NCBI RefSeq assembly: GCF_014251635.1
Contig: NZ_CP059194.1
Location: 62,001 to 126,000 of the forward strand
DNA: 64,000 nt
Reading direction: 5' to 3'
Origin: Blattabacterium cuenoti
Lineage (GTDB): Bacteria; Bacteroidota; Bacteroidia; Flavobacteriales; Blattabacteriaceae
Each line of letters opens with the position of its first letter. Positions within the stretch are counted from its first letter, which is position 1. Positions 1-64,000 of the stretch are shown here, piece after piece. The position numbers were made by a program, and so were the translations under genes. The notes below the pieces were generated by a model. That model did no database searches. It was not told where the DNA came from and saw only the letters and a list, made by a program, of their open reading frames with translations.

Positions 1-1
1 A

Positions 2-400
2 GGAAATGTAGGATGTATGGTGAATGGAGCTGGATTAGCTATGGCTACTATGGATATGATTAAGTCTTGTGGAGGAATTCCGGCTAATTTTTTAGATATA
101 GGAGGGTCTGCTGATCGAGAACGTGTAGAAAAAGCATTTTATTTGATATTAAAGGATAAATCTGTAAAAACAATATTAATCAACATATTTGGAGGGATTG
201 TTCGTTGTGATACGGTTGCAGAAGGAATTGTCAATTCTTATTCTAAAATTCATCATGATATTGAAATTCCTGTAGTTGTTCGTTTGCAAGGAACAAATGA
301 AAAAGTAGCAAAAAAATTGATTAAAAAAAGTTTATTACCTATTTATTTTACTGATACTTTAAAAGAAGCTGCTGATAAGATTCAAGAAATTATAAGATAA
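2..400 (+). CDS. sucC: Succinyl-CoA ligase (ADP-forming) beta subunit, 3' part
   Basis: This is the C-terminal part of the succinyl-CoA ligase beta subunit; the gene enters from the left edge. The frame is open from base 2 and begins [18 protein letters not shown], the conserved stretch at the start of the CoA-ligase domain. The ATP-grasp half lies outside the window. The rest ([12 protein letters not shown], [19 protein letters not shown]) matches the family closely. The enzyme makes ATP from succinyl-CoA in the TCA cycle, alongside gltA and fumC in this window. The internal ATG at 17 is not the real start. It ends 12 bases before dnaX. Confidence 0.95.
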
Positions 401-412
401 GATTCATTTTTT

Positions 413-1903
413 ATGAAAAAAAATTTTTCTGTATTATCTGAAAAATATAAACCCTTAAAATGGAATGAAGTAATAGGACAAAAAGACATAATTTTTCTTT
501 TAAAAAAAACAATACAAGAAAATTGTTTATCTAAAATTTTATTTTTCTTTGGTCCAGAAGGAGTCGGAAAAAATACATGTGCTCGGATTTTATCAAATGA
601 ATTAAATTCTTTTTCAGAATTAGAAAATACCCCTTTGAATCTATTTGAAATTAATGGTCTATTTAATAATTCATTAGAATTTTTTGATAAAATCATCAGC
701 CAATCTCGTTTTATCCCTAAAATAGGAAAATACAATGTATTTATCATTAATAATATACATATGTTTTCTCAATATTTTTTAAATTTTTTTCTAAGATTCT
801 TAGAAGAAAAACATACACATGTATTATTCATTTTTTGTGGAACAGAAGAAAGAAAAATTCCAAAATTTATTTTATCACGTTGCCAAGTTTACGAATTCAA
901 AAGTATTTCTACAAAAGAAATTTTTTTTCATTTAAAAATGATCGCTGAAAAAGAAAATATAAAAGTAGAAAGTGAAGCGTTATTGATTTTATCAAAACAT
1001 GTAAAAGGATCTATTAGTAAAGCTCTTTATTTATTTGATAAATTAATTTTATATAGTGAAAAAAAAATATCCAAAGATTTTATAATTCAAAAATTAGGAA
1101 TTATTGATATAAAGTATTATTTTAAAATAGTAGATTATCTTTTAGATAAAAAAATACATAAAGCGTTTATTTTATTGGATCAAATTTTACAAGAAAAAAT
1201 TGATTCTTATGATTATTTAATTATAGGATTAATCAAACATTTCAGAAATTTATTTTTATCTAAAAATTATGAAACAATTTCTGTTTTGAAATTTAAAAAA
1301 GAAATAATATTCTCTTACGTTGCGCAATCAAAAAAAATGTCTTATTTTTTTTTAGTGAATGCTTTAAATATTTGTTTTCGTTTGAAAAGAGAATATGAAA
1401 GATTAAATCAAAATTATCGATTAACAATCGAAATTTATTTAATACAGTTAGCATATTTGTTTCATAATAATAATAAAAATTCTTCCTTAATAGAAGAAGA
1501 AGAAAAAAAAAATGAAAAATTTTATAAGAATCATGAAATCATTCAATTCTTACAAAAGAATTGGACAGAATTTGTACATAAATTTTATGGGAAAATAAGT
1601 CCTATTTATTTATATTTTTTGAAAAATGAAATAGAATTTCAAATAGAAAAAAATAAAATATTTTTTATTATCCCATATAAATTAGGAAACCATAGTTTTT
1701 TGTTCATTCAAACACATTTTTTAAAATATTTTAAAGAAAAATTAAATAATCTACATTTAGAATTTGAAATAGTGAAAAAAAATTCAGATACAATAAAACA
1801 ATATAATCTTTTATATCAGAAAAATCAATTAATAGAAACATTAATAGAACGGTTGAATTTAAAAATTTCTTCTTCTGAAATACAAGAAAAAAAAAACTTT
1901 TGA
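413..1903 (+). CDS. dnaX: DNA polymerase III subunit gamma/tau, ATPase motifs degraded
   Basis: This is the DnaX clamp-loader subunit, 496 residues. The N-terminus (LSEKYKPLKWNEVIGQKDI) and the lid region are typical, and the arginine-finger SRC motif is kept (R156). The C-terminal region is Lys/Asn/Phe-rich and resembles the flavobacterial tau tail. The ATPase signatures are altered. Walker A reads GPEGVGKN (residues 47-54), with Asn54 where Ser/Thr is expected. The Walker B Asp-Glu is Asn-Asn (N113, N114, in FIINNIHM). The four zinc-binding cysteines after the P-loop are missing. The reading frame is intact, so this is not simple pseudogenisation. Identity as DnaX rather than HolB rests on the N-terminal signature and the long C-terminal extension. 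Confidence 0.88.
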   Translation: MKKNFSVLSEKYKPLKWNEVIGQKDIIFLLKKTIQENCLSKILFFFGPEGVGKNTCARILSNELNSFSELENTPLNLFEINGLFNNSLEFFDKIISQSRFIPKIGKYNVFIINNIHMFSQYFLNFFLRFLEEKHTHVLFIFCGTEERKIPKFILSRCQVYEFKSISTKEIFFHLKMIAEKENIKVESEALLILSKHVKGSISKALYLFDKLILYSEKKISKDFIIQKLGIIDIKYYFKIVDYLLDKKIHKAFILLDQILQEKIDSYDYLIIGLIKHFRNLFLSKNYETISVLKFKKEIIFSYVAQSKKMSYFFLVNALNICFRLKREYERLNQNYRLTIEIYLIQLAYLFHNNNKNSSLIEEEEKKNEKFYKNHEIIQFLQKNWTEFVHKFYGKISPIYLYFLKNEIEFQIEKNKIFFIIPYKLGNHSFLFIQTHFLKYFKEKLNNLHLEFEIVKKNSDTIKQYNLLYQKNQLIETLIERLNLKISSSEIQEKKNF

Positions 1904-2018
1904 TAAACGATTCTTTTTTTTAATAATATTTTTATTCAAATTATTTATAATTTGTAGAAATGAAAGAGATATTTTATCTTTTTTTTTATTTATAAAATAT
2001 TTTTAATGATTTTAATTT

Positions 2019-4139
2019 ATGATTCATCATTATTCGTCAAACAGTAGAAAAAAAATTTTTTTCTCTTCTGCTTATTCCGATGAAGATATTGAAAATGATA
2101 GTACTGCCTCTTCTTATGGATCTGGAGGGAGTGGAACAGGTTCTGGTTATTATGGAGGAGGGTCTTCAATAAGAAGTAAAACTCCTGTTTTAGATAATTT
2201 TGGACGAGATTTAAATTCCATAGCGATGGAAGGAAAATTAGATCCAGTGGTAGGTAGAGATAAAGAAGTTGAACGTGTATCTCAAATATTGAGTAGGAGA
2301 AAAAAAAATAACCCTCTTCTTATAGGAGAACCTGGAGTAGGAAAATCTGCTATTGCTGAAGGGTTAGCGTTGCGTATTGTGCAGAAAAAAGTTTCTAGAG
2401 TATTGTATAATAAGAGAGTCGTTGTATTAGATTTAGCAAGTTTAGTTGCTGGAACTAAATATAGAGGTCAATTTGAAGAAAGAATGAAAGCCATTATAAA
2501 TGAATCAGAAAAAAATACAGGACTAATTCTTTTTATAGATGAAATTCATACTATGATTGGAGCAGGAGGGACTACAGGTTCATTAGATGCTTCTAACATA
2601 TTTAAACCGGCCTTAGCGAGAGGAGATATTCAATGTATTGGCGCTACTACACTAAATGAATATAGACAATACATAGAAAAAGATGGAGCATTAGAGAGAA
2701 GATTTCAAAAAATCATTGTGCAACCTTCTTCTGAGGAAGAAACCGTAGAAATATTAAAAAAGATAAAAGGAAAATATGAAAGTCATCATAATGTTATTTA
2801 TACAGAAGAAGCGATAAAAGCTTGTGTACATCTTACTGTACGATATATTGTAGATCGTTTTTTACCAGATAAAGCGATTGATGCTTTAGATGAAGCGGGA
2901 TCCCGTGTTCACATTAAGAATATAAAAGTTCCACAGGAAATAGTTCTTTTGGAAAAAGAATTAGAAAGCATTCGAAAAGAGAAATCTAAAGTAGTTAAAA
3001 GTCAAAAATATGAAGAAGCGGCACGATTACGTGATACAGAAAAACGGATAGAAAAAAAATTAATAAAAGCTCAAAAAGAGTGGGAAGAATCTTCTAAAAA
3101 AAATAAAGAAATTGTATCCGAAGAAAATGTTGAAGAAGTGGTGTCTATGATGAGTGGAGTTCCAGTAAATAAAATAGCTCAAGCTGAAATGAAAAAATTG
3201 AGCAAAATGATAGATATATTAAAAGAAAAAATAGTAGGACAAAATGAAGCTGTAGAAAAAATAGTAAAAGCGGTTCAAAGAAATAGAACTGGGTTGAAAG
3301 ACCCCAATTCACCTATAGGTTCTTTTATTTTTTTAGGACAAACAGGAGTAGGAAAAACTTATTTGGCAAAAATTTTTGCTAAAGAATTATTTGATTCTGA
3401 GGAATCATTAATTCGAATAGATATGAGTGAATATATGGAAAAATTTTCTGTATCTAGATTAATAGGGGCCCCTCCAGGTTATGTAGGTTATGAAGAAGGA
3501 GGACAATTAACAGAGATTATACGTCGTAGACCTTATTCTGTAATATTATTAGATGAGATCGAAAAAGCTCATCATGAAGTATTTAATGTTTTATTACAAA
3601 TGTTAGACTATGGATGTGTAACAGATAGTATTGGAAGAAAAATAAATTTTAAAAATACCGTAATTATTTTTACTTCAAATACGGGAACACAACAATTAAA
3701 AGAATTTGGTCAGGGAATAGGTTTTCATACTCAAGCAAGAAAATTAAACAATTATATTAAAAATGTATTAGAACAAGCTTTAAAACGAACTTTTTCTCCT
3801 GAATTTTTAAATAGAATAGATGATATTGTTATTTTTAATTCTCTATCAAAAGAAGATATATCAAAAATAACTTGTATAGAATTGAAAAAAATAATTCTTC
3901 ATGTACATAATTTAGGTTATGAATTAGTCCTATTTCCTGAAGTAATAGATTTTATTAAAAAAAGAGGATTTGATCAAGAATACGGAGCTCGTCCTTTAAA
4001 AAGAGTAATAGAAAAATTTATAAAAAATCCTATATCTGAATATATAATTAGTGAAAAATTAAAAAAAGGAGATAAAATTTCACTAAAAATGAATGCAAGT
4101 TATGACAATGTAAAAGTATTAATTAGTCAAAAAAAATGA
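2019..4139 (+). CDS. clpC: ClpC-type AAA+ unfoldase lacking the N-domain
   Basis: This is a 706-residue double-AAA+ chaperone. It has Walker A1 GEPGVGKS (residues 103-110), Walker B1 ILFIDEIHT, a short M-domain with a UVR-like KYEEAARLRD stretch, Walker A2 GQTGVGKT and Walker B2 VILLDEIEKAHHE. The short M-domain indicates ClpC rather than ClpB. An IGF tripeptide in the second AAA+ domain fits ClpP docking. The usual N-terminal double Clp-repeat domain is absent: residues 1-52 are Ser/Gly/Tyr-rich and run straight into the conserved KTPVLDNFGRDL linker. The 115 bp upstream cannot encode the missing domain. It probably feeds substrates to ClpP, with altered adaptor use. Its stop overlaps the nth start. 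Confidence 0.9.
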   Translation: MIHHYSSNSRKKIFFSSAYSDEDIENDSTASSYGSGGSGTGSGYYGGGSSIRSKTPVLDNFGRDLNSIAMEGKLDPVVGRDKEVERVSQILSRRKKNNPLLIGEPGVGKSAIAEGLALRIVQKKVSRVLYNKRVVVLDLASLVAGTKYRGQFEERMKAIINESEKNTGLILFIDEIHTMIGAGGTTGSLDASNIFKPALARGDIQCIGATTLNEYRQYIEKDGALERRFQKIIVQPSSEEETVEILKKIKGKYESHHNVIYTEEAIKACVHLTVRYIVDRFLPDKAIDALDEAGSRVHIKNIKVPQEIVLLEKELESIRKEKSKVVKSQKYEEAARLRDTEKRIEKKLIKAQKEWEESSKKNKEIVSEENVEEVVSMMSGVPVNKIAQAEMKKLSKMIDILKEKIVGQNEAVEKIVKAVQRNRTGLKDPNSPIGSFIFLGQTGVGKTYLAKIFAKELFDSEESLIRIDMSEYMEKFSVSRLIGAPPGYVGYEEGGQLTEIIRRRPYSVILLDEIEKAHHEVFNVLLQMLDYGCVTDSIGRKINFKNTVIIFTSNTGTQQLKEFGQGIGFHTQARKLNNYIKNVLEQALKRTFSPEFLNRIDDIVIFNSLSKEDISKITCIELKKIILHVHNLGYELVLFPEVIDFIKKRGFDQEYGARPLKRVIEKFIKNPISEYIISEKLKKGDKISLKMNASYDNVKVLISQKK

Positions 4140-4771
4140 ATATTCTTTTAAAAAAGAAAAATATCATTGAAAGAATATTAGATTTTTTATATCCTAATCC
4201 AACGAGTACTCTCTATTATATTAACGAATATACCTTATTGATTTCTATAATATTAACCGCTAAAAGTAAAGAAAAAAAAGTAAATGAAATAACAAAACTT
4301 TTATTTAAAAAAATAAAGACCCCCATGGATACAATTTGTATCTCTATTGAAGAAATAAAAAATTATATAAAAAATATAGGGCTTTATAATATAAAATCTA
4401 AAAATATTTATGATTTATCTGTCATCTTAATAGAAGAATATAATGGAATTATTCCTAAGGATATTTTAAAATTAAAATCTTTACCTGGAGTAGGACATAA
4501 AACTGCGTCTGTTTTTTTATCTCATGTATCTAATGAATCTGTATTTCCTGTGGATACGCACATTCATAGAATGATGTTTCGTTGGAAACTAAGTAATGGA
4601 AAAAACGTGAAACAAACAGAACAAGATGCAAAACGTATTTTCAAAAAAGAAAATTGGAAAAAATTACATTTTCAAATTATTTTTTATGCTAAAAAATATT
4701 CTCCATCCCAAAAATGGGATTATAAAAAAGATATTATATACCAAGAATTATTAATTAATAATTTATTGTAA
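4136..4771 (+). CDS. nth: Endonuclease III (DNA glycosylase/AP lyase)
   Basis: This is a base-excision repair glycosylase of the HhH-GPD family, 211 residues. The helix-hairpin-helix LPGVGHKTA carries the catalytic lysine, and VDTHIHR carries the catalytic aspartate. The C-terminal Cys-X6-Cys-X2-Cys-X5-Cys loop that holds [4Fe-4S] in E. coli Nth is absent: the tail reads YAKKYSPSQKWDYKKDII and has no cysteine. I recall cluster-less Nth proteins in other Flavobacteria, so this is probably lineage-typical. The ATG overlaps the clpC stop by 4 bases, which suggests translational coupling. Confidence 0.9.
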   Translation: MNILLKKKNIIERILDFLYPNPTSTLYYINEYTLLISIILTAKSKEKKVNEITKLLFKKIKTPMDTICISIEEIKNYIKNIGLYNIKSKNIYDLSVILIEEYNGIIPKDILKLKSLPGVGHKTASVFLSHVSNESVFPVDTHIHRMMFRWKLSNGKNVKQTEQDAKRIFKKENWKKLHFQIIFYAKKYSPSQKWDYKKDIIYQELLINNLL

Positions 4772-4788
4772 ACTAATATTTTTTAAAT

Positions 4789-5148
4789 TTAAAAAGGTAA
4801 ATCATCAAAATCATCAGAGGATAAAGAAGAAGATGAAGAAGCAGTGGAAGTTTTATTTGAAGTTCCTGTATAATTAGAATGATATTCTATTTTCCATCCT
4901 TGTATAGAATTAAAGTATTTAATAATTCCTTCAGGATTTGTCCATTCTCTTCCTCGAATATTGATAAAAATTTTTATTTTATCTTTTGGTTTTACATTTT
5001 CTAACAAATCCACTTTATCTTGAATAAATTCAACTAATATATTTTGAGGATATGGCTCTTCAGTGGTAATAACTATTTCTCTTTTTTGAAATCCGCTATT
5101 AAATTTTTGAATATCAAATAGTTTTTTGACTATTCCTATAATTTCCAT
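4789..5148 (-). CDS. DUF3127 OB-fold protein with SSB-like C-terminal tip
   Basis: This is a 119-residue protein of the DUF3127 family, a Bacteroidota group predicted to adopt an OB-fold and to resemble single-stranded-DNA-binding proteins. Residues 1-95 hold the domain (MEIIGIVKKLF at the start, IRGREWTNPEG near the end). Residues 96-119 form a Ser/Thr linker ending DDFDDLPF. That ending closely resembles the acidic tip through which SSB recruits repair and replication partners. The function is inferred. It is convergent with nth and lies downstream of the SPFH gene. Confidence 0.75.
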   Translation of the reverse strand: MEIIGIVKKLFDIQKFNSGFQKREIVITTEEPYPQNILVEFIQDKVDLLENVKPKDKIKIFINIRGREWTNPEGIIKYFNSIQGWKIEYHSNYTGTSNKTSTASSSSSLSSDDFDDLPF

Positions 5149-5160
5149 GAAATTTAAAAT

Positions 5161-6096
5161 TTATTTTTTTCTATTATTGTTCTTTTTTTTAAGAGTTTCT
5201 CCAATTTGGTTAGAAATATTAAATGAAGTGATCATGTTGTTTAACATTTCATTCGCTGATCCTGGTGAATTAGGTAATAAAATTAAATTAGTATTTCCAC
5301 TTTCTCCCATAGATTGAAGAGTATCATAATGTTGTGTTACAACAATTAAAGCAGAAGCTTCTTGTGAATTTATTCCTACATTATTTAACACTTCTACTGA
5401 TTCTAAAATTCCTCTAGCTATTTCTCTACGTTGGTCTGCTGTTCCTTTTCCTTGTAATTTTTTACTTTCAGCTTCTGCCTTAGCTTTAGCTACTATTTTA
5501 ATCCTCTCAGCTTCTGCTTGATATTCAGCCGCTACTTTTTCTCTCTCCGCTGTATTAATTCGATTCATAGCTTGTTTTACTTGTTCGTCTGGATCAAGAT
5601 CTGTAACTAATGCTTTAATTATAGAATATCCATAATCCAACATAGATCCTTCCAATTCTCCTTTAACTGCAAGAGCAATATGATCTTTTCGTTCAAAAAC
5701 ATCATCTAAACGCATTTTAGGAACTTCTGCTCTAACAACATCAAATATATAAGAAGTAATCTGAGCATGAGAATTATCCAATTTATAAAAAGCTTCATAT
5801 ACTTTATCTTTTATAACCTTGAACTGAACCGATACTTTTACTTTAACAAAGACATTATCTTTTGTTTTCGTATCCACTAATACATCTAATTGTTGAATTT
5901 TTAATGTTAATTTTCCTACTATATTATCTATAATAGGAAGCTTAAAATTTAATCCTGCATAACAAATATTATGAAATTTTCCCACTCTTTCAAGAATAGC
6001 GGCTGTTTCCTGGTTCACTATAAAAATAAAACTAGAAAAAAAAGATAAAATTAAAAGAACCAATATTCCATAAAATAATAAACTGAAAATACTCAT
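5161..6096 (-). CDS. SPFH/Band 7 (stomatin/QmcA-like) membrane protein
   Basis: This is a 311-residue SPFH-domain protein. It has one N-terminal membrane segment (about residues 3-28), then the band-7 domain beginning NQETAAILERVGKFHNI. An Ala/Glu-rich coiled coil (AEREKVAAEYQAEAERIKIVAKAKAEA; positions about 190-225) is followed by a short polar C-terminus. Family members form membrane rings or microdomains and often regulate FtsH-type proteolysis; the role here is inferred. It lies 12 bp downstream of the MIP18-family gene on the same strand. Confidence 0.85.
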   Translation of the reverse strand: MSIFSLLFYGILVLLILSFFSSFIFIVNQETAAILERVGKFHNICYAGLNFKLPIIDNIVGKLTLKIQQLDVLVDTKTKDNVFVKVKVSVQFKVIKDKVYEAFYKLDNSHAQITSYIFDVVRAEVPKMRLDDVFERKDHIALAVKGELEGSMLDYGYSIIKALVTDLDPDEQVKQAMNRINTAEREKVAAEYQAEAERIKIVAKAKAEAESKKLQGKGTADQRREIARGILESVEVLNNVGINSQEASALIVVTQHYDTLQSMGESGNTNLILLPNSPGSANEMLNNMITSFNISNQIGETLKKKNNNRKK

Positions 6097-6108
6097 ATTA
6101 TATTTATA

Positions 6109-6423
6109 TTATAACAATCCTAGTTCTAAACGAGCTTCTTCGCTCATAAATTCCCGACTCCAAGGCGGATCAAATGTTAAAACTACATCTACTTTTTTTA
6201 TTCCTTGTATGGATTTAACTTTTTCTTTGACTTCCAAAGGTAAACTTTCTGCTACTGGACAATTAGGTGTAGTTAAAGTCATTACTATTTTTACTTTATC
6301 TATTCCAAAAACTTGAACATCGTAAATCAGACCTAATTCATAAATATCTACTGAAATTTCTGGATCATATATACTTTTTAGTACTGAAATAATACGTTCT
6401 TCTAAAGAACAATCTTGATTCAT
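6109..6423 (-). CDS. MIP18/DUF59-family Fe-S cluster assembly factor
   Basis: This 104-residue single-domain protein belongs to the MIP18 (DUF59, SufT-like) family. It shows the conserved YDPEISVDIYELGLIYD segment and the TLTTPNCPVAESLP loop, whose cysteine is conserved in the family. Such proteins assist maturation of Fe-S proteins, of which this window has many (ActB, IlvD, MutY). Its start codon overlaps the stop of the upstream M16 gene by 4 bases. No other suf genes lie in the window. Confidence 0.85.
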   Translation of the reverse strand: MNQDCSLEERIISVLKSIYDPEISVDIYELGLIYDVQVFGIDKVKIVMTLTTPNCPVAESLPLEVKEKVKSIQGIKKVDVVLTFDPPWSREFMSEEARLELGLL

Positions 6424-7886
6424 TTTTCTTCTTTTTTTATTAAAGATCCAAATTGATCAAAATAACGAATAGGATAACCTAACTTTTTGAGATTAGGTAA
6501 TATATCACTATTTTTTCCAACAATTATAATTCTTCCATTTTTTGTAGAAAAAAATTTTTTGGATGATTGATATATATTATCTATCGTAACTGATTCTATT
6601 TGATTTAAATAATTTTTGTAAAATCCACTTGGAAGATTATTTTTTAATTCACATATAAAAAGATCACTAATTCTATTAGGATCTTCAAAATCAAGAATAA
6701 ATTGACCACTTATTTCTTTTTTCTTGATATTTAATTCTTCTAAAGAGACTTGATTTTCTGTTATTTCCACAATTTCTTTTATAATATCCTTTATAACCTT
6801 TTCTGTTACTTCATTTCTTACTTGAGTATAAATTGAAAAATAACCAATATTTCTGTCTGATTTTAAAATAGAATAAGCTCCATATGTATAAGCTTTCTTT
6901 TCTCTAAGATTCAAAAATAAACGACTTTGAGGCCCTCCCCCTAAAATTCCATTTGCAAGTATAGAAGAAAAATATTCAGGATCATTTTTTTTTAAACAAA
7001 CCGGTCCACCGAAACAAATAGTAGATTGAGTTAAAGAAGGAATATCCACTACATCAATTTCTATTTTAGATGGAATCACATACTCCTCTATAACAGGATC
7101 ATCTATATATGGTTTCTTTTTCCATTTAGAAAAATAAAGATGACACAATTTTTCTACTTCTTTTTTGGATACATCCCCGATAAAAGAAAGATAGGATATA
7201 TTTGGGATATAATATTTTTCGTACAATTTTTTTAAATCATGAAGGGTGATATTTTTAATAGTATCATGAGTTTCGTATTCTCCATAAGGATGATTTTTTC
7301 CAAAATATAAAACGTTTCTTACTCTTTGTAAAATAGCATTTGGATCCTTTTCTGAAAGGCTGATATCGATAATTCTTTGTTTTATTATTTTATCTAATTC
7401 TTTGGAATTATCAAACACACTATTCATTAAAATATCGCTCATGATTGAAACTGATTTATCCAAATATTTTTTCATAGTGAAAATAGATATTTCTGAAAAA
7501 GAAGTGTATAAACTACATCCCATGTAATCAACAATTTCGTCTAGTTCTTCTTTAGTGTAATTTTTTGTTCCAGAACGAATCATTTGACCAAAAACTTTTT
7601 TTATTCCGGCCTTATCTTTTTCTAGAAAAGGTTTACAATCTAATTCTAACCCAATTCTAACTAAAGGAAGTTTGTGATTTTCTACTATTAAAACTTTTAA
7701 CCCATTTTTCATTTGAAAAAATTTAGGTTTTTCAATATTTATAGTAGTCTTTCTTTTTAGAGATTGAGGTGGTATATTCCGATTAAATATATGAGCAAAC
7801 ATAATTATTGTATGAAAAAAAATTATTATAGAAAGGATAATTTTTACAAGGAATTTATTTATTTGTGTTATTGTTATCTGGAACAT
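6420..7886 (-). CDS. M16 peptidase family protein, likely non-catalytic partner
   Basis: This 488-residue protein has the M16 (insulinase-like) fold. A hydrophobic N-terminus (about residues 10-30) suggests export. The zinc-ligand motif HxxEH is missing where expected: the helix reads GIKKVFGQMIRSGTKNYTKEEL. A glycine-rich stretch typical of inactive M16B partners (NGILGGGPQSRLFLNLREKKAYTYG) is present. It is encoded directly after an HxxEH-containing M16 gene with a 32-base overlap, so the two probably form a heterodimeric periplasmic peptidase. An internal ATG at 7802 (MFAHIFNR) is an alternative start. Confidence 0.87.
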   Translation of the reverse strand: MFQITITQINKFLVKIILSIIIFFHTIIMFAHIFNRNIPPQSLKRKTTINIEKPKFFQMKNGLKVLIVENHKLPLVRIGLELDCKPFLEKDKAGIKKVFGQMIRSGTKNYTKEELDEIVDYMGCSLYTSFSEISIFTMKKYLDKSVSIMSDILMNSVFDNSKELDKIIKQRIIDISLSEKDPNAILQRVRNVLYFGKNHPYGEYETHDTIKNITLHDLKKLYEKYYIPNISYLSFIGDVSKKEVEKLCHLYFSKWKKKPYIDDPVIEEYVIPSKIEIDVVDIPSLTQSTICFGGPVCLKKNDPEYFSSILANGILGGGPQSRLFLNLREKKAYTYGAYSILKSDRNIGYFSIYTQVRNEVTEKVIKDIIKEIVEITENQVSLEELNIKKKEISGQFILDFEDPNRISDLFICELKNNLPSGFYKNYLNQIESVTIDNIYQSSKKFFSTKNGRIIIVGKNSDILPNLKKLGYPIRYFDQFGSLIKKEEK

Positions 7887-9216
7887 TATATAAACGAACT
7901 CTATTATTTTTATTTAAATATTTGTTAGCAACTATTTTTATATCTTCTATAGTTATTTTTCGATATTTTTCTATATCAGTATTAATTAAGTCAGCATTAT
8001 GATAATATAAATAATAGTGAGATAAATTTGCAGTTATTCCACTCATAGAATAGTTATCGGAAATAAATTTCTTTTCAAAATAGTTTCTTTGTTTATCCAA
8101 TTCATATTGTGTTATTCCTTTTTTTTTTAAAAAATCGATTTCTTCATCTATTATTTTTGTTAATTGGTCTAATGTAATTCCAGGGTTTATTAATCCATAT
8201 ATTACAAAAATACCATAATCTTCCATAGTATCTAAAAAAGAACCGGCATAAGAAGCTATTTGTTTTGTGTTTACAATAGTTTTTATTATACGAGAACTTT
8301 CTCCAGAAGATAATACGTGATCAATCATTTTTAATACATAAGAATCTTTATTTGTGAGTTTAGGCACTCTATAGGATAAAAATACTCCAGGAACTTTAGT
8401 ATTTTTATCTACATAAGTAAAAAATATTTCTTTTTTCATAGGTTCTTCTTCTATTTTTTTCATTCTAAAATTCATTGTTCCTTTAGGAATAGATTCGAAA
8501 TATTTTTTAATCAATGTTCTAGCTTCATTCATATCAAAGTCCCCAGATACAACTAAAACAGCATTATTTGGAACATAGTAAGTTTTATAAAACTCTTTAT
8601 AATCCGCTTCTGTAGCGGCATCTAAATCTTGATCCAATCCAATAATTGGATATTTATATGGATGTTTTTTGAATAATAAAGAAGGAATAATTTCCGAAAT
8701 TGCTTTCACATATGGTTGATTTTCTACTCGCATTTTTTTTTCTTCTTTTACTACTTCCCTTTGTATGTTAATACTTTCTTCATCTACTTTAGCATGAAGC
8801 ATTCTTTCCGATTCTAACCATAAAGCTAATGGAAGACGGTCAGATGGCAATATTTCATAATAACAAGTTTCATCATAATTTGTATAAGCGTTATTTTTTC
8901 CTCCGTTAGAAGCTATATATTTAAAATATTCTCCTTTTTTAATATTCTTAGATCCTTCAAACATAAGATGTTCGAAAAAATGAGCAAAACCTGATCTACC
9001 AGGTATTTCATTTTTACTTCCTACATGATACAAAACGGAAATAGAAACTAAAGGGTTTGTTTTATTTTGGTGTAAAATAACATGCAAACCATTTGATAGC
9101 TTTTCTTCGAAAAATTTAATTTTATACGATTTTTTATAAGAATTAAAATCTTTGGAAATCAAATTATTATAGGTCATAGTTATTAACATTAATAAAGAAA
9201 AATAAATCTTATTCAT
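7855..9216 (-). CDS. M16 zinc peptidase, catalytic subunit
   Basis: This is a 453-residue M16B-type metallopeptidase. The inverted zinc-binding motif is present as HFFEH (in GFAHFFEHLMFEGSKN). The downstream conserved glutamate and the NNAVLVVSGDFD segment of the family are also present. The N-terminus has a short hydrophobic stretch (about residues 5-18) consistent with export. It probably degrades peptides in the periplasm together with the non-catalytic partner encoded immediately downstream. Confidence 0.9.
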   Translation of the reverse strand: MNKIYFSLLMLITMTYNNLISKDFNSYKKSYKIKFFEEKLSNGLHVILHQNKTNPLVSISVLYHVGSKNEIPGRSGFAHFFEHLMFEGSKNIKKGEYFKYIASNGGKNNAYTNYDETCYYEILPSDRLPLALWLESERMLHAKVDEESINIQREVVKEEKKMRVENQPYVKAISEIIPSLLFKKHPYKYPIIGLDQDLDAATEADYKEFYKTYYVPNNAVLVVSGDFDMNEARTLIKKYFESIPKGTMNFRMKKIEEEPMKKEIFFTYVDKNTKVPGVFLSYRVPKLTNKDSYVLKMIDHVLSSGESSRIIKTIVNTKQIASYAGSFLDTMEDYGIFVIYGLINPGITLDQLTKIIDEEIDFLKKKGITQYELDKQRNYFEKKFISDNYSMSGITANLSHYYLYYHNADLINTDIEKYRKITIEDIKIVANKYLNKNNRVRLYNVPDNNNTNK

Positions 9217-9220
9217 GAAA

Positions 9221-9228
9221 CAAAGTTA
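9221..9228 (-). promoter_or_regulatory. Bacteroidota-type -7 element before the M16 operon
   Basis: Read on the minus strand this is TAACTTTG, matching the TAnnTTTG -7 consensus of the Bacteroidota primary sigma factor. It lies only 4 bases upstream of the M16 ATG, which would make the transcript nearly leaderless. I see no -33 TTG at the expected distance, so the call is weak. Confidence 0.25.
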
Positions 9229-9345
9229 AAAGATTCATAGATTCATAAAAGGAATTTACGAATTTTTTTTTCCAAAAAATGGGATTTTTTTCTTTTATTT
9301 TGTTTATAATATAAAATAATGTATGAATTCATTATAATTTATAGT

Positions 9346-10665
9346 ATGAGAAAAATTTCGTTTTTTATTTTCATTTTTTCTTTTTTTTTAATAGGAGTAG
9401 GAGAAAAAAAGATAAAAGCTGACAGTATAAAAGGAGACGTAGAAAATGGAACTAAACTTTTTAAAAAAAATTGTACAGCATGCCATTCCATAGATCTAGA
9501 AAAAAAAATGATAGGGCCTGCTCTACATGGAGTGACTGAAAAAAGAAATCGTAAATGGTTACACCAATGGATTAAGGATAATAAATCTTTAAGAGAAAGT
9601 GGAGATAAAGAAGCTATAGCAATTTATAAGGAATATGGAAATATAGAAATGAATTCATTTCCTCAATTTTCAGAAAAAGAGATAGATGACATATTATCTT
9701 TTATAATACAAAATCCAGATTCAAGAAAAGAAAAAGAAAATCATGGGAATAATAATAATAATGATGAAACTAATGAAAAAGAAGAAAAAGAATTTTTAGT
9801 GAAATTAATTATTTTCTGTTTTGGTATTTTATCTTTAATTCTACTTTGGGTTTTATATAGAATACAAATTCTAATAAGGTTAATAAATAAAGGAAAAACA
9901 GAAGTTTCTATTTTTAGAAAAAAAAATTTTTTAATAAATATTTTATATAAAAAAATATTAGGAGATGACAAGAAAAAATGGTATTTATTTTCTTGTTTTA
10001 CAGGTTTTTTCTTGTTAGCAGGAATATATGAAAGTTGGAATTTTTTAATGAAAATAGATGTTAATAAGGGTTACAAACCTGAACAACCTATTTACTTTTC
10101 TCACAAAATTCATTCTGAAATTAACCAAATTGATTGTCAATATTGTCATTCTTCTGCAAAATATGGGAAAGTTTCTGGTATACCATCAGTTAATGTTTGC
10201 ATGAATTGTCATATTACTATTCATGAATATAATGGAGATTATTTAGAAAAAGGAAAAAGTAGAAATGAGTATAATCAGGAGATACAAAAAATATATAAGG
10301 CAGTAGGATGGAATCCTGAAACCAGAGAATATTCTAAAAAAACTCACCCCATTCAATGGACACGTATTCACAATATGCCAGATTTTGTCTACTTTGATCA
10401 TTCTCAACATATCATAACAGGAGAAAAAACAATTAAAAAATTAAAAAAAGTAAATTTAGTTTGTAATGCTTGTCATGGAGAAGTTCAGAATATGGATACA
10501 GTAGAAATGTCTAATGATTTCACCATGGAATGGTGCATTTCTTGTCATAGACAAGTAGAAATAGACACTAAAAATCAATATTATAAAGAATATTTTCCGA
10601 ATAAAAAAAAACAAATAACTGTTGATATGATTGGAGGAACGGAATGCGCTAAATGTCATTACTGA
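9346..10665 (+). CDS. actA: Alternative Complex III subunit A, multiheme cytochrome c
   Basis: This is the heme-carrying subunit of quinol:electron-acceptor oxidoreductase. Six CXXCH heme-binding motifs are visible: CTACH in an N-terminal monoheme domain, then CQYCH, CMNCH, CNACH, CISCH and CAKCH in the pentaheme domain. The fused monoheme domain is, as I recall, the usual arrangement in Flavobacteria. The start was set at 9346 (MRKISFFIFIF), which begins a clean signal peptide; an ATG at 9319 would add nine residues. Two internal membrane segments (about residues 155-178 and 213-236 of this start) separate the domains. It is the first gene of the act operon. Confidence 0.92.
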   Translation: MRKISFFIFIFSFFLIGVGEKKIKADSIKGDVENGTKLFKKNCTACHSIDLEKKMIGPALHGVTEKRNRKWLHQWIKDNKSLRESGDKEAIAIYKEYGNIEMNSFPQFSEKEIDDILSFIIQNPDSRKEKENHGNNNNNDETNEKEEKEFLVKLIIFCFGILSLILLWVLYRIQILIRLINKGKTEVSIFRKKNFLINILYKKILGDDKKKWYLFSCFTGFFLLAGIYESWNFLMKIDVNKGYKPEQPIYFSHKIHSEINQIDCQYCHSSAKYGKVSGIPSVNVCMNCHITIHEYNGDYLEKGKSRNEYNQEIQKIYKAVGWNPETREYSKKTHPIQWTRIHNMPDFVYFDHSQHIITGEKTIKKLKKVNLVCNACHGEVQNMDTVEMSNDFTMEWCISCHRQVEIDTKNQYYKEYFPNKKKQITVDMIGGTECAKCHY

Positions 10666-10672
10666 AAATAAA

Positions 10673-13600
10673 ATGAAAGCGATTAATAAAATTATTATGA
10701 AATCAAATAAAAAGGAAAAAATATTTGAAAATTACAATCCGGTAAAAGATCTTTTTAAAGGAGAAACATCTAGACGTGATTTTCTTAAGTGGTTAGGGTT
10801 TGGGACAGCTTCAGTAACTTTAGCCGCTTGCAAAGGGCCAGTAATAAAATCTATTCCTTATGTAGTCAAACCAGATAATATCACTCCAGGAATTCCTAAT
10901 TATTATGCATCAACTATGATTGATTCTTTTGATGTAGGAAGTGTTTTGGTGAAAACAAGAGAAGGACGACCTATAAAAATAGAACCGAATTCATCTTCTG
11001 AACACTTTAATACAACTTCTGCAAGGATACAATCTTCTTTGCTTTCTCTTTATGATGAAGAAAGATTACGAAGCCCTTTTATAAAAGGAAAAAAAAGTTC
11101 TTGGAAAGAAATAGATAATTATGTTATCCAACATTTGGAATATTTATCTAAAACGAAAAAAGATATAATTTTTCTTTCTTATTCTTTTCCAAGTTTTTCA
11201 ACAAAAAAATTGATTCAAGATTTTCAAAAAAAATATTCTTATACTAAATGGATTACTTATGATCCTATTTCATATTCCAAAGCTTTGGATGCTTCAGAAG
11301 AAACATTTGGAGTTCGTGGTTTCCCTGTTTTTGATTTAGAAAAATCCGAATTAATAGTTTCATTTGATGCTGATTTTTTGGGGGATTGGAGTCCAGAAAA
11401 TATGGCTAAATCTTATGTCCTTAACAGGACCCCTAAAAAAAATATGACGCAACATATTCAAATAGAAAGTAATATGACAATAACTGGAGCTAATGCAGAT
11501 ATTCGTTTATCTAAAAAACCTTCTGACATAAAAAAAATGTTGCTTGAAATTTTTCAAAAAATTTTTTTAGGGAAAAAACCTAAGGATGAAAATGCAGAAA
11601 AAATAGCTTCATTAATAAATAAAATGGGATCTAAAAGCGTTATTCTTGCAGATGGAGATGAAGAATCTTATGAATTATCTTTTTTAATTAATAAAAAAAT
11701 TAATAGTCATGCATTACAAAAGAATAAATATCTTTTTTCAAAAGAAAGTAATGATAATGAATTCATAAGTTTTTTGAAAAATTTAGAAAAAGAAAATATT
11801 GGAGGTTTATTTATTCACAATGTTAATCCTATTTACAGCCTTCCATTATCCATTTCTGAAAAAGTAAAAAAATTTATAAAAAAAATACCTTTAACAGTTT
11901 CTTTTTCTATGAAAAAAGATGAAACAAATGAAATTATGGATGTATTAGCTCCTATTCCTCATTGGTTGGAAAGTTGGGGGGATACTCATCCGGTTACTAA
12001 TGTTTATACATTAATACAACCCACAATTCAATGCATTTTTAATACAAGACAATTTCAGGATTCTTTAATAATTTGGAGTCAAATAAAAGAAAAAAATTAT
12101 TACGAATATTTGAAAAAAGCTTGGGAGAGAGATATTATTCCTAAATCTAATGTTTCCTCTTTTAATGAAGCTTTATTTCATGGAGTAGTGAAAATGAGTA
12201 ACTATAAACCTATTTCAAATAATTGGAATTATTCAAAAGATAACGAAAAAATCAAGAAATATGGAAAAAAACTAATTGACAAAGAAAAAGAAATAGGAAA
12301 AAATCTTGAACTTAGATTATACACAAAAATTAGTATGGGAGATGGTCATCAATATAATAATCCTTGGTTGCAAGAGCTTCCGGATCCCATTACGCGTACC
12401 ACATGGGATAATTATTTGACTATATCATATTCCGATGCAAATAAAATGGAATTGAAAAATTGGAATTCGGGAGATGGATCTTTAAATGGTAACTGTGTAA
12501 ATTTAATTAAGAATAATAAAACGATAATTCAAAATATTCCTATTTTTATTCAACCTGGACAAGCTGTAGGATCTGTAGGATTAGCTTTTGGCTATGGGCA
12601 AAAAAAAGGAAAATTATCTAAACTAGTTAATGGAAAAAATGCTTACAGAGGTTATGAAAATTTTTTCATAGTACAAAATAATATACAAATAAAAAAAGTA
12701 GATAAAATACATAAATTTGCTTGTGTGCAGCTGCATCACACAACAGTAGGAAGAAGTTTAGTGAAAGAAACTAATTTGGATACATTTTTAAACAACCCAA
12801 AAGAAGTTTGGAATGAAGAAGAAAAAGTTTTAACTCATAAAGGAATGTTTTCTCAAGAAAAAATTTCGATTTGGGATAAAAACCATGAAAATAAAAATGG
12901 ACATCATTTTAATTTATCCATAGATTTAAATGCCTGTATTGGATGTGGATCTTGTATAATCGCATGTCATTCTGAAAACAACGTACCTGTTGTTGGAAAA
13001 GAGGAAATAGAGAAATCTAGAGATATGCATTGGTTACGTATAGATAGGTATTATTTTCCACAAGAAGAAAAAGAAGAAAATGATGAAAATGAAAAAGATA
13101 TTTATAAGAATCCAAAAGTAATATTTCAACCGATCATGTGTCAACATTGTGATCATGCGCCTTGTGAAACAGTATGTCCTGTTGGAGCGACTTCTCATGG
13201 AATACAAGGGCAAAATATGATGGCCTATAATCGTTGTGTAGGAACTCGTTATTGTGCAAATAATTGTCCTTATAAAGTTAGAAGGTTTAATTGGTTTAAT
13301 TATGCTAATAATCAAAAATTTGATTTTAACATGAATAATACTTTGGGAAAAATGGTTCTAAATCCAGATGTCGTTGTTAGAACTAGAGGAGTTATGGAAA
13401 AATGTTCTTTATGCATACAAAGAACGCAATATGCTATAGGCATTGCAAAAAAAGAAAATAGAAAAGTTAAAGACCAAGAATTTGAAACAGCTTGCAGCAT
13501 TTCTTGTCCAACCAAAGCCATTACTTTTGGAGACGTTAATGATATGAATAGTCTTATTTCTAAAAAAATAAAAAATTCTAGATCTTATAAACTATTAGAT

Positions 13601-13681
13601 TTTATAGGAGTAAGACCTAATGTATCTTATCAATTGAAAATTAGAAATAAAAAGAAAAATGAAATAGAGAAAATGAAATAG
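10673..13681 (+). CDS. actB: Alternative Complex III subunit B, Fe-S/molybdopterin-like
   Basis: This is the large iron-sulfur subunit, 1002 residues from this start. The N-terminus has a Tat-type signal (SRRDFLKWLGFG) followed by LAAC. It continues into a molybdopterin-oxidoreductase-like region, which in this complex is known to lack molybdenum. From about residue 755 come four ferredoxin-type cysteine clusters (CIGCGSCIIAC, CQHCDHAPCETVC, the CVGTRYCANNC group, and CSLC with CSISC), which carry the electron wire. A start at 10631 would overlap actA by 35 bases; 10673 lies just after the actA stop. The last codons and the stop lie inside a 14-bp tandem repeat. Confidence 0.93.
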   Translation: MKAINKIIMKSNKKEKIFENYNPVKDLFKGETSRRDFLKWLGFGTASVTLAACKGPVIKSIPYVVKPDNITPGIPNYYASTMIDSFDVGSVLVKTREGRPIKIEPNSSSEHFNTTSARIQSSLLSLYDEERLRSPFIKGKKSSWKEIDNYVIQHLEYLSKTKKDIIFLSYSFPSFSTKKLIQDFQKKYSYTKWITYDPISYSKALDASEETFGVRGFPVFDLEKSELIVSFDADFLGDWSPENMAKSYVLNRTPKKNMTQHIQIESNMTITGANADIRLSKKPSDIKKMLLEIFQKIFLGKKPKDENAEKIASLINKMGSKSVILADGDEESYELSFLINKKINSHALQKNKYLFSKESNDNEFISFLKNLEKENIGGLFIHNVNPIYSLPLSISEKVKKFIKKIPLTVSFSMKKDETNEIMDVLAPIPHWLESWGDTHPVTNVYTLIQPTIQCIFNTRQFQDSLIIWSQIKEKNYYEYLKKAWERDIIPKSNVSSFNEALFHGVVKMSNYKPISNNWNYSKDNEKIKKYGKKLIDKEKEIGKNLELRLYTKISMGDGHQYNNPWLQELPDPITRTTWDNYLTISYSDANKMELKNWNSGDGSLNGNCVNLIKNNKTIIQNIPIFIQPGQAVGSVGLAFGYGQKKGKLSKLVNGKNAYRGYENFFIVQNNIQIKKVDKIHKFACVQLHHTTVGRSLVKETNLDTFLNNPKEVWNEEEKVLTHKGMFSQEKISIWDKNHENKNGHHFNLSIDLNACIGCGSCIIACHSENNVPVVGKEEIEKSRDMHWLRIDRYYFPQEEKEENDENEKDIYKNPKVIFQPIMCQHCDHAPCETVCPVGATSHGIQGQNMMAYNRCVGTRYCANNCPYKVRRFNWFNYANNQKFDFNMNNTLGKMVLNPDVVVRTRGVMEKCSLCIQRTQYAIGIAKKENRKVKDQEFETACSISCPTKAITFGDVNDMNSLISKKIKNSRSYKLLDFIGVRPNVSYQLKIRNKKKNEIEKMK

Positions 13682-13716
13682 AGAAAATGAAATAGAGAAA
13701 ATGAAATAGAGAAAAT
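13661..13716 (+). repeat. Four perfect 14-bp tandem repeats across the actB/actC junction
   Basis: The unit GAAATAGAGAAAAT occurs four times without mismatch (13661-13674, 13675-13688, 13689-13702, 13703-13716). The first copy encodes the last residues of ActB, the second supplies its TAG stop, and the last ends one base before the actC ATG at 13718. Fourteen is not a multiple of three, so copy-number change would alter the ActB C-terminus, the stop position and actC leader spacing. Each copy junction also creates the mini-ORF ATG AAA TAG. Confidence 0.97.
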
Positions 13717-13717
13717 T

Positions 13718-15088
13718 ATGTTAAATCATTATGAATCTCCTATAAGAAAACCCCTAATTTTAGGAAAAAAAACATTTGAAAATATCAGCGATGATATATT
13801 AAATCCTATAAATAATAAAGCCGGAAATCTGTGGTGGATATCTTTATTTATTTCTATTTTAGCTTTTTTATGGGGATTAGGGTGCATTTTTTATACAATA
13901 GGAACAGGGATTGGTGTATGGGGATTAAATAAAACTATTAACTGGGCTTGGGATATTACCAATTTTGTTTGGTGGGTTGGAATCGGTCATGCTGGAACTT
14001 TAATTTCAGCTGTTTTGTTATTATTTCGTCAAAAATGGCGTTTGTCTATTAATCGTTCAGCAGAAGCAATGACAATTTTTGCAGTAATCCAAGCAGGATT
14101 ATTTCCTATTATTCATATGGGAAGACCATGGAATGCTCATTGGGTATTACCTATACCTAATCAATTTGGAACTTTATGGCCAAATTTTAATTCTCCTTTA
14201 TTATGGGATGTATTTGCTATTAGTACTTATTTTTCTGTTTCTACAGTTTTTTGGTTCATGGGATTAATTCCAGATTTCGCAATGATACGAGATCGGATTT
14301 CAGATCCTTTTCAAAAAAAAATATATAGTATTCTGAGTTTTGGATGGGGGGGGACATCAAAAGATTGGCAAAGGTTCGAAGAAGTTTCCTTAATTTTAGC
14401 TGGTTTATGCACTCCATTAGTATTCTCTGTACATACCATAGTTTCTTTTGATTTTTCTACTTCTGTTATTAAGGGTTGGCATAGCACAATATTTCCTCCT
14501 TATTTTGTGGCAGGAGCTATATTTTCTGGCTTTGCTATGGTACAAACTTTATTAGGCGTAGCAAGAAAAGTTCTTTCTTTGGAAGATTATATTACCAAAA
14601 ACCATGTTGAATACATGAATATGATTATTTTATTAACAGGAGGAATTGTTTTATTAGCTTATATTTCAGAATTTATTCTTGCTTGGTATTCAGGAAATCC
14701 TTTTGAAAAATTCATTTATTTTTCTGTAGAAGCGTCTAAAGGGCCATTTTGGTGGGCTTTTTGGGCTTTGATCATCTGTAATGTTATTATTCCTCAATTT
14801 TTATGGATTAAATCTATACGAAGAAGCTTTTTCTGGTCTTATGTTATAGCTATCATCATAAATATTGGAATGTGGTTTGAGAGGTTTGACATTATTGTTT
14901 TAAACTTGAGTCATGATTATCTTCCTTCTTCTTGGACAGGTTTTATTCCTTCATTTGTAGATGTTGGAATCTTTATAGGAACTATTGGGCTATTTTTCAT
15001 GCTTTATTTGTTATACATACGTGTTTTTCCTGTTATTTCACAATCAGAATTAAAAACAATATTGAACCCTGATCATGAGAAAAAATAA
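13718..15088 (+). CDS. actC: Alternative Complex III subunit C, NrfD-like
   Basis: This is a 456-residue polytopic membrane protein of the NrfD/PsrC family, the quinol-binding subunit of ACIII. It starts MLNHYESPIRKPLILGKKT and has about ten hydrophobic segments, with conserved Trp-rich helices such as NFVWWVGIGHAGTLISA and the HMGRPWNAHW loop. The gene contains an uninterrupted run of eight G (14346-14353, in GWGGTS), unusual in this composition. It follows actB after the tandem repeat and overlaps or abuts actD. Confidence 0.95.
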   Translation: MLNHYESPIRKPLILGKKTFENISDDILNPINNKAGNLWWISLFISILAFLWGLGCIFYTIGTGIGVWGLNKTINWAWDITNFVWWVGIGHAGTLISAVLLLFRQKWRLSINRSAEAMTIFAVIQAGLFPIIHMGRPWNAHWVLPIPNQFGTLWPNFNSPLLWDVFAISTYFSVSTVFWFMGLIPDFAMIRDRISDPFQKKIYSILSFGWGGTSKDWQRFEEVSLILAGLCTPLVFSVHTIVSFDFSTSVIKGWHSTIFPPYFVAGAIFSGFAMVQTLLGVARKVLSLEDYITKNHVEYMNMIILLTGGIVLLAYISEFILAWYSGNPFEKFIYFSVEASKGPFWWAFWALIICNVIIPQFLWIKSIRRSFFWSYVIAIIINIGMWFERFDIIVLNLSHDYLPSSWTGFIPSFVDVGIFIGTIGLFFMLYLLYIRVFPVISQSELKTILNPDHEKK

Positions 15089-15092
15089 TGAA

Positions 15093-15623
15093 ATGAATGT
15101 GAATGCATATGTATATGTACATGCATTATATAATAATAATAATACGTTGATCAATAGCATAAAAATTATACAGGATCAGAATTATAATATCCATGATGTA
15201 TATTCTCCTTTTCCTATTCATAATTTAAATAATGTGTTAAAACTAAAAAAAACAAATTTATCTTTTTTATCTTTTATATATGGACTATTGGGTTTTTGCG
15301 TAGCTTGTCTATTAACTTGGTATGCTATGATTTGGGATTGGCCTCAAAATATTGGAGGAAAACCCTCTTTTTCTTGGATTAAAAATCTTCCTTCTTTTGT
15401 CCCTGTTATATTTGAGTTATCAATTTTTTTTTCTGCACATTTTATGTGTATCACTTATCTTATTCAATGTAGATTATTTCCAGGACGTATGCCAAAAAAC
15501 CCAGATCCAAGAACGACTGATAACATGTTTCTAGTAGAAATTTATACTGAAAAAAATACAGAAAAATTAGTTGATCTATTAAAAGAAAATGGAGCAATAG
15601 AGGTTATGATAAAAAAATGTTAA
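15093..15623 (+). CDS. actD: Alternative Complex III subunit D (DUF3341)
   Basis: This is a membrane protein with two transmembrane helices (about residues 62-85 and 100-125), preceded by a soluble domain with the family signature NIHDVYSPFPIHNL. It matches ActD/DUF3341, a structural subunit of ACIII. The start was set at 15093 (MNVNAYVYVHALY), four bases after the actC stop. An upstream ATG at 15075 would overlap actC by 14 bases and add six residues. A GRMPKNPDPRTTDNMF segment late in the protein is conserved in the family. Confidence 0.9.
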   Translation: MNVNAYVYVHALYNNNNTLINSIKIIQDQNYNIHDVYSPFPIHNLNNVLKLKKTNLSFLSFIYGLLGFCVACLLTWYAMIWDWPQNIGGKPSFSWIKNLPSFVPVIFELSIFFSAHFMCITYLIQCRLFPGRMPKNPDPRTTDNMFLVEIYTEKNTEKLVDLLKENGAIEVMIKKC

Positions 15624-15674
15624 ACTCAATTCAAAAAAAATAAAAATAAAAGATTATAAGTTAAGTGTAGTGCT

Positions 15675-16286
15675 ATGAATAAATATTTTTACGAAATTAT
15701 TATTATTTTAAACATAATTTTATCAATGTTTTTAGAATCTTGTTGGTTTGATAAAACTAAACCTAATATAGTATATATGCCGGATATGTATTATTCAGAA
15801 GCATATGAACCTTATTCAGATCCTTATCCTAGTTACAAAAAAACTAAAAAAATTCAAATTCCTTTCTTTTTAAAAGGAAAAACTTCTTCACTTTTACCAG
15901 TGAGAGGAACTGTTTCTAGAAATGAAACATTTTATAATTTAATAAATATTGAAAATAAAGGATTAAATGACTCAAAAAATATAGTTCAAAATCCTCTATA
16001 TAGCAATGAAAAAAAAGAAATTATAATAAAAAAAGGAAAAAAAATATATGAAATCAATTGCTCTATATGTCACGGTAAAAATGGAGATGGAGAAGGAGAG
16101 TTAGTAAAACATGAAAAAATTTTTGGAATTCCTAATTATAAAGATAGAGATCTTACTATTGGAAGTGTTTATTCTGTTGTTACATATGGAAAAAACAATA
16201 TGAATTCTTATGCTTCACAATTAAATGAAATAGATAGATGGAGAGTATCAGAATATGTTATGTTTCTAAAAAATAAAAATAAATAA
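15675..16286 (+). CDS. actE: Alternative Complex III subunit E, monoheme cytochrome c lipoprotein
   Basis: This is a 203-residue c-type cytochrome. It has an N-terminal hydrophobic segment ending in a lipobox-like LESC (about residue 23), so it is probably a lipoprotein anchored on the outer face of the cytoplasmic membrane. The MPDMYYSEAYEPYSDPY segment is characteristic of ActE. One heme motif, CSICHGKNGDGEG, is followed by a C-terminal region with candidate axial methionines. It is the usual fifth gene of the act operon. Confidence 0.92.
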   Translation: MNKYFYEIIIILNIILSMFLESCWFDKTKPNIVYMPDMYYSEAYEPYSDPYPSYKKTKKIQIPFFLKGKTSSLLPVRGTVSRNETFYNLINIENKGLNDSKNIVQNPLYSNEKKEIIIKKGKKIYEINCSICHGKNGDGEGELVKHEKIFGIPNYKDRDLTIGSVYSVVTYGKNNMNSYASQLNEIDRWRVSEYVMFLKNKNK

Positions 16287-16293
16287 AATCAAC

Positions 16294-17496
16294 ATGTATC
16301 AGTTTTATAAAAAAAAAAAGAAAATTCTTGTTTTTATTATAATAATTGTAGGTTTTATTTTTGTTTTTTTAGATAAAATCTTTCAGGATCATAACCCTTC
16401 TTGTACAGTATTATATATTTCCATTTTTTATTTTACTTCTATATCTCTAGGAACATTATTTTTTTTGGGAGTACAAAATATTTCAAAATCAGGTTGGTCC
16501 GTAATTATTCATCCTATTATGGAGGAAATTTCTTCTTTTATTCCATATGGCTGTTTTATGATTCTTATTTTTTTGTTATTAAATGCTATGGATATAGTAC
16601 ACATATTTCATTGGATGAATTCCGATTTATATAATCCTATTTCTTTAAAATATGATAAAATTATTGCAAATAAAAAATTATTTTTGAATATTCCGTTTTT
16701 TTTGATAAGAAGTACGATTTATGTATTATTATATAGTTTTTTTTATTTAAATATAAAAAAACTATCATATAAATTATATATATCATATTCTTTAAGTGAC
16801 TATAAAAAATTATATAATAGATCTGTTATTTTTGTTATATTTTTCTCTATCATTTCTATATTTATGATATGGGATTGGATTATGTCTTTAAATCCACATT
16901 GGTTCAGTACTTTATTTAGTTGGTATGTTTTGAGTAGTTTTATTATAACGGGAATAAGCACTATCACAATAGTAGCTATTTATCTAAACAATATAGGACA
17001 TTTTCCCTTATTCAATAAAAATCATTTACATGATCTAAGCAAATATTTATTTTCTGGGAGCTTATTATGGACTTATCTTTGGTTTTCACAATTTTTACTT
17101 TATTGGTATGGAAATATTCCAGAAGAAATTATATATTTTATAAAAAGAGAAGAAATTTATAATTCCATTCATTTTTGGATGTTGATTCCTAATTTTTTAA
17201 TTCCTTTTTTTGGATTAATTAGCAGTAAAAGTAAATCAAATTACAAAATAGTATTTTTAGTATCTTTAATTTTACTCATAGGCCATTACATAGATATATA
17301 TAATTTAATAGCTCCAGATATTAATAGTGGGGTTGAATTTTGTATATTCGAAATAATAGGTTTTTTATTGATAATAGGGGGGGGGTTTATTTATATTTTA
17401 TTTTCAAATTTTAATAAAAGAAAATTTGATTCTTCTACTTCTGAAGGAAATCCTTTTTTTCAGGAAAGTAAAAATTATAAGTATCCTTATATGTGA
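16294..17496 (+). CDS. actF: Alternative Complex III subunit F
   Basis: This is a 400-residue polytopic membrane protein of the ActF family, paralogous to ActC and completing the six-subunit complex. Helices contain MIWDWIMSLNPHWFSTLFSWY, a well-conserved ActF block. Two long homopolymers lie in the gene: 11 A at codons 6-10 (16309-16319) and 9 G at 17377-17385 (encoding GGG). Both are read through in frame. No cytochrome oxidase genes follow directly; the next gene is convergent. Confidence 0.92.
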   Translation: MYQFYKKKKKILVFIIIIVGFIFVFLDKIFQDHNPSCTVLYISIFYFTSISLGTLFFLGVQNISKSGWSVIIHPIMEEISSFIPYGCFMILIFLLLNAMDIVHIFHWMNSDLYNPISLKYDKIIANKKLFLNIPFFLIRSTIYVLLYSFFYLNIKKLSYKLYISYSLSDYKKLYNRSVIFVIFFSIISIFMIWDWIMSLNPHWFSTLFSWYVLSSFIITGISTITIVAIYLNNIGHFPLFNKNHLHDLSKYLFSGSLLWTYLWFSQFLLYWYGNIPEEIIYFIKREEIYNSIHFWMLIPNFLIPFFGLISSKSKSNYKIVFLVSLILLIGHYIDIYNLIAPDINSGVEFCIFEIIGFLLIIGGGFIYILFSNFNKRKFDSSTSEGNPFFQESKNYKYPYM

Positions 17497-17513
17497 AATA
17501 CTCATCATAATTA

Positions 17514-18200
17514 CTATTTTTTATCTTTAACAAAATTCATGATAGATTTATTAGATCCAAAAAGAGTTAATATATCTCCTTTTTGTAAAACAGTATCTCC
17601 TGTGACTAATCCTATGACTTTTCTTGTAGGAGTTCCTTTGGAAGACGTTGGGTTATTAATATCTCGTATCACGGTAATTAAAGAAACAGAATATTTTTGA
17701 GTTAATCTTAAACTTTTAACTGATTTTTCACTAAAAGAATATGGGGAAAAAACTTCTGCTATAGAATGTTTATTATCGACTCTAAAATAATCTAAAGCAT
17801 AATTAAAAGAGATTTGTTTAGTTAATCGAAATGCGGCATCTTGTTCTGGATGAATCACATCATTAATACCCATTGCTTCTAATATTGTATCATGAATTTT
17901 GGACAAAGATCTACTTACGATTCTCAAATTTTTGTATTTTTTTAGTATAGCTGTAGTTACTATTGAAGAGCCTTCGTTTTCTCCAATAGCTACAATTCCT
18001 AAATCTGCTTGTTGAATAGGTAATACTTTGTAAGCTGCTTCATTGTTAGCATCCATACATACTACATTTGCTATATGATCTTTTAATAAATCTACTTTTT
18101 CCATTTTATGATCTATACCAAATACTTCATGTCCATTATCTGTTAAATTAAGAGCTAAAGATCTTCCAAAATTTCCTAACCCAATAATTATAATTTTCAT
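17514..18200 (-). CDS. ktrA: Potassium uptake regulatory subunit (KtrA/TrkA type)
   Basis: This is a 228-residue protein with one RCK unit. The Rossmann nucleotide site reads IIIGLGNFGRSLALNL, followed by GIDHKMEKV, and an RCK_C domain occupies the last ~80 residues. The single-RCK size fits KtrA rather than the double-RCK E. coli TrkA. It gates the K+ channel subunit encoded immediately upstream on the same strand, 19 bp away. It is cytoplasmic and binds NAD(H) or ATP in characterised relatives. Confidence 0.9.
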   Translation of the reverse strand: MKIIIIGLGNFGRSLALNLTDNGHEVFGIDHKMEKVDLLKDHIANVVCMDANNEAAYKVLPIQQADLGIVAIGENEGSSIVTTAILKKYKNLRIVSRSLSKIHDTILEAMGINDVIHPEQDAAFRLTKQISFNYALDYFRVDNKHSIAEVFSPYSFSEKSVKSLRLTQKYSVSLITVIRDINNPTSSKGTPTRKVIGLVTGDTVLQKGDILTLFGSNKSIMNFVKDKK

Positions 18201-18219
18201 ATATATTTCTTAATCTTAA

Positions 18220-19968
18220 TTAATTGATAAGAATATTTCCTTTAGGATATCTGTAATAATGATGGGAACCAATTTTATTTTTCCTTAATAAACCAATCAT
18301 AACATTAAAAACTCCTATTCTTCCTAATAACATTAAAAGTATTAAAACTAATTTACTTCCATTTGACAAACTAGAAGTGATCCCTAAAGATAATCCTGCT
18401 GTAGAAAAAGCGGAAAAAACTTCAAAAGAAATAGATAAAATATCTTCTTTTGGATCCATGAAAATTATCAATAAAATGCTCATGTATATAACTATTATAG
18501 ATAACATAATAATTGAAAAAGACAATCTAATAGATTCCTGAGAGATTTCTTTTCTTTGAATTTCTAATCTATTTTTTCCTCTAGACAAAGAAATGATATT
18601 CATCAACGCTAATGCAAAAGTACTTGTTTTTATTCCACCTCCAGTAGAAGCTGGAGAAGCACCTATCCACATTAATAACATAGTAAAAAAAATAGTAACT
18701 GGGCTTAAAAGACTCATATTTAACACATGAAATCCAGCTGTTCTAGATGTAGCTGAAGAAAAAAACGAAACAATCCATTTTCCATGAAAAGAAGAATGTT
18801 CTGAAAGAGAACAATGATATTCACTTACATAATAAAAAATTGTTCCAAAAAAAAGCAAAAAAGAAGTTGTTAATATAACAACTTGTGTATTTAAAGTTAC
18901 TACATGTGCAGGACGCCTAAAACCTTCATCTTTAAAAATTTTTAAAAAATATTTTTTTACAGTTAACCATACATATGAAAAAAAATTGAATAAAATGTTA
19001 AAACCTATTCCACCTAATATTAATAAAAAAGCAATAATTAATTGAAATATATAATTAAATCTTACAGATTGTGAATATAGTCCTTGACTCAAGGTAGAAA
19101 ATCCACTATTACAAAAAGCAGATATAGAATGAAAAATAGAAAAAAACAAAATACTATCAGATTCTATTGTATTTTTATTTTTAATAGAAAAATAAATTAA
19201 TAAAGTACCAATAAATTCCACTGTTAGAGTAAACATAACTACTTTAACAGCTAAGCTAAGAACGTTACTCGTTGTTTTTGTATTTAAAAAATTACTAACA
19301 AAAATAGCTTCCTTAAAAGAAAATCCATCTCTAAAAAAGTAACTAAAAAAAGAAGTTATAGTTAAAATACCTAAACCTCCTAATTCTATTAATATAAGTA
19401 TAAATATTTTTCCTAAATATGTAAAATCTTTAGCTGTATCTAATACTACTAGCCCCGTCACACATACAGCACTAGTAGAAGTAAATAAAGCATCTATAAA
19501 TGATATTTTTTTTACTGTAGATGCAGGAAGCATTAATAAAATAGATCCTAAAAAAGATAAAAAAACAAAACTTATAATGAATATAAAAGCAGGATTATGA
19601 ATTTTAACGTATACTATTCGCATAAAATAAGTGACACGAATTAGTATATATAAAATTAAACTAATAAGCGTGGATATTTTTATATCTGCAGTTATCCTTC
19701 CATTATAAAAGAATGAAATTTTTACAAAAGAAAAAATAAGAGAAAGCGTCAATATCAAAAAGGATAAAAAAATCATAGACCTATAACCTTTTTCGATCCT
19801 TTTATCAAAAAGAATAAAAAAATGTAAAATACTTATTATTAATACAATACCTAAAAGAATTTCTACATTAAAAAATCGAAAGGTTTTCCATCCTAAAGAT
19901 AGAATTATATAAATAAATATAATTGGAGTAAACATATCCAAAAAATTTTGGAATCTAATTTGGATCAT
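18220..19968 (-). CDS. ktrB: Potassium uptake channel subunit (TrkH/KtrB family)
   Basis: This is a 582-residue membrane protein of the TrkH/KtrB superfamily of K+ transporters. Filter-region motifs recur four times in degenerate form: TSTSAVCVTGLVVLD, HSISAFCNSGFS, SATSRTAGFHVLN and SAFSTAGLSLG. An extra N-terminal block of hydrophobic helices (about residues 1-130) precedes the core. It is transcribed before ktrA as a two-gene unit for osmotic and K+ homeostasis. The 5' side faces a long non-coding gap. Confidence 0.9.
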   Translation of the reverse strand: MIQIRFQNFLDMFTPIIFIYIILSLGWKTFRFFNVEILLGIVLIISILHFFILFDKRIEKGYRSMIFLSFLILTLSLIFSFVKISFFYNGRITADIKISTLISLILYILIRVTYFMRIVYVKIHNPAFIFIISFVFLSFLGSILLMLPASTVKKISFIDALFTSTSAVCVTGLVVLDTAKDFTYLGKIFILILIELGGLGILTITSFFSYFFRDGFSFKEAIFVSNFLNTKTTSNVLSLAVKVVMFTLTVEFIGTLLIYFSIKNKNTIESDSILFFSIFHSISAFCNSGFSTLSQGLYSQSVRFNYIFQLIIAFLLILGGIGFNILFNFFSYVWLTVKKYFLKIFKDEGFRRPAHVVTLNTQVVILTTSFLLFFGTIFYYVSEYHCSLSEHSSFHGKWIVSFFSSATSRTAGFHVLNMSLLSPVTIFFTMLLMWIGASPASTGGGIKTSTFALALMNIISLSRGKNRLEIQRKEISQESIRLSFSIIMLSIIVIYMSILLIIFMDPKEDILSISFEVFSAFSTAGLSLGITSSLSNGSKLVLILLMLLGRIGVFNVMIGLLRKNKIGSHHYYRYPKGNILIN

Positions 19969-20401
19969 GATTTTCTATGAAATACTTTTTTATTTTTTAT
20001 AATATGTTTATTTCTCTTTCTTTGTTCTTTGATAAAATTTTTTCAGTACATTGAAATATAAATTATATCATGCTTTCCCCATTCTATCTAAATTCAGTAA
20101 CATTCTGGTAAAATAAACAATTTTATTTTGAATCACAGCATATGCTACTATAATACTTCATGTCATACACACGCACTTACACGACGTTTCTTACACTTAC
20201 TTTACTTTAAATAAAAAATTAACGTAAAATAATGGCTTTTTATTGTATTGAAACTATACTTACTACGCTAGTAAATCGTAAGAATTTTATTAGGGGAACA
20301 GGGGTTTCTTTAAATTTAAAAAAAGTACATTGTTTTTTGTTCAATAATAAATAGTGAATAAACTATTTATTATTCATAGTTTTTTAAAAAAATTATGTAT
20401 T
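19969..20401. other. 433-bp intergenic region, no recognised gene
   Basis: This gap between ktrB and tsaB is long for such a compact genome. The part at about 20150-20310 is visibly less AT-rich than its surroundings and holds repeated CTTAC/TTACAC words (for example 20176-20206). A possible short reading frame runs 20232-20354 on + (40 codons, start MAFYCIETILTTL); it has no convincing ribosome-binding site and resembles nothing I know. I checked for tmRNA, RNase P RNA, SRP RNA and tRNA signatures on both strands and saw none. A strong AT hairpin closes it at 20343-20374. Confidence 0.6.
20343..20374. terminator. Perfect 13-bp hairpin, possible terminator
   Basis: AATAATAAATAGT (20343-20355) pairs with ACTATTTATTATT (20362-20374) around a 6-base loop. 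On + it is followed five bases later by a T-run (20380-20385), which suggests termination of a rightward transcript from the gap. On - it lies just after the tsaB stop. The stem is almost all A-T, so strength is uncertain. Confidence 0.5.
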
Positions 20402-21043
20402 TCATAAATAAAAAGGAACAAATTTTTCTACATTATTGAATTTTTTTTTACAAAATTTTTTGTAAGAAATGAGAGACATATCCATTGCAGATGGCATTTT
20501 ATATGAACATTCATTTTTATTTACAAGAAAAAATAATTTCTTATATATGAGAGGGTAATTTCCAATAAAATAGACTTTTTCATTTTTTGAAAAATGTTTA
20601 AAAAAATCATCATCCAATTTTTTTATCCTGATAGGGCTCAATCTTTCTTTTGATTCATTAAATAATGATGTATAGAAAAAATCAGATTTAGCATGTATCA
20701 TGGGAATCAAAAATCCTTTTTTTATGTTTATTTTATAACTCATAATTGTCAATGTATCTATAGATAACAAAGGAATATCTAAAGCACAACATAAACCTCT
20801 AGCAGCGGATGCTCCTATTCTCAAAGAAGTATAAGACCCCGGCCCTTTGCTAACACAGATAGACTTTAAATCCTGAAAATGAATTCCGGAAATATTTATA
20901 ACGTACTGTATAAATGTATGTAATTTTTCTGAGTGAAAATATTTTTCCGAACATTCTTCTACAGAAGCTAAACATATTCCGTTTTTAGCAATACTGACTG
21001 AACAATTTTTAGTAGAAGTTTCTATATTTAGTATTAAAGACAT
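20402..21043 (-). CDS. tsaB: tRNA threonylcarbamoyladenosine biosynthesis protein TsaB
   Basis: This 213-residue protein of the TsaB (YeaZ) family has an ASKHA fold. It begins LILNIETSTKNCSVSIAKNG and contains the family block SICVSKGPGSYTSLRIGASAARGL. TsaB scaffolds TsaD for t6A37 modification of ANN-decoding tRNAs, an essential step. It diverges from nadE across 40 bp. The length is close to the usual ~220. Confidence 0.9.
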   Translation of the reverse strand: MSLILNIETSTKNCSVSIAKNGICLASVEECSEKYFHSEKLHTFIQYVINISGIHFQDLKSICVSKGPGSYTSLRIGASAARGLCCALDIPLLSIDTLTIMSYKINIKKGFLIPMIHAKSDFFYTSLFNESKERLSPIRIKKLDDDFFKHFSKNEKVYFIGNYPLIYKKLFFLVNKNECSYKMPSAMDMSLISYKKFCKKKFNNVEKFVPFYL

Positions 21044-21083
21044 ATTAAAATGTTTATAATGGTATTCAAACTAAAATAAAATA

Positions 21084-21869
21084 ATGAAAGAAAAAAAAGT
21101 AATTAGACATATTGTTTCCTGGTTGAAAGAATATATTCAAAAATCTAAATCTAATGGCTTTATTCTTGGAATATCTGGAGGAATAGATTCTTCAGTAGTA
21201 TCTTATTTAGTGTCTATGACTAAGTTTCCTACTATCATATTAGAAATGCCTATTATGGAAAATAGAAAAAATATTTTGTCTATAAAACATGCAAATTTTT
21301 TGAAAAAAAAATTTTCAAACGTTCATTATCTTGAAAAAGATTTGTCTGCTTTATTTACAACCTTTTGTCATATAACTCATGACGTTAAAAATTCTAAACT
21401 TTCTTTAGCGTTAGCTAATGTAAAATCCCGTATTCGTATGTTGACTTTATATTATTATGCTAATATTAAAAATTATCTTGTTGTTGGAACTGGAAATAAA
21501 GTGGAAGATTTTGGAGTGGGTTTTTTTACAAAATATGGAGATGGAGGTGTAGATTTACATCCTATAGCTGATTTGACTAAAAGTGAAGTACGTTTTTTAG
21601 CTAAAAAATTAAATATTATTGATGAAATTCAAAAAGCAAAGCCAACGGATGGACTTTGGGATGATCATAGATCGGATGAAGATCAATTAGGAGCTACTTA
21701 TGAGGAACTAGAATGGGCAATGAAAATGGAAATTATGAAAAAAAAAGATGATACTTTATCCGATATAGAATACAAAATTTTAAAAAAATATCAAATTTTA
21801 CATCAAAAAAATATACATAAGATGATTCCTATTCCTATATGTAAAATTCCTGATGATATTAAAAAATGA
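21084..21869 (+). CDS. nadE: NH3-dependent NAD+ synthetase
   Basis: This is a 261-residue NAD synthetase without a glutaminase domain. The ATP pyrophosphatase P-loop is ISGGIDSSVVSYL (about residue 31 on). Other conserved blocks are VGTGNKVEDFGVGFFTKYGDGGVDLHPIADLTKSEV and the KPTDGLWDDHRSDEDQLG stretch. It adenylates and amidates nicotinate adenine dinucleotide to NAD+ using ammonia. It is transcribed away from tsaB; folE follows after 103 bp. Confidence 0.94.
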   Translation: MKEKKVIRHIVSWLKEYIQKSKSNGFILGISGGIDSSVVSYLVSMTKFPTIILEMPIMENRKNILSIKHANFLKKKFSNVHYLEKDLSALFTTFCHITHDVKNSKLSLALANVKSRIRMLTLYYYANIKNYLVVGTGNKVEDFGVGFFTKYGDGGVDLHPIADLTKSEVRFLAKKLNIIDEIQKAKPTDGLWDDHRSDEDQLGATYEELEWAMKMEIMKKKDDTLSDIEYKILKKYQILHQKNIHKMIPIPICKIPDDIKK

Positions 21870-21940
21870 AAATTTTGTTATTTATTTGTATATATATAAA
21901 TCAATGTAAAATAAAATAGATTATAACAGAATCGTTTTCG

Positions 21941-21948
21941 TAATTTTG
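21941..21948 (+). promoter_or_regulatory. Bacteroidota-type -7 element upstream of folE
   Basis: TAATTTTG matches TAnnTTTG and lies 24 bases before the folE ATG, giving a short leader. I find no good -33 TTG at 19-20 bases upstream, so the assignment is tentative. Confidence 0.3.
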
Positions 21949-21972
21949 TTTTTCATGGATTAAGTTTATGCT

Positions 21973-22665
21973 ATGATGGAAGAAAAACATAAAAAAATTT
22001 TAAAAAAAGAAAAATTTACTCAAAAATCTAATTCTATTTTTAATCATTCAATTAATACAGATACAACTTTACAAAATAATGTTTTGTTTATGACTGATGA
22101 AGAAAAGATTGAAAAAATAAAAAAACATTTTTTTCAAATTATGAAAATTTTAGGTTTAGATATGAATGATGATAGTTTGCGTAAAACTCCTAAACGAGTA
22201 GCAAAAATGTTTATACAAGAAATATTTAGTGGTCTTAACCCAAAGAATATCCCTGATTTTTCTATTTTCGAGAATAAATATAAATATAATCAAATGTTAA
22301 TAGAAAAAAATATAACAGTTTACTCCACTTGTGAACATCATTTTCTTCCTATTGTAGGAAAAGCTCATGTAGGTTATATTTCTAATGGAAAAGTTGTAGG
22401 CCTTTCTAAAATTAATAGAATTGTAAATTTTTATGCAAAAAGACCACAAGTTCAAGAACGTTTAACTATGCAAATTGTTCAATCTTTACAAGATATGCTA
22501 GAAACACAAGATGTTGCTTGTGTTATAGAAGCAAAACATTTATGTGTAAATTCTCGTGGAATTAGAGATACTGACAGTAAGACTATAACTACTGAGTTAA
22601 TAGGATCTTTTAAAAAGAATTCAGAGATTCGGAAAGAATTTTTGCATTATATTGGAATTTCTTAA
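21973..22665 (+). CDS. folE: GTP cyclohydrolase I
   Basis: This 230-residue FolE converts GTP to 7,8-dihydroneopterin triphosphate, the first step of folate synthesis. Zinc and active-site motifs are visible: TVYSTCEHHFLPIVGKAHVGYI, LSKINRIVNFYAKRPQVQERLT and the late AKHLCVNSRGIRDTDSKT. The N-terminal ~35 residues are variable and polar. Two adjacent ATG codons (21973 and 21976) are possible starts. cysS begins 8 bp downstream. Confidence 0.95.
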   Translation: MMEEKHKKILKKEKFTQKSNSIFNHSINTDTTLQNNVLFMTDEEKIEKIKKHFFQIMKILGLDMNDDSLRKTPKRVAKMFIQEIFSGLNPKNIPDFSIFENKYKYNQMLIEKNITVYSTCEHHFLPIVGKAHVGYISNGKVVGLSKINRIVNFYAKRPQVQERLTMQIVQSLQDMLETQDVACVIEAKHLCVNSRGIRDTDSKTITTELIGSFKKNSEIRKEFLHYIGIS

Positions 22666-22673
22666 ATGAAAAA

Positions 22674-24158
22674 ATGAAGGAAAAAAATTTTCTAGAAAAA
22701 AATCGAAATCATCTAAAAATATATAATTCTTTAACAGGAAAAAAAGAATTTTTTCAGCCTATTCATAAGGAATATGTAGGAATTTATGTATGTGGTCCTA
22801 CAGTTTATAATCACTTACATTTGGGAAATTGTAGAACTTTTATATCATTTGACATTGTTTTTCGTTATTTAAAACATTTGGGATATAAAGTTCGTTATGT
22901 AAGAAATATTACTGATGTTGGACATTTAGAAAATGAAAACCACGATGTAGAAGATAAAATTTCTAAAAAATCTCGTATAGAAAAACTTGAACCTATGGAA
23001 ATAGTTCAAAAATACACTCTTTCATTTCATAATTTATTGAACGTTTTAAATGTATTACCTCCAAGTATAGAACCTACAGCAACAGGTCATATTATAGAAC
23101 AAATAGATATGATTCAAGAATTAATTGCCAAAAAATTAGCATACGAAATAAATGGATCTGTATATTTCGATTTAAAAGAATATAGAAAATTATATCCTTA
23201 TGGTGTGATTAGTAAAAATAAAATTGATGAACTTTCTCATAATAAATTAAAATTTTTAGAAGAAAAACGTGGATATCAGGATTTTTCTCTTTGGAAAAAA
23301 GCTTATGATAGTCATATTATGAATTGGAATTCTCCATGGGGAAAAGGATTTCCAGGGTGGCATATAGAATGCACTACTATGAGTACAAAATATTTAGGAG
23401 AGACTTTTGATATTCATGGTGGAGGAATAGATCTAAAATTTCCTCATCATGAATGCGAGTTAGCACAAGCGATAGGAGTTTATAATCAAAGTAATTTTGC
23501 ACATTATTGGATGCATACTAATATGCTAACTTTAAATGGGAATAAAATGAGCAAATCTACAGGAAATTTTCTGGAGTTAAAAGATATTATTCACGATAAA
23601 ATTTGTGGAAAAACCTTTTTTCCTAGTATTTTTAGATTTTACATTCTGCAATCTCATTATAGAAATGTTATAAATTTTTCCAGTAAAGGGCTTATGGATG
23701 CTGAAAAAGTATATTATCGAATAATGAAAGCAATAGAGATGTTAAAAAATTTTGAACCTAAAACATCCAAAAAAACATTAAAAAATCACAATATTTTTAA
23801 TATTCATCATTGGATAAATAATTGTTATCAAGCGATTAATGATGATTTTAATCTTCCTTTATTAATTACTTATTTATTTCAAGCTTCTATGCATATTATT
23901 AATAATTCTCTTCATGATATAGATATATATTATGTTAATTTATTAAAAAAATATATGATTTATTTTGTTTTTGATATTTTAGGAATTCAAGAAATCAATC
24001 ATGATGAAGAAAATTCTAAAAATTTTAAAATACTTGTAGAGAGATTAATCAAACTTCGTATAGAGATAAGAAAAGAAAGAAATTGGATAATTTCAGATAA
24101 AATTAGACAAGAGCTCTCTTACATAGGTATTTCATTACATGATGAAAAAACGTTTTAA
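22674..24158 (+). CDS. cysS: Cysteinyl-tRNA synthetase
   Basis: This is a 494-residue class I synthetase. The HIGH-type motif reads HLHLGN within VCGPTVYNHLHLGNCRTF. KMSKS is exact (GNKMSKSTGNF). Zinc ligands are seen in YVCGPT, WHIECTTMS and the FPHHECELAQ block. The C-terminal helical anticodon domain is complete and AT-rich. It follows folE closely and is convergent with the metB-like gene, leaving a 10-bp gap. Confidence 0.96.
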   Translation: MKEKNFLEKNRNHLKIYNSLTGKKEFFQPIHKEYVGIYVCGPTVYNHLHLGNCRTFISFDIVFRYLKHLGYKVRYVRNITDVGHLENENHDVEDKISKKSRIEKLEPMEIVQKYTLSFHNLLNVLNVLPPSIEPTATGHIIEQIDMIQELIAKKLAYEINGSVYFDLKEYRKLYPYGVISKNKIDELSHNKLKFLEEKRGYQDFSLWKKAYDSHIMNWNSPWGKGFPGWHIECTTMSTKYLGETFDIHGGGIDLKFPHHECELAQAIGVYNQSNFAHYWMHTNMLTLNGNKMSKSTGNFLELKDIIHDKICGKTFFPSIFRFYILQSHYRNVINFSSKGLMDAEKVYYRIMKAIEMLKNFEPKTSKKTLKNHNIFNIHHWINNCYQAINDDFNLPLLITYLFQASMHIINNSLHDIDIYYVNLLKKYMIYFVFDILGIQEINHDEENSKNFKILVERLIKLRIEIRKERNWIISDKIRQELSYIGISLHDEKTF

Positions 24159-24168
24159 CACACTTATT

Positions 24169-25320
24169 TTATTTTAAGGCTTGATCAAGATCCTCTATAA
24201 GATCTTCTACGTTTTCTATACCAATAGATAAACGAATAAGGGAATCTTGTATTCCTGCATTAATTCTGACTTCTAATGGTGTAGATTTGTGAGTCATAGT
24301 AGCTGGATGACAAATCAGACTTTTTGTTCCGCCTAAACTTTCTGCTAACTTAAATACTTTAGTGGAAGTTACTACTTTTTTTGCTGATTCTATTGTATTT
24401 TTTTTAAGACTAAAAGAAACAATTCCTCCAAAATATCGTTGTTGTTTTACTGCAATAAAATGATTTTTATGATGGGATAATCCAGGATAATAAACTTTAT
24501 CTATTTCAGAATTCTTTTCATTTTTTAAAAAAGAAGCGATTTGAAATGCATTTTGAGATTGTTTTTTTATACGTAAATATAATGTTTGGCTTCCTCTTAT
24601 AGTTAACCAACAATCAATAGGTGATAAAACCCCTCCAGTTGTGTTTTGAATGTATTTCAATTTTTCATATAAATCTGTATTTTTTACAGTAACTAATCCA
24701 GCTAGCACATCTGAATGTCCTGCTAAATATTTTGTAGCACTATGAACTACTATATCGGATCCTAATTTCAAAGGATTTTGAATAGCAGGAGAAGCAAAAG
24801 TATTATCTACAACAACTAAAATAGTTGGATTTTTCTTTTTAGATTGCTTACTAATAAATTCTATATCGGATATTTTTAACGTAGGATTGGTAGGGGATTC
24901 CAGCCAAACTAATTTTGTACTATCAGAAATAGCAGAAATAGTTTTTTCTGCATCTGTTGTATCCACAAATTTAGTATTAATTCCTAATTTTTTATACAAA
25001 TTTAGTAAACGAAATGTTCCTCCATAAATATCATCTACAGCTACTATTTCGTCTCCACATTTTAGCAATTTTAAAACAGCATCCACAGATGCTAATCCAG
25101 AAGAAAATGCTAAACTAGCACAACCATATTCCAAATTAGTTATTAAGTTTTCTAATATTTTTCTTGTAGGATTATTGGTTCTAGTATAATCAAATCCTTT
25201 ATGAACACCAGGAGCTTCCTGTACGTAAGTAGAAGTTTGATATATTGGTGTAGATATTGCTCCCGTAAGAGGATCAGATAAAATGTTTTGAATAAGCTTT
25301 GTTTCTTCCTTCATCGTCAT
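24169..25320 (-). CDS. metB: Cystathionine gamma-synthase/gamma-lyase (PLP enzyme)
   Basis: This is a 383-residue Cys/Met metabolism PLP enzyme. The cofactor lysine lies in VVHSATKYLAGHSDV. The PLP phosphate and substrate regions YTRTNNPTR and SSGLASVDAVL are intact, as is the C-terminal ESLGGTKSLICHPATMTH. The sequence alone cannot separate gamma-synthase (methionine path) from gamma-lyase (cysteine path). In a nutritional symbiont either would support sulfur amino-acid supply. Confidence 0.85.
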   Translation of the reverse strand: MTMKEETKLIQNILSDPLTGAISTPIYQTSTYVQEAPGVHKGFDYTRTNNPTRKILENLITNLEYGCASLAFSSGLASVDAVLKLLKCGDEIVAVDDIYGGTFRLLNLYKKLGINTKFVDTTDAEKTISAISDSTKLVWLESPTNPTLKISDIEFISKQSKKKNPTILVVVDNTFASPAIQNPLKLGSDIVVHSATKYLAGHSDVLAGLVTVKNTDLYEKLKYIQNTTGGVLSPIDCWLTIRGSQTLYLRIKKQSQNAFQIASFLKNEKNSEIDKVYYPGLSHHKNHFIAVKQQRYFGGIVSFSLKKNTIESAKKVVTSTKVFKLAESLGGTKSLICHPATMTHKSTPLEVRINAGIQDSLIRLSIGIENVEDLIEDLDQALK

Positions 25321-25349
25321 AGTTAGTTATGAAATTTCATTATTGTATG

Positions 25350-25357
25350 CAAATGTA
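25350..25357 (-). promoter_or_regulatory. -7 promoter element for the metB-like gene
   Basis: On the minus strand the sequence is TACATTTG (TAnnTTTG), about 30 bases before the ATG at 25320. A TTG lies about 15 bases further upstream, shorter than the usual -33 spacing. Confidence 0.35.
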
Positions 25358-25428
25358 CTAAAAATGAAAATACAATTTTTGAAAAAAAATTTTTTTCTAT
25401 AAAAACAATATTTTTTTTGGAAAAAATA

Positions 25429-25436
25429 TAAATTTG
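25429..25436 (+). promoter_or_regulatory. -7 promoter element for the ATP synthase operon
   Basis: TAAATTTG matches the TAnnTTTG element and lies 25 bases before the atpB ATG, in the 141-bp divergent gap. No clear -33 TTG with ideal spacing is seen in the poly-A/T tract upstream. Confidence 0.4.
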
Positions 25437-25461
25437 TCTCCTATTTTTCGATTTTCAGTAA

Positions 25462-26550
25462 ATGATTTCAAAAAAGATAATATATTTATTATTCTTTTTT
25501 TTATTTTTATTTTTTGAATCTTCTGCTTCTAATTCTAATCAAAATCAAAAAAAGAATGAAAAAAATGAAAATAAAAATCAAGAAAATATAGCTAATATTA
25601 TTTTGGATCATGTAAGTGATTCTCATGAATGGCATGTTGCAGGGACTCACAATCGGGGAATTATTTTTTCTTTACCAGTTATTTTATGGAATAATGGATT
25701 AGAAATTTTTTCTTCCTCTACATTTTCATCTCATAATGTGGTAAAAGGAAAATATGGGTATTATAAGATGTTTCGAGGAAAAATATATAAGACTAATTAT
25801 CTTGGATTGTTATATATAAATCCAAAAGGAATTCCAAAAAATGATAAACCTTGGGATTTTTCTGTTACAAAAAATGTGGTATCCATTTTTATATCCTCTT
25901 TTTTGTTGTCTTATATTTTTATAAGAATGAAACGTAGTTATACTAATTATCAAACTAAATGGAGTTTAGGTATTTTTTTAGAATTCTTAATTTTATTTAT
26001 ACGGGATGAAATTGCAATTCCTAATATTGGAAATAAAAAATATAAAATATTTTTCCCTTTTTTGTTAACATCCTTTTTTTTTATATTAATTAACAATTTA
26101 TTAGGTCTTATTCCAGGGTTTTCAAATGTTACAGGAAACATTAACATTACATTAATGTTAGCAGTTATGACTTTTATTGTGAGTAATACAAATGCAAATT
26201 TAAGTTATTGGAAACATATTTTTTGGATGCCAGGAATTCCAATGGGAATTAGATTGTTATTAGCGCCTATCGAATTTATTGGAATTTTTATCCGTCCATT
26301 AACTTTATGTATTCGGTTGTTTGCTAATATTACTGCTGGACATATAATTATTTTAAGTTTTATTTGTCTCATTTTTATTTTCAAAAGTTTTTTCATCGCT
26401 GGTTTTTCCATAATTTTTGGTTTTTTTATTTCTATGTTAGAAATTATGGTGGCCTTTTTACAAGCTTTTATTTTTACAACTTTGTCTGCCTTACTTATAG
26501 GAATGTCTGTTAAAAATTATGACCATGATCATGATAATGAAACGCATTAA
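25462..26550 (+). CDS. atpB: ATP synthase F0 subunit a
   Basis: This 362-residue subunit a carries the essential arginine in LCIRLFANITAGH, on the helix facing the c-ring. A signal-like N-terminal segment and a hydrophilic ~130-residue extension containing HEWHVAG precede the conserved helices, which is usual in Bacteroidota. The C-terminal helices (MLEIMVAFLQAFIFTTLSALLIG) are complete. It is the first gene of atpBEFHAG. Confidence 0.96.
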   Translation: MISKKIIYLLFFFLFLFFESSASNSNQNQKKNEKNENKNQENIANIILDHVSDSHEWHVAGTHNRGIIFSLPVILWNNGLEIFSSSTFSSHNVVKGKYGYYKMFRGKIYKTNYLGLLYINPKGIPKNDKPWDFSVTKNVVSIFISSFLLSYIFIRMKRSYTNYQTKWSLGIFLEFLILFIRDEIAIPNIGNKKYKIFFPFLLTSFFFILINNLLGLIPGFSNVTGNINITLMLAVMTFIVSNTNANLSYWKHIFWMPGIPMGIRLLLAPIEFIGIFIRPLTLCIRLFANITAGHIIILSFICLIFIFKSFFIAGFSIIFGFFISMLEIMVAFLQAFIFTTLSALLIGMSVKNYDHDHDNETH

Positions 26551-26790
<240 letters not shown>

Positions 26791-26802
26791 AAAAAAATAC
26801 CA

Positions 26803-27291
26803 ATGGATTTAGTAACTCCTTCTATTGGACTAATTGTTTGGCATACTATAATATTTATAATACTCATGCTTTTCCTTTCAAAATTCGCTTGGAAGCCAAT
26901 AATGAATTTTATAGACCAAAGAGAGGAAGAAATTAAAATATCTATTGAAAAAGCTGATCAAATGAAAAAAGAATTAAAACATATAGAAGATAAAAAAAAT
27001 AGAATTTTAAAGAAAACCCATGAGAAAAGAGACATGATCTTAAAAGAAGCTATTCAAATCGGAGAAAAAATAAAATTAAAAGCTAAAGAAGAAGGAATGA
27101 TAGAAAAAAGAAGAATTATAGAAGAAACAAAAAAAAATATTCAAATAGAAAAAGAAGTTGAACTTTATAAGTTAAAAAATAAAATAGGAGATATTTCTAT
27201 TCGTATATCCGAAAAAATATTAAAAAAAGAGTTAGATCAAGTAGATAAACAAGATGAATTTATAAAAAAATTAGTAGATAAATTGTACTAA
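26803..27291 (+). CDS. atpF: ATP synthase F0 subunit b
   Basis: This 162-residue stator subunit has a single N-terminal membrane helix (LIVWHTIIFIILMLFLSKFAWKP), then a long charged Lys/Glu coiled coil to the C-terminus. It links the a subunit to F1 through delta. Position and size are standard. Confidence 0.95.
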   Translation: MDLVTPSIGLIVWHTIIFIILMLFLSKFAWKPIMNFIDQREEEIKISIEKADQMKKELKHIEDKKNRILKKTHEKRDMILKEAIQIGEKIKLKAKEEGMIEKRRIIEETKKNIQIEKEVELYKLKNKIGDISIRISEKILKKELDQVDKQDEFIKKLVDKLY

Positions 27292-27302
27292 TTTTAGTAA
27301 AA

Positions 27303-27869
27303 ATGTTTTCAAATAAAAAAATCATTCAACATTACGCTAGAGTTTTTTTTGAGTATTCTATTACTCATATTCATAATAGTGAAATCTTTTATCTTAAAAT
27401 TAAGAAAACATCTTCTTTATTAAAAGAAAATATAGATTTATATAAGATTATTCATACTTCTTTATTAAAGAAAGAAAAAAAAATAGAAATTTTCAAAAAA
27501 ATACTTTATAATTTTGATGTTTTTCTTTTTCAATTTGTTAAACTATTAATTCTAAGAAAAAGAGAATCTCTTTTAGAAAAAATTTTTATAGAATATCAGA
27601 AAATATACGAAGAAGAGAAAAAAGGATTAATAAAATCTATTGTTATCTCTGCTTATCCTTTGAATAAGGAGATGCAAGAAATAATTGCACATAAAATAAC
27701 AACTAATTGTCATAAAAAATATGAAAATAAAAATAAAAAAAAATTTCATATCATTAATAAAATTGATAAATCTATTATTGGGGGGTTTATATTTCGTATA
27801 GGATATAAAGAATGGAATTTTAGCGTTCAAAAACAATTGTTACATCTTATAAAAATATTTCATAAATAA
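27303..27869 (+). CDS. atpH: ATP synthase F1 subunit delta
   Basis: This is a 188-residue OSCP/delta subunit. It is divergent in sequence, but the position between atpF and atpA and the C-terminal block IDKSIIGGFIFRIGYKEWNFSVQKQL identify it. It connects the peripheral stalk to the top of F1. A 20-bp perfect palindrome separates it from atpA. Confidence 0.92.
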   Translation: MFSNKKIIQHYARVFFEYSITHIHNSEIFYLKIKKTSSLLKENIDLYKIIHTSLLKKEKKIEIFKKILYNFDVFLFQFVKLLILRKRESLLEKIFIEYQKIYEEEKKGLIKSIVISAYPLNKEMQEIIAHKITTNCHKKYENKNKKKFHIINKIDKSIIGGFIFRIGYKEWNFSVQKQLLHLIKIFHK

Positions 27870-27876
27870 TTAATAA

Positions 27877-27896
27877 AAAATAAAAGCTTTTATTTT
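27877..27896. repeat. 20-bp perfect palindrome just upstream of atpA
   Basis: AAAATAAAAG (27877-27886) is followed directly by its reverse complement CTTTTATTTT (27887-27896), three bases before the atpA ATG at 27900. It covers the place where a ribosome-binding site would lie. It could be a protein-binding dyad, a translational hairpin, or chance in AT-rich DNA. Confidence 0.6.
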
Positions 27897-27899
27897 CAT

Positions 27900-29480
27900 A
27901 TGTCAGATATAAAATATTCTGAAATATCATCAATTCTTAAGGAAGAATTATCAAATTTTAAGTTTGAATCAAAATTATCAGAGTTTGGGATAATTGTTCA
28001 AATAGGAGATGGTGTCGTTAGATCTTTTGGACTAAATTCTGCTTTTTATGGGGAATTAGTAGAATTCCATGATGGAATAAAAGGTATGGTTTTAAATCTA
28101 GAAGAAGATCACGTTAGTATCGTTTTACTTAGTTCATCAAAAAATTTGAAAGAAGGAGATATAGTAAAAAGAACTGGAAAAATTTTGTCGATAAAAGTAG
28201 GAGAAAATATGTTAGGTCGTGTTGTTGATGTATTAGGAAGGCCTATAGATGGTAAAGGACCTATAAAAGGAAAGTTATTTGAAATGCCTTTGGAAAGAAA
28301 GGCCCCAGGAGTTATTTATAGAGAACCTGTGAAAGAACCCCTTCAAACTGGTATAAAATTTATAGATTCTATGATTCCCATAGGAAAAGGACAAAGAGAA
28401 TTAATTATTGGAGATAGACAAACTGGAAAAACAACTATAGCTATTGATACGATTATTAATCAAAAAAGATTTTTTGAAAAAAAGAAACCTGTTTATTGTA
28501 TTTATGTCGCCATTAGTCAAAAAGGTTCTACAATAGCTAGAATTTCAAGAATATTGCAAGAAAAAGGAGCGATGTCTTATACAATTATAGTATCTGCAAC
28601 TTCTTCAGATCCAGTTTCTATGCAGGTTTTTGCTCCTTTTTCTGGAACTGCTATAGGAGAATATTTTCGGGATACTGGTCGTTCTTCTTTAGTGGTATAC
28701 GATGATCTTTCAAAACAAGCGGTTTCTTATCGGGAAATATCTCTCCTACTACGACGTCCACCTGGTAGAGAAGCCTATCCAGGAGATGTTTTTTATTTAC
28801 ATTCTCGTCTTTTAGAACGAGCTTCTAAAATTATAAAGGATCAAAAAATGGTTGAAAAAATGAATGATATCCCATCTTCTATTAGAAAACAAATTAAAGG
28901 TGGAGGATCTTTAACTGCATTGCCTATTATTGAAACTCAATCTGGAGATATTTCTTCTTATATTCCTACTAATGTTATTTCTATTACAGATGGACAGATT
29001 TTTTTAGAAAAAGATTTATTTCATTCTGGAATTCGTCCTGCAATTAATGAAAGTATATCTGTTTCTCGTGTAGGAGGATCTGCACAAATTCAATCTATGA
29101 GAAAAATATCTGGAACTCTAAAGTTAGATCAAGCTCAATTTAGAGAATTAGAATCTTTTTCAAAATTTGGCTCTGAACTAGATTCATCTACTATGAATAT
29201 TCTCAGAAAAGGAAGAATTAATATAGAAATATTAAAACAACCTCCTCATACACCTTATGATATAGCAGATCAAATAGCTATTATTTATGCTGGGACTAAA
29301 AATTTACTCAAAAAAATCCCTATTGATAAAATTTCAGATTTTGAAAAAGAATATCTTTTATATTTAAAAGAAAAACATGAAAATATCTTAAATTTTTTAA
29401 GAAATGGAATTTTTGACGAAAAAATATCTGATATTTTAGAAACAGTAGCCTTAGAACTAACTGATAAATACGTTTCTTAA
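27900..29480 (+). CDS. atpA: ATP synthase F1 subunit alpha
   Basis: This 526-residue alpha subunit has an intact P-loop (GDRQTGKTT), the [42 protein letters not shown] region (positions about 275-320) and the complete C-terminal helical domain. It is non-catalytic but nucleotide-binding in F1. The catalytic beta and the epsilon subunits are not in this window, as expected for Bacteroidota. Confidence 0.97.
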
Positions 29481-29489
29481 ATTTTTATT

Positions 29490-30368
29490 ATGTCTAATCC
29501 AAAAGAAATTAAGAGAAGAATATTATCTATAGAATCAGTTATAAAAACAACAGAAGCAATGAAAATGATTTCTATAGTAAAATTACGAAAAACAAAAGAT
29601 TTACTTATGAAAATGAAAATTTATTTAGATTATATCGAGACAATTCTTTTAGATCTTTTGTTTACAGAATCAGAATTTAAAGAAAATTTTGAAAACAATC
29701 AATATTTTTCTGAAACTGGAAAAGGAAACATGAAATTGTTTATTGTATTTACTTCTGATCGTGGTTTATGTGGTTCTTTTAATTCTTTAATTTTTGAAAA
29801 AATTAATCATATTTTTAAAAAAAAAGGATATTTACATAATGAATGCATGTTTTTTTCTATCGGTAAAAAAGGATTTGATTTTTTATGTAAAAAATATAAT
29901 ATGTACAATAAAAATTGGATCGGAAATGATTTATCTAATCGAAAAATTCAACTTTTAGTGTCAGAGTTAATTTCTGATTTTTTAAAAAAAAAATTTTGTT
30001 CTATTTATTTAATATACAATAATTTAAAAAAAACCTTATTTCAAGAAATAAACATAGAGAGATTTCTTCCAATTACTTATGAAAATTTTAAAAAAAAAAA
30101 GTTAGAAATATCCTACATTTTAGAACCTTCTCAAAAAAAAATATTAAATTTTATAATTCCTAAATTTTTAAATGCAAAATTACTAAAAATTTTCTTGGAA
30201 TCGACCACAGCAGAACATACTGCTCGTATGATATCTATGCATAAAGCTGCAGAAAACGCATCTGACATTAAACATAATCTAATCTTAAATTATAATAAAG
30301 AAAGACAAACTACGATTACTAAAGAAATACTTGAAATTATTAGTGGATTAGAATCTTTAAATAAATAA
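29490..30368 (+). CDS. atpG: ATP synthase F1 subunit gamma
   Basis: This is the 292-residue rotor subunit. N-terminal EIKRRILSIESVIKTTEAMKMIS and C-terminal EHTARMISMHKAAENASDI are the conserved coiled-coil ends; TSDRGLCGSFN lies in the Rossmann-like middle. The coding sequence contains an A11 run (30090-30100) read in frame. It is the last gene of the operon, and trpS starts 13 bp later. Confidence 0.95.
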   Translation: MSNPKEIKRRILSIESVIKTTEAMKMISIVKLRKTKDLLMKMKIYLDYIETILLDLLFTESEFKENFENNQYFSETGKGNMKLFIVFTSDRGLCGSFNSLIFEKINHIFKKKGYLHNECMFFSIGKKGFDFLCKKYNMYNKNWIGNDLSNRKIQLLVSELISDFLKKKFCSIYLIYNNLKKTLFQEINIERFLPITYENFKKKKLEISYILEPSQKKILNFIIPKFLNAKLLKIFLESTTAEHTARMISMHKAAENASDIKHNLILNYNKERQTTITKEILEIISGLESLNK

Positions 30369-30381
30369 AAAACACATAATT

Positions 30382-31374
30382 ATGGAAAGAATGTTAACAG
30401 GAATCAGAAGCACAGGTACCCCTCACTTAGGTAATATTTTAGGAGTTATTATTCCGTCTGTATCCATAGCTAACAAAAACAAAAAACATTCTTCATTTAT
30501 ATTTATAGCGGATTTTCATTCTATGGTTCAAATAGATAACGTAAAAATAATAAAGAATAATACTTATCAAATTGCAGCGGCATGGTTAGCTTTTGGATTA
30601 GATATAGATAATTGTTTATTTTACAGACAATCCGATGTTTCATTAGTTACTGAATTAGCTTGGTATTTTAATTGTTTCTATCCATACCAAAGACTTTCAT
30701 TAGCTCATGCTTTCAAAAAGGAATTGAAAGAAACAGATAAAGGAAAAATAAGTGTGGGGTTATTTACTTATCCTATTTTAATGGCTGCTGATATTTTACT
30801 TTATAATGCAAAACTCATTCCAGTAGGAAAAGATCAATTACAACATATAGAAATTACTCGTCGTATAGCCAATTTTTTTAATAAAAAAATAGGGAAAAAA
30901 TTATTTGTATTACCTAATGCTTTTTTACAAAAAAAAAATATGTTTGTGATAGGAACAGATGGAGAAAAAATGAGTAAATCTAAAAAAAATTATATTAATA
31001 TTTTTTCTTCAGATGAAGTTTTGAAAAAACAGATTATGAGTATTCGTACAGATAGTAAATCTGTAAAAGAAAAAAAAAATCCTGAAACGGATTATATCAT
31101 GTCTTTATACAGTTTGATCGCTCCTTTAGACAAAATAGAGATTATGAAAAAAAGATATATCAGAGGAGGATATGGATACTTTGAGGCAAAAATTGCATTA
31201 TACGAACATATTATTCATAAATTTTCCTCGGAGAGAGAGAAATTTTTTTATTTTTTGAAAAACAAATCTTTATTAGATCATATTTTATCTTTGGGTGCTA
31301 AGAAAGCGAAAAACATAGCCTACAAAAGATTAAATTGCATTAGAAAACATTTGAGATTCAATTCTATAATTTGA
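30382..31374 (+). CDS. trpS: Tryptophanyl-tRNA synthetase
   Basis: This is a 330-residue class I synthetase. The HIGH-like motif reads GTPHLGNILG near the N-terminus, KMSKS is exact (GEKMSKSKKN), and the VPVGKDQ-like segment is IPVGKDQLQHIEITR. Length is normal. It follows atpG at 13 bp and may be co-transcribed with the ATP synthase genes. Confidence 0.95.
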   Translation: MERMLTGIRSTGTPHLGNILGVIIPSVSIANKNKKHSSFIFIADFHSMVQIDNVKIIKNNTYQIAAAWLAFGLDIDNCLFYRQSDVSLVTELAWYFNCFYPYQRLSLAHAFKKELKETDKGKISVGLFTYPILMAADILLYNAKLIPVGKDQLQHIEITRRIANFFNKKIGKKLFVLPNAFLQKKNMFVIGTDGEKMSKSKKNYINIFSSDEVLKKQIMSIRTDSKSVKEKKNPETDYIMSLYSLIAPLDKIEIMKKRYIRGGYGYFEAKIALYEHIIHKFSSEREKFFYFLKNKSLLDHILSLGAKKAKNIAYKRLNCIRKHLRFNSII

Positions 31375-31382
31375 TTTATCAA

Positions 31383-31397
31383 ATGTCATTATGACAT
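31383..31397. promoter_or_regulatory. Inverted repeat upstream of the grpE promoter
   Basis: ATGTCA-TTA-TGACAT is a perfect 6+6 dyad, 12 bases 5' of the -24/-12 element in the trpS-grpE gap. It could be an operator or activator site. It is not CIRCE. It is too close for a classical distant enhancer, so its role is uncertain. Confidence 0.35.
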
Positions 31398-31408
31398 CAT
31401 TATAATTT

Positions 31409-31424
31409 TTGGCAAATCTTTTGC
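31409..31424 (+). promoter_or_regulatory. Sigma-54-type -24/-12 promoter for grpE-dnaJ
   Basis: TTGGCAAATCTTTTGC contains TGGCA (-24) and TTGC (-12) with exactly ten bases between the invariant GG and GC, the spacing of sigma-54 promoters. The start of transcription would fall near 31436, some 30 bases before the grpE ATG at 31466. It lies in non-coding DNA after trpS. A sigma-54 gene and an activator must exist elsewhere for it to work. Confidence 0.55.
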
Positions 31425-31465
31425 CCACAGTCCGTAGAATTATATTGAAAAATATTTTTTATATT

Positions 31466-32062
31466 ATGGATATCAATATCAACCAAAAACAAAAAAATAC
31501 TGAAAAACAGTCAAATCCATCTAATGATATGTCTGATGGAGTATTCTCCTCTTGTAAAAGAGAAATACATGATCCATTAAAAAAAGAAATTGAGTTTCTT
31601 AAAGAAGAATTAAAAAAAGAAAAAGAAGAAGAATTAAAAAAAGAAAAAGATAAATTTTTACGTCTTTTTGCAGAATTTGAGAATTATAAGAAACGTATTC
31701 AAAAAGAAAGATTTGATATTTTCAGAAATGTTCATGAACAAATTCTTATAGATTTAGTTCCGATTTTAGATGATTTTGAACGAGGAATTAAAGAATTAAA
31801 AAAATATAAATATAAAGATGAACATCTTGTAAAGGGAGTTTTTTTGATACAAGAGAAACTTATTAAAATTTTAAAAGAAAAAGGATTGAATAAAATCAAA
31901 ATAAAAAAAGGAGATGATTTTAACACAGATTTTCATGAGGCTATAACACAAATTCCAGCTGTTACAGAAAATTTGAAAGGAAAAATTATAGAAATCATAG
32001 AAGCTGGATATATTCTAAAAGAAAAAGTGATACGTCATGCTAAAGTTATTACCGGAAAATAA
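31466..32062 (+). CDS. grpE: Nucleotide exchange factor GrpE
   Basis: This is the DnaK nucleotide-exchange factor, 198 residues from ATG 31466 (MDININQKQKN). A TTG at 31409 is in frame but lies inside the promoter element, so it was rejected. The long N-terminal coiled coil (about residues 40-95) is followed by the beta domain with FNTDFHEAITQIP and IIEIIEAGYILKEKVIRHAKV. An 8-residue tandem duplication (EELKKEKE, EELKKEKD) sits in the coiled coil. dnaJ follows after 21 bp. Confidence 0.93.
   Translation: MDININQKQKNTEKQSNPSNDMSDGVFSSCKREIHDPLKKEIEFLKEELKKEKEEELKKEKDKFLRLFAEFENYKKRIQKERFDIFRNVHEQILIDLVPILDDFERGIKELKKYKYKDEHLVKGVFLIQEKLIKILKEKGLNKIKIKKGDDFNTDFHEAITQIPAVTENLKGKIIEIIEAGYILKEKVIRHAKVITGK
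31604..31651 (+). repeat. 24-bp tandem duplication within grpE
   Basis: Units 31604-31627 and 31628-31651 differ only at the last base. Each encodes EELKKEK plus E or D. The reading frame is kept, but eight residues do not match a heptad, so the coiled-coil register shifts. Confidence 0.9.
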
Positions 32063-32083
32063 TAATTCATAATTTTTATCTTC

Positions 32084-33202
32084 ATGATGAAAAAAGATTA
32101 TTACGAAGTATTAGGAGTTTCTAGAAACGCTTCTCCAGAAGAAATAAAAAAAGCTTATCGAAAACTAGCAATAAAATATCATCCAGATAAGAATTTAGAT
32201 AATAAAAAAAAAGCGGAAGAAAAATTTAAAGAAGCAGCTGAAGCTTATGAAATTTTAAGCAATCCAGAAAAAAGACAACGTTATGATAAATTTGGACATT
32301 CTGGAGTGAAAGGAAATCGGGCTGGTTCAGGAATGAACATGGAGGATATTTTTGCAAATTTTGGAGATATTTTTGCAGATGCGTTTGGAGAAGGTTTTTC
32401 CAGTTTTGGATTTGGAAGATCCAACATACATAAAACTATTAAAGGGAGTGATTTAAGAATCAGAGTAAAACTTTCATTAGAAGAAATAGCTAATGGAGTA
32501 GAAAAAAAAGTTAAAGTAAAGAGACTCAAAGTTGCTAAAGGAATACAATTTAAAAATTGTATTCCTTGTAATGGTAGTGGTCAAATAATACGAATAACCA
32601 ACACTATTTTAGGAAGAATGCAAACCACTTCTCAATGTGGGACATGCTCTGGAACGGGGAAAATCATTGAAAATATTCCTTATGGAGCTAATAAACATGG
32701 ATTAATTAAAGAAGAAGAATTAGTAAATATTAAAATTCCCGCAGGTCTTACAGAAGGAATTCAATTAAAAGTTTCTGAAAAAGGGAATGAAGCCCCATTT
32801 GGTGGAATTTCTGGTGATTTGATTGTATTAATTGAGGAAATTCCTCATCCTAAATTAAAAAGAGAAGGGAGCAATCTTCATTATGATTTGTACATATCAT
32901 TTCCAGATGCAATATTGGGTTCTTTAAAAGAAGTACCTACCATTAATGGAAAAGCAAGAATAAAAATAGATCCAGGAACACAATCAGGAAAGACTCTGAG
33001 GCTAAAAAATAAAGGATTACCTAATCTTGAAGGATATGGATATGGGAGCCTTTTAATTCATGTGAATGTTTGGACTCCAAAAAAAATTAATGAAGAACAA
33101 AGAAAATTTTTTGAAAGAATGAGAAAAAATGAAAATTTTCTTCCTCATCCTGGAAATTCAGAAAAATCGTTTTTTGATCGTGTAAGGGAGATGTTTTCTT
33201 AA
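32084..33202 (+). CDS. dnaJ: Chaperone protein DnaJ
   Basis: This 372-residue Hsp40 has the J-domain with HPD (KYHPDKN), then a Gly/Phe region, a cysteine region and the C-terminal substrate domains. Only two CxxCxGxG zinc motifs are seen (CIPCNGSG and CGTCSGTG) instead of the four of E. coli DnaJ, so probably one zinc site. I recall a similar reduced finger in other Bacteroidota. It forms an operon with grpE; dnaK is elsewhere. The start could be either of the two ATGs at 32084 and 32087. Confidence 0.94.
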
Positions 33203-33226
33203 AAAAGAAAATAAATTTTTATCGAA

Positions 33227-34444
33227 ATGCAAAAAGTAATAGTTGGGCTTTCAGGAGGAGTAGATTCAAGTGTAGCTGCATTAATTCTTAAAAAAAGGGG
33301 GTATGAAGTCATTGGTTTGTTTATGCATAATTGGGAAGATAAAGATTCTAATAATAAATGTACTTGGAAAGAAGACAGCATTGATGCTATGTTAGTTGCT
33401 AAACAATTAGATATTCCCTTTCAAGTCGTAGAAATGAAAAATGAATACGAAAAACATGTTATCAATTATATGTTTAACGATTATAGATCAGGAAAAACCC
33501 CTAATCCAGATGTTTTGTGTAATAGAGAAATAAAATTTAATGTTTTTTTGAAAAAAGCCCTTGATTTAGGAGCGGATTTTATTGCTACAGGACATTATGT
33601 AAATAAAGAAAAAATTGTAAAAAATCAAAAAACGATTTATCGTCTTTTGATTGGAAAAGACCTTGATAAAGATCAATCATATTTTTTATGTCAATTAACG
33701 CAATATCAATTGAAAAAATCCTTATTTCCATTAGGTTTATTGACTAAAAATCAAGTGAGAAAAATAGCAAAAAAGCATAAATTATGGAATGCTTCTAAAA
33801 AAGAATCTCAAGGTTTATGTTTTGTAGGAAAAATCAATTTACCAGATTTTCTCAAAAAAAGAATTCCTCCAAAAAAAGGAGAAATAGTATACATTAATTC
33901 TAATACATCAGTATATCAAGAAAAAAAATTTTTTTCTTCTAAAGAAAAAGAATTATTTTTTCTATCTAGAAAAAAAAAATACAAAAAATCAGATGGAAAA
34001 ATAATTGGGTATCATCAAGGTGCTCCTTATTTTACTAAAGGACAGCGAAAGGGGATAGCATTAGGAGGTTATAAAGAACCTCTTTTTGTTATAGATACTG
34101 ATATTAAAAACAATATTGTTTATACAGGTATGGGGAAACAACATCCAGGATTGTACAATAAATCTTTGTTTATTCAGGAAAAAAACATCCATTGGATACG
34201 AAAAGATCTTACTATTTTTGAAGGGGAACAAATGGATGTATTTTGTCGAATTCGTTATAGACAACCATTACAAAAATCAAAATTATATAAAATAAAAAAA
34301 GGAATGTTCATCGAATTTGAGCACATGCAATGTGCTATAACGGAAGGACAATTTGCAGCTTGGTATCTTGGAAAAGAATTAATAGGGTCAGGAGTTATTT
34401 ATATTATTTTATATTTTTTTTCAAAAATTGAATATATTTTATAA
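33227..34444 (+). CDS. mnmA: tRNA-specific 2-thiouridylase MnmA
   Basis: This 405-residue enzyme thiolates U34 of tRNA-Lys, -Glu and -Gln. The PP-loop is GLSGGVDSSVA at the N-terminus. The catalytic cysteines are in NPDVLCNREIKF and SQGLCFVGK. The C-terminal beta domain is complete and ends with a hydrophobic stretch. mnmG, which adds the partner U34 modification, is also in this window. Confidence 0.95.
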   Translation: MQKVIVGLSGGVDSSVAALILKKRGYEVIGLFMHNWEDKDSNNKCTWKEDSIDAMLVAKQLDIPFQVVEMKNEYEKHVINYMFNDYRSGKTPNPDVLCNREIKFNVFLKKALDLGADFIATGHYVNKEKIVKNQKTIYRLLIGKDLDKDQSYFLCQLTQYQLKKSLFPLGLLTKNQVRKIAKKHKLWNASKKESQGLCFVGKINLPDFLKKRIPPKKGEIVYINSNTSVYQEKKFFSSKEKELFFLSRKKKYKKSDGKIIGYHQGAPYFTKGQRKGIALGGYKEPLFVIDTDIKNNIVYTGMGKQHPGLYNKSLFIQEKNIHWIRKDLTIFEGEQMDVFCRIRYRQPLQKSKLYKIKKGMFIEFEHMQCAITEGQFAAWYLGKELIGSGVIYIILYFFSKIEYIL

Positions 34445-34751
34445 ATATAAAATTTTGTTTTATAATTTTTTCAAAAAGACAGTTTTTTTTGAAAAAAAGA
34501 AAAAATACATTGTTTAAACAATTTCTTAATTGAAAACTTTACAATATATTCATTAATAAATCAAAAAATAATAATATTATAAAAATAAATACCTAAAAAC
34601 CGCTTTTATATAATCTATTTTTTCATATTTTTGCATATTATATAATTCAAAATTTGTATAGTTTAGTTCATAAAAACTATTCAAGTTCGGTGTTATTTTT
34701 TTATCCCTACTTGATAGCTCAGTAGGGCTTTTTGATTTATTAAAATATTTC
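34445..34751 (+). promoter_or_regulatory. ilv operon leader region, possible attenuator
   Basis: This is 307 bp without a gene. The first ~200 bases are featureless A/T. The last 100 hold a 7-bp hairpin (ATAGTTT 34658-34664 with AAACTAT 34674-34680) and then a terminator-like hairpin at 34705-34727 just before ilvD. A frame open from 34597 to a TAG at 34723 (TTG at 34654 as a possible start) is rich in Leu, Val, Ile, Tyr and Phe codons and ends within the terminator stem, as leader peptides can. There is no ATG and no T-box sequence. Attenuation is an inference. Confidence 0.4.
34705..34733 (+). terminator. Intrinsic terminator-like hairpin 18 nt before ilvD
   Basis: CCCTACT (34705-34711) pairs with AGTAGGG (34721-34727) around TGATAGCTC, where two more pairs can form. 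The tail is CTTTTT (34728-34733). This is the most GC-rich hairpin I noticed in the intergenic DNA here. Its position directly before an operon start favours conditional readthrough over termination of distant mnmA. Confidence 0.6.
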
Positions 34752-36437
34752 ATGAAAAAAAGAATTAACGATTTTAGCAAGAAAATTACAAAAGAACCTA
34801 ATTTACCAGCAGCACATGCTATGTTGTATGCTACAGGAATGAAAGAATCCGATTTTCATAAAGCTCAAATAGGAATAGTTAGCAACTGGTACGAAGGAAA
34901 TCCTTGTAATATGCATTTAAATAAATTGTCTAAAATAATAAAATCATCGGTTGTAACTAAAGATTTAGTAGGATTTCAATTTACTACTATTGGAGTAAGC
35001 GATGGAATTACTATGGGGACATCAGGAATGAGATATTCGCTTCCTTCTAGGGAATTAATAGCAGACAGTATAGAGACTGTAGTCGCCTCTCATCATTATG
35101 ATGGAGTAATAGCTATACCTGGATGTGATAAAAATATACCAGGAGTAATGATCGCTTTACTACGATTGAATAGACCTTCTATAATTGTATATGGAGGAAG
35201 TATTTCTTCTGGTTATTATAATGGAAAAAAATTAGATGTCGTTTCATCTTTCGAAGCTTTAGGAAAAAAAAACACCTTTCAAATCACTGAAAATGAGTAT
35301 AATAATATTGTAAAGAATTCTTGCCCAGGACCAGGATCTTGTGGAGGGATGTATACAGCAAATACTATGGCTTCTGCTTTAGAAGTTATGGGAATGATGC
35401 TCCCTTACTCTTCTTCTTCTCCTTCAACAAGCGAAAATAAGAAAATAGAATGTGAAAAAGTTTCTATATATATTAAAAATTTATTAAAAAAAGAAATCAA
35501 ACCAAAAGATATAGTAACAAAAACTTCTATAGAAAATGGGGTAAAATTAGCGATGTGTTTGGGGGGATCTACTAATTTGATTTTACATTTTTTAGCTATT
35601 GCTAAATCGGCAAATATTGATTTTTCTTTAAAAGATTTTCAAAAAATTAGCAATCAAGTTCCTCTCATCGGAAATCTAAAACCTAGTGGGATTTTTTTAA
35701 TGGAAGATATTCATATGTACATAGGAGGTATGCCGGTTATTATAAAATATTTATTGAATGAAGGAATATTATCAGGAGACTGTTTAACCGTTACTGGAGA
35801 AACATTATCCAAAAATATGAAAAATATCCCAAATATAACTTTTAATCAAAAAATTATTCATCCTTTAGAAAAACCCATAAAAAAAAACGCACATATTAGA
35901 ATTTTGTACGGAAATTTATCCCCCGAAGGGGCAATCGCCAAAATTACTGGAAAAGAAGGAACAATTTTTCGGGGTATGGCTAATGTTTTTGATTCTGAGG
36001 AAGAAGCAAATCAAGCTATTTTAAACAATAAAATCTTACCTGGAGTAGTCATTGTTATTCGATATGTAGGGCCAATAGGTGGTCCAGGAATGCCAGAAAT
36101 GTTAAAACCAACATCTTATATTATGGGATCCGGATTAGGAAAAAAAGTAGCCCTTATTACAGATGGTAGATTTTCAGGAGGATCACATGGTTTTGTTGTA
36201 GGACATATCACTCCAGAAGCACAATCTGGAGGATTAATAGCTTTAGTCCAAAATAAAGATTTCATTAAAATAGACACGGAAAACAACATCATTACTCTTG
36301 AAGTAGAAGATGAAGAAATAGAAAAAAGGAGAAAATCATGGATTCCTCCTTTATTAAAAGTTCAAAAAGGATATTTATACAAATATACAAAAATGGTGTC
36401 TCCAGCTTCTGAAGGATGCATTACAGATCAATTTTAG
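34752..36437 (+). CDS. ilvD: Dihydroxy-acid dehydratase
   Basis: This 561-residue enzyme converts dihydroxy-acids to 2-keto acids in valine, isoleucine and leucine synthesis. Cluster cysteines are in PGCDKNIPG and CPGPGSCGGMYTANTM; other family blocks (GGSTNLILH, GRFSGGSHGFVVGHI, YVGPIGGPGMPEM) are intact. It heads ilvD-ilvB-ilvN-ilvC-ilvA behind a possible attenuator. Confidence 0.96.
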   Translation: MKKRINDFSKKITKEPNLPAAHAMLYATGMKESDFHKAQIGIVSNWYEGNPCNMHLNKLSKIIKSSVVTKDLVGFQFTTIGVSDGITMGTSGMRYSLPSRELIADSIETVVASHHYDGVIAIPGCDKNIPGVMIALLRLNRPSIIVYGGSISSGYYNGKKLDVVSSFEALGKKNTFQITENEYNNIVKNSCPGPGSCGGMYTANTMASALEVMGMMLPYSSSSPSTSENKKIECEKVSIYIKNLLKKEIKPKDIVTKTSIENGVKLAMCLGGSTNLILHFLAIAKSANIDFSLKDFQKISNQVPLIGNLKPSGIFLMEDIHMYIGGMPVIIKYLLNEGILSGDCLTVTGETLSKNMKNIPNITFNQKIIHPLEKPIKKNAHIRILYGNLSPEGAIAKITGKEGTIFRGMANVFDSEEEANQAILNNKILPGVVIVIRYVGPIGGPGMPEMLKPTSYIMGSGLGKKVALITDGRFSGGSHGFVVGHITPEAQSGGLIALVQNKDFIKIDTENNIITLEVEDEEIEKRRKSWIPPLLKVQKGYLYKYTKMVSPASEGCITDQF

Positions 36438-36443
36438 TTGTGT

Positions 36444-38138
36444 ATGGGAACAAAGTTATTCTATGGTTCAGAAATAGTAATAAAAGCACTCTTATATGAA
36501 GAGGTAGAATACATATTTGGATATCCAGGTGGTGCTATTATGCCAATATATGATTCTTTACACGATTATCTAGATTCCATTTCGCATATTCTTATGCGTC
36601 ACGAACAAGGATCTATTCATGCAGCACAAGGATACGCTAGAGCAACTGGAAAAATTGGTGTATGTTTTACAACTTCAGGTCCAGGCGCTACTAATTTAAT
36701 TACTGGATTAGCAGATGCTTTGATAGATAGTACCCCTATTGTCTGCATTACTGGACAAGTCTCTTCTCATTTATTAGGAACTGATGCTTTTCAAGAAACA
36801 AACATTATAGATATTTCTATTCCTGTAACAAAATGGAATATTCAAGTTTTAAAAGCGAAGGATATTTGTGAATCAATTCAAAAAGGATTTTTTATCGCTA
36901 AAAAAGGTAGACCAGGCCCTGTATTGATAGATATTACTAAAGATGCTCAGTTTCAAAAAACTGTGTTTCACTACACACGTTGTGAATATATAAAAAATTT
37001 TCATCCATATCCTTGTATAGAAAACGAAAAAATAATAGAAGCGGCAAATTTAATTAATTCGGCTAAAAGTCCTTTAATTCTTGTAGGTCAAGGAGTAATT
37101 TTAGCTGAAGCAGAAGAAGAATTTAAAGAATTTGTTGAAAAAACTGGAATTCCAGTAGCTAGTACTTTATTAGGATTAGGAGCGTTAAATAGTAATCATC
37201 ATTTATATGTAGGAATGTTAGGGATGCATGGTAATTATGCTCCTAATATTTTAACTAATCAATGTGATATTCTTATTGCGGTTGGTATGCGATTTGACGA
37301 TCGTGTAACTGGAGATATTAAAAAATATGCGAAACAAGCTAAAATCATTCATTTAGAGATAGATTCTTCTGAAATAGATAAAAATATTTTATGTCATATC
37401 CCAATTTTGGGAGATTGCAAAACATCTTTGAAAAAATTGATTTTCTATGTTAAAAAATATTTTCATAAAGAATGGATAGATAAATTTTTTCATCTTAAAG
37501 AAAAAGAGAAAGCTATAGTAATACAAGGTGATCTAAATCCAAAAAAAGAAGGGATTACCATGGGTGAAGTGATCAAATGGATCAATCTATATAAGCAAAA
37601 CAATGCGATTCTTGTAACTGACGTAGGACAACATCAAATGATAGCTTCAAGATATTTCAATTTTACTTACAAAAAAAGTCAAATAACTTCTGGAGGATTG
37701 GGGACTATGGGGTTTGCTTTACCTGCTTCTATAGGAGCTCGATTAGGATCGAAAAATAGACAAGTTATTTGCGTTGTAGGAGATGGAGGAATACAAATGA
37801 CAATACAAGAAATGGGAACTATTTTACAAAATAATATTCCCATTAAGATCATACTATTAAATAATAATTTTTTGGGAATGGTCCGTCAGTGGCAACAGCT
37901 TTTTTTTGATAAACGTTATTCCTGTACAGAATTAGTTAATCCAGATTTTATAAAATTAGCTAATGCTTATAACATAAAAGCAAAAAAAGTGAATAAAAGA
38001 GAAGAATTAAAAGAATCAGTAAAAAAAGCATTAAATCATGAAAAAGCATTTTTATTAGAAGTTGTAATAGAAAAAGAAGACAATGTTTTTCCTATGATTC
38101 CTGCAGGAGCCGCTGTAGATGAAATTCGTTTAACATAA
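36444..38138 (+). CDS. ilvB: Acetolactate synthase large subunit
   Basis: This is a ThDP-dependent acetohydroxyacid synthase. The catalytic glutamate lies in MRHEQGSIHAAQGYARATG. The ThDP/Mg motif is GDGGIQMTIQEMGTILQNN with the following NNNFLGMVRQWQ. ATG 36444 (MGTKLFYGSE) is preferred over TTG 36438, which directly abuts the ilvD stop. It pairs with the small ilvN product. Confidence 0.95.
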   Translation: MGTKLFYGSEIVIKALLYEEVEYIFGYPGGAIMPIYDSLHDYLDSISHILMRHEQGSIHAAQGYARATGKIGVCFTTSGPGATNLITGLADALIDSTPIVCITGQVSSHLLGTDAFQETNIIDISIPVTKWNIQVLKAKDICESIQKGFFIAKKGRPGPVLIDITKDAQFQKTVFHYTRCEYIKNFHPYPCIENEKIIEAANLINSAKSPLILVGQGVILAEAEEEFKEFVEKTGIPVASTLLGLGALNSNHHLYVGMLGMHGNYAPNILTNQCDILIAVGMRFDDRVTGDIKKYAKQAKIIHLEIDSSEIDKNILCHIPILGDCKTSLKKLIFYVKKYFHKEWIDKFFHLKEKEKAIVIQGDLNPKKEGITMGEVIKWINLYKQNNAILVTDVGQHQMIASRYFNFTYKKSQITSGGLGTMGFALPASIGARLGSKNRQVICVVGDGGIQMTIQEMGTILQNNIPIKIILLNNNFLGMVRQWQQLFFDKRYSCTELVNPDFIKLANAYNIKAKKVNKREELKESVKKALNHEKAFLLEVVIEKEDNVFPMIPAGAAVDEIRLT

Positions 38139-38166
38139 TTATAAAAATATAATAATATATAACACT

Positions 38167-38484
38167 ATGAAGTATCAATTTAGAATAATAATTTTAGGAG
38201 AAAAAGAAACAAGATTATTAAGTAGAATTCTTATTCTATTAAATCGAAGAAATCTAAAAACTAATCATATTAACGTAAATGTATCTAGTAATAATAAAAA
38301 TGAAACAATCAGAAATGTTCAATATCTTATTGACTTAGAATGCAAGGAAGAACAATTATTTAAAATCAAAAAATTAATTGAAAAGTTAATTGGAATTATT
38401 CATGTTTACTATTACAGATTAGAAGAAAAAAATTCCAGAAGAAATTCATGGAAAAAAATGGATTTACCACTAGCAACATATTAA
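38167..38484 (+). CDS. ilvN: Acetolactate synthase small subunit, ACT domain only
   Basis: This 105-residue protein holds an N-terminal ACT domain (FRIIILGEKETRLLSRILILLNRRNL), the feedback-sensing unit of AHAS. Common IlvN proteins are about 160 residues or more and carry a second C-terminal domain, which is absent here. It probably still activates IlvB, with possibly altered valine sensitivity. Position between ilvB and ilvC supports the call. Confidence 0.85.
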   Translation: MKYQFRIIILGEKETRLLSRILILLNRRNLKTNHINVNVSSNNKNETIRNVQYLIDLECKEEQLFKIKKLIEKLIGIIHVYYYRLEEKNSRRNSWKKMDLPLATY

Positions 38485-38513
38485 ATTCCTTAAATTAAAT
38501 TTAAACAAAAGTT

Positions 38514-39566
38514 ATGAAACTTAAATTTGGATCGATAGAAGAAACTATCATTACAAGAGATGAATTTCCATTATCTAAAGCTAGAGAAATTTTAAAAAAA
38601 GAAACTATTTCTGTTTTAGGTTATGGAGTTCAAGGTCCTGGACAATCTCTAAACTTAAGAGATAATGGATTTCAAGTGATAGTAGGACAAAGAAAACATT
38701 CTTTATCTTGGAAAAAAGCCTTAAAAGATGGATGGATAGAAGGTGAAAATCTTTTTTCTTTAGAAGAAGCTTCTGAAAAAGGAACAATACTCATGTATTT
38801 GTTATCAGATGCAGGACAAATCGCTTTTTGGCCTACTCTTAATAAATATTTAACTGAAGGAAAATCTTTATATTTTTCACATGGGTTTGGATTAACTTTT
38901 TGTAATCAAACAAAAATATCTCCTTCTAAAAATATAGATATTTTTTTAGTAGCCCCCAAAGGATCCGGAACTAGTTTAAGAAGACTTTTTAAACAAGGAA
39001 AAGGAATTAATTCCAGTTATGCTATTTATCAGGATTATAGTGGAAACAGTTTAAAAAAAACTTTGTCAATTGGAATTGGAATAGGTTCTGGATACTTATT
39101 TGAAACAAATTTTAAAAATGAAGTCTATTCTGATTTAGTAGGAGAAAGAGGGACTTTGATGGGAGCTATACAAGGCATTTTTTCTGCACAATACCAAATA
39201 TTACGAGATAAAGGGCATTCTCCTTCAGAATCTTTTAACGAAACAGTAGAAGAATTAACTCAAAGTTTAATGCCACTTGTATCTGAAAAAGGAATGGATT
39301 GGATGTATGCTAATTGCTCTACCACTGCACAAAGAGGCGCTTTAGATTGGTGGAAAAAATTTAGAGATGCTACTCTTCCAATATTTCAAGAATTATATGA
39401 AGAAGTTTCTTCTGGCAATGAAGCAAAAAGAATTATTAAAGCTAATAGTCATATAAATTATAGAGAAGAATTACAAAAAGAATTGAAAGACCTAAGAAAA
39501 AGTGAATTATGGAAAGTAGGATCCATGATTCGTAATCTTAGACCGGAAAAAAAAGATCAAAATTAA
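38514..39566 (+). CDS. ilvC: Ketol-acid reductoisomerase
   Basis: This is a 350-residue short-form KARI. The NADPH Rossmann site is VLGYGVQGPGQSLNLRDNG, and the catalytic domain includes DLVGERGTLMGAIQG and ANCSTTAQRGALDWW. The GPGQ variant of the nucleotide loop resembles Bacteroidota enzymes. It converts acetolactates to dihydroxy-acids, the step before IlvD. Confidence 0.95.
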   Translation: MKLKFGSIEETIITRDEFPLSKAREILKKETISVLGYGVQGPGQSLNLRDNGFQVIVGQRKHSLSWKKALKDGWIEGENLFSLEEASEKGTILMYLLSDAGQIAFWPTLNKYLTEGKSLYFSHGFGLTFCNQTKISPSKNIDIFLVAPKGSGTSLRRLFKQGKGINSSYAIYQDYSGNSLKKTLSIGIGIGSGYLFETNFKNEVYSDLVGERGTLMGAIQGIFSAQYQILRDKGHSPSESFNETVEELTQSLMPLVSEKGMDWMYANCSTTAQRGALDWWKKFRDATLPIFQELYEEVSSGNEAKRIIKANSHINYREELQKELKDLRKSELWKVGSMIRNLRPEKKDQN

Positions 39567-39596
39567 TAAGATTTACTCATTTTTATTTTTAAAGGA

Positions 39597-40871
39597 TTGA
39601 AAAATAAGTTTAAAGGATATTTTCCTTCTTACAAAGAAATAATTAAAGCTAAAAATATATTAAAAGATATCATTTATGAAACTCCATTACAGAAAAATTA
39701 TATTTTATCAGAAAAATATAAAGCTAATATTTTTCTAAAAAGAGAAGACTTACAAATCATACGTTCATACAAAATTAGAGGAGCTTATAATAAAATTAAA
39801 AGTTTATCTCATACAGAACCAGAACAACTTAAAAAAGGGATTATTTGTGCAAGTGCAGGGAATCATGCACAAGGGGTAGCTTATTCTTGCAGTATATTAA
39901 AAATACAGGGAAAAATCTATATGCCTAGCACTACTCCTAAACAAAAAGTGGAAAGAGTAAAAATGTTTGGAAAAGAATATGTTGAAATTATTCTTATAGG
40001 AGATACTTTTGATGCAGTCAGTTATGAAGCAATGAAAGATTGTAAAAAAAATGAAAAAATTTTTATTCATCCTTTTGATGATATTAAAATTATTGAAGGG
40101 CAAGCTACTGTTGGATTAGAAATATTACAACAATCTATTTCAGATATAGATTATGTTTTTATTCCTGTTGGAGGAGGGGGATTAGCTTCTGGTGTAAGTA
40201 GTCATTTTAAAGAATTTAGTCCTAAGACTAAAATCATAGGAGTAGAACCTCAAGGAGCTCCATCTATGAGTTATTCTTTAAAAAAAGGAAAAATTGTTGA
40301 ATTAAAAACAATAAATAGATTTATTGATGGAGCTTCAGTTAAAAAAGTAGGAGAATTAAATTTTAATATATGTAATCAAACATTATTTGAGATTATAACT
40401 GTTCCTGAGGGAAAAGTTTGCACAACAATTTTGGATTTATACAATTTAGAAGCTATTGTTGCAGAACCTGCTGGAGCTCTTTCAATAGCGGCTTTAGATT
40501 TTTATTCTGATAAAATAAAAGGAAAAACCATTGTTTGCATTTTAAGTGGAGGAAATAATGATATTACTAGAACGGAAGAGATTAGAGAAAGATCTCTTTT
40601 GTATGAAGAAAAAAAACATTATTTTATTGTAAAATTTCCACAAAGAGCTGGTGCTTTAAAAGAATTTGTGAATAATATTTTGGGGACAAAAGATGATATT
40701 ACCTATTTTGAATATTCTAAAAAAACTTCTAAAGAAGAAGGACCAGCAGTAATAGGAATAGAATTGGCAGATAAAAACGAATTTTCTGGATTACTAGGAA
40801 GAATGAAAAAATATAAGGTTCATTTTCAATATTTAAATAAAAATCCAGATTTATTTCGTGTTCTTATATGA
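39597..40871 (+). CDS. ilvA: Threonine dehydratase (deaminase), biosynthetic
   Basis: This 424-residue PLP enzyme makes 2-oxobutyrate for isoleucine. The PLP lysine is in SYKIRGAYNKI; ASAGNHAQGVAYSC and the VGGGGLASG phosphate loop are intact. The C-terminal ~85 residues (YFIVKFPQRAGALKEFV onward) form a single ACT-like regulatory domain. The start is TTG 39597 with AAAGGA immediately upstream; no suitable ATG exists near the N-terminus. Confidence 0.93.
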   Translation: MKNKFKGYFPSYKEIIKAKNILKDIIYETPLQKNYILSEKYKANIFLKREDLQIIRSYKIRGAYNKIKSLSHTEPEQLKKGIICASAGNHAQGVAYSCSILKIQGKIYMPSTTPKQKVERVKMFGKEYVEIILIGDTFDAVSYEAMKDCKKNEKIFIHPFDDIKIIEGQATVGLEILQQSISDIDYVFIPVGGGGLASGVSSHFKEFSPKTKIIGVEPQGAPSMSYSLKKGKIVELKTINRFIDGASVKKVGELNFNICNQTLFEIITVPEGKVCTTILDLYNLEAIVAEPAGALSIAALDFYSDKIKGKTIVCILSGGNNDITRTEEIRERSLLYEEKKHYFIVKFPQRAGALKEFVNNILGTKDDITYFEYSKKTSKEEGPAVIGIELADKNEFSGLLGRMKKYKVHFQYLNKNPDLFRVLI

Positions 40872-40886
40872 AAGAATAAATATGAT

Positions 40887-40900
40887 AAAATAATTATTTT
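40887..40900. repeat. 14-bp palindrome 3' of tRNA-Leu(GAG)
   Basis: AAAATAATTATTTT is self-complementary and lies one base beyond the tRNA 3' end and 15 bases after the ilvA stop. It could act as a weak bidirectional transcription end, or be chance in AT-rich DNA. Confidence 0.35.
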
Positions 40901-40901
40901 G

Positions 40902-40986
40902 TACCCACGACTGGATTTGAACCAGCACATCCTTATCGGATACCACCCCCTCAAAGTGGCGTGTCTACCATTTTCACCACGTGGGT
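40902..40986 (-). tRNA. tRNA-Leu, anticodon GAG
   Basis: On the minus strand an 85-nt cloverleaf is visible: acceptor ACCCACG/CGTGGGT with discriminator A, the D-arm TGGTGAAAATGGTAGACAC, anticodon stem CCACT/GGTGG with loop TTGAGGG (anticodon GAG), a long class II variable arm (TATCC...GGATG) and T-loop TTCAAAT. CCA is not encoded. A 14-bp palindrome (40887-40900) lies just past its 3' end. Confidence 0.95.
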
Positions 40987-41161
40987 ATTACATCCCAAAA
41001 AAATAAAATTTCAATTTATCATTTACTATATCATATGAATAATTGAATAATAAAATCCATATCTGCATATCTATTCAAATATATAATTTCTTGATATTTC
41101 ATCAAAAAAAAATATAAGCTATCTTTGAATGAATTATGAATTCTATTCAAATCAAAATAAT

Positions 41162-41872
41162 ATGAATATAGCAATAATAGGATATGGAAAAATGGGAAAA
41201 GCTGTAGAGAGAATAGCAAAAATTAGAAATCATAAAATTTCATTATGTTATGATGGAACTCCTTCTTTACATTTATTGAATAATTCAAATTCAGATGTAG
41301 CAATAGAATTTAGTCAACCTGATTCTGCATTCAACAATGTAAAAATTTGTATAGAAAATGATATTCCTATAGTGAGTGGAACTACAGGATGGCTAGAAAA
41401 ATTTAAAATTATTAGAAAAATATGTAAAGAAAAAAATGGATCTTTTTTATATTCTTCAAATTTTAGTATTGGAATGAATATTTTTTTTGAAATTAATCAA
41501 AAATTATCAAAATTATTACATTCATATTCTAAAGATTATGAAGTTACAATAGAGGAAATTCATCATAAGGAAAAAATAGATAAACCCAGTGGAACTGCAC
41601 TTTCTCTAGCAAGAGATATAGTAAACAATAAAATGAAAGATACATGGATTTTGGATGATAAAAAAACAAAAAATCAGATTTTAATTTTATCAAAAAGGTT
41701 GAATAATGTTCCCGGAATACATATCGTAAAATATGAATCTAAAATGGAGGATATAAAAATACAACATAAAGCTCATAGTAGAGAAGGATTTGCTTTGGGA
41801 GCAGTTATTTCTGCAGAATGGATCCAAAATAAAAAAGGAATTTTTTCTATGAAAGAGGTTTTAGGAATATAA
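41162..41872 (+). CDS. dapB: 4-hydroxy-tetrahydrodipicolinate reductase
   Basis: This is DapB of lysine/diaminopimelate synthesis, 236 residues from this start. The NAD(P)H site is IAIIGYGKMGKAVERIA. The catalytic EIHHKEKIDKPSGTAL segment is intact. ATG 41162 (MNIAIIGYG) is chosen because the Rossmann strand follows directly; the ATG at 41129 would add 11 unrelated residues. Confidence 0.93.
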   Translation: MNIAIIGYGKMGKAVERIAKIRNHKISLCYDGTPSLHLLNNSNSDVAIEFSQPDSAFNNVKICIENDIPIVSGTTGWLEKFKIIRKICKEKNGSFLYSSNFSIGMNIFFEINQKLSKLLHSYSKDYEVTIEEIHHKEKIDKPSGTALSLARDIVNNKMKDTWILDDKKTKNQILILSKRLNNVPGIHIVKYESKMEDIKIQHKAHSREGFALGAVISAEWIQNKKGIFSMKEVLGI

Positions 41873-41893
41873 AGGAATATAAAATATCTTTTT

Positions 41894-43390
41894 ATGCTTC
41901 AATATTTTATTTTTAGTGGGGTTTTTTTATTTTTTGAACATGTTTTTCATATTTTGGGTACATGGAAATTTTATAAAAAATTGGGGATAAAATCTTGGAA
42001 GATTTTTATTCCCATATATAATATTTTCATTCTTTTAAAAATTTATAAAAAATCTATATGGTGGATTTTTCTATTACTTGTTCCATTAACTAGTATAATG
42101 TTAATTTTTATTTTGTGGATGGATTTAATTTTTTCGTTTTTAGAAAAAACGAAAAAAAATATTATTTTATTTTTCTTATCTGCAGGTTTATATATTTTTT
42201 ACATAAATTTTTTTAAAAAAATTCAGTTATTAAAAATTGAAAATATAAATGTAAATGCAAAAAAAAAAGAAGATAATATAGGAATTTTATTAGCTGTGAT
42301 TTTTTCTTTTATCACTCATACTTATATAGTTCAACCTTTTGTTATTCCTACTTCTTCTATGGAAAAAACTTTATTGGTAGGAGATTTTATACTAGTCAGT
42401 AAAATTCATTATGGATTACGAATGCCTATGTCTCCTATCTCTATTCCTTTTACACATAATAATATTATTGGAAATATAAAATCTTATATTTCTATTTTTC
42501 AATGGCCTTATTTTCGTTTTCCTTCCATACAGACTGTGCAAAGAAATGATATAATCGTCTTTAATTTTCCTAAAGATTATCATCATAAAATAATAGATAG
42601 AAAAGATCATTATATTAAACGTTGTGTAGGGTTACCAGGAGATTTAATCTCCATTAAAAATGGAATTTTATTTGTTAATCATAAAAAAGAAAAATTTTTT
42701 TCTGAAAAACAACAAGCTTATTTTATTAAAACGGAAAATATTCCTTTAAATATAGAATATCTTAAAAATAAAATGGATATTGAAGATATTGAATATATTG
42801 GGGAAAAGAATGATGAATTTTTTTATCAAATTATGTTGAACGAAAAAAAAGCAGATCAGATAAAAAATTTATTCGAAAACATAGTTTTTATAAAAAAATA
42901 TATTCTTCCTATTCATTTTAAAGAGCATTCTATATTTTCTAATTATTTTGATTGGAATAGAGATTTTTTTGGCCCATTACATACCCCTAAAAAAGGGGAA
43001 TTCATTAAATTAAATTCAAAAAATATTCATGTTTATAATGATATTTTTACTTATGAAAAAGTTAATAAATTCGATATTTTTTATAAAAAATATTATAAAG
43101 TAAAAAATAATTATTATTTTATGATGGGGGATAATAGACATAATTCATCCGATTCTCGTTATTGGGGTTTTGTTCCAGAAGATCATATAGTAGGAAAACC
43201 TATATTCATATGGATGAGTATCGATTGGAATAGAGAAAGTCCTTTAAATATGTTTCATTGGAAATTTCGTTGGGACCGCATCATGAAAACAATAAACGGA
43301 AAACATTCTTATTTGTCTTTATTTTTTTTGTTTTCATTTGTATATTTAATTTATTTTTTGTTTAAAAACGAAAAATCATCAACTCAATAA
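41894..43390 (+). CDS. lepB: Signal peptidase I
   Basis: This 498-residue S26 peptidase is of the long Bacteroidota type. N-terminal membrane segments (about residues 1-120) precede the catalytic serine region [23 protein letters not shown]. The lysine region is [13 protein letters not shown], and the late box is [20 protein letters not shown] ~130-residue insertion separates the last two. A C-terminal hydrophobic helix is present. Its 3' end overlaps the convergent rhomboid gene by 7 bases. Confidence 0.94.
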
Positions 43391-44079
43391 AAAGTGTTTC
43401 TTTTAAAAAAACTTCCTATAAAATAACCAGATAAAATGCCACCGATATGGGCAAAATGAGCAACTCCAGGCGCTAAATTAAAAACAGACGAAATAAAACT
43501 TCCAAAAATAAAAATGATCAGAGCTTTCCTAACTGCTATTGGAAAGGGAAAAGGGAGAATAAAAATTTTATGTTCCGGAAAAAATTTAGCAAAAGCTCCT
43601 ACTATTCCACTAACAGCTCCAGAAGCCCCCATCATAGGAGAATACATAGAGCTATAAATATTAATTTTTTGTTCTTCATTTAAATAATCTAACGTTTTTT
43701 TAGCTTGCGAAAAATCTAAAGTTTGAACAAAGTAATATAAAACACTAGTATTAAAAATAATTTGAAATAATGCGGCTAAAATACCTGATAAAAAATATAT
43801 AATTATAAATTTTTTAACCCCTAACAGAGTTTCTATTTGTCCTCCAAACATGAATAAAGCCAACATATTAAAAATTATATGCAAAAAAAGTCGTTTAGAG
43901 TGTACAAACATATGAGTCAAAATTTGATAGAATTCAAATCGTTCATCTAAAGGATGATATAATGAAAGTAAGGACTCTATTTTATATTGTGAAAAAACAA
44001 AAATAGCTGTATACACAAGTATATTTATACTAATTAAATGTTTGACAGCATCTGAATGAAAATTTGTATAAAAATTCAC
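43384..44079 (-). CDS. Rhomboid-family intramembrane serine protease
   Basis: This is a 231-residue rhomboid. Helix 2 carries [17 protein letters not shown]; the catalytic serine is in [13 protein letters not shown] and the catalytic histidine in [14 protein letters not shown], so it should be active. Substrates are unknown. Flavobacteria often carry rhomboids beside mutL, as here; the gap to mutL is 3 bp. Confidence 0.92.
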
Positions 44080-44082
44080 TTT

Positions 44083-45813
44083 TTAAAAAAGGTTTTTGCT
44101 TAATACAAAAAATATAGGATCTCCTGAATACGTATAATTTGGGTTTTGACAAGAAAATAAATCTTTAATTATACATTCCATTTTTTCAGGATATAATTTT
44201 GTGCCGTATTTTATAGACGCGGATTTGGATATAATTTGAAGAAGTTTTTTTTTATTATTTTTTTCTCCTTTAATAAAATTAGATGTTATAATATTTTGAA
44301 TAACTTCAACCAAGATATTTTGATGAATCTTTTCAGGTACAGAATACAAATAAGCTGATTCGTTACAAATATATAAATGAAATCCAAGATTGATCAAGTC
44401 ATTTTTTATATTATTCAAAGAAATAGATTCTTTTTTTAAAAGATTTACTTTTATAGGAAAAATGAATTGTTGACTTACCAAGTTTTTTTTTCTTAAAAAA
44501 AATTCAAATAATATGTTTTGATGTGCTCTATGTTGATCTACCAATATTATGTACTTATTATTCAATACAAAAATTATATACCTTCTGTTAATCTGAAGAG
44601 TCTTTATTTCTGTTTTATGAGAAACATAATCATATAATTCATTCGTTAAATTTTTGAATATATTAGAATCAGATTCATTTTCATTGATTTTATTAACCCA
44701 ATTTTCTAGTTGTATGACTTTTTCTTTCTCAGAAAGTTTATCGTAAAAATTATTTAATAAATAATCCTTTTTTATGGATTTACAAGATAAAAAAATATCA
44801 TAGTTTTTTAATTCTTTATTTTTTATTTTATATTGATGAAATAGGATGTTTTTAATTTCTTGTTGAATCATTACACCAATCATCTCTTCTTCTTCTAATT
44901 TCACTTCTTTTTTCGTTGGGTGGATATTCCAATTTATTAAACTAGAATCTAAAAAAATAAAAATAAAATAAGAAGCTGTTTTGAAATCTTTTAAAAAACC
45001 ATCATAAGCATGAACAATTTTTTTATGTAAAAATAGATGTGTAACACAACGTCGATTAACCCATAAAAATTGATCTCCCTTTTTTATAGAACTATCTGGA
45101 ATACTAACAAATCCTTCTATAAGGATTCTATTTTTTTTTATAAATATAGAAACTAAATTTTTTCTTTTATTTTTAATAATTTCTTTGATTCTTTCTATTA
45201 AAGAAGTTTTTTTTAAATAAAAAATAATTTTATCGTTATGATAAAAGCGATATGTTATATTTCTGTGTGCTAGAACAATTTTATAAAATTCATAAATAAT
45301 ATGTTGAAATTCTATTCTATCAGATTTTAAGAATTGCCTCCTAGCGGGAAGTTTATAAAAAATATTTCTTACAGAAACTCTTGTTCCTTTAAGAATATTT
45401 ATAGGAATTTGTTTTTTTATTTTTCCTTCTTGCACAAAAAGGTGAATTCCTAGTAGATTTTCTTGATTTTTAGTTTGGATCTCTAATTGAGAAATAAAGG
45501 CTATAGAAGCTAAAGCTTCCCCCCTGAAACCTTTTGTTTTAATTTTTAAAATATCATCAGTTTTTTTAATTTTTGAAGTAGCATGTCTTTGAATACTCAT
45601 TTTAGCATCATCAATACTCATTCCTATTCCATCATCTATCAATTGAATCAATGTTTTCCCTGAATCTTTGATAAAAATATTAATCGTTTTAGCGTTTGCA
45701 TCTATTGCATTCTCTAAAAGTTCTCTTAAAACAGAAGAAGGACGTTGGATTACCTCTCCTGCAGCTATTTGTTGAATCACTTTTTCAGGCAAAAATTGAA
45801 TAATATTTTTCAT
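44083..45813 (-). CDS. mutL: DNA mismatch repair protein MutL
   Basis: This 576-residue MutL has the GHKL ATPase motifs ELLENAIDA, DDGIGM and GFRGEALASI. The C-terminal dimerisation domain contains DQHRAHQNILFEFF, resembling the DQHA(x)2E(x)4E endonuclease motif in Bacteroidota form. mutS is not in the window. Retaining it suggests mismatch repair still functions despite extreme AT bias. Confidence 0.95.
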   Translation of the reverse strand: MKNIIQFLPEKVIQQIAAGEVIQRPSSVLRELLENAIDANAKTINIFIKDSGKTLIQLIDDGIGMSIDDAKMSIQRHATSKIKKTDDILKIKTKGFRGEALASIAFISQLEIQTKNQENLLGIHLFVQEGKIKKQIPINILKGTRVSVRNIFYKLPARRQFLKSDRIEFQHIIYEFYKIVLAHRNITYRFYHNDKIIFYLKKTSLIERIKEIIKNKRKNLVSIFIKKNRILIEGFVSIPDSSIKKGDQFLWVNRRCVTHLFLHKKIVHAYDGFLKDFKTASYFIFIFLDSSLINWNIHPTKKEVKLEEEEMIGVMIQQEIKNILFHQYKIKNKELKNYDIFLSCKSIKKDYLLNNFYDKLSEKEKVIQLENWVNKINENESDSNIFKNLTNELYDYVSHKTEIKTLQINRRYIIFVLNNKYIILVDQHRAHQNILFEFFLRKKNLVSQQFIFPIKVNLLKKESISLNNIKNDLINLGFHLYICNESAYLYSVPEKIHQNILVEVIQNIITSNFIKGEKNNKKKLLQIISKSASIKYGTKLYPEKMECIIKDLFSCQNPNYTYSGDPIFFVLSKNLF

Positions 45814-46302
45814 TTATTTTATAGATTTTCTAAATAAAGACATATATATAGCTGTTTTAGCACATTCTATTCCCTTATTTCCATTTTTTCCGCCTGATCT
45901 ATCAAAAGATTGTTGTTGATTCCTATCAGAAAGGACACAAAATATAACAGGAACATCATATAGTATGTTAATATCTTTAATACCATGCGAAATAGCTTGA
46001 CATAGATATTCAAAATGAGGAGTATCTCCTTGTATCAGGGATCCTATTGCAATGATTGAATCAAAATTGTAACAATGAGCTATTTTTTTAGAAGAATAAA
46101 TTAGTTCATAACTTCCAGGAACTTCCCAAGTTTGAATTTTTTCTTTCAATACTCCTGATTGAATTAAAGTTTCATAAGCTCCTTTATATAATCTACTCGT
46201 AATTTCTCTATTCCATAGAGAAACAACAATAGCAAATTTCAAATTTGCATTTTTTATTTTTTCTTTATCTAATAAATAAGCAGGATTTGTCTTCATAAAC
46301 AT
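45814..46302 (-). CDS. ribH: 6,7-dimethyl-8-ribityllumazine synthase
   Basis: This is the 162-residue penultimate enzyme of riboflavin synthesis. Conserved blocks are VVSLWNREIT, WEVPGSYELIYSSKKIA, AIGSLIQGDTPHFEYLC and FCVLSDRNQQQSFDRSGGKNGNKG. It abuts the mutL start with no gap and lies in the flavobacterial TPR-ribH-mutL cluster. Confidence 0.96.
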   Translation of the reverse strand: MFMKTNPAYLLDKEKIKNANLKFAIVVSLWNREITSRLYKGAYETLIQSGVLKEKIQTWEVPGSYELIYSSKKIAHCYNFDSIIAIGSLIQGDTPHFEYLCQAISHGIKDINILYDVPVIFCVLSDRNQQQSFDRSGGKNGNKGIECAKTAIYMSLFRKSIK

Positions 46303-46305
46303 AAT

Positions 46306-46917
46306 TTATAACTTATTTTCAATAAACATAAGATATTTTTCAATGTTTTTTTTATACAAAAAAAAAGGATATTTTTTTTCTATTTTTTTTAAAAAATATT
46401 TAGAATCTTTATATCTTTTCATATAAAAATTGAGTAACGCTATTTTGTAATAATAAAGAGGAGTCGTGATTTCATTTTCTCTTATATTTGCTGCTATGAT
46501 GTAATTTTTTAAAGCTTCTTTTTTATTTTTTATTTGACTGAAAGCATCACCTATAATTCCGTATTTCATAGAAGATAAAATTTCATCTTTTGCGGAAAAA
46601 CTTGTCATCATTTTTATAGACTCTTTGTAGTCCCCCAACTTATAATAGCAAATTCCTGCATAAAATTTAGATATATTTCCTGCTTTAGTGAAAGGAAATT
46701 TAGAAGCTATCCCTGAAAATCCTAAATAATTAATTTTAATATTTTTTTTATTTAAGGCCTTATCTATGTCTCCTTGAGAAAGATATTGTTGAGCATAACT
46801 CAATTCTTTCATCGCTTTTTCTTCTGAGGGGTATAATAAAAATTTATTTAAAAGAAAATATGTCCCCGTTATTATGATTATAAATATGATAGAAAAAAAA
46901 ATTGTCTTTACTTTCAT
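46306..46917 (-). CDS. TPR-repeat protein with N-terminal membrane anchor
   Basis: This protein has 203 residues from ATG 46917 (MKVKTIFFSIIFIIIITG). One N-terminal membrane helix (about residues 4-24) is followed by helical repeats typical of TPRs, for example YAGICYYKLGDYKESIKMMTSF and YYKIALLNFYMKRYKDSKYFL. It is in the position of the conserved flavobacterial TPR protein upstream of ribH and resembles YfgM/BamD-like scaffolds. An ATG at 46965 would place 16 extra residues before the helix. The function is unknown. Confidence 0.85.
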   Translation of the reverse strand: MKVKTIFFSIIFIIIITGTYFLLNKFLLYPSEEKAMKELSYAQQYLSQGDIDKALNKKNIKINYLGFSGIASKFPFTKAGNISKFYAGICYYKLGDYKESIKMMTSFSAKDEILSSMKYGIIGDAFSQIKNKKEALKNYIIAANIRENEITTPLYYYKIALLNFYMKRYKDSKYFLKKIEKKYPFFLYKKNIEKYLMFIENKL

Positions 46918-46999
46918 GTCATGACATTGATTTATTACAAAAATGTAACTATAATATTCTATCAAATTTAATTTTTTTCATTTTAATGCTATATATTAT

Positions 47000-48328
47000 C
47001 TAATTCATTTTTTTTCTTATAACTTCTATAGTTTTGATCCTTTTGTGATCAATACTTTTTATAATAAAAGAATAATTTAAAAAATTTATTTTTTGTTTTT
47101 TTTTAGGAAATTCTTTATTTATTTCCATAATAAATCCCCCTAAAGTATCTGCTTCTCCTTTTTGATTTTCAAAAAAAATTTCTTCTTTAATATTCATAAT
47201 ACGATAAAAATTAATTAAAGATGTTTTGCCATCAAATAAATAATTATCTTGGTTTAATTTAGAATAGGACATATCTTCTTCATCAAATTCATCAATAATA
47301 TCTCCTACTATTTCCTCAATTACATCTTCAAGAGTAACTAATCCAGATGTACCTCCGTATTCATCTACCACAATAGCTAAATGTATTTTTCTTTTTTTAA
47401 AATCACTTAAAAGATCATCTATCTTTTTTTTTTCTGGAACAAAAAAAGGAATATGAATGAGTTTATTCCATTTAAAACTTTTGTCATAAATAAATGGAAG
47501 AAGATCTTTAGCAAATAGAACTCCTTCTATATCATCAATACTGTCTTTGTAAACAGGAATACGAGAGTATCCTTGATTACGGACTAATTCTAAAACATCG
47601 GAAAAATTTTTATTGCTATTTAAAGCAAACATATCTATTCTTGGAGTCATAATTTGATGTGTTTCTGTATTTCCAAAATCAACAATTCTTTGTAAAAACT
47701 GACGTTCTTTAATATTTTTTTGATTTTTAGACGTAATTTTCAAAGCTTTTGAAAGCTGATCTACAGAAATCAGATTCTTTTTTTTTATTACTTTTTTTTC
47801 TATAGACTTTGAAATGAAAATTATGATTTTACTTATTGGATCTAATATTTTACTAAGAATGATTAAAGGCTTTGCCATAAAAATAGCAAAACGAAAATTA
47901 TTTTTACTAGCATATATTTTAGGTATTATTTCTCCAAATAAAAGTAAAATAAAAGTAAGAACGACTACCTCTAAAAGGAAATTTATGGGTACACGAAGTC
48001 GGTTATAAATAATAAAATTTTTTTTTTGTAAAAATTCTGTTATAAAATAAGAACTTAATATGACAATTCCAATATTAGAAATATTATTGGATATTAATAT
48101 TGTTGCTAAAAGTTTTTTTTTCTCTCTTAGAATTTTAAATACAATATTCCCTTTAGAAGAGTTTTTTTTTCTCTCTTTGTCAAGAGTTTTTTTTTCAATA
48201 CAAAAAAAAGCAGTTTCTGATCCAGATATTAATGCAGAAAATAATAACAATATTATTATTAATGCAAAATAAAAAACTAAATATAAAGTTTTTTCTAAAA
48301 AAACATTCGTCGAAGATTCTTTTTCCAA
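47000..48328 (-). CDS. gldE: GldE-like CorC/HlyC family protein (DUF21, CBS pair)
   Basis: This 442-residue protein has a DUF21 membrane domain (about residues 1-200; LILLLFSALISGSETAFFCIE), a CBS pair (from IMTPRIDMFAL to the VVDEYGGTSGLVTLEDVIEEIVGDI block) and a C-terminal CorC_HlyC domain. Flavobacterial GldE, linked to gliding and located after mutY, has this architecture and place. In a presumed non-motile symbiont a transport or envelope role is more likely. The ssb gene usually between mutY and gldE is missing here. Confidence 0.85.
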   Translation of the reverse strand: MEKESSTNVFLEKTLYLVFYFALIIILLLFSALISGSETAFFCIEKKTLDKERKKNSSKGNIVFKILREKKKLLATILISNNISNIGIVILSSYFITEFLQKKNFIIYNRLRVPINFLLEVVVLTFILLLFGEIIPKIYASKNNFRFAIFMAKPLIILSKILDPISKIIIFISKSIEKKVIKKKNLISVDQLSKALKITSKNQKNIKERQFLQRIVDFGNTETHQIMTPRIDMFALNSNKNFSDVLELVRNQGYSRIPVYKDSIDDIEGVLFAKDLLPFIYDKSFKWNKLIHIPFFVPEKKKIDDLLSDFKKRKIHLAIVVDEYGGTSGLVTLEDVIEEIVGDIIDEFDEEDMSYSKLNQDNYLFDGKTSLINFYRIMNIKEEIFFENQKGEADTLGGFIMEINKEFPKKKQKINFLNYSFIIKSIDHKRIKTIEVIRKKMN

Positions 48329-48435
48329 CAGATTAAATTTTGATAATAATTTTTAGAAAAGAAAATGTAAAATTTATATGATAAAAAACGGATCCCTTAT
48401 TCATATACACATAGGGTTCTATAGAAAAATAAAAA

Positions 48436-49485
48436 CTAAATCATTTTTTCATGTTTTAAAAATAAAATAATAGGACGAGGAAAAGGGAACTCTCCTATTT
48501 TATTATGTGGTATAAAAAAAAAATTATTAAATAATATATTTTTTTTAAAATCTTGTAAAACTTCACAATTAAAAAATAAAATTGATAAAATTTGATGAGT
48601 AAGTTTATGTTTGATTTTATAGATCAAAGTGCTAGAAACAACTACACGAAATTTTTCCCAAATTTTATCTTTTATTTCATGAATTGAAAGATTTTTTTTT
48701 GATTCTATTAAAGGAAAATCATAAAGGCCCTTCCATATATCTTTAGTTGATCTTTTATTTATACAAATATTATGATTCCGATCACATATGAAAAGATAAT
48801 AAAAAAATCTATGTTTTATAAATTTTTTTATTTTTTTTACAGGTAATTTATGTACAGTTTCATTTTTAATGGAAAAACAAGAGTCTTTCACTGGACATAA
48901 CAAACATTTAGGATTTTTTGGAGTACATAAAATCGAACCCAAATCCATAATTGCTTGATTAAAAATTCCTGGTTGTTTAAAATCTATTATTTTTGATACA
49001 ATAATTCTAAACATATTTTTTGTAGTAGTAGATGTGATGTCATTGTAAATTCCAAAATATCTAGAAAATACTCTGCAAGCATTTCCATCAATAGCCGGTA
49101 TAACTTCATGAAAACATATAGATGCTATAGCTGCTCCTGTATACAAACCTATTCCTTTATACTTTATTAATTCTTGATATTTTTTTGGAAAAGAATTTTT
49201 ATCATTTTTTAATTTTTTAGCAAAAGAATGCAAATATTTTGCTCTAGAATAATAGCCCAGTCCTTCCCATTTTTTCAAGACATCTTTCTCTTCTGCTTGA
49301 GCTAGTTTTTCTAAACTAGGAAATTTTTTTATAAAGTTTAAATAATACTTTATGGTTTGTGAAACTCTTGTTTGTTGCAACATAAACTCTGAAACCAATA
49401 TATGATATGGATTTTTAGTTTCTCTCCAAGGAAGTTTTCTATGATTTTTTTTGTACCAATTTATTATTTTTTTGGAAAAATCCAT
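48436..49485 (-). CDS. mutY: A/G-specific adenine glycosylase
   Basis: This 349-residue glycosylase removes A opposite 8-oxoG. The catalytic glutamate is in SEFMLQQTRV, the HhH region is YKGIGLYTGAAIAS, and the aspartate is in AIDGNACRV. The Fe-S loop is complete: four cysteines spaced 6-2-5 in CTPKNPKCLLCPVKDSC. The C-terminal Nudix-like 8-oxoG domain is present. Unlike Nth in this window, it keeps its cluster. Confidence 0.95.
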   Translation of the reverse strand: MDFSKKIINWYKKNHRKLPWRETKNPYHILVSEFMLQQTRVSQTIKYYLNFIKKFPSLEKLAQAEEKDVLKKWEGLGYYSRAKYLHSFAKKLKNDKNSFPKKYQELIKYKGIGLYTGAAIASICFHEVIPAIDGNACRVFSRYFGIYNDITSTTTKNMFRIIVSKIIDFKQPGIFNQAIMDLGSILCTPKNPKCLLCPVKDSCFSIKNETVHKLPVKKIKKFIKHRFFYYLFICDRNHNICINKRSTKDIWKGLYDFPLIESKKNLSIHEIKDKIWEKFRVVVSSTLIYKIKHKLTHQILSILFFNCEVLQDFKKNILFNNFFFIPHNKIGEFPFPRPIILFLKHEKMI

Positions 49486-49567
49486 ATCTATTTAATTTTA
49501 GAGCAATTTTATAAAAAATTGGTATATTTAGGAAACCGAATTTTGTTATTCGATATAATGATTAAAC

Positions 49568-49861
49568 ATGACAAAAGCAGATATAATAACAGAAATCATA
49601 TCAGAAACTGGATCTGAAAGAATTGATACGCAAAAGGTGATAGAAACATTTATGAAAAAAATAAAACAAAGTTTAACATCTGGAGAAAATGTTTATCTAA
49701 GAGGATTTGGATCATTTATTATTAAATATCGAGCGAAAAAACTTGGACGCCATATATCCAAAGATATGTCTATTGTAATTCCTGCGCATAATATACCAGC
49801 ATTTAAACCTGCAAAATCTTTCACAGAATTAGTGAAAAAAAATGTCCCCATAAAGGAATAA
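49568..49861 (+). CDS. hup: HU/IHF family DNA-binding protein
   Basis: This is a 97-residue nucleoid protein. It begins MTKADIITEIISETG, has the arm-base segment VYLRGFGSFIIKYRAKKLGRHI and ends AFKPAKSFTELV, the HU/IHF fold. Its position before the small basic protein and RNase G is typical of Flavobacteria. It is divergent from mutY across 82 bp. Confidence 0.95.
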   Translation: MTKADIITEIISETGSERIDTQKVIETFMKKIKQSLTSGENVYLRGFGSFIIKYRAKKLGRHISKDMSIVIPAHNIPAFKPAKSFTELVKKNVPIKE

Positions 49862-49905
49862 GAATAGTGTAAATATGATGAATCAATAATTACTAAATGA
49901 GAATT

Positions 49906-49995
49906 ATGCCAAACGGAAAAAAAAGAAAAAGACGTAAAATAGCAACCCATAAAAGAAAAAAAAGAAATAGGAAAAATAGGCATAAAAAGAAATAA
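49906..49995 (+). CDS. 29-residue highly basic protein, conserved in Bacteroidota
   Basis: This very short gene starts MPNGKKRKRRKIATHKRK and ends NRHKKK; about two thirds of residues are Lys or Arg. A close homologue sits between HU and RNase G in other Flavobacteria as I remember, usually unnamed. Composition suggests a ribosomal or RNA-binding component; this is inference. ATG 49906 gives the conserved MPNGKK start; an ATG at 49897 adds three residues. The annotated gap between HU and RNase G would otherwise be 190 bp. Confidence 0.75.
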   Translation: MPNGKKRKRRKIATHKRKKRNRKNRHKKK

Positions 49996-50053
49996 TAATT
50001 TTAATTAAATTAACATATTGTAATTTCTGAAACTTTTTTCCTTGTTTTTGTGT

Positions 50054-51595
50054 ATGAATAAAGAGTTAATTATAAATGCAGAAGAACAAGAAGTTAAAAT
50101 CGCTCTTTTGGAAGAAGGAAAGTTATTGGAGCTTCACATAGATATTTTTGATAAAAAATTTTCTGTAGGAGATATTTATTTAGGAATAGTTAAAAAAATT
50201 TTGTATGGATTAAATGCAGCTATTATAGATATAGGAAATTCGAAAGGAGCTTTTTTACATTATGATGATCTTGGATTTCAAATCAGTCAAATGTTAGATT
50301 TGATATATACAAATCACATAAAAAAAAAATCTGTTATTAATAATTTTGAAAATAAAAATGATAAAAATTCTATAGATCAGATATTATATATTGGACAAAA
50401 AATATTGGTTCAAATTTCTAAAGAACCAATTTCTAATAAAGGGCCAAAACTTACCACAAAGATTTGTATTCCAGGTAGAAATTTAATACTCATACCTTTT
50501 TCTGAAAAAATTTCTATTTCTAAAAAAATAAAAAATATAAAAGAAAGAAGTAGACTAATTTCTTGCATAAAAAAAATAATACCTAATGAATTTGGTATTA
50601 TTATTCGTACGGCTGCTGATCATGAAATAGAAAAAGTTCTGAGCGATGAACTAATTTTTTTAATCGAAAAATGGAAAAAAACATTAAATAATTTAATGAA
50701 ATTTTTACCTCCAGTTCGGGTATTAAGTGAAAAGAGTAAAACTTATTGTTTATTAAGAGATATATTCGATGATGATTTTAAATCTATTTCTTGTAATAAC
50801 GATTTTCTTTGCCAAGAAATCCATTCATATTTATCTTTAATCGCTCCAGAAAAAACCAGTATAATTAAATATTATAAAGGAAATGTTCCCATATTTGAAA
50901 AATATGGGATAGAAAAACAAATACAAATTTTTTTAGGTAAAAATGTACCTCTTGAAAATGGAGCGTATCTTATTATAGAGCATACTGAAGCTTTACATGT
51001 TATAGACGTTAATAGTGGAATAAGTAATCACATGATGAAAAATTGTACAGAATCAGAAAGAATTGATAATATATTTAAAATAAATTTATTAGCAGCAACA
51101 GAAATAGCAAGACAGCTCAGATTAAGAGATATGGGCGGCATAATTGTGGTGGATTTTATAGATATGTCTGATTCCATACAAAAAAAACAGCTATATAAAC
51201 ATTTAAAGGAAAAAATGAAAAATGATAGAGCAAAACACAAAATTTTGCCTCCCAATAAATTTGGTTTAGTTCAATTTACTCGTCATAGAGTAAGGCCTGA
51301 ATTAAAAAAAATGAATAATAAACAGTATCAAAATTCTCCTGAAGATTATGTTCATTATTTAGAATTCGTTATAGAAAGTATTATAAAAAATAAAAATCAT
51401 AAAGGAATACAATTACATATTCATTCTTTTGTTTCTTCTTATTTAAAAAAAGGATTCCCTTCTATTCAACAAAAATGGTTATTAAAATATAAAAAATGGA
51501 TTAAGATAATTCCAAGAGATTCATTTGGATATACAGAATATCAAATTCTAAATAAAAATCACGAAATTGTATCATCTTCTTTTTTTTTTCATTAA
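50054..51595 (+). CDS. rng: Ribonuclease E/G family protein
   Basis: This is an endoribonuclease of 513 residues from ATG 50054 (MNKELIINAEEQEV). An S1 domain comes first (SVGDIYLGIVKKILYGLNAAIIDIGNSKGAFLH). The DNase I-like catalytic core has HVIDVNSG and GGIIVVDFID with the metal-binding aspartates. The Zn-link CPxC of E. coli RNase E/G is not present; the region reads RHRVRPELKKM, as I recall for Bacteroidota. An in-frame ATG at 50042 adds four residues. Confidence 0.93.
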   Translation: MNKELIINAEEQEVKIALLEEGKLLELHIDIFDKKFSVGDIYLGIVKKILYGLNAAIIDIGNSKGAFLHYDDLGFQISQMLDLIYTNHIKKKSVINNFENKNDKNSIDQILYIGQKILVQISKEPISNKGPKLTTKICIPGRNLILIPFSEKISISKKIKNIKERSRLISCIKKIIPNEFGIIIRTAADHEIEKVLSDELIFLIEKWKKTLNNLMKFLPPVRVLSEKSKTYCLLRDIFDDDFKSISCNNDFLCQEIHSYLSLIAPEKTSIIKYYKGNVPIFEKYGIEKQIQIFLGKNVPLENGAYLIIEHTEALHVIDVNSGISNHMMKNCTESERIDNIFKINLLAATEIARQLRLRDMGGIIVVDFIDMSDSIQKKQLYKHLKEKMKNDRAKHKILPPNKFGLVQFTRHRVRPELKKMNNKQYQNSPEDYVHYLEFVIESIIKNKNHKGIQLHIHSFVSSYLKKGFPSIQQKWLLKYKKWIKIIPRDSFGYTEYQILNKNHEIVSSSFFFH

Positions 51596-51620
51596 AAATC
51601 TAGAATCAATTTTCCATTGA

Positions 51621-51707
51621 GTGGGCGTGGTGAAACCGGTAGACACGTCAGAATTAGGATCTGATGCCTATAGGCTAGGCGTAAGGGTTCGAATCCCTTC
51701 GCCCGCA
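51621..51707 (+). tRNA. tRNA-Leu, anticodon UAG
   Basis: This is an 87-nt class II tRNA: acceptor GTGGGCG/CGCCCGC with discriminator A, D-loop AAACCGGTAGACAC, anticodon stem TCAGA/TCTGA with loop ATTAGGA (anticodon UAG), variable arm GCCTATAGGC region and T-loop TTCGAAT. CCA is not encoded. The 3' end directly abuts the gltA stop codon on the opposite strand. Confidence 0.97.
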
Positions 51708-52958
51708 CTAATTTTTTATATTTCTTTTTTTATATCCTATATAAATTTGTCTAGGTCTTCCTATGGGGTCTCTATTTAATTTCATTTCTTTCCAATGAGC
51801 CATCCATCCTGGTAATCTACCTAAAGCAAACATAACAGTAAACATATCTTTTGGAATTCCTATAGCTTGATAAATAATTCCGGAATAGAAATCAATATTA
51901 GGATAAAGTTTTTTTTCTATAAAATAAGAATCCTTAAGAGCCTCTCTTTCAAGATTTTTAGCCAATTCCAATATTGGATCAGAAACGCCTAATTGTTGAA
52001 TTACATTTTCAGCTACAATTTTAGCGATCCTAGCTCTAGGATCAAAATTTTTATAAATTCGATGCCCAAACCCCATGAGTCGAAATGGATCTTTTTTATT
52101 TTTAGCTTTTTCTATCCACTTTTTTATATCTCCTCCACTTTGTAAAATAGATTCTAACATTTCAATTACAGCTTGATTTGCTCCTCCATGGAGTCTCCCC
52201 CAAAGAGCACTCATTCCTGCAGATATAGATGAAAATAAACCAACATGAGCAGAACCTAATAAACGAACAGTAGTTGTAGAGCAATTTTGCTCATGATCCG
52301 CATGTAATATTAAAATTTTATTCAAAGCATCTGCTATAATGGGACTTTTCTCATAAGATTTATTAGGGATAGAAAAAAACATTTTTAACAAATTAGACGT
52401 GTAATCAAGGCGATGATCGGCATAAGAAGGAGGTAATCCAATTTTTTTTCTGTAAGTTAAAGCAGCCAATATAGGTAACTTAGCTAACAGATGTAGATAC
52501 ATATCCTCTTCCTGTAAACAATTTATAAACGCATCTAAAGTGTAAGTCAAAAAAGATAAAATTCCCATTGGATGATAAAAATTTGGAATATTATTAAGTA
52601 TTTTGTTTATCTCCTTGTGAATATGATTGAATTTTTTTATTTTTTCAGAAAAAGACTTTAATTGTGCAGTATCAGGAAGTTCCCCATTTAAAATAAGATA
52701 ACTTGTTTCTATAAATGAACATTTATTAATAATTTGTTCAATAGGATATCCTCTATATAAAAGTTCTCCTTTTTCTCCGTCTATAAAACTAATGGAGCTT
52801 TTGGTAATTCCTGTATTTTTAAATCCTGGATCGAACGTAATAAAACCTGTATTTTCTCTTAATTGAGAAATATTAATAGCTTTGTCATAAAAAGTTCCAT
52901 AAATTATAGGAAGTTTGTAATGATATCCATTGATATTAAAATTCACGACACTGCACAT
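51708..52958 (-). CDS. gltA: Citrate synthase
   Basis: This 416-residue type II citrate synthase has catalytic blocks ILHADHEQNCSTTTVRLLGSAHVG, WGRLHGGANQAVIEML and MGFGHRIYKNFDPRA with the active-site histidines and aspartate region. The N-terminal beta domain is present. It condenses acetyl-CoA and oxaloacetate at the head of the TCA cycle. Its stop codon begins at the base next to the tRNA-Leu 3' end. Confidence 0.96.
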   Translation of the reverse strand: MCSVVNFNINGYHYKLPIIYGTFYDKAINISQLRENTGFITFDPGFKNTGITKSSISFIDGEKGELLYRGYPIEQIINKCSFIETSYLILNGELPDTAQLKSFSEKIKKFNHIHKEINKILNNIPNFYHPMGILSFLTYTLDAFINCLQEEDMYLHLLAKLPILAALTYRKKIGLPPSYADHRLDYTSNLLKMFFSIPNKSYEKSPIIADALNKILILHADHEQNCSTTTVRLLGSAHVGLFSSISAGMSALWGRLHGGANQAVIEMLESILQSGGDIKKWIEKAKNKKDPFRLMGFGHRIYKNFDPRARIAKIVAENVIQQLGVSDPILELAKNLEREALKDSYFIEKKLYPNIDFYSGIIYQAIGIPKDMFTVMFALGRLPGWMAHWKEMKLNRDPIGRPRQIYIGYKKRNIKN

Positions 52959-53005
52959 AATAAATAAATTTTTTAAATATATATAATATAAGGAAAATGC
53001 AACTT

Positions 53006-53941
53006 TTATATTTTAAAAATCATTTCATCAAATGAAATAAGAGTATTAAATCCTTTTTTAGAGAAATAATTTTTCATTCCTTTTCTAGAACTAACTAAAA
53101 CAAAATCCCCTCCCCAAGCACCTAGGCTTTTTACTACCCCTAAATAGTCTGGAAAATATATTTCTTTAATAGTAGGAAGGTTTAGTATTTTTGATATAAT
53201 TTTTTCATGTTTTAACAATAATTCTTCAAATTCTTTTAATGTCTTACAAAAAGGAATTTTTTGAGTTATAAAAGATATGGATTCAATATTCTCGTTAGAT
53301 ATATTAGATATATTAGAACGAAAATATCGTATTTCATCACAAGTATTCTGTTTTTTATTGAGATGCAGAAAAAAAAGTTGATCTTTAAATGGTGGATTAA
53401 ATTCTATGGGAATAATATGAGGTTTTTGATTCCATAATTTGTAAATTATGGGTTTTGAAATTGAAACACAAGCTATATCATATCCACTTCCTGGAAAATT
53501 ATTTCCTAATAATATATAAGGATCTATTTTAGCCCATTTCGAGATATTATTAATTAAAGTAGAACTACTGCCTAATCCCCAATTTCTGGGAAATTCTAAT
53601 TGTGTTTTAACATATATTCCTAGTTCATTAGGAAGAAAATTTTTTTGAACTTTTTTAGATTTCAATAACAAATCTCTTAATTTAAGAGCCGTGTTTTTTT
53701 CTGTTTCGTAACAAATATCTAAGGAAGGAAGTTGAAACACCCCTTCAAACCAAAGTTGATTGATTTCATCATAACTTTTCCAATGTAAAACAGAAGATAA
53801 ATTGTGTCCAAAAATAGTTAATGATTGTCCTTTAATTGTAGGTAGAGCCAATCCGTAGGCTCCATATAGAATAAAATATTCTCCTGTTAATAATAGTTTT
53901 CCATGACTATAAAAAAAACGTTTATATCTATGTCTATGCAT
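53006..53941 (-). CDS. GYDIA-family GHMP kinase
   Basis: This 311-residue GHMP-fold kinase opens with FYSHGKLLLTGEYFILYGAYGLALP, has the ATP loop WGLGSSSTLINN, and carries GSGYDIACVSISKPIIY, the signature of the flavobacterial GYDIA subfamily. Relatives resemble mevalonate and phosphomevalonate kinases. No other isoprenoid gene is nearby, so the substrate is open. It lies between fabD and gltA on the same strand. A 9-bp direct repeat (NISNIS) is present within it. Confidence 0.8.
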   Translation of the reverse strand: MHRHRYKRFFYSHGKLLLTGEYFILYGAYGLALPTIKGQSLTIFGHNLSSVLHWKSYDEINQLWFEGVFQLPSLDICYETEKNTALKLRDLLLKSKKVQKNFLPNELGIYVKTQLEFPRNWGLGSSSTLINNISKWAKIDPYILLGNNFPGSGYDIACVSISKPIIYKLWNQKPHIIPIEFNPPFKDQLFFLHLNKKQNTCDEIRYFRSNISNISNENIESISFITQKIPFCKTLKEFEELLLKHEKIISKILNLPTIKEIYFPDYLGVVKSLGAWGGDFVLVSSRKGMKNYFSKKGFNTLISFDEMIFKI

Positions 53942-53948
53942 TATGGAT

Positions 53949-54818
53949 TTATATTTTTTTTAGGTATAATTTTTTAATTTTTTTAATTAAACCTTGTAAA
54001 ATATTACCAGGACCTATTTCTGTAAATGAAACAGCTCCATGATCCATCATATTTTTTATAGATTGTTTCCATTTAACTGGATATGTCAGTTGTTTTACAA
54101 GATTCTTTTTTATATCATAAGATTTTACGACAGGTAAAGCAGTTACATTTTGATATATTGGATATTTAGAATCTTTAAAATAAATTTTATTCACAATTTT
54201 TTGAAATTTTTTTTGGACTGGTTCCATAATAGGAGAATGAAAAGCTCCATGAACAGGAAGAATAAATATTCTTTTAGCTCCTATTTTTTTTAGATAGAAA
54301 CAAACTCTCCTTAAAGCTTGAATTTCTCCAGAAATAACTAATTGTTCAGGACTATTATAATTAGATGGAACTATAACCCCATGATCATTTTTACAAACGT
54401 CTTCTATAATAGAATCTTTTAATCCAAACACAACAGCCATCCCTCCATGGGTTAATTCACAAATATCTTGCATAATTGAAGCTCTTTGATTCACTAGTTT
54501 TAATCCGTCTTCAAAAGAAAAAACATTAATTGCAGCTAAAGCAGAAAATTCACCCAGAGAATGTCCAGCTACCATATCAGGTTCAAAATTATTTAATGTT
54601 TTTGCTTTTATAACTGAATATATATAAATTGCTAATTGTGTATATTTCGTATTTTTCAAAGTATCTATAGATCCTTCAAACATTACAGATGTAATTCGGA
54701 AACCTAAAACTTCATCTGATAATTGAAATAATTTTTTTGCTAAATGAGAATTTTTGTACAAATCTTTTCCCATTCCTAAAAATTGAGTTCCTTGACCCGG
54801 AAATAAATAAGCTTTCAT
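53949..54818 (-). CDS. fabD: Malonyl-CoA:ACP transacylase
   Basis: This is FabD of fatty acid synthesis, 289 residues from ATG 54818 (MKAYLFPGQGTQFLGMGK). The catalytic serine is in VAGHSLGEFSALAA, and the catalytic histidine region is LPVHGAFHSPIME. An in-frame ATG at 54875 would run into the divergent tatD gene and add 19 unrelated residues, so it was rejected. Confidence 0.95.
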   Translation of the reverse strand: MKAYLFPGQGTQFLGMGKDLYKNSHLAKKLFQLSDEVLGFRITSVMFEGSIDTLKNTKYTQLAIYIYSVIKAKTLNNFEPDMVAGHSLGEFSALAAINVFSFEDGLKLVNQRASIMQDICELTHGGMAVVFGLKDSIIEDVCKNDHGVIVPSNYNSPEQLVISGEIQALRRVCFYLKKIGAKRIFILPVHGAFHSPIMEPVQKKFQKIVNKIYFKDSKYPIYQNVTALPVVKSYDIKKNLVKQLTYPVKWKQSIKNMMDHGAVSFTEIGPGNILQGLIKKIKKLYLKKI

Positions 54819-54848
54819 AAAATATTTTGATTTAAAATTGATTATTAC

Positions 54849-55616
54849 ATGAAAATTACTGATACACATACTCATTTATACATGAAAGAATTTGATGAAG
54901 ATATTAATTTTGTAATACAAAAGGCCTTTCATGAAGGAATCAATAGATTTTTACTTCCTTCTATAGATAGTTCTAGCATTCCTAATATATTAAAATTAGA
55001 AAAAAAATATCCTAATGTATGTTTTTCCATGATAGGTTTGCATCCTAATAAAGTTGATCCATATAGTTTAGAAAAAGAATTACAAAATATTAAAACATGG
55101 TTATGGAAACATTCCTTTATTTCTGTAGGAGAAATTGGAATGGATCTTCATTTAGAAAAAAAATTTGTTTCTGAACAGGAATATGCTTTTCAAACTCAAA
55201 TACAATGGGCTAAACAAAAAAAATTACCCGTAGTCATACATTGCAGAAAGGCTTTTGATCAAGTTTTTCATATTTTATCAAAAGAAAAAAATTCTTCTCT
55301 TAAAGGTGTTTTTCATTGTTTTTCAGGGACTTTTAGACAAGCTCAAAAAATTATTGATTTTGGAATAAAATTAGGTATTGGAGGGATGATTACTTTTAAA
55401 AATAATCATGTTAGTCAATTCTTACATAGAATCAATTTGAATCATATAGTATTAGAAACTGATTCTCCTTATCTTTCTCCACATCCTTTTAGAGGAAAAA
55501 GAAATGAACCGAAAAATTTAACAATAATTTTAAAAAAATTATCACAGATTTATTCTACATCAGAAGAAAAAATATCCGATATCATTCATTTGAATGTGGA
55601 AAAATTATTTTTTTGA
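54849..55616 (+). CDS. tatD: TatD-family metal-dependent hydrolase
   Basis: This 255-residue TIM-barrel hydrolase has metal ligands in TDTHTHLY, VGEIGMDLH, VIHCRKAF, GVFHCFSGT and LETDSPYLSPHPFRGKRNEP. Family members are 3'-5' exonucleases or deoxyribonucleases. It is divergent from fabD with a 30-bp gap and convergent with fumC. Confidence 0.93.
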   Translation: MKITDTHTHLYMKEFDEDINFVIQKAFHEGINRFLLPSIDSSSIPNILKLEKKYPNVCFSMIGLHPNKVDPYSLEKELQNIKTWLWKHSFISVGEIGMDLHLEKKFVSEQEYAFQTQIQWAKQKKLPVVIHCRKAFDQVFHILSKEKNSSLKGVFHCFSGTFRQAQKIIDFGIKLGIGGMITFKNNHVSQFLHRINLNHIVLETDSPYLSPHPFRGKRNEPKNLTIILKKLSQIYSTSEEKISDIIHLNVEKLFF

Positions 55617-55627
55617 AAAACAATTCT

Positions 55628-57013
55628 TCATACCATTTTTGACGGGTTTACTAGTTTTTCAAATTCATCAATGGTTAAATATCCTAATCGAACCGCCTCT
55701 TTTTTTAACGTACTATTATTTACATAAGCAGATTTTGCAATCTCTGCTGATTTTTCATATCCAATGTGGTTGTTAAGTACTGTAACTAACATCAAAGATT
55801 TATCCAATAATTCTTTAATCCTATGATAATTTGGGGTTATTCCTCTCACGCAAAAAGAAGAAAAAGAAGTACAAGCATCTGCAAGTAATTGGGAAGATTC
55901 TAAAAAATTAGATGCGATTAATGGTTTAGCTACATTTAATTCGAAATTTCCTGAAGATCCCGCTATAGAAATAGATACATCATTTCCTATAATTTTAGTA
56001 CAGACCATAATGATAGCCTCGCATTGAGTAGGATTTACTTTTCCAGGCATTATCGATGATCCTGGTTCATTTGCAGGAATATGAATTTCTCCAATCCCTG
56101 AACGTGGGCCAGAAGATAAAAAACGAATATCATTTGATATTTTAATTAAAGAAACAGCTATTTGTTTAAGAGCGTTATGAGATTCTACTACAGCATCATG
56201 AGATGATATAGCTTCGAACTTATTTTTTGCGACTTTAAAAGGAAGACCAGTATATTTACATATGTATTCTGTTATTTTTATATCATATCCTTTTGGAGCA
56301 TTCAATCCTGTTCCAACAGCGGTACCACCTATAGCCAATTCAGATAGATGATCTAAAGTTTTTTTTATAGCATTTAATCCATGATCTATTTGAGAAACGT
56401 ATCCTGAAAATTCTTGTCCTAAAGTAATAGGAGTAGCATCCATAAGATGGGTTCTCCCTATTTTAATAACATTATGAAACAATTTTGATTTTTCCTCTAA
56501 ATTTTTTTTTAATTTTTGTATAGAAGGAATAGTTTCTTTTACTAATTTTTGATAAGAAGCGATATGCATCGCTGTAGAAAAGGTATCATTGGATGATTGA
56601 GACATATTCACATCATCATTGGGATGAATAAAAGATTGAGAACTTCCTAGTCTTTTTCCCATTAAAACATGAGCCCTATTAGAAATTACCTCATTGATAT
56701 TCATATTAGTATGAGTCCCTGATCCGGTTTGCCATATCACTAAAGGAAATTGATCATTTAATTTTTTTTCTATAATTTCATCACAAACTAAAGAGATCAT
56801 ATCTTTCTTTTTTTTGGATAGAATCCCCAATTCAAAGTTAACATGAGCGGCGGCTTTTTTTAAAAAACCAAATGCATGAATAATTTCTACAGGCATAGAT
56901 GCTTCTGGCCCAATTTTAAAATTTCTCCTAGATCTTTCTGTTTGTGCTCCCCAATATTTTTTAACAGGCACTCTAACGACCCCTAAAGTATCTTTTTCTA
57001 TTCTATATGTCAT
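55628..57013 (-). CDS. fumC: Fumarate hydratase class II
   Basis: This is a 461-residue class II fumarase. The catalytic loop serine is in [16 protein letters not shown]. Other substrate-site blocks are [35 protein letters not shown] and [18 protein letters not shown]. It is oxygen-stable and cofactor-free, and acts in the TCA cycle between succinate and malate. Confidence 0.96.
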
Positions 57014-57058
57014 TATCCTATTTTTTTACGAAATTATATATAAAATTATAATTTTTAT

Positions 57059-57226
57059 ATGATTATTAAATTTATAGGATTTTTGTTTTTCTTACTCATA
57101 ACTATATCTGGTTTTTGGTGTGTAATTTTTTTATCTTTTTTTAGTATTTATTGGATTATGGGTATATTAATTAACATATTTTCAATCTATTTCAAGTGTG
57201 GTCATGCTAAAAGAAAAAAAATATAG
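57059..57226 (+). CDS. Possible 55-residue membrane protein, unrecognised
   Basis: This short frame starts MIIKFIGFLFFLLITISG and holds two hydrophobic stretches (about residues 5-30 and 33-45) before a basic tail (HAKRKKI). It fills the gap between fumC and divIC and overlaps the divIC start by 23 bases. AT-rich DNA easily yields hydrophobic frames, so it may not be expressed. I do not recognise it. Confidence 0.35.
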   Translation: MIIKFIGFLFFLLITISGFWCVIFLSFFSIYWIMGILINIFSIYFKCGHAKRKKI

Positions 57227-57536
57227 AGTACTTAAAAATAAATACTTTTGGATTAGTGTTCTTTTCTTTATATGGATGTTTTTTTTTGATTCTAATTCTT
57301 TAATCTTACATTATAAATTGAAAAAAAGCATTGAGAAAATGACACGCAATAGAAATTTTTTGAAGAAAAAAATTTCATTAGAAGAAACTAAATTCAAAAA
57401 ATTAACTACAGATTCTAAATATCTTGAAAAATTAGCGAGAGAAAAATTTTACATGAAAAAAGAAGATGAAGATTTATTTATTATACCTAAAAACAATCGA
57501 AAACAACAATTTAACGGCCCATATGAATATGAATAA
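57204..57536 (+). CDS. divIC: Septum formation initiator, DivIC/FtsB family
   Basis: This is a 110-residue protein from ATG 57204 ([10 protein letters not shown]). One membrane helix (about residues 12-33) is followed by a periplasmic coiled coil ([21 protein letters not shown]) and the conserved [21 protein letters not shown]. It belongs to the FtsB/DivIC group that bridges FtsL and FtsQ in the divisome. A GTG at 57198 is an alternative start. Its last 26 bases overlap the 3' end of mnmG on the other strand. Confidence 0.87.
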
Positions 57537-59391
57537 GTAAAATACTTAAATCCGAAGGAGAGACCCCACTAATTCTTGAAGCTTGTGCCAATGATATTGG
57601 ACGATAATAATCTAATTTTTCTCTTGCTTCCGAAGAAAGAGATTTAATTGATTTATAATCAAAATTATTCGGAATCTTAAGACTTTCCAATTTTAATAAT
57701 TTTTTTGCATTTTTTTTTTCTCTATCTATGTATCCCTTATATTTTATCCTAATAGATACTTGTTCTAATATTTCCTTGGAAAAATCATTTTTTTTAATTT
57801 CCTCCATCAAAAATGGAATGGATATAATATCTTCAATATGAATTTCAGAACGAGATAAAATCGTTTCTATTTTTTTATCATAATATATTTTAGGAGATTT
57901 TTTAGCATGTAATACAGGATTTATAGTTTCTGGATCAAAATGTTTTTTTTTAAATAAATACATACATTTTTCTATTTTTGATTTTTTTCTATCTAGTAGT
58001 ATCATTTTTTCTTCTGAAATCAAACCTATATTGTATCCCATAGGAGTTAATCTTTCGTCAGCATTATCTTGTCGCAATAACATTCTATATTCCGCTCTTG
58101 AAGTAAACATTCTATAAGGTTCTTTTGTCCCTTTTGTAATTAGATCATCTATTAAAACTCCAATATAAGCCTGATTTCTTTTTAGAATAAATGGTTCTTT
58201 TTGATGAATTTTTAAATGAACATTAATTCCTGCTATTAATCCTTGTGCTGCCGCTTCTTCATACCCCGTTGTCCCGTTAATTTGTCCAGCAAAAAAAAGG
58301 TTTTCTATGATTTTACTTTCTAAAGTTACCTTGAGTTGTTCTGGAGGAAAATAATCATATTCAATAGCGTATCCAGGTTTTAATATTTTTACTTTTTCAA
58401 ATCCTGGAATTTTTTTTAAAGATTGATATTGTATTTTCTCTGGAAAAGAAGTGGAAAAACCATTTACATACACTTCTACAGTATTCCATCCTTCTGGTTC
58501 AACAAAAATTGTATGTTCTTTTTTATCCGAAAATCGGAAAACTTTTTCTTCTATAGAAGGACAATATCTAGGACTAACTCCTTGAATAGATCCTGTATAA
58601 AGTGGAGAATTTCTGAAATTATTACGGATAAAATCATGTATTTTTTGATTAGTATAAGTAATATAACATTTTTTTTGTTTTTCTAATTTTTTTGTATTAT
58701 AAAAAAAAGAAAATTTTCTTGGATCTGCATCTCCATTTTGAGACTTCATTTTATCATAATTTAAAGAACGCCCATCAACTCTTGGCGATGTTCCTGTTTT
58801 CATTCTTCCAAATCTAAATCCAAAATTTTTTGTTAATTGTTCCGTGATTCCTCTTACTTCTTGTTCTGCTATCCTACCTCCATTAATTTTTATTTCACCA
58901 ATATGTATTTTTCCATTTAAAAAAGTACCATTTGTAAGTATGACTGATTTTCCTTTAATTTTTAAACCAAAATAAGTTTTGACTCCTTTAACTTTATATT
59001 GTTCTATGATTAAAGATGTTACTGTATCTTGATACAGGTCTAAATTAGCATTTTTTTCTATAAAAAATCTCCAATAATAGGAAAATAATTTTCTATCACA
59101 TTGAGCCCTAGGACTCCACATAGCAGGCCCTTTAGATTTATTCAGCATTCTAAATTGAATTGTACTAGAATCTGCAATGATACCTGAATAACCTCCTAAG
59201 GCATCTACTTCTCTAATCATCTGACCTTTAGCAATTCCTCCTACAGCCGGATTACATGACATTTGACCTATCGTTTGCAGGTTAGTAGTAATAAGTAAAG
59301 TTTTAGATCCCATATTAGAAGACGCAGAAGCGGCTTCAACCCCAGCATGTCCTCCACCAACCACGATAACATCATATATATCTAAAAACAT
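57511..59391 (-). CDS. mnmG: tRNA uridine-5-carboxymethylaminomethyl synthesis enzyme MnmG
   Basis: This 626-residue FAD enzyme works with MnmE to make cmnm5U34. The FAD motif is [14 protein letters not shown] at the N-terminus, with [14 protein letters not shown] and the [17 protein letters not shown] block also conserved. The C-terminal helical domain ends LLIHIHMGR inside the convergent divIC gene. Confidence 0.96.
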
Positions 59392-59396
59392 GATTT

Positions 59397-59813
59397 TTAA
59401 AATTGAAATAAATTTAAATAAAACTCTTCTTTTTTTTTCATAATTTTCTTATTAATATAATTACAGTCATCATACCCTAATAGATGTAATACAGCATGTA
59501 TCATAACACGTTTTAATTCATCCATAAAAAATTGATTCCATTGTTTAGAATTTTCATAAACACGATCTACACTAATAAATATATCTCCGGATATATATTT
59601 ATTAATAGAATAATTAAACGAAAGTACATCTGTATAGAAATTTTTTTTTAAATATTTTTTATTCATGTTTAAAAGAAAGTCATCATTGCAAAAAATATAG
59701 TTAATATTTCCAATGGACATCCCTTCATTATTTAATAAAATACAAATTTCTTTAATAAAGAAAGATCTTTTTTTAATATAAAAGCCAGAAATTTCGTAGA
59801 ATAATTTAATCAT
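59397..59813 (-). CDS. ybeY: Endoribonuclease YbeY
   Basis: This 138-residue zinc-dependent rRNA-maturation protein of the UPF0054 family has the metal motif [11 protein letters not shown]. The third histidine of the E. coli motif is replaced by another residue, as I recall in other Bacteroidota. VLSFNY and GDIFIS are the upstream family blocks. It lies 5 bp upstream of mnmG on the same strand. Confidence 0.9.
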
Positions 59814-59865
59814 TTTACATTAAAATAATATTTGTTATTTTAGAATAATTTTTATTTACATAATT

Positions 59866-60573
59866 TTGATAACACTAAAAGTAGTTCCTAATATATTCAC
59901 TTTATTAAATTTATTTTGTGGATGCATATCTATAGTATTTTTGCAATCGAAAAATTTTGATTATTCTATTATTGCTACTTTATTTTCAATAATTTTTGAT
60001 TTTTTAGATGGTTTTTTTTCTAGATTAATAAAAAATAAAAATACGTTTGGAAAGGAATTAGATTCTATAGCAGATATGGTTTCTTTTGGAATAGTTCCAT
60101 CTATAATAGTTTTTCTTTTATTGGAAGAAAAAACACCAATTCCATTTATTGAATATTCAGCGTTTTTTATTTCCATTTTTTCTGCATATCGTTTGGCTAA
60201 ATTCAATATTAATTCTTACAATTACAATCATATTGTAGGACTTACCACCCCCTTAAATACTCTTTTTTTTTCTTCTTTATCTATAATAATTACAAATCAT
60301 ACTGCCCTTTTTACAGATAAAAAAATCATATATCTTATTGTAATGCTTTTTATGATATTTTTTTCCTGTTACTTTTTAGTGTCTCAGATTACAATGTTTA
60401 CTTTAAATTTTGAAAATTTTTATTGGAAAAATAATAAAATACGTTATATTTTTTTATTGATTAGTACATTTCTTTTATTAACTTTACATATGACAGCTTT
60501 ACCATGCATTATCATTTTTTATATAATAACCTCAATCTATTTTCATAGATTAAAACAAAAAAATTCATATTAA
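59866..60573 (+). CDS. pssA: CDP-diacylglycerol-serine O-phosphatidyltransferase
   Basis: This 235-residue membrane enzyme of the CDP-alcohol phosphatidyltransferase family has the motif DGFFSR...GKELDSIADMVSFG, with its conserved Asp residues and Ser in place of the first Ala. Six or seven hydrophobic helices follow. It makes phosphatidylserine for PE synthesis. The start is TTG 59866 (M)ITLKVVPN; no ATG lies upstream in frame. Confidence 0.9.
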   Translation: MITLKVVPNIFTLLNLFCGCISIVFLQSKNFDYSIIATLFSIIFDFLDGFFSRLIKNKNTFGKELDSIADMVSFGIVPSIIVFLLLEEKTPIPFIEYSAFFISIFSAYRLAKFNINSYNYNHIVGLTTPLNTLFFSSLSIIITNHTALFTDKKIIYLIVMLFMIFFSCYFLVSQITMFTLNFENFYWKNNKIRYIFLLISTFLLLTLHMTALPCIIIFYIITSIYFHRLKQKNSY

Positions 60574-60577
60574 AAAC

Positions 60578-61345
60578 ATGAAATTAAAACTGCATCGTCC
60601 TATTTGTTTTTTTGATATAGAAGCAACAGGAATCAATATAGGAAAAGATAGAATCATAGAAATATCCATATTAAAAATATTCCCGAATGGAGGTAAAGAA
60701 GATAAAACTTGGTTAATTTGTCCTGGAATTCCTATTCCTCCACAATCAACAGCTATTCATGGGATTAAAGATGAAGATGTAGCAGGAAAACTTAAATTCA
60801 AAGACGTAGCTTCTTCTATTTTTAAAATGATTGAAAATACAGATTTAGCAGGATATAATTCTAACAGATTTGATATTCCAATTTTAGCAGAAGAAATGCT
60901 TCGTGCAGGAATGTCTTTTGATATTAAAAAACATAAAACCATAGATGTACAAGTCATTTTTCATAAAATGGAACCCAGAACCCTTTCTGCTGCTTATAAA
61001 TATTTTTGTAGTAAAAATCTTATGAAAGCACATAGTTCTAGAGCTGATACATTTGCTACATACGAAATATTATTAGCACAATTAGAAAAATATGAAAACT
61101 TAAAAAAAGACGTAAAAAGTCTCAATCAATTTTCTCATCAAAAAAACATAGCAGATCTTGCCGGATTTATAAAAATAGATGAAGAAGGAAATGAAATATT
61201 CAATTTTGGAAAATACAAAGGAGAAAAAGTTTTTGACATTTTTGAAAAAGATCCCAATTATTATGGGTGGATACAGAACTCAGATTTTCCATTATATACA
61301 AAAAAAATATTAACAGGAATTAAATTAAAAAAATTTAATAAATAG
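60578..61345 (+). CDS. DnaQ-like 3'-5' exonuclease
   Basis: This 255-residue DEDDh exonuclease has Exo I FFDIEATGIN, Exo II GYNSNRFDIPIL and Exo III HSSRADTFATYE. A C-terminal domain (FGKYKGEKVFDIFEKDPNYYGWIQ) is of the DUF3820-like kind often fused to exonucleases in Bacteroidota. It may provide proofreading for Pol III or act in repair. It follows pssA by 4 bp. Confidence 0.88.
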   Translation: MKLKLHRPICFFDIEATGINIGKDRIIEISILKIFPNGGKEDKTWLICPGIPIPPQSTAIHGIKDEDVAGKLKFKDVASSIFKMIENTDLAGYNSNRFDIPILAEEMLRAGMSFDIKKHKTIDVQVIFHKMEPRTLSAAYKYFCSKNLMKAHSSRADTFATYEILLAQLEKYENLKKDVKSLNQFSHQKNIADLAGFIKIDEEGNEIFNFGKYKGEKVFDIFEKDPNYYGWIQNSDFPLYTKKILTGIKLKKFNK

Positions 61346-61359
61346 ACACCTATTTTTTT

Positions 61360-63228
61360 TTATTCTTTAATTTTAATTCCTTGAATAAGATCTTTTAATT
61401 TTTTTGATATAAAATTTTCAAGGTTTTTTCCATGTAATAAATTTTTTGATAAAAGAGTCAAATTTAAAGTTTCTTGTATAATTTTTATTCTTTTTTCTTC
61501 TGATGTTTCTTTTAATATTTTTTTTATCAAAACATGATTTGTATTTACTATTAATTGATAATATTTATCTTGTTCTGCTATGTCTTTTCCTATAGCGGAA
61601 TTCATTTCTTTTATTCTTCTTAAAAATTCTGGAATGATAATTAAAAAAGGATTGTCTTTTGTGGATAAATTTTCCAATTTTATGGAAAATTGAAAATTTC
61701 CCATTATAGGATTATGATTCTGAATAAGACTTTTTAAGTCTTTTTTTTCTTTTTCAGAAAGTTCTGAATGAAGTTTTTCCTCTTTTTTATAATTAATTAA
61801 TTTATCAATATGATCTGAGTCCACTCGGACAAAACAAATATCTTGATAAGAAAATTCCAATTTCTGTATTAAATGAACGGAAAGAGGACTGTCTAAAATT
61901 AAAACTTGATAACATCTATCTTTAGCTTCTTTTATAGAACTATATTGCTGATCTTCATCTGAAGAATAAAGAAAAACAATTTTTCCTTCTTTATTTTTTT
62001 GAGTCTCTTTTATTTTTTCCCTAAATTCTTCCAGTGTAAAATAACTCTGATCTAGAGTATAAAAAAGAAAAAATTTAATAGCTTTATCAAAAAAATTTTG
62101 CGAACTAATCATTCCATACTCTACTATAATTTTTATATCTTTCCACTTTTTTTGAAAATTATCTATATCTTTTCTAAACATAGAATCCAGCTTATCAGCT
62201 ACTTTTCTTGTTATATATTTAGATATATTTTTAACAGATGTATCCGATTGTAAATGAGAACGTGATACGTTAAGAGGAATATCTGGAGAATCTATAACTC
62301 CTTTTAATAAACTGAGAAAATCTGGAAGAATCCCTTCCAAGTTATCCGTAATATAAACTTGATTTTGATACAAATAAATTTTATCTTTCTGTATATCTAT
62401 TCTTTTTTCTATTTTAGGAAAATATAAAATTCCTGTTAAATGAAAAGGGTGATCTATGTTTAGATGTACCCAAAATAAAGGTTCTTCTAATTGATTGGGG
62501 TACAATTCATGATAAAAATCTAAATAATTCTTATCGTTTAACTGAAGTGGATTTTTTTTCCAAGCAGGATTGACATTATTAATAACAGTTTCTTTATCAT
62601 CTGATTTTGAGGATAAAGAAATTGTTATAGGCATAAATTTACAGTATTTTTTCAATAACTTTAAAATACGATCATGCTCTAAAAATTCTTTGTTTTCTTC
62701 ATTAAGAAATAAAATAACTTCGGTCCCTCTATCTCTTTTTTCGATTTCTTTCATCATAAAATTTGGATCCCCTTCACAAGACCAAAGTATGGATGATGCA
62801 TTTTTTTTATAAGATTGAGTCAATATCATGACTTTATTTGACACCATAAAAGAAGAATAAAAACCTAATCCAAAATGTCCAATAATATTATAATCCGTTG
62901 TATTTTTATATTTTTTAACAAACTCTTCAGCTCCAGAAAAAGCTATTTGATTAATATATTTATCCACTTCTTCTTGAGTCATCCCTATTCCATTATCTAA
63001 AATATGAAGTGTATTATTTATTTTATCTATGATAATTCTAACTTTAAAATCATCAACAATATCATATAAATTTTCTAATTTGATTAAAGTTTTTAATTTT
63101 ATAACAGCATCTATAGCATTAGAAACTAGTTCACGTAAAAAAACTTCTTGATCTGAATAAAGAAATTTTTTAATAATAGGAAAAATATTATCTGAAGTAA
63201 CACTAATTTTTTTATTTTTATTAATCAT
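61360..63228 (-). CDS. htpG: Molecular chaperone HtpG (Hsp90)
   Basis: This is a 622-residue bacterial Hsp90. The GHKL ATP site has FLRELVSNAIDAV, DNGIGMT and IGHFGLGFYSSFMV. The middle domain keeps the SRSHLQSD segment (catalytic-loop arginine). The C-terminal dimerisation domain is complete. It adds to the chaperone set with clpC, grpE and dnaJ. The upstream 83 bp hold no clear promoter. Confidence 0.96.
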   Translation of the reverse strand: MINKNKKISVTSDNIFPIIKKFLYSDQEVFLRELVSNAIDAVIKLKTLIKLENLYDIVDDFKVRIIIDKINNTLHILDNGIGMTQEEVDKYINQIAFSGAEEFVKKYKNTTDYNIIGHFGLGFYSSFMVSNKVMILTQSYKKNASSILWSCEGDPNFMMKEIEKRDRGTEVILFLNEENKEFLEHDRILKLLKKYCKFMPITISLSSKSDDKETVINNVNPAWKKNPLQLNDKNYLDFYHELYPNQLEEPLFWVHLNIDHPFHLTGILYFPKIEKRIDIQKDKIYLYQNQVYITDNLEGILPDFLSLLKGVIDSPDIPLNVSRSHLQSDTSVKNISKYITRKVADKLDSMFRKDIDNFQKKWKDIKIIVEYGMISSQNFFDKAIKFFLFYTLDQSYFTLEEFREKIKETQKNKEGKIVFLYSSDEDQQYSSIKEAKDRCYQVLILDSPLSVHLIQKLEFSYQDICFVRVDSDHIDKLINYKKEEKLHSELSEKEKKDLKSLIQNHNPIMGNFQFSIKLENLSTKDNPFLIIIPEFLRRIKEMNSAIGKDIAEQDKYYQLIVNTNHVLIKKILKETSEEKRIKIIQETLNLTLLSKNLLHGKNLENFISKKLKDLIQGIKIKE

Positions 63229-63311
63229 AAAATGTTGAATTATAAAATTATAAACAAATAAAAATTATACCGTAATTATACATTTATATATAATGTCAGT
63301 TTGATCTATAT

Positions 63312-64000
63312 TCAAAAAAAACAATCTACAAATTTTTTTCCATCAAATACTTTTAAATCCTGTATTTTTTCTCCAATCCCTAAATATTGTATAGGAATTT
63401 TAAATTGATCCATAATTCCTATCCCCACTCCTCCTTTAGCTGTTCCTTCTATTTTTGTTAAAATAATAGAAGTAATTTTGACAAAAGAAGTGAATTGTCT
63501 GATCTGTTCAAAAGCATTTTGACCAGTTGTTGCGTCTAAAATCAGTATAGTTTCATGAGGAGATTCAGATATTATTTTTTTCATAACTCTATTTATTTTA
63601 GATAACTCTTCCATAATACTGATTCGATTTTGCAATCGCCCAGCAGTATCAATCAGGACCACATCTTTTTTTTTGGATATTGCAGATTGTAAAGTATCAT
63701 ATGCTACAGATGCTGGATCTGCATGCATATGTTGTTTGATTAAAGGAACTCCAGCTTTATTTGACCATATTTCGAGTTGATCAATAGCTGCGGCTCTAAA
63801 TGTATCTGCAGCACCTATGACAACATAAAATCCTTTTTTCTTTAGAAAAAAAGCTAATTTTCCAATTGTAGTTGTTTTTCCAACACCATTAACTCCGACT
63901 ATCAGTATAACATATGGTTTTTTGTTAGTTTTTTTTATTTTTTTTTCTAAAGAGACATTTTTAATATCTATAAAAATGTTTTCAATTTCTTTTTTAAGTA
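63312..64000 (-). CDS. ftsY: Signal recognition particle receptor FtsY, 3' part
   Basis: This is the NG GTPase domain of the SRP receptor; the gene runs off the right edge and the N-terminal part is missing. The frame is open to 63998. G1 reads VGVNGVGKTTTIGKLA, followed by GAADTFRAAAIDQLE and DTAGRLQNRISIM. The G4 motif is TKIEGTAKGG, with Glu where Asp is almost always found (TKLDG). The end (YLGIGEKIQDLKVFDGKKFVDCFF) is normal. The apparent ATG at 63728 is internal. Confidence 0.93.
   Translation of the reverse strand, partial: LKKEIENIFIDIKNVSLEKKIKKTNKKPYVILIVGVNGVGKTTTIGKLAFFLKKKGFYVVIGAADTFRAAAIDQLEIWSNKAGVPLIKQHMHADPASVAYDTLQSAISKKKDVVLIDTAGRLQNRISIMEELSKINRVMKKIISESPHETILILDATTGQNAFEQIRQFTSFVKITSIILTKIEGTAKGGVGIGIMDQFKIPIQYLGIGEKIQDLKVFDGKKFVDCFF

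Follow-up and report, generated by a model that had tools for sequence, protein, structure and literature searches.

Blattabacterium keeps a DnaX clamp-loader protein with lost catalytic residues and no detectable delta or delta' subunit

Background

Sliding clamps and ATP-driven loaders are regarded as near-universal needs of cellular chromosome replication. The clamp-loader family also includes members with a structural role and no ATP hydrolysis, such as E. coli delta' (HolB) and yeast RFC5. In known clamp loaders the collar serves as the oligomerisation domain.

Loss of the clamp loader in tiny symbionts is already known. Clamp-loader or clamp genes have been lost in Sulcia and Uzinura, two tiny flavobacterial symbionts (PMC3971599, PMC12016543). 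In the first of these papers, dnaX of Blattabacterium is scored as present (PMC3971599). We found no paper in the open-licence literature that names Blattabacterium together with "clamp loader", and none on a conserved dead DnaX, on loss of the DnaE clamp motif or on clamp deletion with retention of DnaX in this genus.

Here we describe the dnaX locus of Blattabacterium cuenoti and its counterparts in related genomes. The window, i.e. the whole stretch of 64,000 nucleotides that was analysed, comprises positions 62001-126000 of a single-contig genome of 635,117 bp (G000).

Results

The dnaX gene of the window (413..1903) is an open frame of 496 amino acids, placed between its conserved neighbours, sucC upstream (3' part, 17..400) and clpC downstream (2019..4139). 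These and all window features below lie on the + strand. An earlier reading of this DNA, made without database searches (the sequence-only reading), had described a lone DnaX-like gene with intact frame and destroyed ATPase motifs. It had proposed alignment with relatives, searches for a second dnaX, holA and holB, a structure model and dN/dS as checks.

Family searches assign the ORF to NF011531 (E=2.3e-89) and TIGR02397 (1.8e-67), in both cases with scores under the curated NCBIfam cut-offs, and it matches E. coli gamma/tau at 4.6e-30. The first ~350 residues are predicted to fold like a clamp-loader subunit, with AAA+, lid and collar domains; the best PDB match of the model (residues 7-352) is 8vam_D, an E. 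coli clamp-loader chain (E=3.4e-22). These matches identify the ORF as DnaX (gamma/tau) by descent, not HolB. Alignment and predicted fold place the collar at residues ~226-345 (1088..1447). It is followed by a linker with a tract of ten adenines (A10, 1503..1512) and by a C-terminal domain (residues ~376-490; 1538..1882) homologous to the flavobacterial tau C-terminus (L148, E=4e-4). The latter is modelled with pLDDT below 50 and its fold is not identifiable.

Searching with PF13177 extends the observation of a lone DnaX-like gene from the window to the whole 635-kb genome, where window dnaX is the sole gene of the DnaX/HolB family. The other PF13177 match is weak, under the cut-off, and lies inside an 883-aa frame. 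Outside the window there are also two RuvB-like matches of equal score, 2 kb apart (C1:161497-161679 and 163498-163680). Their frames, of 198 aa and 328 aa, might represent a partial tandem duplication and occur in this genome only.

The catalytic site of window DnaX appears to be dead. Its P-loop, GPEGVGKN (residues 47-54; 551..574), retains Gly and Lys, and Thr is replaced by Asn (AAT, 572-574). Walker B Asp-Glu is replaced by Asn-Asn at residues 113-114 (AATAAT, 749..754). Both substitutions, GKN at residues 52-54 included, had been read exactly from the sequence. The alignment adds the replacement of sensor-2 Arg by Ser (S202, 1016..1018). K53, the sensor-1 Thr (T144, equivalent to E. coli T157) and the Arg finger (R156, 878..880) are all retained.

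We compared these motifs in 46 alignable Blattabacterium DnaX and in 29 DnaX of the same order and family. Walker A Thr, Walker B Asp and Glu, both Thr of the sensor-1 region, the Arg finger and sensor-2 Arg are invariant in all 29 relatives, whereas the complete set is found in none of the 46 Blattabacterium proteins. At the Walker A position, Thr (0/46) has given way to Asn (41), Ser (4) or His (1). Walker B Asp is present in 1/46 and Glu in 7/46, sensor-2 Arg in none, and the Arg finger is retained in 27 and lost in 19. Since the losses are seen genus-wide, they are ancestral to the genus, indicating that DnaX became a pseudo-ATPase in the Blattabacterium ancestor. The claim that destroyed motifs leave no DnaX-driven hydrolysis thus holds for the genus and is strengthened by loss of sensor-2 Arg. 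Sequencing error or chance was rejected as the source of losses that recur throughout the genus.

An Asn in the corresponding place of the P-loop makes GTPases dominant-negative (Ras S17N), as it weakens binding of Mg2+ and of the triphosphate. P-loop Gly and Lys are present in 46/46 Blattabacterium DnaX. Such invariance suggests that DnaX may bind nucleotide structurally, without hydrolysis. The collar is as conserved within the genus as it is across the reference set.

The four zinc-binding cysteines are missing from window DnaX, as had been stated, but their absence is no oddity. Among 6 free-living and 4 symbiont DnaX compared, only FL_L153 has them. The comparison marks their absence as ordinary for Flavobacteriales, shared by most of the free-living members examined and no hallmark of Blattabacterium. 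As a sign of decay it was therefore rejected.

The remaining subunits of the loader were searched for in 49 Blattabacterium genomes. PF13177 yielded no second DnaX/HolB gene above the cut-off, and a HolB profile derived from the sister genera matched only DnaX itself. TIGR01128 (holA) found DnaX itself and weak fragments under the cut-off, inside frames of ~910-930 aa; a family-specific HolA profile gave zero matches. A hidden HolA was rejected on the strength of these two profiles. By these profile searches, delta (HolA) and delta' (HolB) are undetectable in 49/49 genomes.

The same searches recovered delta, delta' and a DnaX whose GKT and DE are intact in four sister symbionts (G049, G050 and G067, 300 kb each; G053, 1.3 Mb). 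For one of them, Walczuchella (G067), the same full set has been published (PMC3971599). Sister genus g5 (G054, G055; L064, L067, L156) possesses HolA, HolB, dnaN and the DnaE clamp motif; DnaX was not detected in its genomes. The P-loop of g5 HolB reads GCGN, without Lys, so that this loader also seems motorless, by a different route.

DnaE is present in 49/49 genomes; with a single exception, its length is ~1,410-1,480 aa. An internal clamp-binding motif (QASLF, QCSLF, KQSLF, KNSLF, KKTLF or QNSLF) occurs in DnaE of 7/7 relatives with loader genes. It is found in none of the 47 Blattabacterium sequences for which the segment could be located; in G007 the segment was not located by pattern, and in G009 the pattern matched a wrong place and absence was read from the alignment. 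The motif is likewise absent from DnaE of the loader-less genera g3 and g6.

DnaN was found in 41/49 genomes. The C-terminal tip reads ILIMS in every aligned Blattabacterium DnaN, against LMLVMPI in close relatives (MPI to MS). The eight dnaN-less genomes form one clade (SH-aLRT 99). In seven of them the neighbours flank a gap of ~150-260 bp, so in these the explanation that dnaN is merely too divergent for detection was rejected by synteny; in the eighth (G015) the gene adjoining the dnaN site is missing too. An open full-length dnaX is nevertheless found in 5/8 genomes of the clade. Outside it, dnaN is fragmented or carries a stop in G016 (L188), G031 (L189) and G033 (L190). A dnaN pseudogene has been published for one strain (PMC6039017).

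Further, Blattabacterium retains both the DnaX C-terminus and full-length DnaE, and genus g2 has lost both. This joint retention and joint loss agrees with a tau-like tether, although Walczuchella breaks the pairing: it has lost the DnaX C-terminus and keeps a full-length DnaE. In G049, G050 and G065 (L159, L160, L175) the DnaE C-terminal region is lost and DnaX has no C-terminal domain, the reverse of Blattabacterium.

At its own locus, dnaX is retained whole or in part in 47/49 genomes. It is cleanly deleted in G025, where 214 bp separate the sucC and clpC matches and dnaN is still present. The locus is an eroded gap in G030, and G038 has only the C-terminal half of the gene. It follows that dnaX is dispensable in some lineages, namely those of G025 and G030. 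Four genomes carry a frameshift in the linker, three of them as A11 where window dnaX has A10.

All free-living Flavobacteriales dnaX examined contain an A9-A10 tract where the collar meets the linker, the same place as in the window, and their other runs reach 5-7 (sites L065 and L129-L153, in free-living relatives and G053; linker, ~codon 355-398). In several of them the C-terminal part is a separate downstream frame. Gamma/tau slippage is known from Thermus (reviewed in PMC5009743), and by analogy the tract resembles a conserved site of slippage or frameshifting that would yield short and long products. The linker frameshifts may thus be tolerated and need not inactivate the gene. Blattabacterium as a whole does not conserve the tract.

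Estimates of dN/dS reveal that dnaX is under purifying selection in most pairs. Values are 0.205-0.468 in 16/17 close pairs and 0.69 in G006-G014; in the same 16/17 pairs, the dead ATPase region alone gives 0.18-0.43. For clpC, close pairs range from 0.04 to 0.23. Neutral simulation at this base composition returned median dN/dS of 0.78-1.10, with 11-16 stops per 0.12 substitutions/site; AT bias, being included in this simulation, is insufficient to account for the low dnaX values. Open frames and dN/dS together disfavour a pure pseudogene. In the dnaN-less clade, dN/dS of dnaX is 0.53-0.82, near the lower neutral range. Flanking genes, clpC included, rise somewhat there as well, and the increase is therefore not read as specific to dnaX; a claim of ATPase-domain relaxation specific to clamp loss was dropped for this reason.

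Discussion

That ATP-driven clamp loading was given up in the ancestor of the genus is well supported. Catalytic residues of DnaX are lost, delta and delta' are not found, DnaE has lost its clamp motif, and dnaN is deleted or changed; it is thus reasonable to conclude that an ATP-driven loader no longer exists as such, its operation being excluded about as firmly as sequence allows. If this were the sole DnaX, the sequence-only reading had reasoned, clamp loading must proceed without its hydrolysis, with another subunit or by an altered mechanism. The copy is indeed the sole one. The assumption that clamp loading still occurs fares worse: absence of delta and delta', loss of the DnaE motif and deletion of dnaN in a clade mostly keeping dnaX suggest that it has largely been abandoned.

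For DnaX itself, we lean towards the role of a non-catalytic, tau-like scaffold, in which binding of DnaE is argued from E. coli tau. Such a scaffold would be oligomerised via its collar and would hold DnaE via its C-terminal domain, its P-loop perhaps binding nucleotide without hydrolysis. For chromosome replication, Pol III would rely on the clamp little if at all, and later lineages would lose dnaN or dnaX piecemeal. A full open dnaX in five genomes without a clamp gene argues that clamp handling is not the whole job of DnaX there. Against a scaffold speaks dnaN in 41/49 genomes, as some clamp function may remain. The dispensability of dnaX in G025 and G030, its near-neutral dN/dS in the dnaN-less clade, the low-confidence model of the C-terminal domain and the exception in Walczuchella count against it as well. 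The picture as a whole is offered as tentative: a genus that might copy ~600 kb chromosomes without an ATP-driven loader, with a polymerase that does not bind the clamp and with DnaX repurposed as a non-catalytic scaffold that has outlived the clamp.

The same 41 genomes with dnaN lend some weight to the idea that DnaX still handles beta without hydrolysis, as an ATP-binding-only or nucleotide-independent oligomer that opens or stabilises beta and allows passive loading for clients other than DnaE. Invariant P-loop Gly and Lys, an Arg finger kept in 27/46 and purifying selection on the ATPase region would suit such activity. However, known loaders open beta with delta, which is missing here, DnaE has lost its clamp motif and the DnaN tip is altered, and five genomes have dnaX without dnaN, with G025 showing the opposite. 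We consider this explanation doubtful. It is also unlikely that DnaX is a functionless relic in the course of being lost, its open frames mere leftovers. The clean loss of the gene from G025, its erosion in G030 and G038, the four frameshifted genes and dN/dS above that of clpC would all be expected of a relic, but dN/dS is far under neutral in most pairs, most genomes have an open frame despite the number of stops expected under neutrality, and the collar is conserved equally in the genus and in the reference set.

Transfer of the motor function to a different ATPase, which the sequence-only reading had allowed for in the form of another subunit, is very improbable. We found nothing in support of it and no alternative ATPase subunit in 49 genomes: no other gene of the DnaX/HolB family exceeds the cut-off, and the remaining matches are weak, fall in unrelated AAA-type frames and are present also in relatives with a normal loader. 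The chance that the motifs were destroyed by sequencing or assembly errors is negligible; nothing beyond the oddity itself speaks for it, and the same losses are shared by 46 genomes of the genus, in mostly intact frames.

The order of dismantling can be read from the states found in 49 related genomes. The loader was disarmed first, by loss of motor residues, delta, delta' and the docking motif; deletion of the clamp in one clade followed, and other lineages lost dnaX. A database annotation of "dnaX present" conceals a dead motor. Blattabacterium makes two matters testable, the roles of DnaX beyond clamp loading and the work of Pol III free of the clamp.

Compared with bacterial DnaX of the E. 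coli/Bacteroidota type (NF011531/TIGR02397), the Blattabacterium protein is alike in family, in AAA+-lid-collar fold, in its C-terminal extension and in homologous position. It differs in the absence of Walker A Thr, Walker B Asp-Glu and sensor-2 Arg, and in having neither delta nor delta' beside it. E. coli delta' and yeast RFC5 sit next to active motors, whereas in Blattabacterium the sole DnaX is the dead one. In contrast to Sulcia and Uzinura, whose genes are simply reported absent, Blattabacterium, with a genome of ~600 kb, combines a dead motor with a conserved, intact gene.
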